20,368 nucleotides of DNA from a virus, in the IMG/VR virus record IMGVR_UViG_3300034092_002134, positions 1-20,368 of that record; one strand, 5' to 3'. The translations under genes and the position numbers were made by a program. Numbering within the stretch: position 1 is the first letter of the stretch; each line of letters starts with the position of its first letter. Positions 1-20,368 of the stretch are shown piece after piece. Below the pieces are notes generated by a model. The model did not search any database and was not told the origin of the DNA. It saw nothing but the letters and a program-made list of their open reading frames with translations.

Positions 1-224
1 AGGCTGTTGTAGCAAGCTTGCCTGAGGGTTTCGGTGTTCGTCCACAAAACGTTAAAGCTGTTCGCGGCAGGGTTCTCCGGCGTGTACTGCTTCAGAACGT
101 CGGCAGCTTTTCTGCGCCAGTTTGCATCGCGTTTACCGGACAGCTTGAGTTCAAGTTTCCAGCGACGGGCGAGCGCCTCTGAGCCCTCGCCTAAGTCAGC
201 GGGGCGTTCGAGGGTGTTTTCCAT
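1..224 (-). CDS. Portal-like protein, N-terminal fragment (runs off the left edge)
   Basis: An open frame starts with ATG at 224 and continues to the window edge, giving 74 residues without a stop. The start lies 6 nt after the stop of the tailspike-like gene, in the same direction. The N-terminus reads MENTLERPADLGEGSEALAR, then a charged helical stretch, then ANSFNVLWTNTETLRQACYN. From memory, that last segment (the ...FNILWSNTETLRPALYN... type) opens a family of putative portal proteins next to terminases in temperate phages of Proteobacteria. A portal forms the dodecameric ring at the capsid vertex through which TerL pumps DNA. Its place two genes after TerL fits. Only the N-terminus is visible, so the function rests on remembered similarity and position. 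Confidence 0.6.
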   Translation of the reverse strand, partial: MENTLERPADLGEGSEALARRWKLELKLSGKRDANWRRKAADVLKQYTPENPAANSFNVLWTNTETLRQACYNS

Positions 225-230
225 TTTCAA

Positions 231-2723
231 CTAGCCAAGGCGCCGATTGGCCCCGGAACGACGATCAATTGCCGGACGCTCGATGCAACCGATTGAGGAC
301 GGGTTGTTGCGCGGCGTCGAATTAAAATCAATTGAGCCTATAAATGCGCCCGCTGCGTCAACAAGCGCAGATCCCGCTTTGGGCGGATTTGCAGGACTGT
401 CTCCTTCAAAATAGTCCGAGAGCGCGGTGCCAAGCACCTGCATGTCGATATTCGTTGAGCTTCTGTCCCGCGTCTGCAAACCAGTGCGCTGCATCAGGTT
501 GTATTCAACCGAGAATTGCGTCGAGAAAGTGCCGCTACTGCTATCCACCGCAGCGTTCGTGCCCGATATGTTTGCGAAAACGTTGCCAATCAGTTTGAAC
601 GAGCTTCCGTTGACTGCACTCGCCTGCACGGCTCTGTTCAACCAGCCATAGAACGTGCAACCCATCGCAATGATTCCCGCGCCCACTGTCCGCAGAAACA
701 CTGGAGAATGCGTGTTTGCGAAATAGCACGATTCCGCGATGTATGTTGAGTTTCCAGACACATCGACCGCACCAGTCGTCAGCGCAGTTCCATCGCCCCG
801 ATACAGGCAGCGCCAGCTTCGGTGCGTGGCGTTGTTGGACGCGCCATTTCGGAAAAACCCGCTCGACAACGCTGCATCTCCCAGCACGCAATCCCTGCTC
901 CACACCCTCGCAGCGACGGCGGCAGGCTCAAGGACACGAGCCGACGTAACGTTGCGGTCGTACGAGATGGACACGCTGTCCATTACCAGCCAATCGGTTG
1001 TCGTGTTGAGCTGGATTAGATAATTCTGGCTTGCAGACGTATTAGAAATCTGAACCTGAGATTTTTCAGCCGCACGAATCTGGACGAAGTGCACAGATTC
1101 TCCTTCAAATCCAAACTGGGATAGCGCCCCGCTTGGCGTTGTCGCGTACTGGTTGAGCCTTGCGACAATCGAATCTGAAATGACATGCGCGCCGGGATTA
1201 AGCCATACGCACGCGCCAAACGGAACAGCCGAAAAGGAACTATTGACGGTTCCGAGCACAGTCCCATTGCCAGTGCCAGAGGGCACGCGAATCGTGAATT
1301 GCGTGCCCGATGGTGTGCTGGCTACATGATAGGTATTGTTGTAGGCCGCAGGCGTGTTACCGGCCAGCGTCACGCGGTCGGCCACTGCGTAACCGTGCGC
1401 CGTCGCGGTCGTCACCGTCGCTATGCCTGCGGCTTCGGTGATTGAAGAGATAGTTCTGTTCCCGGAGCCAGCGCTGCCAGTCAATGCGTATTGCAGCGTG
1501 CCGTAAGCGGCACGCGGGCTGAATCCTGTATTGCTGTTTGAGCCGCCTCCAACCCAAAAAACCGGGTGAATCGTGTCCGGGATGTATTGGACTGTGTTTG
1601 TGCCAGGCGCAAGCACGCCTGTTTGGTCATCGCAAAATTCCGTGCCCAGCGTGAAAAATGCGGTATCGCCCTGCATTTTTCCGCATCCGCCGTTAGATGA
1701 CAGCCCAAACCGTCCGCCATGCGCGAAGAACCCGGTATTAGCCGCAGAAGTGCCCGCTCGACAGTAATATCGGGCAATCTCTCGCCACGCGCCGGGGCCA
1801 TCATCGCCAACGCTGGCGCTGTAAATTTCTAGGTGTTGTCGCCCCGACTGCGCGTTTTGCAGGAAATTTGTAAAAAAAATTTGGCCGTCATGAATAAGGC
1901 CAGACCAGCCATCCGAGCGACTAGAGCCTGTCTCGTAGCGCCCATCCGCGTAATCGACGCGCTCGCTCCACGACAAATCGTGGGGCATGCGCCAGATTCC
2001 CTTTTCGTCTCCTGTAATCACATCAGCGCACGTAAACAGATGCGTCGGCGTAATCAAAACCGAGATTGGCCGGAACCGCTGTTGTCCCGTTGCCACTTTT
2101 AGGCCGGGGATTGTAGCCAACGTTGCGGGCGTGCTGTTTGTGATCAAAGACAGGTCAGCAGTCGACAAGATCATGGACTGGGCGTCGGTATCACCCGCGC
2201 CGAGTATCCATTGGTTGTTGTATTGATTCCACGTCACGCAATGGAAATGCCGAATGTTGCTTGAAGTGCCGCCCGTGATTGTCGCAGCGGTTGTCCAAGT
2301 CGTGCCGTTTGTGGACGTTGCGACGAATAAGGGAGCGGATGCACCCGTGTAATATTCGGCTAATGCGAACGTCCGGACGCCGTTTGGATAGCCAATTGTC
2401 AGCCCGTCCACCAGCAGATATTTATCTGCTGTGTCGAACTGATACGCAAGCTCCCACGTCGCGCCGTAATCCTTTGAAAGATACAGCGTGTAGACACTGG
2501 TGGCGGTTGTTTCAACCAAGCACCAGATCCACCCCGCTTCCCCAAGCGCCCAAACTCGCTCGACCAGCGTTCCAGCCTGCTGAAAAATTACCGTCTGGTC
2601 GTCCAGGTTTGACCACGGCGCACGCACCGCCGCCGCTTGCGTAATGGACAGCCCATAGACGTTCTGGCTATCAGCGCTTTGGCCGCGAAACCCACACCAG
2701 TCAAACGGGACGGCGCGCTTCAT
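231..2723 (-). CDS. Tailspike-like protein: Asp-box propeller plus beta-helix
   Basis: 830 residues from the ATG at 2723, which shares a base with the upstream stop (TGATG). An ATG at 2735 would add four residues. Residues about 1-390 contain sialidase-type Asp-box motifs, SKDYGATW (about 82-89) and TSTNGTTW (about 136-143), which suggest a beta-propeller. Around 415-485 is a Thr/Val-rich insert (ITEAAGIATVTTATAHGY ... TPAAYNNTYHV) resembling the small FCCH-like domain seen in many phage tail proteins. Residues about 500-800 are rich in Ser, Asn, Gly and alternating hydrophobics without helix signals, as in right-handed parallel beta-helix tailspikes. The likely role is host-surface binding or glycan cleavage at the virion tail. 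Catalytic residues cannot be assigned. It lies between TerL and the portal-like gene, an uncommon place for a tailspike. Confidence 0.7.
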   Translation of the reverse strand: MKRAVPFDWCGFRGQSADSQNVYGLSITQAAAVRAPWSNLDDQTVIFQQAGTLVERVWALGEAGWIWCLVETTATSVYTLYLSKDYGATWELAYQFDTADKYLLVDGLTIGYPNGVRTFALAEYYTGASAPLFVATSTNGTTWTTAATITGGTSSNIRHFHCVTWNQYNNQWILGAGDTDAQSMILSTADLSLITNSTPATLATIPGLKVATGQQRFRPISVLITPTHLFTCADVITGDEKGIWRMPHDLSWSERVDYADGRYETGSSRSDGWSGLIHDGQIFFTNFLQNAQSGRQHLEIYSASVGDDGPGAWREIARYYCRAGTSAANTGFFAHGGRFGLSSNGGCGKMQGDTAFFTLGTEFCDDQTGVLAPGTNTVQYIPDTIHPVFWVGGGSNSNTGFSPRAAYGTLQYALTGSAGSGNRTISSITEAAGIATVTTATAHGYAVADRVTLAGNTPAAYNNTYHVASTPSGTQFTIRVPSGTGNGTVLGTVNSSFSAVPFGACVWLNPGAHVISDSIVARLNQYATTPSGALSQFGFEGESVHFVQIRAAEKSQVQISNTSASQNYLIQLNTTTDWLVMDSVSISYDRNVTSARVLEPAAVAARVWSRDCVLGDAALSSGFFRNGASNNATHRSWRCLYRGDGTALTTGAVDVSGNSTYIAESCYFANTHSPVFLRTVGAGIIAMGCTFYGWLNRAVQASAVNGSSFKLIGNVFANISGTNAAVDSSSGTFSTQFSVEYNLMQRTGLQTRDRSSTNIDMQVLGTALSDYFEGDSPANPPKAGSALVDAAGAFIGSIDFNSTPRNNPSSIGCIERPAIDRRSGANRRLG

Positions 2724-3202
2724 CAGTAGGCCCATTTGACGTTAGGGGCGAGCGGACGATAAAAAACCAGAATCTGACCACCTGTCAGGGAGCCGGGGTC
2801 CCAGATTGCATTGAACTCAAAGATGATTGGGCCGGGGAATGTGTATGTGCCGACACCGCGTGAGGCAGGAATCGGATAGCGGCTTACACCGTTGTCCTCA
2901 AAATCCGACGCATGCGCGCTCATCGCCGCGAACACTTCGAACCCAGCGACAAGGCAGGGGCCGTCGTAAATCGTGCGAGCCGCGAGCGATCCATTCCAGG
3001 CCATCAACTTGGTCGCCCACTCAGACGCCACGGCCAGATGGTCGGCCCCAGTTGTCGATTGCTGCTGGCGTTCCCCAGCGATGACGCCCTGCTCAATCGT
3101 CCACTGGCTGCCGTCAGAGCCAACCACAGCCCGCTGTAGCGTCTCGATGCCGTTATTCAGGGTAGTGCCAGCCAGTCGGCCAGAAATCGCTACGTCGCCC
3201 AT
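2723..3202 (-). CDS. Phage protein of unknown function in the packaging/structural operon
   Basis: 159 residues. The ATG at 3202 shares a base with the TerL stop (TGATG), and its own stop overlaps the tailspike-like start in the same way, so the three genes are translationally coupled. The C-terminal half is aromatic and beta-like (GVGTYTFPGPIIFEFNAIW ... LTGGQILVFYRPL). No signal peptide, membrane segment or cysteine motif is visible. I do not recognise the family. Its place suggests a virion component, perhaps an adaptor or capping protein linked to the tailspike, but this is inferred from context only. Confidence 0.7.
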   Translation of the reverse strand: MGDVAISGRLAGTTLNNGIETLQRAVVGSDGSQWTIEQGVIAGERQQQSTTGADHLAVASEWATKLMAWNGSLAARTIYDGPCLVAGFEVFAAMSAHASDFEDNGVSRYPIPASRGVGTYTFPGPIIFEFNAIWDPGSLTGGQILVFYRPLAPNVKWAY

Positions 3203-4599
3203 CAGGCTTCCTCCATCCGCTTGCGTGTTTGTCGGCGGATCAATTCGTTAATCGTCTGCTGTTGCGGCCAGCGGGGTGGCTTACCGTCCGGTTTCGGCAC
3301 TGTCCACGGGCGCGACATGCACGCATAGCGCGTTTCGTCTGGCGCGTGGTCTTCGCCGTCAGTGTCCACGTCTTCGGGTTTTCTCGGATCGTGCTGCAAA
3401 GCCGGCAGCGTGCGAATGGTGTCCGTGCAAGTGTTGAGAAACACCAGCATCCCGGCTTTAAGCCGCTGCCGCACTTGGTCCCACCCGTTTTGACGGCTGT
3501 TGTCCGCCTTCAGCAGCGTAACTTTTCGCTTGTGCATGCGTTCCGCGATGCTTGGCCCGCCGTCGACTTGCCACATGGCGGGGTCACCAACCGAATAACG
3601 AACGGGCTCTTTTTCGCGGGCCAGAATGCCGTCGGCTACCTCTTCGGCGGTCATCTTCAAGCCGACGTTTGGCTCACTTGAGCCGTACCATTCGCGGTAT
3701 TTGATCAGCGCATTTGCCGGGTAATAACGCCCGTCAATTTCCTGCCCGTCCGAAACGGCATACCAACCCACGGAAAACGGCGCCGCAGAACCCCAGTCCA
3801 TTGCCCTGAATCGCAGCCAGTGAGCCGGTATCTCAAACGGCTTGACCACATGCCGCTCAAGGCTGAATTCAGGAAAGAACGCGCCCGCAATTACAGACCA
3901 GTCGCCCTCAAGCCACGCCCTCACCAGCTCAGGACTGCCGGACATTTGCAAATTGGCAACGTATTCGTCGCCAAGAAACGCGTTATCTGCGACTCGGGAC
4001 GGGATATAGATTCGCTCCCGCCTAATGCCGCCGTAATCCTCCGACAGCACTTTCCAGCCCTGCGGGGCCGGGTCGATGAACCGCGCTTTCAGCCAATGGT
4101 GACCTGGGCCGCCGGGATTCCCCGTCAACCGCATCCCGCACGGCACGCCTGCGCCGCTCCGCAGCGTCGCCATCAGCTTGAAAATAGGCGCAGGGCTTGG
4201 AAACGTCCCCGCTTCCTCGACGTAAACGCGGGTGTAGTTGTGGCCTTGGTAATTGTCCGCGTCTCGGTCGTTTTCCAAGTACGCAAAACGCAAACGCGCC
4301 CCGTCAGGGAATCGCCAGACCTTGTCCTGCTCGTGCCATTTAGCCCCTAACCGGGAGTAAATGGCCTTGCTGCGCTCGATCAGCTCCAGCAACTGCGTCC
4401 GCTCACGCCGGACGACCAGACCAATAGCGTTTTTGCCGTATCTCGCCGCGTGGGCCAGCCATTCGCCTAAGAGCGCGTCCGATTTCCCGCCGCCACGTGC
4501 CCCGCCGAAAAAGACCTCAAATATGGGGCAGCTTATGAACGCCGCTTGTCTAGGTTGCGGCGACCAGACGACTAATTGACGGCGTGCAGGCGCTGCCAT
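3202..4599 (-). CDS. terL: Terminase large subunit (TerL)
   Basis: 465 residues, normal length for TerL. It is the packaging motor: an N-terminal ATPase drives DNA into the prohead and a C-terminal RNase H-like nuclease cuts the concatemer. The Walker A motif GGARGGGKS is at residues 32-40. A Walker B-like strand VYVEEAG is at 125-131, with a pair of glutamates instead of the usual Asp-Glu. A motif III-like segment LTGNPGGPGHHWLK is at 158-171. The nuclease domain opens with RAMDWG, giving a candidate metal-binding Asp268, and contains SVGDPAMW further on. The start at 4599 overlaps the 3' end of the preceding gene by 28 nt. The classification is firm, the packaging strategy (cos or headful) cannot be read here. 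Confidence 0.95.
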   Translation of the reverse strand: MAAPARRQLVVWSPQPRQAAFISCPIFEVFFGGARGGGKSDALLGEWLAHAARYGKNAIGLVVRRERTQLLELIERSKAIYSRLGAKWHEQDKVWRFPDGARLRFAYLENDRDADNYQGHNYTRVYVEEAGTFPSPAPIFKLMATLRSGAGVPCGMRLTGNPGGPGHHWLKARFIDPAPQGWKVLSEDYGGIRRERIYIPSRVADNAFLGDEYVANLQMSGSPELVRAWLEGDWSVIAGAFFPEFSLERHVVKPFEIPAHWLRFRAMDWGSAAPFSVGWYAVSDGQEIDGRYYPANALIKYREWYGSSEPNVGLKMTAEEVADGILAREKEPVRYSVGDPAMWQVDGGPSIAERMHKRKVTLLKADNSRQNGWDQVRQRLKAGMLVFLNTCTDTIRTLPALQHDPRKPEDVDTDGEDHAPDETRYACMSRPWTVPKPDGKPPRWPQQQTINELIRRQTRKRMEEA

Positions 4600-4952
4600 T
4601 CCGCGTTACTGACGACGGCGGGAATCTCGGCAACGTACTGCGTCACATCCGCCGTGATGTTCATTTCCACGGCTTTCAACTTGGGCTGAGTGTATTGCAG
4701 CAACTCAAGCAAAACGCGCGCCTTCAGTTCCGGCTCAAGAAAGGGCAGCACCCCGATAATCTCGCGGGTCGGGTCCAGCCCTTCAGCTTGTAGAACTTCG
4801 GCGACGGTCTGAAGGTTGATCAAACGCCGCTTGCTCTTTCGTCCGCCTCGATCAGATTCGTGCTTGCTGGTCAGGCTGTGACTCAGTGCAGCGGTCTGCT
4901 CAAGGTCGGCAAAGTCGCGGAAATTGGCGTTTTCTCTTTCTTGCAGTTTCAT
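4572..4952 (-). CDS. Small protein in the terminase small subunit position
   Basis: 126 residues from ATG 4952, first gene after the terminator at 4977-4998 and directly upstream of TerL, with a 28-nt overlap. It has a charged N-terminus with a basic patch (RGGRKSKRR at about 36-44), then a predicted helical middle (FLEPELKARVLLELLQYTQP, about 70-89) ending in KLKAVEM. The segment about a 'leading to a tile of helices and then PKLKAVE' resembles small phage proteins that sit where TerS normally does. TerS recognises the packaging site and activates TerL. No clear helix-turn-helix is visible, so TerS is an assignment by position and weak similarity. The HTH protein at 5408-5698 is an alternative TerS candidate. 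Confidence 0.6.
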   Translation of the reverse strand: MKLQERENANFRDFADLEQTAALSHSLTSKHESDRGGRKSKRRLINLQTVAEVLQAEGLDPTREIIGVLPFLEPELKARVLLELLQYTQPKLKAVEMNITADVTQYVAEIPAVVSNAEWQRLHAVN

Positions 4953-4976
4953 TGCGGGGTAGCCCGTCCAGAAACG

Positions 4977-4998
4977 AAAAAACCCGCACTCGGCGGGC
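4977..4998 (-). terminator. Intrinsic terminator between early and late genes (minus strand)
   Basis: On the minus strand CCCGC-CGAGT-GCGGG is followed by TTTTTT: stem at 4983-4987 with 4993-4997, loop of five. It lies after the Q-like gene and before the TerS-position gene. It would stop early leftward transcription unless RNA polymerase is modified, which is the arrangement expected for a Q-controlled late operon. Confidence 0.7.
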
Positions 4999-5005
4999 TG
5001 ATTTT

Positions 5006-5021
5006 GGGCGCAACTTCGCCC
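5006..5021. other. Hairpin just upstream of the late-operon terminator
   Basis: A perfect 5-bp inverted repeat, GGGCG at 5006-5010 and CGCCC at 5017-5021, with a 6-nt loop. There is no T-run on either side. It lies in the 120-nt gap between the Q-like gene and the late genes, where a late promoter and antiterminator recognition site would be expected. Role unknown. I could not identify a convincing late promoter in this gap. Confidence 0.4.
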
Positions 5022-5072
5022 GCGGTTAGGCTAGTTCAGGCAAGGGGCGCGGACAACGATTTGCTACTTCAC

Positions 5073-5411
5073 CTACCCGCCAAGCCTAATCAACGCCTGC
5101 TCGAGCCTGCCCTCGATTGTCGCCCGCGTGACGGCTTCGGCTTTCGCCATGCGCTCAACGGTGAGCCGGTGCAGGTAGCGGCCACGCACAACCCGGTTAA
5201 GCTCAATCGGTAATGCCCTGATGCGCTCGTCCGTCTCCAGTGCCTGCCGTTCGTCAATCAGCACCAGTCGCTCGCCGTCCCAGATGTCCCCGGCTTCAGG
5301 CTGGTACTGCTTCGCCCAGGCGCAGACTTTGGGGTAGCCCAGTTTGGCGTCGTCGTTCAGCGCCCACCGTTGCCAGTTCTCGGCCCGCTCTCGTCCCAGC
5401 TCGTAGCTCAT
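5073..5411 (-). CDS. Q-like / sigma-region-4-like late transcription regulator
   Basis: 112 residues. The ATG at 5411 overlaps the previous stop as ATGA. The C-terminal half carries a helix-turn-helix like sigma factor region 4: IRALPIELNRVVRGRYLHRL followed by TVERMAKAEAVTRATIEGRL and EQALIRL (about 64-111). Phage late regulators of the antiterminator-Q/RinA/ArpU type share this layout of 'interface helix, growing loop, HTH'. It is the last gene of the early-left operon, followed at once by a terminator and then the late genes, the classic site for such a regulator. It would act on RNA polymerase to switch on the leftward late genes. Family by pattern, role by context. Mechanism (antiterminator or activator) is not shown. 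Confidence 0.65.
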   Translation of the reverse strand: MSYELGRERAENWQRWALNDDAKLGYPKVCAWAKQYQPEAGDIWDGERLVLIDERQALETDERIRALPIELNRVVRGRYLHRLTVERMAKAEAVTRATIEGRLEQALIRLGG

Positions 5412-5698
5412 TCGCCGTCCCAGCGCCTGGCCGTGATGTGATTCAGGCCCATCGCCAGACAGGCTTTGTGCCGCGTCAGCCCTTCGGCCCGCAGGCTCCT
5501 GTACTCGGCCATCCGATTGGCCATTCGCTCATTCCACCGCTCGCGCTGCGTCTTTTGCGAGCCATTGGCCCAGCGGCTCAACGTGGTGTGGTGGACGCCG
5601 CAGACTTCGGCGTACTTGTAGGCGGACATGTTTTGCGGCCAGTTGGCGAGGATGCTGATGCGCTCGTCTGGTTTGTACATCTTGTCGCCCGGCTTCAT
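5408..5698 (-). CDS. Small helix-turn-helix protein
   Basis: 96 residues from ATG 5698, with GGGGTG about 9 nt upstream on the minus strand. An in-frame ATG at 5680 is possible. A helix-turn-helix is plausible at about 18-43 (MSAYKYAEVCGVHHTTLSRW), and a second repeat-like HTH lies near the end (GLTRHKACLAMGLNHITARRW). The two are joined by a basic helix. It overlaps the Q-like gene by 4 nt (ATGA). It could be a transcription factor of the early operon or, given its closeness to TerL, a DNA-binding terminase small subunit. The 5' part also overlaps the end of the AP2-like frame by 170 nt (see that entry). Confidence 0.65.
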   Translation of the reverse strand: MKPGDKMYKPDERISILANWPQNMSAYKYAEVCGVHHTTLSRWANGSQKTQRERWNERMANRMAEYRSLRAEGLTRHKACLAMGLNHITARRWDGE

Positions 5699-5909
5699 TT
5701 GTCACCCCACCCGCAGCCCCGCCACTCTTCCGCCTTGCCCATGCGATGCCCTCGCACGCCGCCTTGGCCTCGTTCGCGGTGGCAAATGTACCCAGGTGCT
5801 CCGGCATGCCCCGGCCATGGTTGAACCGCGCAAGCCATTTCCCTCCGGACACCCAGCGCACCTGATACGGGTGCTGGTTGTAACCGCCTTGGATTGCGTG
5901 CCATGTCAT
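5529..5909 (-). CDS. AP2-like DNA-binding domain protein, doubtful C-terminal tail
   Basis: 126 residues as read from ATG 5909, which overlaps the stop of a 22-aa frame as ATGA. Residues 13-53 have the AP2-like pattern YQVRWVSGGKWLARFNHG, then EHLGTFATANEAKAACE: three short strands and a helix that bind DNA. After about residue 70 the protein turns into an Arg/His/Pro-rich tail that is the shadow of the HTH gene at 5408-5698. A one-base change in the GGTGGGG run just before 5700 would instead end it at TGA 5697-5695, forming the ATGA overlap seen throughout this operon. So either the tail is real or the gene carries a frameshift. A second, shorter AP2-like gene is at 7216-7386. A start at 6056 would extend it antiparallel to nothing known and overlap the HNH gene, so I rejected it. 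Confidence 0.6.
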   Translation of the reverse strand: MTWHAIQGGYNQHPYQVRWVSGGKWLARFNHGRGMPEHLGTFATANEAKAACEGIAWARRKSGGAAGGVTNEAGRQDVQTRRAHQHPRQLAAKHVRLQVRRSLRRPPHHVEPLGQWLAKDAARAVE

Positions 5910-5974
5910 GCGAAGTGCTCCACAGTCCAGACATCCGGACGCGGCAGTGAGCCCGAGCCGGTGTAAAGCGTCAT
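5906..5974 (-). CDS. Possible 22-aa coupled small ORF
   Basis: A frame MTLYTGSGSLPRPDVWTVEH plus FA runs from ATG 5974 to TGA 5908-5906. Its start overlaps the HNH gene stop (ATGA) and its stop overlaps the start of the AP2-like gene (ATGA). That double coupling fills what would otherwise be a 61-nt gap in a gapless operon. No domain is recognisable. It may be a real microprotein or just a ribosome bridge. Confidence 0.4.
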   Translation of the reverse strand: MTLYTGSGSLPRPDVWTVEHFA

Positions 5975-6444
5975 GCGTCGTCTCCCATAGCCATTCGCCA
6001 CGTCGGCGTGTCAATGTCCGGGCACTGCGGGGCCAACAAAAATTCCAGCCGCCCAACTATTCCGCCCTGCCTCAAGCCCTGCATGCGCTTTAACTCATCC
6101 CGATAATGTTTCGCTATCAACGAAACTTTTTTCCGCAAACCCGTTGCTGGCTTGTTCGCCAAAGCGCGTAACGCATCCACTGCCACGACGCCCTGTATTC
6201 CCCATATCAAGTCGCTGTGTTCGTTTGGCCGACTGCTGACGTACTGGTGGCAGCCGTAGCACAGTGCCAGCGCGTTCCTCGGATGGAACCTTGTCGCCCA
6301 GTTCCCCCGGCCCATGTAGTGGGAACAGTGAAGCCCCTGCGGCTTGTGCTCGTAATGCGTTCCACATCGCTCGCAGTACCATTCGGCCCGCTCCCGGACG
6401 CACTTGGAAAACGCGGAATCCGCCGGGGTAATGAGCAGGCTCAA
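5971..6444 (-). CDS. ninG: NinG/Rap-like HNH recombination protein
   Basis: 157 residues with a TTG start at 6444 that overlaps the preceding stop (TTGA) and has AGGGGG 8 nt upstream. Zinc and HNH-like motifs: CERC at 24-27, LHCSHYMGR at 38-46, and LCYGCHQY at 61-68. The segment RERAEWYCERCGT ... HCSHYMGRGNWATRFHPRNA closely follows lambda NinG (Rap), a structure-specific nuclease that acts on branched recombination intermediates together with phage annealing proteins. A partner here would be the ERF/SSB pair at 10895-11928. The unusual TTG start is supported by the Shine-Dalgarno and by the absence of an upstream alternative. Confidence 0.8.
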   Translation of the reverse strand: MSLLITPADSAFSKCVRERAEWYCERCGTHYEHKPQGLHCSHYMGRGNWATRFHPRNALALCYGCHQYVSSRPNEHSDLIWGIQGVVAVDALRALANKPATGLRKKVSLIAKHYRDELKRMQGLRQGGIVGRLEFLLAPQCPDIDTPTWRMAMGDDA

Positions 6445-6683
6445 GTTTCAAACCCCCTGTATCGTTTTTCGAGATTCACTTTTGCGTTTTCCAGTTCCGA
6501 GGGGAACTTGCGGTGGCATTCCTTGCAGCAACTAAAATGGCCGTCCGCGCTTCTCTTTCGCCTAAAAAACGCGTCTATTGGTTTCTTCTTAAGGCATTTT
6601 GTGCATTGCTTCGCGCTTGCCATTGCCTTTTTTTTGAGCGCCTCCCGCTCTTTTTTGTTGTATGCGAGGTAAAAAAACGGCAC
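6441..6683 (-). CDS. Small basic zinc-finger protein
   Basis: 80 residues from GTG 6683, chosen because AGGAGGG lies 7 nt before it. The GTG at 6689 gives a GTGA overlap with the upstream stop but sits almost on the same Shine-Dalgarno. ATG 6623 would give 60 residues. The protein is Lys-rich (NKKEREALKKKAMASAKQ) with QCTKCLKKKPIDAFFRRKRS and SCCKECHRKF. This CxxC...CxxCH layout is the zinc knuckle often found in small HNH-associated proteins (KxCxxCxxxKPxxxFxxxxxxxDGxxxxCKxC). It lies directly upstream of the NinG-like gene and overlaps it, so it may bind nucleic acid with it. No HNH catalytic residues of its own are evident. Confidence 0.7.
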   Translation of the reverse strand: MPFFYLAYNKKEREALKKKAMASAKQCTKCLKKKPIDAFFRRKRSADGHFSCCKECHRKFPSELENAKVNLEKRYRGFET

Positions 6684-6685
6684 CT

Positions 6686-7024
6686 TCACGCCCTCCTGCG
6701 GCTCGCCTCAAGACTGCGCCAAACGTCAATCACCAGCTCAGCCCGCTTCCGTTTCGCCTTCAGCAGTTCCAACTGCACCACCGCTTCCTCGTAGCGTTCC
6801 ATTGCTTGAACTGCGCTTGCGCTGGTGGCCGCAGACGCCTGTCGTTCCGCAACAGTTCCCTCGCTTGCCAGAAACGCCAGCTCGCGGGAAATCTTCCACC
6901 GAGCCTCTGAGGCTTCCTTCTGGGCCACGGCCCTGGCATACGGCTCATCCGTTCTCGCGAGGTAGTGCAAAGCGCGGGACACGGATTCTTCGTTGGGCAA
7001 CCCCTGGGGGATGTCGTCAGTCAT
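6686..7024 (-). CDS. Helical (coiled-coil) early phage protein, unknown function
   Basis: 112 residues from ATG 7024, with AGGTG 7 nt upstream; GTG 7030 is the only other choice. It is almost all helix: EPYARAVAQKEASEARWKIS, then ASAVQAMERYEEAVVQLELL, ending in a basic stretch (KAKRKRAELVIDVWRSLEAS). It overlaps its upstream neighbour by 8 nt. I do not recognise it with certainty. Small helical proteins at this point of similar phage genomes are uncharacterised. Confidence 0.7.
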   Translation of the reverse strand: MTDDIPQGLPNEESVSRALHYLARTDEPYARAVAQKEASEARWKISRELAFLASEGTVAERQASAATSASAVQAMERYEEAVVQLELLKAKRKRAELVIDVWRSLEASRRRA

Positions 7025-7241
7025 ATCCACGCACCTGCATTTCCCTCAAAAATCCCGTCACCGCTTCCCGCCCGCATTTCTTCGCCGCCGCCTTGCACCA
7101 CGCCTGAAATGTTTTCTCCCCGACATTCAAACCCCGGAGGAATCTCAACCATCGGCCAACACAGCCACGACAGCCCATGTCGTAGCTCGAGCCCGCGCGC
7201 TCGCAGTCCCTGCATTCAGGCTTCCGCGAGCTGGGAATCAC
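7017..7241 (-). CDS. Small cysteine-rich protein
   Basis: 74 residues from GTG 7241. The N-terminus has a CxxC-x11-CxxC pattern, ECRDCERAGSSYDMGCRGCV (residues 9-28), which suggests one zinc site. The C-terminus is helical and basic (TFQAWCKAAAKKCGREAVTG). It overlaps the AP2-like gene at its start by 26 nt and the next gene by 8 nt. Not recognised. Probably a DNA- or protein-binding accessory of the replication region. Confidence 0.6.
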   Translation of the reverse strand: MIPSSRKPECRDCERAGSSYDMGCRGCVGRWLRFLRGLNVGEKTFQAWCKAAAKKCGREAVTGFLREMQVRGYD

Positions 7242-7386
7242 GGTGCTTCTCGCAGGCCGATTTCGCCGCCTGCACGCTCGTGTGCATGCCCAAGTACACC
7301 GGGTGCCGGGTGTGTGCGTTCGGCGTTTGCGGCTGGAATCTGGCCCACCACCGAGGCCCTTTTCGGGTGATTCGGTACGGCCCCAT
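7216..7386 (-). CDS. Short AP2-like DNA-binding protein
   Basis: 56 residues from ATG 7386, with GGAAGG 7 nt upstream. That is 29 nt after the P-like stop. The longer frame to 7572 runs through the P-like gene and is rejected. Core: YRITRKGPRWWARFQPQTPN ... HPVYLGMHTSVQAAKSACEK, the AP2-like 'WxARF ... YLGxFxxxxxAxxAxE' pattern shared with the protein at 5529-5909. Such single-domain proteins are common in phage operons and probably bind DNA. The target is unknown. The ending (HRDSQLAEA) overlaps the next gene. Confidence 0.65.
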   Translation of the reverse strand: MGPYRITRKGPRWWARFQPQTPNAHTRHPVYLGMHTSVQAAKSACEKHRDSQLAEA

Positions 7387-7415
7387 TGCGTGCCCTTCCG
7401 GGGTTCTCGCCCAGC

Positions 7416-7820
7416 TCACCGAATCGCCGCCCGTGCCTTCGTGAGCCAACTCACAGCCGTTTCCCGCGACGACACAGGCGTCGGCAGCATAGGCGCCGTG
7501 GAGTACGCCTTGGCGTTTTCCCGCTTCGGTGGGCGGCACATGGCGATAAATTCCGGCAGTGACGGCGGCCACGGCTCACCGCCTTCAACGCACGCCATGA
7601 CGCCGCGCTTGAGCTCATCCCGCGACAACGCGGAAAGGCGCTTCGACCACACGTCCGTCGGCTTCGTCCCGTAGCTGCTCGTCCACTTGTGGCCGTAAAT
7701 TTCCGTCATCCGGCCCCAGAGGAAATCCATCATCGTCGAGCCCGCAGGCTTGGCGGACTCGCTCGACCGCTGAGAGTGGTTTTGCAGAGCTCGCCCCGCT
7801 ATGTCGCCCGCTTTCTGCAT
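7416..7820 (-). CDS. Phage replication protein P-like
   Basis: 134 residues from ATG 7820, with AGGAAGG about 9 nt upstream. An ATG at 7733 lacks a Shine-Dalgarno. Core: MMDFLWGRMTEIYGHKWTSS ... KPTDVWSKRLSALSRDELKR ... MACVEGGEPWPPSLPEFIAM. This matches small lambda-P-type proteins that load the host replicative helicase at the origin (family pattern recalled, not searched). The gene follows the DUF1376 replication gene, like lambda O then P. Its first 206 nt overlap the end of that gene in another frame. Confidence 0.75.
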   Translation of the reverse strand: MQKAGDIAGRALQNHSQRSSESAKPAGSTMMDFLWGRMTEIYGHKWTSSYGTKPTDVWSKRLSALSRDELKRGVMACVEGGEPWPPSLPEFIAMCRPPKRENAKAYSTAPMLPTPVSSRETAVSWLTKARAAIR

Positions 7821-8424
7821 ATTCCCCTGCCTTCCTAATCCAGTTTCGCCACGTCGCCTGCCAGTCCGCCTTGACGCCCTTTTGCCCGGGCTGCGCCGTC
7901 CAGTAGTCCCTGAACTTCGGCAGTTCCCGGGCTTGCAACGCCGTCCATTGCCCCTGCTCAACCTCCGGCACCCAGTCAGTTGGCAGGCGCGTCCCACGCG
8001 CTACACCTGAACGTAGTGAAGGTGTATTGGTGTCTGGTGACTGGGGACGGGCGCGCGGTGCATTTCCTTCGCTATGCGTTCGCATAGCGCCCGCATTGCG
8101 TTCGTATTGCGACCACCGTGCATCCGCAGATGCCTTTGCCTTGCGCTGCTTGTCCTGAAATCGTGCGATTTCCTTGTCGGCGCGCGCCTGGTGGTAGGCG
8201 TCGTCCTGCAACACGAAAAACTCGCGCAGCACATAAGCCACGGCGTCCCGCTCCTGCTTTGTCGAGGCGCGGGCCAACTTGCAGCATTCGCGCACGTCGG
8301 CCGGCAGAGCGCGTTCTCGCGCGTAGTAGGCGTCCAGCAGTCGGCGGTAGGCGCAGTCCTCAAGCATGCTGAGGTGCGCCGTATCGCGCAGATAATCGCC
8401 GAGGTGGTGTTCGTAATAGTTCAT
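7615..8424 (-). CDS. DUF1376 replication-initiation-type protein (lambda O analogue)
   Basis: 269 residues from ATG 8424. The N-terminus MNYYEHHLGDYLRDTAHLSM followed by LEDCAYRRLLDAYYARERAL is the signature of DUF1376, a winged-helix-like domain of phage replication proteins (residues 1-95). The C-terminal part has TALQARELPKFRDYWTAQPG ... DWQATWRNWIRKAGEY. Between them (about residues 104-118) the DNA holds two 20-bp repeats that could be origin iterons. The protein probably binds the origin and, with the P-like protein, starts replication. Its last 206 nt overlap the P-like gene. Both frames look genuine there, since the tail (LSAVERVRQACGLDDDGF ... NLRPQVDEQLR) is of the expected kind. 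Confidence 0.85.
   Translation of the reverse strand: MNYYEHHLGDYLRDTAHLSMLEDCAYRRLLDAYYARERALPADVRECCKLARASTKQERDAVAYVLREFFVLQDDAYHQARADKEIARFQDKQRKAKASADARWSQYERNAGAMRTHSEGNAPRARPQSPDTNTPSLRSGVARGTRLPTDWVPEVEQGQWTALQARELPKFRDYWTAQPGQKGVKADWQATWRNWIRKAGEYAESGRHSGASSAKPLSAVERVRQACGLDDDGFPLGPDDGNLRPQVDEQLRDEADGRVVEAPFRVVAG
8002..8026. repeat. Inverted repeat inside the DUF1376 gene
   Basis: Arms TACACCT (8002-8008) and AGGTGTA (8020-8026), 11 nt apart, 44 bp from the iteron-like pair. It could be part of an origin region, or chance. Confidence 0.35.
8070..8111. repeat. Two 20-bp iteron-like repeats, candidate replication origin
   Basis: Unit 1 at 8070-8089 is a palindrome, CGCTATGCG-TT-CGCATAGCG. 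Unit 2 at 8092-8111 repeats it with 16 of 20 bases identical, at a 22-bp (two-turn) period. They lie in the middle of the replication gene, as lambda iterons lie in O. Confidence 0.5.
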
Positions 8425-8438
8425 TGCCGAAGCGTCGC

Positions 8439-8924
8439 TTACAGTGCGTACTCGGCAACCCGAGAACGGCCCTTGCGGACCATCGTCGTTTTCCCGTCGT
8501 AGCTTTTCAGAATCGAGGATTCATCCAGCACGATGCCGGTGAACTCGGACGGGTCGAAATGCTGCAACATCTCGTAGTTCGTGATGTTGATACCGTCACG
8601 CACATGTGATTGATCGCGGCAATGCGTAACGCTAATGCCGAATTTTTGGCCCTCTCTCACGGTTTGCGCGGCGACGGCCAGCGGCGCCAGAATCAGCACG
8701 CGGCCAGGAATGTGCCGCGCCCATTCGAGCTGCATCAGGGTTTTGCCCAGTCCGCAGTCCGCGAAAATGGCAGCCCTGCCACGCCGAAGCGCCCACGCTA
8801 CGATGTCACGCTGGAACTCGAACAGCGCAGCATTCATCGGCGGCACGCTGGCCAGCCCGCAGGCCGGTGCGCTGATGCGCTTGCGATCTAAAAATTCCTT
8901 ATAACCATTCATTTCGCCCCCCAT
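8439..8924 (-). CDS. Truncated DEAD/DEAH-type helicase, N-terminal domain only
   Basis: 161 residues from ATG 8924 (GGAGGG 8 nt upstream). ATG 8912 matches the usual family start MNGYKEFL and is a close second. Sequence: LFEFQRDIVAWALRRGRAAI (Q motif region), Walker A FADCGLGKTLMQLEWA (about 54-69), LILAPLAVAAQT (motif Ia), then ITNYEMLQHFDP and IVLDESSILKSYDGKTT (Walker B DESS). Family members I recall are about 450 residues with a second RecA domain. Here the frame stops 14 residues after the DESS strand and the next gene begins 15 nt later. The second RecA domain, including the SAT motif, is missing. It is probably a deletion remnant, though a single-domain ATP-binding protein is possible. 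Confidence 0.75.
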   Translation of the reverse strand: MGGEMNGYKEFLDRKRISAPACGLASVPPMNAALFEFQRDIVAWALRRGRAAIFADCGLGKTLMQLEWARHIPGRVLILAPLAVAAQTVREGQKFGISVTHCRDQSHVRDGINITNYEMLQHFDPSEFTGIVLDESSILKSYDGKTTMVRKGRSRVAEYAL

Positions 8925-8927
8925 CCT

Positions 8928-9137
8928 TCATTCCCTCCGTTGTTCCGGCCCTGCCATTCGGCTTCGCATGTATGTGAGACTGCCCCTGACATGAATGCTC
9001 AGAACGTCTCGCACATATTCAGCAAGCGGCCTGCCGGACATGACGGCCAGCGCCGCCAGTTCGCTTTTCAGTTCGTCATCAATCGCGACGCGCAGCTCTG
9101 CATCGAGCTTCGCCGCGTTGGCATGTTGTGGGCGCAT
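8928..9137 (-). CDS. Ribbon-helix-helix (CopG/Arc-type) regulator
   Basis: 69 residues from ATG 9137, chosen because GGAG lies 6 nt before it (ATG 9149 is less well placed). LDAELRVAIDDELKSELAAL gives a beta strand and first helix, then AVMSGRPLAEYVRDVLSIHV the second helix: the ribbon-helix-helix pattern of small DNA-binding proteins. The C-terminus is basic. It follows Cro and the membrane protein in the early-left operon. It could be a CII- or Arc-like control of early genes. The target is unknown. Confidence 0.65.
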   Translation of the reverse strand: MRPQHANAAKLDAELRVAIDDELKSELAALAVMSGRPLAEYVRDVLSIHVRGSLTYMRSRMAGPEQRRE

Positions 9138-9152
9138 GAGGTACTCCATTTC

Positions 9153-9296
9153 CTATTCCACAAACCAAATGAAGGCCGCTATTCCTGCGGCCCAAAGAAG
9201 CAGCCCACACGGAATCGCGTAGGCAAGGGCAATAAAAAAGCCGACGAAGTCGTCGTCGGCAGGGTTCTCGGGGTGAGAACGGGGAGGTTCGTTCAC
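9153..9296 (-). CDS. 47-aa single-pass membrane protein
   Basis: A GTG at 9296 overlaps the Cro stop as GTGA. The frame runs to TAG 9155-9153 and lies 3 nt before the ATG at 9149. N-terminus: NEPPRSHPENPADDDF, charged and proline-rich. Then a hydrophobic run from about residue 18 (VGFFIALAYAIPCGLLLWAA then GIAAFIWFV), long enough for one or two membrane passes. Its codons include an intrinsic terminator (9231-9260), so it is expressed only if transcription passes it. It could be a small phage membrane factor such as an exclusion protein. Function not shown. Confidence 0.55.
   Translation of the reverse strand: MNEPPRSHPENPADDDFVGFFIALAYAIPCGLLLWAAGIAAFIWFVE
9231..9260 (-). terminator. Intrinsic terminator just after Cro (tR1-like position), inside the 47-aa gene
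   Basis: On the minus strand GCCGACGA-CGACT-TCGTCGGC (8-bp perfect stem, 9240-9247 with 9253-9260, loop of five) is followed by TTTTTTATT. It is a strong Rho-independent terminator 33 nt after the Cro stop. It would end most leftward early transcripts, as tR1 does behind lambda cro. Confidence 0.8.
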
Positions 9297-9490
9297 TTGA
9301 AGATGTCCGGCCTCAATTCAGCACGGGTCACCTTTCCTGCGGTGAGCCGCTCAATATCAATTGCGCGCCGAATTGGGATTGGCCGCTTTCCGTGCACCCA
9401 TTGGCTAAGGGCCTGGTCGGATACGGATAGCGCTCTGGCAAGCGACGCCTGCCCGCCTGCGAGGTCAACTGCATACTTTAGTGCGTTCAT
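9293..9490 (-). CDS. cro: Cro-like repressor (YdaS-type HTH)
   Basis: 65 residues, a single HTH: MNALKYAVDLAGGQASLARA, LSVSDQALSQWVHGKRPIPI, RRAIDIERLTAGKVTRAELR. The run 'GGQASLARALSVSDQALSQW' is the YdaS/Cro helix-turn-helix with its recognition helix. It is transcribed leftward and diverges from the CI-like gene, so it is the Cro partner of the immunity switch. The proposed -10 (9502-9497) puts the start point near the A of its ATG, hence a nearly leaderless message. YdaS-type proteins have also been called antitoxins, but no YdaT partner is present here. Confidence 0.8.
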   Translation of the reverse strand: MNALKYAVDLAGGQASLARALSVSDQALSQWVHGKRPIPIRRAIDIERLTAGKVTRAELRPDIFK

Positions 9491-9496
9491 GTGCGA

Positions 9497-9525
9497 ACTA
9501 AAGCATATGCTGCCTTTGCGGTCAA
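9497..9525 (-). promoter_or_regulatory. Promoter of cro and the early-left operon
   Basis: Minus strand: -35 TTGACC (9525-9520), 17-bp spacer, -10 TTTAGT (9502-9497) preceded by TGC (an extended -10). The predicted start is at about 9490, at the cro ATG. The -35 and -10 lie inside operators O2 and O1. The rightward promoter at 9999 has the same spacing and nearly the same elements. Confidence 0.65.
9500..9513. promoter_or_regulatory. Operator half O1 (left pair)
   Basis: AAAGCATATGCTGC, an imperfect 14-bp palindrome covering the -10 of the cro promoter. It resembles O4 (AAAGCGTATGCTTT). Its start is 23 bp from the start of O2, the same spacing as in the right pair. Confidence 0.6.
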
Positions 9526-9536
9526 GTGTTTGCTTT
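9523..9536. promoter_or_regulatory. Operator O2 (left pair)
   Basis: CAAGTGTTTGCTTT, an imperfect 14-bp palindrome over the -35 of the cro promoter, related to O3 (CAAGCGTTCGCTTG). Confidence 0.6.
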
Positions 9537-9539
9537 AGT

Positions 9540-9552
9540 GGGAAATGTTCCC
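9540..9552. promoter_or_regulatory. Second palindrome in the cro-cI gap (GGGAA-ATG-TTCCC)
   Basis: A 5-bp arm palindrome, GGGAA at 9540-9544 and TTCCC at 9548-9552, just upstream of the proposed repressor -10. It is unlike O1-O4, so it may bind a different protein, perhaps Cro. Confidence 0.4.
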
Positions 9553-9554
9553 GC

Positions 9555-9560
9555 TAAAAT
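9555..9560 (+). promoter_or_regulatory. Candidate -10 of the repressor promoter
   Basis: TAAAAT, 6 nt before the repressor ATG at 9567, predicting a leaderless message that starts at the A of ATG. There is no Shine-Dalgarno. The -35 side is poor (TTGCTT at 9530, 19-bp spacing), so the promoter may need activation, as for lambda PRM. Confidence 0.5.
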
Positions 9561-9566
9561 GACTTC

Positions 9567-9968
9567 ATGCTCGAAAAAGCCGACATCGCTGAACGCCTCA
9601 AATTCGCCATGCAGCGCGAGCGCGTGAGCAATACAGAGCTGGCCGAGCTTTGCGGCGTGTCACTTCAAGCGGTAACGGGCTGGCTGCAAACTGGGCGCGT
9701 TTCACGCAAACACTTTCCGCTTTTAAGTCACAGGCTTAGGGTGTCCGTTCAATGGCTAATGACGGGCTCAGAGCACGACGAGCCAGCGACGCTCCCAAAG
9801 AAAACGCAGCGCTTGGTTGACGCATTCCACTTGCTTGCCCCGCCCGTGCAGGCCCACGTGCTGGGCATCGTTGAGTCCCTGGCCATGCCGGCCCACCCCC
9901 GCTACACCAACCTCGAGCAGAAACTCGCGGACGCTACGAAGCGCGAAACCCGCAAAGCCGAAACCTAA
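9567..9968 (+). CDS. CI-like lysogeny repressor without a peptidase domain
   Basis: 133 residues from ATG 9567, divergent from cro. N-terminal XRE-type HTH: MQRERVSNTELAELCGVSLQ followed by AVTGWLQTGR (about 15-44). A helical tail follows (QRLVDAFHLLAPPVQAHVLG), then a charged C-terminus (EQKLADATKRETRK). No S24/LexA domain with its Ala-Gly/Cys-Gly cleavage site is present, so RecA-stimulated self-cleavage is not expected. It most likely binds O1-O4 on both sides of itself. The start is fixed by the -10 only 6 nt upstream. Confidence 0.75.
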   Translation: MLEKADIAERLKFAMQRERVSNTELAELCGVSLQAVTGWLQTGRVSRKHFPLLSHRLRVSVQWLMTGSEHDEPATLPKKTQRLVDAFHLLAPPVQAHVLGIVESLAMPAHPRYTNLEQKLADATKRETRKAET

Positions 9969-9987
9969 AAAAATTTGCCCTTCTGCT

Positions 9988-10001
9988 CAAGCGTTCGCTT
10001 G
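9988..10001. promoter_or_regulatory. Operator O3 (right pair)
   Basis: CAAGCG-TT-CGCTTG, a palindrome with perfect 6-bp arms, the clearest of the four sites. It overlaps the -35 of the early-right promoter and starts 23 bp before O4. Confidence 0.7.
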
Positions 10002-10027
10002 ACTGCCCGCAAAGCGTATGCTTTACT
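9999..10027 (+). promoter_or_regulatory. Promoter of the early-right operon
   Basis: -35 TTGACT (9999-10004), 17-bp spacer, -10 TTTACT (10022-10027) with TGC before it. The start would be near 10034, about 34 nt before the first gene. O3 covers the -35 and O4 the -10 edge. This is the mirror of the cro promoter arrangement. Confidence 0.65.
10011..10024. promoter_or_regulatory. Operator O4 (right pair)
   Basis: AAAGCGTATGCTTT, a palindrome with 5-bp arms, next to and partly over the -10 of the early-right promoter. Confidence 0.65.
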
Positions 10028-10067
10028 TCCTCCCACAGCCGCACAAACAGCGGCATGGGAGGCACAA

Positions 10068-10466
10068 ATGAGCTACCGCGACTTAATCCGCGAGCACTGC
10101 GAAGGCCAGGAATGGCACACCCTCGCCCCGATGGTGCAGATGGAAATCTGCGCCCAGATTCTCAGGGGCGACGGCTTTGATGCATGCGTTGCGGCGTCCT
10201 CTGAATCCCAGTTTGCCGCTGTGTTCACGCACAAGCTGGCCGATTTGATTGAAAGCCGCTTTGACGAGCCCGCCTGGTTCGCGGCTTCTGGCCGCGCGTT
10301 CGCCGCTTCCGCCTGCGCTTTGCTCATGCACGAACTGGAAACGCAGGCCGAGCAGGAATGGGAGACGGCGCTGGATGAATGGCACGACGAACACCCCGAA
10401 ATCAACTACGACGTGAACGCCGAGAATCAGGCCCGTCACCGCGACTTCATGGCGGTGCCCCGATGA
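10068..10466 (+). CDS. First gene of the early-right operon, unknown function
   Basis: 132 residues from ATG 10068 (GGGAGG 5 nt upstream). The longer frame from 9975 runs through the promoter and is rejected. It is helical and acidic (LETQAEQEWETALDEWHDEH) with aromatic pockets (FAAVFTHKLADLIESRF). No domain is recognised. As the first gene after a repressor-controlled early promoter it would be made immediately on infection, and such genes often act on the host or the switch. Overlaps the next gene by 4 nt. Confidence 0.7.
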   Translation: MSYRDLIREHCEGQEWHTLAPMVQMEICAQILRGDGFDACVAASSESQFAAVFTHKLADLIESRFDEPAWFAASGRAFAASACALLMHELETQAEQEWETALDEWHDEHPEINYDVNAENQARHRDFMAVPR

Positions 10467-10576
10467 TTCGCCACGACTACAAGCCCCGCCCAATCATCAA
10501 GGCCGATTGGGTTGGGTGGGTTTTGGAACTGCTGTGCGTGGCGTTTGTGGTGATTTTGATTTGTGTGAGGTGGTGA
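10463..10576 (+). CDS. 37-aa membrane protein
   Basis: ATG 10463 overlaps the preceding stop (ATGA). A basic N-terminus (MIRHDYKPRPIIKADW) is followed by the hydrophobic run VGWVLELLCVAFVVILICV and a short RW end, so one membrane helix. Function unknown. Confidence 0.55.
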   Translation: MIRHDYKPRPIIKADWVGWVLELLCVAFVVILICVRW

Positions 10577-10577
10577 C

Positions 10578-10763
10578 ATGGATGAATCCGAACTGTACCC
10601 GCGCGGCCTGACTGACGAGCGCATCGAGCGCGATTCGATGGCGCGCATCAGCCGCAACCTGATGGACGAAATGTTCCCCGGCTGCTCTTGGGACGACCTC
10701 GAGGACGACGAGCGCGAGGAATTTGAGCGCGAATTCAACTACCGAGCATACCGCCATGGTTGA
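10578..10763 (+). CDS. Small acidic protein, unknown function
   Basis: 61 residues from ATG 10578, with GAGG 7 nt upstream. Nineteen Asp/Glu against nine Arg, ending in an acidic helix (WDDLEDDEREEFEREF). It has no domain I recognise. Overlaps the following gene by 8 nt. Its place next to the acidic 48-residue gene and the ERF recombinase suggests a role in early DNA metabolism or in modulating host enzymes, which is speculation. Confidence 0.6.
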   Translation: MDESELYPRGLTDERIERDSMARISRNLMDEMFPGCSWDDLEDDEREEFEREFNYRAYRHG

Positions 10764-10902
10764 CCCGCATTTGCCGCGCGGCGACGAGCCGGAATTCTGG
10801 GATGACTTGTGGTTCGTTGAGCCCTCTGAGGAATCCGACGACATGCTGATTCTCAGTGATGAGGATTGGGAACTGATTTTGAGCGAGGACGACGATGTTT
10901 GA
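10756..10902 (+). CDS. 48-aa highly acidic protein
   Basis: From ATG 10756 to TGA 10900-10902, overlapping both neighbours by 8 nt. Begins MVDPHLPRGDEPEFWDDLWF. Nineteen of 48 residues are Asp/Glu against one Arg and no Lys. Such charge is typical of DNA-mimic proteins that block DNA-binding enzymes, including phage inhibitors of host nucleases, but charge alone is weak evidence. It lies just before the ERF recombinase, where phages such as lambda place a RecBCD inhibitor (Gam). Confidence 0.55.
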   Translation: MVDPHLPRGDEPEFWDDLWFVEPSEESDDMLILSDEDWELILSEDDDV

Positions 10903-11644
10903 GACAAGCACAGAGACGGACAAGCTGGACGCGGCTTTAGCTGCCGCGCAGGGCGACATTGAACCGGCCATGAAGGACAAGGTTAACCCGGCGTTTCGTT
11001 CCAAGTACGCCGACTTGGCTTCCGTCTGGACGGCCTGCCGACAGGCACTGGCGAAGCACAAAATCGCCGTCACTCAGTGGCCTGTTCACTCCGACGATGG
11101 GCGGTTACACCTTGTCACCCGCCTTGCTCACGGTGGCCAGTGGATGCGTGCGGAATTCTCGATTCCCGTTGGCAAGCACGACGCGCACGGTTACGGCTCC
11201 GCGATGACATACGCCAAGCGCTATTCACTGGCCGCTGCGATTGGTGTTGTGGCGGATGAAGACGACGACGGCAACGCGGCTGTCCAGTCCACGAACACCG
11301 CGGCTAACGCCCAGTCCTTGGCATTGGCCGGGTTGGTAAAAGCCCTTGAGGCTAACGACCACTGGGCCGTCCTCGAGGTGGCCCGAAATACGGATTCCTA
11401 CCGTGGCGCATTCGGCACGCTCAATTCCAAACAGAAAGCCGCCTGCCGCGAACTGGAACAGCGGGCCGCGACGATTCGCGCGGACTACGTGGACGCCCTC
11501 AGTCAGTGCGCTATTGAGGGCGACGAACACGGCGCGCAGCAGCTCGTTGAGGAAATGAGCCAGACAGGCAAGCGGCTTGTGTGGGAACTGCTGGACGCCA
11601 ACACCAAACAATTCTTGAAGCAACTGAAGAAGGAAGCGGCATGA
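10895..11644 (+). CDS. erf: ERF-family single-strand annealing protein
   Basis: 249 residues from ATG 10895, overlapping the acidic gene by 8 nt. Residues 1-130 carry the ERF core: NPAFRSKYADLASVWTACRQ (31-50) and GSAMTYAKRYSLAAAIGVVA (101-120) followed by DEDDDGN. These proteins anneal complementary single strands during phage recombination and genome circularisation. The C-terminal 120 residues are a variable tail. It pairs with the SSB-like protein immediately downstream (ATGA overlap) and probably with the NinG-like protein of the left operon. No exonuclease partner is visible in the window. Confidence 0.9.
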   Translation: MFETSTETDKLDAALAAAQGDIEPAMKDKVNPAFRSKYADLASVWTACRQALAKHKIAVTQWPVHSDDGRLHLVTRLAHGGQWMRAEFSIPVGKHDAHGYGSAMTYAKRYSLAAAIGVVADEDDDGNAAVQSTNTAANAQSLALAGLVKALEANDHWAVLEVARNTDSYRGAFGTLNSKQKAACRELEQRAATIRADYVDALSQCAIEGDEHGAQQLVEEMSQTGKRLVWELLDANTKQFLKQLKKEAA

Positions 11645-11928
11645 CTATTCTGAAGCGCCTCGTCGTCGTCACGGGCCAATACACGAACAACGCCGGGGAA
11701 ACCAAGAAGCGTTACAAGACGATTGGGCACCTGCACCAGGGCCAGCACGGCGAATACGTCACTTTGGATGCATCGGTGAACCTTGCTGCGTTTCCTCGGA
11801 AGGAAAACGACGACAGGGTGATGGTTTCGATGTACGACGAGGAAAGCGACAAGCAAACGGCAAAGCGCGGCGTGCAGCAGGCGCGAGCGGCAATCAAGCC
11901 AGAGTTCGACGACGAGATCCCGTTCTAG
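11641..11928 (+). CDS. SSB-like protein with C-terminal docking tip
   Basis: 95 residues from ATG 11641, overlapping the ERF stop (ATGA). The N-terminus looks like a beta barrel (LKRLVVVTGQYTNN, then KRYKTIGHLHQGQHGEYVTL). The end EFDDEIPF matches the SSB C-terminal acidic tip DDDIPF that recruits recombination and replication partners. So it probably binds single-stranded DNA and hands it to ERF. It is shorter than bacterial SSB, and the OB fold is my inference from the strand pattern and tip. Confidence 0.75.
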   Translation: MTILKRLVVVTGQYTNNAGETKKRYKTIGHLHQGQHGEYVTLDASVNLAAFPRKENDDRVMVSMYDEESDKQTAKRGVQQARAAIKPEFDDEIPF

Positions 11929-11938
11929 AGGACGCAGC

Positions 11939-12091
11939 ATGAGTTTAAAAAATGGAGAGCAGTTGCTTCCCGCAGCATTGCAGGATTGCGCGCTGGTGAC
12001 GGCAGCAATGGCTGCTGCGGCCGGCTCCGTCAAGCTCGGCACTTGGTACGCGATGGTCAAGGACGGCCGCGCTCCGGCCCCCGGCGCGTGA
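11939..12091 (+). pseudogene. AlpA-like small HTH gene, apparently frameshifted
   Basis: As read it gives 50 residues, MSLKNGEQLLPAALQDCALV ... KLGTWYAMVKDGRAPAPGA, then TGA at 12089-12091. GTWYAMVKDGRAPAP resembles the recognition segment of AlpA/excisionase-like HTH proteins. Removing one C from the five at 12078-12082 puts the frame on to read ARESRAVRTAKAAKRAGGEI, ending at TGA 12144-12146, which shares a base with the next gene's ATG (TGATG). That restored 68-residue form has the coupling seen all along this operon, so a one-base error, decay or programmed +1 shift are all possible. The C-terminal DNA-recognition half of typical relatives also seems missing. Confidence 0.5.
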
Positions 12092-12145
12092 AAGCCGCGC
12101 TGTGCGTACCGCGAAAGCCGCGAAGCGGGCAGGAGGTGAAATCTG

Positions 12146-12340
12146 ATGGGCTGGTGGCTGCTCTTGGCTTGGCTGGATGGCGGCGTGCCGACGAGCACGA
12201 TGGTGTTTACCGGGATCGACGAGCAGCGCTGTCTGGCCGTCGTGCGCGAGCACCTGGAGGCGCAGGAGGCGCGGCCTGACCGCTACGTCGAGGCATTGTA
12301 TGTCGGCTGCGTTCAAGGCAGCCGGCCGAGGAGGATGTGA
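12146..12340 (+). CDS. Small protein of unknown function upstream of the methyltransferase
   Basis: 64 residues from ATG 12146 with AGGAGGTG about 7 nt upstream. It begins with a hydrophobic, Trp-rich stretch (MGWWLLLAWLDGGVP), too short for a clear membrane helix, then a mixed helical part (EQRCLAVVREHLEAQEARPD). Its stop shares a base with the methyltransferase ATG (TGATG at 12338). I do not recognise it. Because it is coupled to the methylase it may be its partner or a small regulator, unproven. Confidence 0.55.
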   Translation: MGWWLLLAWLDGGVPTSTMVFTGIDEQRCLAVVREHLEAQEARPDRYVEALYVGCVQGSRPRRM

Positions 12341-13698
12341 TGCGCTACCTATCGGTGTGCAGCGGCATCGAGGCCGCCACGGTTGCGTGGCATCCGTTGG
12401 GATGGGAGCCGGTCGCATTCAGTGAAGTGGACGCTTTCCCCAGCGCTGCCCTCGCACACCATTACCCCACGGTGCCAAACCTGGGCGATATGACTCAATT
12501 TCAGGAGTGGCCTGATGCAAATGTCGATGTTCTCGTCGGAGGAACCCCCTGCCAATCTTTCAGCGTCGCAGGACTCCGGAAGGGACTTCATGACCCGCGT
12601 GGCAACCTCATGCTTACCTTTGGCGCAATTGCTCAACGCTATCGCCCCCAGTGGCTGGTTTGGGAGAACGTCCCCGGCGTCCTGTCGAGTAACAAAGGAC
12701 GGGACTTTGGCGCCTTCCTCGGGATGCTGGGCGAACTCGGGTATGGGTTCGCCTACCGAGTTCTTGACGCTCAGTACTTCGGACTGGCCCAGCGACGCCG
12801 CCGTGTGTTCGTTGTCGGATGTCTTGGAGACTGGCGACGTGCCGCAGCGGTTCTTTTTGAGCGCGAAAGCCTGCGAGGGAATCCTCCGCCGCGCCGGGAA
12901 ACGTGGCAAAAGCCTGCCCCGACCATTGCAGGATGCGCTAACGGCGGTGGCGCAAACGGACCCGGGCGCGACGTTGACAGCGTAGAAAGTCTGGTCTGCA
13001 TTTCGAGCGGCCAGGCAAACGCGGAGATCGCTGTCGAGCGCAGCCCGGCACTGACATGCTTGCACGAAGCGCCCATCGTCGCCCACGCCCTCCGCGGCGA
13101 AGGCTTCGACGCCAGCGAGGACGGCACTGGGCGAGGAACGCCACTGGTGCCGGTGATCCAACCATTCACGCTGGCAATCCGTGGCCGTGGCGACACGCAC
13201 AACCTGGAGTACCGGCAGGATGGCACCGCTAACGCGCTGCTAACGCCGAATGGCGGCCGAGGAGGTATCGGCGTAGGAGCCGTCGCTCACGCCTTCGACG
13301 CCCGCCAGTCCGATGTCATTCAGTACGGCGACAAGAGCGGCCCGCTGGATACCGATGGGCATTTGGTGGCGGTGGCGTTCGCCCAGAACCAGCGCGACGA
13401 GGTCCGCACGATGGACGTGGTCGGCGCGTTGGCGGCAAAGCCGGGTGCGAAACAGCAAACGTATTTGCAGCATGCCATGCACGTCCGCCGCTTGACGCCT
13501 CTCGAATGTGAGCGACTGCAGGGGTTTCCGGACAACTACACGCTGATTCCCTACCGCAACAAGCAGCGCGAGCAGTGCCCGGACGGCCCAAGGTACAAGG
13601 CGCTGGGTAATTCAATGGCGGTGCCGGTCATGCGGTGGATCGGTGAGCGCATCGCAATGGTTGAGCATATCGTGAACGGAGGATCCGATGCCCGATAA
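12340..13698 (+). CDS. Solitary C5-cytosine DNA methyltransferase
   Basis: 452 residues from ATG 12340 (GAGGAGG just upstream, TGATG overlap). Adds a methyl group to C5 of cytosine in a specific sequence. Motifs: I LSVCSGIEAATVAW (4-17), IV GGTPCQSFSVAG with the catalytic Cys71, VI WENVPG (108-113), VIII QRRRRVFVVG (151-160), IX-like RRLTPLECERLQGFPDNY and X YKALGNSMAVPVM near the end. The stretch between VIII and IX, about 235 residues, is the target-recognition region, long for this family. No restriction enzyme is nearby, so it is probably a phage self-protection methylase. The target sequence cannot be read. Confidence 0.95.
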   Translation: MRYLSVCSGIEAATVAWHPLGWEPVAFSEVDAFPSAALAHHYPTVPNLGDMTQFQEWPDANVDVLVGGTPCQSFSVAGLRKGLHDPRGNLMLTFGAIAQRYRPQWLVWENVPGVLSSNKGRDFGAFLGMLGELGYGFAYRVLDAQYFGLAQRRRRVFVVGCLGDWRRAAAVLFERESLRGNPPPRRETWQKPAPTIAGCANGGGANGPGRDVDSVESLVCISSGQANAEIAVERSPALTCLHEAPIVAHALRGEGFDASEDGTGRGTPLVPVIQPFTLAIRGRGDTHNLEYRQDGTANALLTPNGGRGGIGVGAVAHAFDARQSDVIQYGDKSGPLDTDGHLVAVAFAQNQRDEVRTMDVVGALAAKPGAKQQTYLQHAMHVRRLTPLECERLQGFPDNYTLIPYRNKQREQCPDGPRYKALGNSMAVPVMRWIGERIAMVEHIVNGGSDAR

Positions 13699-13924
13699 CC
13701 TGGAATGCCAGCACTTTTCGCTTGCGCGGTCGTGCTTGGTGTGCGAGCTAGAGGCCGAACTCGCCGAGGCGCGGCGGGATAGTGAGCGGCTGGACTGGTA
13801 CTTCGGCCCAGAACTTAAAGGCGGTGAGTTTATAAACGCATACATGACCGGGATACGCGAAGGGTGGACGCCCGACCAATGGCGCACCGCCATCGACGCG
13901 GCACGCGCAGGGGGTGGGAAGTGA
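13688..13924 (+). CDS. Small helical protein of the early-right cassette
   Basis: 78 residues from ATG 13688 (GGAGG 5 nt upstream), overlapping the methyltransferase by 11 nt. CQHFSLARSCLVCELEAELA (residues 7-26) has a Cys-x8-Cys-x2-Cys pattern that may bind metal. It ends with WRTAIDAARAGG. The words ELAEAR and AIDAAR recur in the neighbours at 13921 and 14279, so these look like a loose paralogous group. Function unknown. Confidence 0.65.
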   Translation: MPDNLECQHFSLARSCLVCELEAELAEARRDSERLDWYFGPELKGGEFINAYMTGIREGWTPDQWRTAIDAARAGGGK

Positions 13925-14199
13925 GCTTCGGAGTTTACGACGCGCTCAAAGAATGCCGCATATACGACAGCAGGGAAGTGGAAGCACTCCGCGCCGACCT
14001 CGCCGCCGAACGTGCGCGGGCTGAGAAAGCCGAGCAGGAAGCAGCGGGTCTGCGGGCGGATGCGGAGCGGTATCGGTGGCTACGCAGTTGCGTGGACGTG
14101 CCCGCGCTGTATGTAAAGAATCATCCCGGCAAGCCGCGATCCCTGCTGGCTTTTCAGGCGCTGGACGCCACCATCGACATAGCGCGAGGTGAGACATGA
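13921..14199 (+). CDS. Small coiled-coil protein of the early-right cassette
   Basis: 92 residues from GTG 13921, which overlaps the previous stop as GTGA. The longer frame from 13864 is a shadow of the preceding gene. A coiled coil (VEALRADLAAERARAEKAEQ) is followed by AERYRWLRS, a pattern common in phage early proteins, and it ends FQALDATIDIARGET. Related to the proteins at 13688 and 14279 by the AxDxAR ending. Function unknown. Confidence 0.65.
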   Translation: MSFGVYDALKECRIYDSREVEALRADLAAERARAEKAEQEAAGLRADAERYRWLRSCVDVPALYVKNHPGKPRSLLAFQALDATIDIARGET

Positions 14200-14279
14200 A
14201 ATTTGAGTATTTTGTACTTTTAGTCGTTTTCGCCATTTGGGCTGTAGTGAAAGCGGCGAAGCTGGCAGGGGGTGAATGA
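14196..14279 (+). CDS. 27-aa membrane peptide
   Basis: ATG 14196 overlaps the preceding stop (ATGA) and the frame ends at TGA 14277-14279. It is MKFEYFVLLVVFAIWAVVKA then AKLAGGE: one clear membrane-spanning helix. It fills the gap between two coupled genes. Confidence 0.5.
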   Translation: MKFEYFVLLVVFAIWAVVKAAKLAGGE

Positions 14280-14620
14280 TGGGCGATCCATTTAGCTACG
14301 CTGTTACTCAGCTTCGCATCGAGGAAGTTAAGTGCGACGCTCTCCGTGCCGAACTCGCCGAGGCGCGGCTGGAGCGGGACTTGCTCAGGGAATTTATGCG
14401 CGACGCTTGCGCTGATCTGAAATGCGAGCAAAACGACGAGGCGGCGCTACTGGCGATTCAGGAGTTGCGCGAAGAGGTGGAAAGGTTGCGGCTCGATGCC
14501 GAGATTGGCAAGTTAGTGCGCCGCAAACTTGTGTCGTGCAACGATATTCCCGTTGAGCGCTGCACCATTCGACGCGAAGAAGTCACCGCCATCGACGCAG
14601 CACGAAAGGAGACGCTATGA
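14279..14620 (+). CDS. Coiled-coil protein of the early-right cassette
   Basis: 113 residues from ATG 14279, which shares a base with the preceding stop (TGATG); ATG 14276 is possible but sits too close to the GGGGGTG. Two coiled-coil stretches, CDALRAELAEARLERDLLRE and LLAIQELREEVERLRLDAEI, and the ending TAIDAARKETL shared with the two genes before the membrane peptide. Overlaps the next gene by 4 nt. Function unknown. Confidence 0.65.
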   Translation: MGDPFSYAVTQLRIEEVKCDALRAELAEARLERDLLREFMRDACADLKCEQNDEAALLAIQELREEVERLRLDAEIGKLVRRKLVSCNDIPVERCTIRREEVTAIDAARKETL

Positions 14621-14868
14621 CTCGCACCGAGTTTGTATTCGCCGTTTCTCTGCCGCTTATGGCGGGCTGCGATAGCGCCACGCAGATAGTTACCGATCAA
14701 TGCCTGCGGGCGGAACTCTTTAAGCAATGCATGGCGTCGTTGCCGCCAGGCCCGGTTCAATCGCACTACAGCGATTGGGATGAGGTAGTAGATAGCTGCG
14801 AGAATGCCGCGTATTGGCAGGCAAAGCGCCAAATCGTTTACGTCAAATATGAATGCGTGGTGAGGTGA
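14617..14868 (+). CDS. Small putative lipoprotein
   Basis: 83 residues from ATG 14617 (ATGA overlap). MTRTEFVFAVSLPLMAGCDS looks like a short signal sequence ending in a lipobox-like MAGC, although the leader is short and Met replaces the usual Leu/Val/Ile. The mature part has cysteines spaced through it (DQC, KQC, DSC, YEC). The stretch SDWDEVVDSCENAAYWQAKR resembles small phage proteins I recall from similar early cassettes. If exported it would sit in the envelope, where it might act in exclusion. That is inference. Confidence 0.6.
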   Translation: MTRTEFVFAVSLPLMAGCDSATQIVTDQCLRAELFKQCMASLPPGPVQSHYSDWDEVVDSCENAAYWQAKRQIVYVKYECVVR

Positions 14869-14871
14869 CGC

Positions 14872-15183
14872 ATGACCCACGACGAACGAATCGAGGCAAT
14901 GGCGCGGGCGGTATGCGAGCAGTTTTACGGGACTAGCTACGAGTGGTGGTATCGCATGGCAGAATCCGCCCTCGCCGCCGCTGGCGTGGAGGAGATGATT
15001 CGAGAGGCAATCGGCGCATATCGCGGCATGCTTAATGACGCACTTAGCGTTGATTTGGAAAACGGAGTGAAATGGCTGAGTCAGCGAGCCGCCGAATCGT
15101 TTGGGCGTGACTACCCGGAATTATGCAGGGCGCTGGAGGCAGATTCAGAGGACGACATCGTGCGCGAGGTGATGGGGAAATGA
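14872..15183 (+). CDS. Small phage protein, unknown function
   Basis: 103 residues from ATG 14872, 3 nt after the previous stop. Mostly helical: MTHDERIEAMARAVCEQFYG, YEWWYRMAESALAAAGVEEM, ending in an acidic helix (SEDDIVREVMGK). The start 'R-I-E-A-M-A-R-A' and a WYRMAESAL segment are frequent in phage proteins of unknown role. Overlaps the next gene by 4 nt. Confidence 0.65.
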   Translation: MTHDERIEAMARAVCEQFYGTSYEWWYRMAESALAAAGVEEMIREAIGAYRGMLNDALSVDLENGVKWLSQRAAESFGRDYPELCRALEADSEDDIVREVMGK

Positions 15184-15326
15184 GCCAAGACGAAATCCTG
15201 GCTCTGTGGGCAGAGGCCCATTGGCGCGCGGCGGTTCAGTTCGCGTTTTTCTTGGTGGGCGCGGTTGTTGGGGCGGCTTTTGCTTTGGTGGTGCGGCTTT
15301 TGCTTTGGTGGTTTGGAAATGAGTGA
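15180..15326 (+). CDS. 48-aa membrane protein containing a 20-bp tandem repeat
   Basis: ATG 15180 overlaps the previous stop (ATGA). A short soluble start (MSQDEILALWAEAHWRAAVQ) precedes a long hydrophobic region (FAFFLVGAVVGAAFALVVRL then LLWWFG), about one to two membrane passes. Its 3' half is two copies of a 20-bp repeat, so a change in copy number would shift the frame. The stop overlaps the next gene by 8 nt. Confidence 0.55.
   Translation: MSQDEILALWAEAHWRAAVQFAFFLVGAVVGAAFALVVRLLLWWFGNE
15273..15312 (+). repeat. 20-bp tandem repeat, two copies, inside a membrane-protein gene
   Basis: GCGGCTTTTGCTTTGGTGGT at 15273-15292 is repeated exactly at 15293-15312. Twenty bases is not a multiple of three, so gain or loss of a copy would shift the frame. 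Confidence 0.85.
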
Positions 15327-15663
15327 GGCACAAAGAAAAAAACTTCAGGCGCTTGACGCCGTTCTCTACAACCGCCCTCCCGGCGCTGACATCCTCAACA
15401 CTGCAATTGAAACAATACACAGGCTTCGCGCTCGAATAGAAAGGATGCAGCCGCGGATTGAAGGCGCAGACGAAGAACGAGAGAAATTCAGGACGCTTCA
15501 AGCGGCGGCGTTCTATTTTGCACACTGCCCGCAGTGCGGTTGCGCGGAGACGTGCGCGGACGGCTGCACGTTTGCGCTCGACGCGCCGAACGACCATCAG
15601 CACATGCTGCTGTTGCGCTCTGCGCTTTGCGTTGCGTGGGCATCTTACCGAACTCCAAAATGA
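15319..15663 (+). CDS. Small protein with a cysteine-rich zinc-like motif
   Basis: 114 residues from ATG 15319 (8-nt overlap with the preceding gene; the longer frame from 15265 lies over the repeat). N-terminal helices (LNTAIETIHRLRARIERMQP), then HCPQCGCAETCADGC at about 75-89, a dense Cys cluster likely to bind metal, then HMLLLRSALCVAWASY. Its stop overlaps the excisionase start (ATGA). Family not recognised. Confidence 0.6.
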   Translation: MSEAQRKKLQALDAVLYNRPPGADILNTAIETIHRLRARIERMQPRIEGADEEREKFRTLQAAAFYFAHCPQCGCAETCADGCTFALDAPNDHQHMLLLRSALCVAWASYRTPK

Positions 15664-15956
15664 CAGACGCCCCGCACATCCTCGGCAAGGACTACCTCAC
15701 CCGCGAGGAGGCCGCCTTCTACGCCTGCATGAGCCCCCGCCATTGGGACGAAATGCGGAAGCGCTACGGAATCGCCGGTATCCCGTGGGCCGGCAAAATC
15801 GTTTACCGTAAGGCGGACATCCAGCGGGCAATCGAGCAGGCATGGCAACAATCCGCCGACGCGGCGCGGCTTGGGTACTCGAATGGCGAGAGGGCGGCAC
15901 GCGCCACCGGAAGAGCCTCGGCGCCGTCACCAAGCGCGAGGCCGAGCAGCTCTTAA
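15660..15956 (+). CDS. xis: Excisionase-like protein
   Basis: 98 residues from ATG 15660 (ATGA overlap). DYLTREEAAFYACMSPRHWD (residues 11-30) followed by RKRYGIAGIPWAGKIVYRKA is the winged-helix pattern of phage excisionase/AlpA proteins, and it sits directly before the integrase. It would bend attachment-site DNA and favour excision. The last 115 nt overlap the integrase gene in another frame and encode an Ala/Arg/Ser-rich tail (GRASAPSPSARPSSS) that may be unimportant for function. Confidence 0.75.
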   Translation: MTDAPHILGKDYLTREEAAFYACMSPRHWDEMRKRYGIAGIPWAGKIVYRKADIQRAIEQAWQQSADAARLGYSNGERAARATGRASAPSPSARPSSS

Positions 15957-16906
15957 GGCTGAAGGCCGAGGAATTACAACGCGCACGCTATTCGAACGTC
16001 GTCGCTCTGCCGTCCCCGGCCAGCAGCGTCCCCACTCTTCAAGCCTACGCCGAGCAGGAATATCTGCCCTGGCGGGCCATCGAATACCCGGACACCCAAG
16101 CATCCGAAGAAGGCCGATGGCGCCGCGCCCTCATTCCCGAATTCGGCGCCCTGCAACTGGACAGAATCAGCCTGTCCCGCGTCGAGGACTGGAAAGGGCG
16201 ACGGCTGGCGCACGCGAAACCGGCCACCGTCACCAAGGAACTGCGAAGCCTGCTGGCCGCATTGAACCGGGCCGTCGTCCTGCGGCTCATCCCGTCCAAC
16301 CCGGCCCACGGCATCCGGGCGCCAAAGGACGTGCGAAGCAAGCCCCCGGAATGGTACACGGCGGACGAGCTTGAACGGCTGTACCAGCACAGCCAGCACC
16401 GCCCCGGTGATGAACGAGCAAAGGGCCTGCCCCCGAACGGATTCCCCGACTGGGCGCCCGTCTGGCGGCTGTACGCCAACACCGGCATGCGCCGCACCGA
16501 GGGACTACAGCTCAAATGGGCGCACGTCAGCCCCGAGGGCATCCGCATCCTGTCCGAACAAGGTGCCCGGACAAAGTCCGGACGTTGGCGCGTCGTGCCC
16601 CTGTCAGACGGCGCGCAGGAAGCCCTGCAAGCCCTTGAGCCGCTCACCAAGGCGTCGGGCTACGTGATTCCGCAAGTCCACCCAGACGCCCTTACAGCGG
16701 CTTTCCGGCGGCACCTCGAGCGGGCCGGACTGCCGGGGCACCTTCATTGCCTGCGGCACACCTTCTGCGCGGCGCTGGTCAGCGCGGGCGTGCCGTTGCG
16801 GACGGTGCAAGTATTGGCAGGCCATGCGTCCATCACCACCACCGAGCGCTATGCCCACCTGGCGCCGGATGCCATTCAGCACGCGGTACGGTTCCTCAAG
16901 CTGTGA
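15842..16906 (+). CDS. int: Tyrosine-family integrase
   Basis: 354 residues from ATG 15842, inside the excisionase gene. Catalyses site-specific recombination between phage and host attachment sites. An N-terminal arm-binding region (MATIRRRGAAWVLEWREGGT) is followed by a core-binding helical domain (about 65-165). Catalytic residues: Arg217 in TGMRRTE, Lys245 in RTKSGR, His302 and Arg305 in LHCLRHTF, His328 in LAGHAS, nucleophile Tyr337 in TERYAHL. It ends 64 nt before a tRNA-derived att core, as expected for an integrase that uses the tRNA-Arg gene. Confidence 0.95.
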   Translation: MATIRRRGAAWVLEWREGGTRHRKSLGAVTKREAEQLLRLKAEELQRARYSNVVALPSPASSVPTLQAYAEQEYLPWRAIEYPDTQASEEGRWRRALIPEFGALQLDRISLSRVEDWKGRRLAHAKPATVTKELRSLLAALNRAVVLRLIPSNPAHGIRAPKDVRSKPPEWYTADELERLYQHSQHRPGDERAKGLPPNGFPDWAPVWRLYANTGMRRTEGLQLKWAHVSPEGIRILSEQGARTKSGRWRVVPLSDGAQEALQALEPLTKASGYVIPQVHPDALTAAFRRHLERAGLPGHLHCLRHTFCAALVSAGVPLRTVQVLAGHASITTTERYAHLAPDAIQHAVRFLKL

Positions 16907-16924
16907 CGACGATGGGCGCATATT

Positions 16925-16931
16925 GGGCACA
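16925..16931 (+). other. Possible integrase arm site (left of the core)
   Basis: GGGCACA at 16925-16931. Related copies lie right of the core: GGGCACA at 17085-17091 and AGGCACA near 17098. Short repeats of this kind beside tRNA-derived cores are typical arm-binding sites of tyrosine integrases. Low information on its own. Confidence 0.4.
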
Positions 16932-16958
16932 GAATTCCGCAAGCGGCTGTTTTTATTT

Positions 16959-16973
16959 GGGGTAAAGCACCCC
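16959..16973. other. Hairpin overlapping the edge of the att core
   Basis: GGGGT (16959-16963), AAAGC loop, ACCCC (16969-16973). Its right arm enters the tRNA-derived core. There is no T-run, so it is unlikely to be a terminator. Confidence 0.4.
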
Positions 16974-17016
16974 TCCTAAGGGCCAGATGTAGGTTCGATT
17001 CCTACTGGCGAGGCCA
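16970..17016 (+). other. att: Attachment site core: 3' end of a tRNA-Arg(CCU)
   Basis: The stretch ends like a tRNA: anticodon loop CTCCTAA (16973-16979, anticodon CCT), 3' anticodon stem GGGCC, variable loop AGAT, T-arm GTAGG-TTCGATT-CCTAC (16989-17005), then acceptor strand TGGCGAG plus G and CCA to 17016. The 5' half of a tRNA is absent: upstream bases give only three of five anticodon-stem pairs. So it is the 47-bp tRNA identity used by the integrase, not a functional tRNA gene. Phage-like genes on both sides suggest attP rather than attR. Confidence 0.8.
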
Positions 17017-17122
17017 ATCAAATCAATAACTTCAGCAGCTTGGAAAATTGCCCCCGCAGGGACGCGCATGGGGGCGCACGAAAATGGGCACACTTTAGGC
17101 ACACCGCATGAGCAATTCCTTG
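17017..17122. other. Non-coding att arm
   Basis: The stretch between the core and the next promoter holds no gene I can support. It contains the GGGCACA-type elements at about 17085-17104 that could bind the integrase. Confidence 0.5.
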
Positions 17123-17157
17123 TTGACTCCCCTCCGCCCTTGTCCTAAGGTTAGGAC
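17123..17157 (+). promoter_or_regulatory. Promoter with a 16-bp palindromic operator
   Basis: -35 TTGACT (17123-17128), 17-bp spacer, weak -10 TAAGGT (17146-17151). The palindrome GTCCTAA-GG-TTAGGAC (17142-17157, 7-bp perfect arms) covers the -10. It lies about 47 nt before the gene at 17204. A repressor, possibly the HTH protein at 17642-17857, would block it. Confidence 0.55.
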
Positions 17158-17203
17158 ACAGCGCAGGGCATAGGGTCCGCGCCAAACGGGAGGAGACCCG
17201 ACC

Positions 17204-17437
17204 ATGATCAAAATCGACGAACTCATCGCCACCGCCCCGCTATACATCGTTTCCGGCGAGGGCGACCTCGGCACCACTGAGCTGTACACCGGCAAACGAA
17301 CTGTCCGGGCAATCAAGGCCCGGCTGACGCGCGAGCGTTGCGGTGGGGACCGATGGGCGCGCTGCGAGGCTCAGGTCGTCACCGATTGGGGCGTTGATTT
17401 TGTGACTGTGGAGGACATGAGCCATGCACACCATTGA
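17204..17437 (+). CDS. Small unknown protein, first gene of the att-side cassette
   Basis: 77 residues from ATG 17204, with GGGAGGAG 8 nt upstream. Mixed strands and helices: DELIATAPLYIVSGEGDLGT, ELYTGKRTVRAIKARLTRER, then QVVTDWGVDFVTVEDMSHAH. No motif recognised. It overlaps the next gene by 14 nt. It lies between attP and the late genes, an accessory-gene position, behind its own promoter. Confidence 0.65.
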   Translation: MIKIDELIATAPLYIVSGEGDLGTTELYTGKRTVRAIKARLTRERCGGDRWARCEAQVVTDWGVDFVTVEDMSHAHH

Positions 17438-17642
17438 GAAAGACAGCGACACCGGCCTCTGGCGCATCGAGAGCGGGCGCTATGCCTACATGGCAGCTTG
17501 CGACTTTGAGTCGCGCGCCCTTGCTCTGAAGTTCGTTCAGTTGTGCGCCGAGCATGACGAGAATCCGGAAGGGCGCCCGCGCGTGCGGATTGGCCGCAAG
17601 GCCATTGCAGATGCCCTTGGAGCGGAGTGGTGCGCTGTTTAA
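17424..17642 (+). CDS. Small unknown protein of the att-side cassette
   Basis: 72 residues from ATG 17424, with GGAGG 9 nt upstream. MHTIEKDSDTGLWRIESGRY, then ACDFESRALALKFVQLCAEH and VRIGRKAIADALGAEW. The stop TAA shares a base with the ATG of the next gene (TAATG). No known domain. Likely made with its neighbours. Confidence 0.6.
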   Translation: MHTIEKDSDTGLWRIESGRYAYMAACDFESRALALKFVQLCAEHDENPEGRPRVRIGRKAIADALGAEWCAV

Positions 17643-17857
17643 TGCACGCCCTCCTCGTAGCCTGCGGGCAGGCGCTGTACGGCCAGCAATGGCAAACAGC
17701 GCTGGCCCGTGATCTGGGCGTCAGCGACCGCACCATGCGCCGGTGGATTGCCGGCGCGCAGCCGGCGCCGGACGGGCTGACAGTCGATTTGCTGCGCCTG
17801 TGCGTTGAGCGGGCGCAGGTTTTGGATGAACTTTGCGAGCGCTTGAGGGCTTCCTAG
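17642..17857 (+). CDS. Small HTH protein, probable regulator of the att-side cassette
   Basis: 71 residues from ATG 17642 (TAATG coupling; GTG 17627 is a poorer choice). YGQQWQTALARDLGVSDRTM followed by RRWIAGAQPAPDGL is a clear helix-turn-helix like that of small Cro/C-type regulators. The rest is a helical tail (LLRLCVERAQVLDELCERLR). It could bind the palindrome at 17142-17157 and repress its own operon. Its stop TAG and the stop of the converging gene both sit in the single tetranucleotide CTAG at 17854-17857. Confidence 0.7.
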   Translation: MHALLVACGQALYGQQWQTALARDLGVSDRTMRRWIAGAQPAPDGLTVDLLRLCVERAQVLDELCERLRAS

Positions 17858-18786
17858 CGAGGCACAAAATCAGGCGGGAATCGAAGCCCGCGATTCTCCA
17901 GCGCCGCATTGACGGCTTCCGGCGTTTTGTAGATTTTCAGCAGCCTCTTGTACCAATCATTCGGCATCTCTGGCTTTCTCACCGCAATCATCAGCGGTTC
18001 GTTGTCTCCCCCGCGAATTGACGGGTCAAGCACGAACCCTTGGTATTTTTTCTTCGGGCGCTCTGCGCTTAAAAAAATGGCCCCTATATTGCGCTCCCAC
18101 GCATCATCAAATCTCGGGTCTTTTACTGTCGCCATCGACACGCCCGCTTCCGTTGTGCCGGTCATTTGGTTGTATGAATGCCCACTTGGCGCGTTTCCGT
18201 ACCGCGTTCCCTCTGTCAATCGGGGCGGCGACAACCCATTAAGACCAGACTTAAAAAAGGCACTGTCCGCCGCGTCGTAACGGCCAAAAAATTCCAGTTC
18301 CTTGGAGGGCAATTCCTCCCAGTTTATTCGCTTCCCCTTAAACCGCTTTCTGAATTCCACGCCTTTCTTGTATGCGTCCATGTATTTCGGCGGCGTAATG
18401 GCGGCTTTGACCATCGTCTTTTGCTCTGACAGCGGTTTCGTCACGTCAATGAATCGCATGGCGCCAACGCTAGGCACAAACGGCAACAATCCAGCCGCCG
18501 ACAAGGCGTAATTAGACATCTTCCGACTGGACGGGTCCGTCGCGTACATATACGCATCCGCCAACGGCCCCAGCACGTCGCCAGTAGGCCCCGGCATCAT
18601 CGCCCCGGCAGTCAGCAAACCACCCACGGTGGCGCCTTTCGGCTTTTCGGGCTCTGCCGTCAACAATCCCCCAGGCATGCCCACGGAGCCCACAGGGGCG
18701 TTATCAAACAGGGCTTGCCGCTGGATTGCCGGGTTGGGTTTGTAAGCATCCCGGCGGCGCAGGAAGTCAGCTAGAAGGTTATTCAT
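17854..18786 (-). CDS. Unknown phage protein (possible virion or injected protein)
   Basis: 310 residues from ATG 18786, overlapping the zinc-ribbon gene by 8 nt; a TTG at 18795 is the only other choice. The N-terminus (ADFLRRRDAYKPNPAIQRQA) is followed by a Gly/Pro-rich region with the repeat GGLLTA (about 42-47 and 57-62). Residues from about 140 hold a compact domain: YGNAPSGHSYNQMTGTTEAG, VSMATVKDPRFDDAWERNIG, GFVLDPSIRGGDNEPLMIAV. I do not recognise it. That region has the look of a small enzymatic domain carried at the end of phage ejection or polyvalent proteins, but no catalytic residues can be assigned. Late-gene direction and the zinc-ribbon neighbour suggest late expression. Confidence 0.65.
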   Translation of the reverse strand: MNNLLADFLRRRDAYKPNPAIQRQALFDNAPVGSVGMPGGLLTAEPEKPKGATVGGLLTAGAMMPGPTGDVLGPLADAYMYATDPSSRKMSNYALSAAGLLPFVPSVGAMRFIDVTKPLSEQKTMVKAAITPPKYMDAYKKGVEFRKRFKGKRINWEELPSKELEFFGRYDAADSAFFKSGLNGLSPPRLTEGTRYGNAPSGHSYNQMTGTTEAGVSMATVKDPRFDDAWERNIGAIFLSAERPKKKYQGFVLDPSIRGGDNEPLMIAVRKPEMPNDWYKRLLKIYKTPEAVNAALENRGLRFPPDFVPR

Positions 18787-18964
18787 CGTCCACAATCCTC
18801 AATCCAACCAAAGCCCCGCCGCAATTTATGCACTCCACCAACTGGTCGTCCCACAGTCGAAAAATGGCTGAACCGCACTCACAGGCGTACAGGCCAGCGG
18901 TGCGGGCGTTGAGCTTGTCCTGACGCTCCTTCTTCTTCGCCTCGAAGTCTATGGGCTCGCTCAT
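18779..18964 (-). CDS. Small zinc-ribbon protein
   Basis: 61 residues from ATG 18964, overlapping the metallophosphoesterase stop (ATGA). The longer frame to 19273 is a shadow of that gene. A charged helix (FEAKKKERQDKLNARTAGLY) is followed by CECGSAIFRLWDDQLVECIN ending in CGG: Cys-x-Cys ... Cys-x2-Cys, one zinc ribbon. Small zinc-ribbon proteins of this sort are common in phage genomes. Role unknown. Confidence 0.7.
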   Translation of the reverse strand: MSEPIDFEAKKKERQDKLNARTAGLYACECGSAIFRLWDDQLVECINCGGALVGLRIVDDE

Positions 18965-20100
18965 GCCGCCTTCCTCCGTAGCGCCTTCAGGAAAAGGATG
19001 CCGTCCTCCGGGTGCTCGAAGTTGTAGTGTCTGCCCGCGTCCGGGACGAACACCGAAACCACGGAAGCACCGTGGAGTTGCTGGCCGTACCCCAGTCGCT
19101 CCGCATGGTCGTCGATGGCCTTGTAACCCCTTGCCCGCAGGATGCTGTAGGTGTGCCCCCGCTCCGCGTGCTCTTCCTTGTGCAGCGCCCAGTTGTGGCG
19201 ATGTCCGCAGGCGTAGATGTCCGCCGTTTCGCCCATGTAGGCTTTGCGCTGCCCGCCGTGGGTGGGGTTCCACATCGAATGTCCGGGGAAGTCGTGCGCG
19301 GCGTGGATTTTGAACTCAGCCCCGCCGGGGCAGGCCAAAACAAACTTGGCGCCCCAGTCCTCCATGGCGATACCCGTGCCGCCAACCTCTTTTAGCCAGT
19401 CCGTCCCGACGTGTCCGCCCCAGGAATCGTGATTGCCGAACAGCCACACCAACCAGCGGATGCCTGAGTCACGCAAGAACCACTTGGCGAGCTTGCGCGC
19501 CGTCTCCACGCTGGTGTCGCTGTGGGCGTACAGGCGAATCAACCTTGAGGCGTGCGGCCAGTTGTCCAGCGTGTCGCCCAGATTGATGGAGTACACGTTG
19601 TCGGCCTTGGCCAGCTCCGCGTGCTTTTTGAGCAGCGGCCAGTCCGTGCCGTTGCTGTCCAGATGCGGGTCGCCCCACCACCAAAGGGCGAAGGGCTTGT
19701 CGTCCGGCATTTGGATGCGAAACCACTTCTTCGACGCCTTGTGCTCTGCGCGCTTTGAATAGCGCTGGCACATCAGGTCGATGATTTTTTCCGGCGCGAT
19801 GTCGTCGTCCGGGAAGTCGGGCAAGGTGGGCGCCGGGGCTGTTTCGTTTGCCACCCGGTGCTTCATCACCTCGCTGATTTTCTTCGTGGACTTGACGGGG
19901 ATATGCAGGCCGATGCCGTAGCGTTGCTGGCCACAGGTGACGTGATGCTCAATGCGCCTTCTGTCCACGCCCTGTATCCGCGCCGCCTCGGAAATAGCCG
20001 AAGGCATTTTTCCGCCAAGTTTGAATCCCCGTTTGACTGCGTCGTCCACCAGGGCAATCGTCTTTTCGACTTGTTCGCGAGTAAGGGGCTGCTGGGGCAT
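18961..20100 (-). CDS. Calcineurin-like metallophosphoesterase with N-terminal HTH-like region
   Basis: 379 residues from ATG 20100, which shares a base with the upstream stop (TAATG). Metallophosphoesterase motifs in order: GDPHLD (143-148), GDTLDN (175-180), GNHD (222-225), the His-rich HAAHDFPGHS (266-275) and GHRHN (299-303). These bind two metals and hydrolyse phosphoesters. The N-terminal 60 residues (SAISEAARIQGVDRRRIEHH) look like an HTH that might bind DNA. Phage proteins of this family can be nucleases or phosphatases, and the substrate is not predictable here. It lies between the holin-like gene and the zinc-ribbon gene in the late direction. Confidence 0.85.
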   Translation of the reverse strand: MPQQPLTREQVEKTIALVDDAVKRGFKLGGKMPSAISEAARIQGVDRRRIEHHVTCGQQRYGIGLHIPVKSTKKISEVMKHRVANETAPAPTLPDFPDDDIAPEKIIDLMCQRYSKRAEHKASKKWFRIQMPDDKPFALWWWGDPHLDSNGTDWPLLKKHAELAKADNVYSINLGDTLDNWPHASRLIRLYAHSDTSVETARKLAKWFLRDSGIRWLVWLFGNHDSWGGHVGTDWLKEVGGTGIAMEDWGAKFVLACPGGAEFKIHAAHDFPGHSMWNPTHGGQRKAYMGETADIYACGHRHNWALHKEEHAERGHTYSILRARGYKAIDDHAERLGYGQQLHGASVVSVFVPDAGRHYNFEHPEDGILFLKALRRKAA

Positions 20101-20363
20101 TAGCGGGCCACCCCACGCAGTTTTTCCGCTGTCCTGAGGCCGCCCAAGCCAAGCATGCCGAGCAGGATGACGAGCAAGTCGCCCAGCTCCACCTCAGGAA
20201 TCGGCGCCTCTGCGCCAGTCATCAGGAGGAACCACGACGCCACTGGCCTGCCAATGTAGTGCCAGGCCAAGGCTGAGCCGCAAACCCAGCCGATGAAGGG
20301 GCGCCAGCGGCTCGTGAACGGGTCGCTGCTTGCCGCCTCAACCTTGTTGACGTCCGTCTGCAT
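20100..20363 (-). CDS. Holin-like protein
   Basis: 87 residues from ATG 20363, only 5 bases from the edge, so a longer start cannot be excluded. PFTSRWRPFIGWVCGSALAW then ASWFLLMTG forms two hydrophobic stretches, and LLVILLGMLGLGGLRTAEKL a third. 'SRWRPFIGWVC...W...LLGMLGLGGLRTAEK' is the pattern of three-TM phage holins I recall. Holins open the inner membrane to release the endolysin. No endolysin is visible in the window; it would be upstream, past the right edge. Confidence 0.7.
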   Translation of the reverse strand: MQTDVNKVEAASSDPFTSRWRPFIGWVCGSALAWHYIGRPVASWFLLMTGAEAPIPEVELGDLLVILLGMLGLGGLRTAEKLRGVAR

Positions 20364-20368
20364 GCGGG

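Follow-up and report, generated by a model that had tools for sequence, protein, structure and literature searches.

Organization of the locus

What do the small genes beside the attachment site of this virus do, and when would they be read? In the stretch of DNA analyzed here (the window), a virus record of 20,368 bases, a tyrosine integrase gene is followed by attP, a short cassette of small genes and then genes on the minus strand. An initial annotation had described positions 17123–17857 as a promoter with a palindrome, two small genes without assignment and an HTH gene, and had viewed them as a candidate lysogenic conversion or defence locus. All of these components were indeed present. 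The reading that we consider probable is a counter-defence cassette of the acr-aca type, which would be repressed by its HTH protein and carry ORF A and ORF B as cargo. The genes of the locus are as follows.

15842–16906, plus strand: tyrosine integrase (Pfam PF00589, E 1.4e-25)
16970–17019, plus strand: attP core, the 3' part of a tRNA-Arg(CCT) gene (match to tRNA-Arg(CCT) genes)
17204–17437, plus strand: ORF A, cargo gene, 77 aa (ORF call; no family match)
17424–17642, plus strand: ORF B, cargo gene, 72 aa (ORF call; 90% identical copy in locus L002)
17642–17857, plus strand: HTH regulator gene, 71 aa (ATG at 17642; AF2 model; Aca/Acr fold matches)
17854–18795, minus strand: convergent flanking gene, no assigned function (homologues lie beside the cassettes in L003, L158 and L002)
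18961–20100, minus strand: flanking gene, PHROG 'DNA repair exonuclease' (kept beside the cassette in L003 and L002)

The proposed attP was confirmed by the tRNA-Arg(CCT) match at 16970–17019, which adjoins the integrase gene at 15842–16906. The cassette genes overlap: ORF B starts within ORF A, and the ATG of the HTH gene overlaps the stop codon of ORF B (TAATG). The minus-strand genes past the cassette include, besides the PHROG-annotated DNA repair exonuclease, a holin gene. A near-identity search of positions 15500–20000 against phage records gave no match. Elsewhere in the window, and judging from its own sequence, positions 12337–13698 encode a probable DNA cytosine methyltransferase, perhaps restriction-protective too, and a helicase-like ORF at 8439–8924 ends after 161 aa and appears truncated.

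The operator palindrome and its association with the HTH family

The region upstream of ORF A contains the following promoter elements.

17123–17128, plus strand: -35 element TTGACT (sequence; most sister loci have TTGAC with equal spacing to the operator)
17141–17158, plus strand: operator palindrome TGTCCTAAGGTTAGGACA, overlapping the -10 element (conserved upstream of homologous HTH genes)
17146–17151, plus strand: -10-like hexamer TAAGGT inside the operator, 17-bp spacer (sequence; TATATT or TATCTT at this place in sister loci)

A palindrome over the -10 element had been reported at 17142–17157 with a length of 16 bp. It is present, but its length is 18 bp (17141–17158), with the structure TGTCCTAA-GG-TTAGGACA and perfect 8-bp arms. 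When the window was scanned with TGTCCTANNNNTAGGACA at up to three mismatches, the palindrome was the sole match (0.23 expected by chance). The -10 hexamer of the window itself, TAAGGT, is weak.

Homologues of the HTH protein were found by protein search alone, without use of the operator, and the 1 kb upstream of each gene was scanned. With up to two mismatches, the operator occurred upstream in 53 of 70 loci, compared with 1 of 70 downstream and 2.0 in shuffled sequences; with up to one mismatch, the counts in the same loci were 44, 0 and 0. It should be noted that the list of 70 includes a few out-of-frame duplicate rows, which do not affect the contrast. Nearly all relatives with the recognition helix DRT[MV]RRW share this operator upstream. 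In the converse scan, in which the exact operator alone was used, 119 stretches were found, approximately 18 of which encode the HTH family. The operator was missing near distant HTH homologues of a Klebsiella plasmid, a Mannheimia phage and a Dinoroseobacter phage, and a text search for it across anti-CRISPR papers found nothing relevant. In locus L039 (3996–4076), TGTCCTATATTTAGGACA occurs three times, closely spaced, among CTAGGATAC-like repeats, and the HTH gene was not found in that contig.

Because operator and HTH family occur together in divergent phages, and the operator changes along with the recognition helix (see below), the HTH protein is the likely ligand of the palindrome. This association of operator and HTH family, together with the attP match, supports the initial view of a compact, self-regulated accessory cassette adjoining attP.

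A conserved two-hairpin leader RNA

Between the operator and the first start codon lies a feature that was absent from the initial annotation.

17159–17203, plus strand: 5' leader RNA with two hairpins (MFE -17.6 kcal/mol, z -1.87; covariance model R1; cross-locus covariation)
17161–17182, plus strand: leader hairpin H1, GCGC-A-GGGC / GUCC-GCGC (folding and covariation)
17187–17200, plus strand: leader hairpin H2, CGGG-AGGAGA-CCCG, whose loop contains the Shine-Dalgarno sequence (folding)

H1 and H2 are shared by most of the 67 leaders, taken from the operator to the first start codon. In H1, a small internal loop separates the outer stem from the inner one, and H2 holds the Shine-Dalgarno sequence. 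Folded one by one, 66 of the 67 leaders were more stable than their shuffles (mean z -2.06). In a first MAFFT alignment the 5' arm was one base off in several rows and RNAalifold returned no structure; per-sequence folding and an RNA covariance model were used instead. This model (R1), which was built from 17 leaders with the window left out, matched positions 17161–17206 of the window with an E-value of 0.013, as well as approximately 50 other loci. The covariation score of the leaders was 0.335, versus 0.092 for shuffled and at most 0.065 for slid alignments, with the strongest signal in H1; the alignment scored was fitted to the structure, whereas the per-sequence folds are independent of that fitting. 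No Rfam family matched the leader. Additional copies of the leader hairpins were seen within the operon, ahead of the second cargo gene, in L007 (4662–4706) and L148 (1971–2009).

Joint changes of recognition helix, operator and RNA stem

Approximately 62 loci have the helix RRW, and their operator is TGTCCTA-N4-TAGGACA or a close variant. The inner stem of H1 in these loci is mostly GGGC, GGGG or GGGA and never CGGC. In contrast, all five loci with the helix RT[MV]QRW, which may reflect only one to three events, have the operator TG[TG]C[GA]TA-N4-TACG[AT]CA as well as the H1 inner stem CGGC/GCCG. A FastTree phylogeny of the short HTH proteins implied three helix switches, with weak support. 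Since the helix, the operator and the H1 stem change together, these sequence patterns suggest that one helix may read both DNA and RNA.

Extended to the whole group, this would define a new phage regulator family in which a single helix reads both a DNA operator and, in the leader of the regulator's own mRNA, an RNA stem. Operator and leader would then serve as a portable tag on dozens of unassigned counter-defence genes, ORF A and ORF B included. We offer this broader proposal tentatively and rate its chances a little below even.

The HTH regulator resembles Aca proteins

The AF2 model of the HTH protein had a pLDDT of 93.7. In a Foldseek comparison with PDB, Aca2 structures occupied ranks 1–3 (TMq 0.71–0.74), AcrIF25 was fourth and Aca10 tenth; HigA2 was also among the matches. 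VIA-align Z values were 8.2 for AcrIF25, 7.4 for Aca2 (range 7.0–7.4), 7.3 for Aca10, 7.1 for Aca7 and 6.2 for Aca1. For helical folds of this small size such values are modest, and HTH folds of this kind resemble many different regulators. At the sequence level, Aca2 was the best match in a profile search of PDB sequences (E 0.003), and the pairwise match to Aca2 of phage ZF40 was marginal (E 0.013). Against PF08965, the Aca2 family, the protein scored 18.4 bits (cut-off 23.8), and at 71 aa it does not have the ~120-aa length with a C-terminal dimerisation domain. Full-length homology to Aca1 was not found either, the comparison with DMS3 giving only a 24-aa match to DMS3-31. Thus, the HTH protein is Aca-like and a member of neither Aca1 nor Aca2, with Aca7 and Aca10 compared by fold only. 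It is a candidate for a new Aca-type regulator family, the sequence comparison behind this assignment having covered Aca1 and Aca2.

HTH relatives were found by protein search in viral contigs, genomes, phages and plasmids. The gene is uncommon in cellular genomes (3 of 398 Pseudomonadota genomes surveyed). Distant homologues also occur in ~690 plasmid records, mostly from Klebsiella and Acinetobacter, and these plasmids are mostly conjugative. In one of the plasmid records (L220), the homologue belongs to a small-gene operon that lacks the operator; it may represent a separate branch of this type of switch.

The protein also gave a weak match to PF15943, YdaS (E 5e-4, 20.2 bits, below the curated cut-off of 30; best family member 1e-7). 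This match, the operon order and autoregulation, and the presence of HigA2 among the fold matches are all compatible with a toxin-antitoxin or YdaS-like addiction module, in which ORF A or ORF B would be the toxin and the HTH protein the antitoxin and autorepressor. However, a toxin should co-vary with its antitoxin, yet when the 86 ORFs between operator and HTH gene (1–3 per locus) were clustered, 66 of the 74 clusters were singletons beside related HTHs; these ORFs were called by a script and some are uncertain. Moreover, no toxin family was found among the 73 cargo proteins scanned. An addiction module thus appears extremely improbable.

Cargo variety across sister cassettes

The switch, i.e., operator, leader and HTH gene, was found with differing small genes in dozens of other phages. 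Most cargo proteins were without assignment, and the recognizable ones included LPD29, GP88, DnaJ-domain and hexapeptide-repeat proteins. One of the 73 proteins was AcrIE3-like. It is encoded in L158 (2277–2492) as the sole gene between the operator and leader and the HTH gene, and shows moderate similarity to DMS3-30, with 35% identity over 51 aa from residue 1, ungapped (pairwise E 2e-8, PHROG E 1.4e-4); ~0.01 matches as good as this are expected among 73 proteins. DMS3-30, which we take to be AcrIE3, is annotated as a type I-E anti-CRISPR. At the search sensitivity applied, neither viral contigs nor phage records yielded further relatives of the L158 protein.

Regarding the cargo of the window, the initial annotation was right that neither protein shows known domains: ORF A and ORF B had no significant Pfam, PHROG, NCBIfam or PADLOC match, and neither matched a known Acr or anti-defence family, although an Acr may lack recognizable homologues. 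The predicted model of ORF B was mediocre (pLDDT 72) and its comparison with PDB gave only meaningless matches. Searches for relatives of ORF B in phage or plasmid records and of ORF A in viral contigs returned none. The N-terminus of ORF A was 62% identical over 52 aligned positions to the product of a small gene of Desulfovibrio phage 7757, and therefore ORF A too has travelled.

It is possible that the cassette is a general autoregulated early operon of the phage (moron or host-takeover), with the same switch governing cargo of mixed purpose and with ORF A and ORF B not directed against defence. The DnaJ, hexapeptide-repeat, GP88 and LPD29 proteins, and the large share of cargo without assignment, fit such an operon, and so does the relative of ORF A, which lies within a run of small genes in a large Desulfovibrio phage that does not have this switch. 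However, the sole cargo of L158 is a relative of AcrIE3, and the extreme turnover of cargo and swapping of regulators are as published for acr-aca operons. We regard a general early operon as unlikely, though deserving of serious weight.

Cargo for lysogenic conversion or anti-phage defence, expressed in the lysogen, as first proposed, would account for the adjoining attP and for small genes without assigned function. The defence version found no backing in a PADLOC scan, in which none of the 73 cargo proteins matched a known defence system. The sole informative cargo homologue is an anti-CRISPR, and with the operator placed within the core promoter, repression is to be expected as the HTH protein accumulates. 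Lysogenic conversion was also left unsupported, with the comparative evidence favoring counter-defence, and we consider either version very unlikely.

Some loci contain more than one unit. On the reverse complement of L059 (IMGVR_UViG_3300046460_000148), operators lie at 2273, 4234 and 5202. They belong to three complete operator-leader units, which have differing cargo and a single HTH gene and may form a regulon of counter-defence cassettes. Because these three units have one HTH gene nearby, and L040 contains two operator-leader units, the arrangement suggests that one regulator may serve several cassettes.

Exchange of cargo and regulator at the same locus

Flanking genes are common to related phages, so that cassettes at the same locus can be compared directly. 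In L003, the HTH protein is 91% identical, the cargo is different (a 91-aa gene) and the flanks are the same. In L002, with the same flanking genes, the 90% identical copy of ORF B follows a 71-aa gene; TTGACA and CGCACTAGTGCG lie upstream, and another small HTH-like ORF is then found downstream of the ORF B copy. At a related locus in L158, the cargo is the AcrIE3-like gene described above. Re-pairing of acr and aca genes has been described (PMC9765179; PMC9410906). L002 (810–821) may also represent a second cassette type, with the palindrome CGCACTAGTGCG in the promoter spacer and the other small HTH-like gene, and thus a further candidate regulator family.

A model for the cassette

For ORF A and ORF B, we favor counter-defence, as the cargo is variable, a sister cassette contains an AcrIE3 relative, ORF B occurs with another palindrome and HTH gene, and the fold of the HTH protein is closest to Aca and Acr proteins. 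The comparative support for the cassette comprises conservation of the switch, variability of cargo, the RNA fold, the joint change of helix, operator and stem, the single AcrIE3 relative and the re-pairing of ORF B, and from it we infer repression, RNA binding, timing and, for ORF A and ORF B, a function in counter-defence. Several observations count against this reading: neither ORF A nor ORF B resembles a known Acr or anti-defence family, only 1 of 73 cargo proteins is Acr-like, DnaJ and hexapeptide-repeat cargo is unlike Acr, the sequence similarity between the HTH protein and Aca2 is weak, and so is the cassette's own -10 element.

In the counter-defence model, a strong early promoter would be read once phage DNA enters the cell. 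Its first products would be ORF A and ORF B, two small proteins with a probable role in blocking host defence (as anti-CRISPRs or similar), followed by the HTH protein. A dimer of the latter, bound to the palindrome over the -10 element, would shut the promoter, resulting in a brief burst. The leader hairpins, one of which contains the ribosome-binding site, probably provide a second brake, on translation, possibly because the HTH protein also recognizes the RNA stem, as in the case of Aca2. Cargo would be exchanged between phages while operator, leader and HTH gene stay. With a strong, autorepressed promoter, the cassette would be expected to fire in a burst upon infection and to be expressed at a low level in the lysogen, unlike a unit whose main activity is in lysogens.

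Relation to known systems

The operator, two-hairpin leader and HTH gene form a searchable signature for small genes that likely act against bacterial defences, of which ~70 different ones were collected here. In addition, the helix variants with matching changes in both targets offer a natural test of whether the HTH protein reads RNA besides DNA. To our knowledge, Aca2 is the only known case of such combined control through DNA and RNA; a 2024 Nature paper reportedly found that Aca2 controls translation.

Aca2 of Pectobacterium phage ZF40 (acrIF8-aca2) is the closest solved fold to the HTH protein, and its locus likewise has a promoter DNA repeat (GTTCGCGATTGCGAAC) and a possible leader hairpin. 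However, the operator and RNA sequences differ, and Aca2 proteins are 116–125 aa long with a C-terminal dimerisation domain (PF08965), whereas the regulator described here has 71 aa and scores below the cut-off of that family. Images of Aca2 in complex with RNA have been published (PMC11239489). The acrIE3-aca1 locus of DMS3 also has the order of an AcrIE3 homologue and then a small HTH gene, but its regulator and operator belong to another family.

More generally, acr-aca operons (Aca1–Aca12; PMC9410906, PMC9765179) share with the cassette the arrangement of 1–3 small cargo genes followed by a 60–80 aa HTH gene, an inverted repeat in the core promoter, which here is specific to the HTH family, and free re-pairing of cargo and regulator, with one sister cassette containing an AcrIE3 relative. 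They differ in that the HTH sequence is not significantly similar to Aca1 or Aca2, that most of the cargo is unassigned and that a conserved two-hairpin leader here belongs to the switch. A further parallel is the discovery of anti-defence genes in archaeal viruses guided by regulatory sequence (PMC11065993): the abstract of that work, which concerns other viruses and other regulators and does not mention such leader hairpins, describes a conserved promoter sequence common to variable early anti-defence genes.
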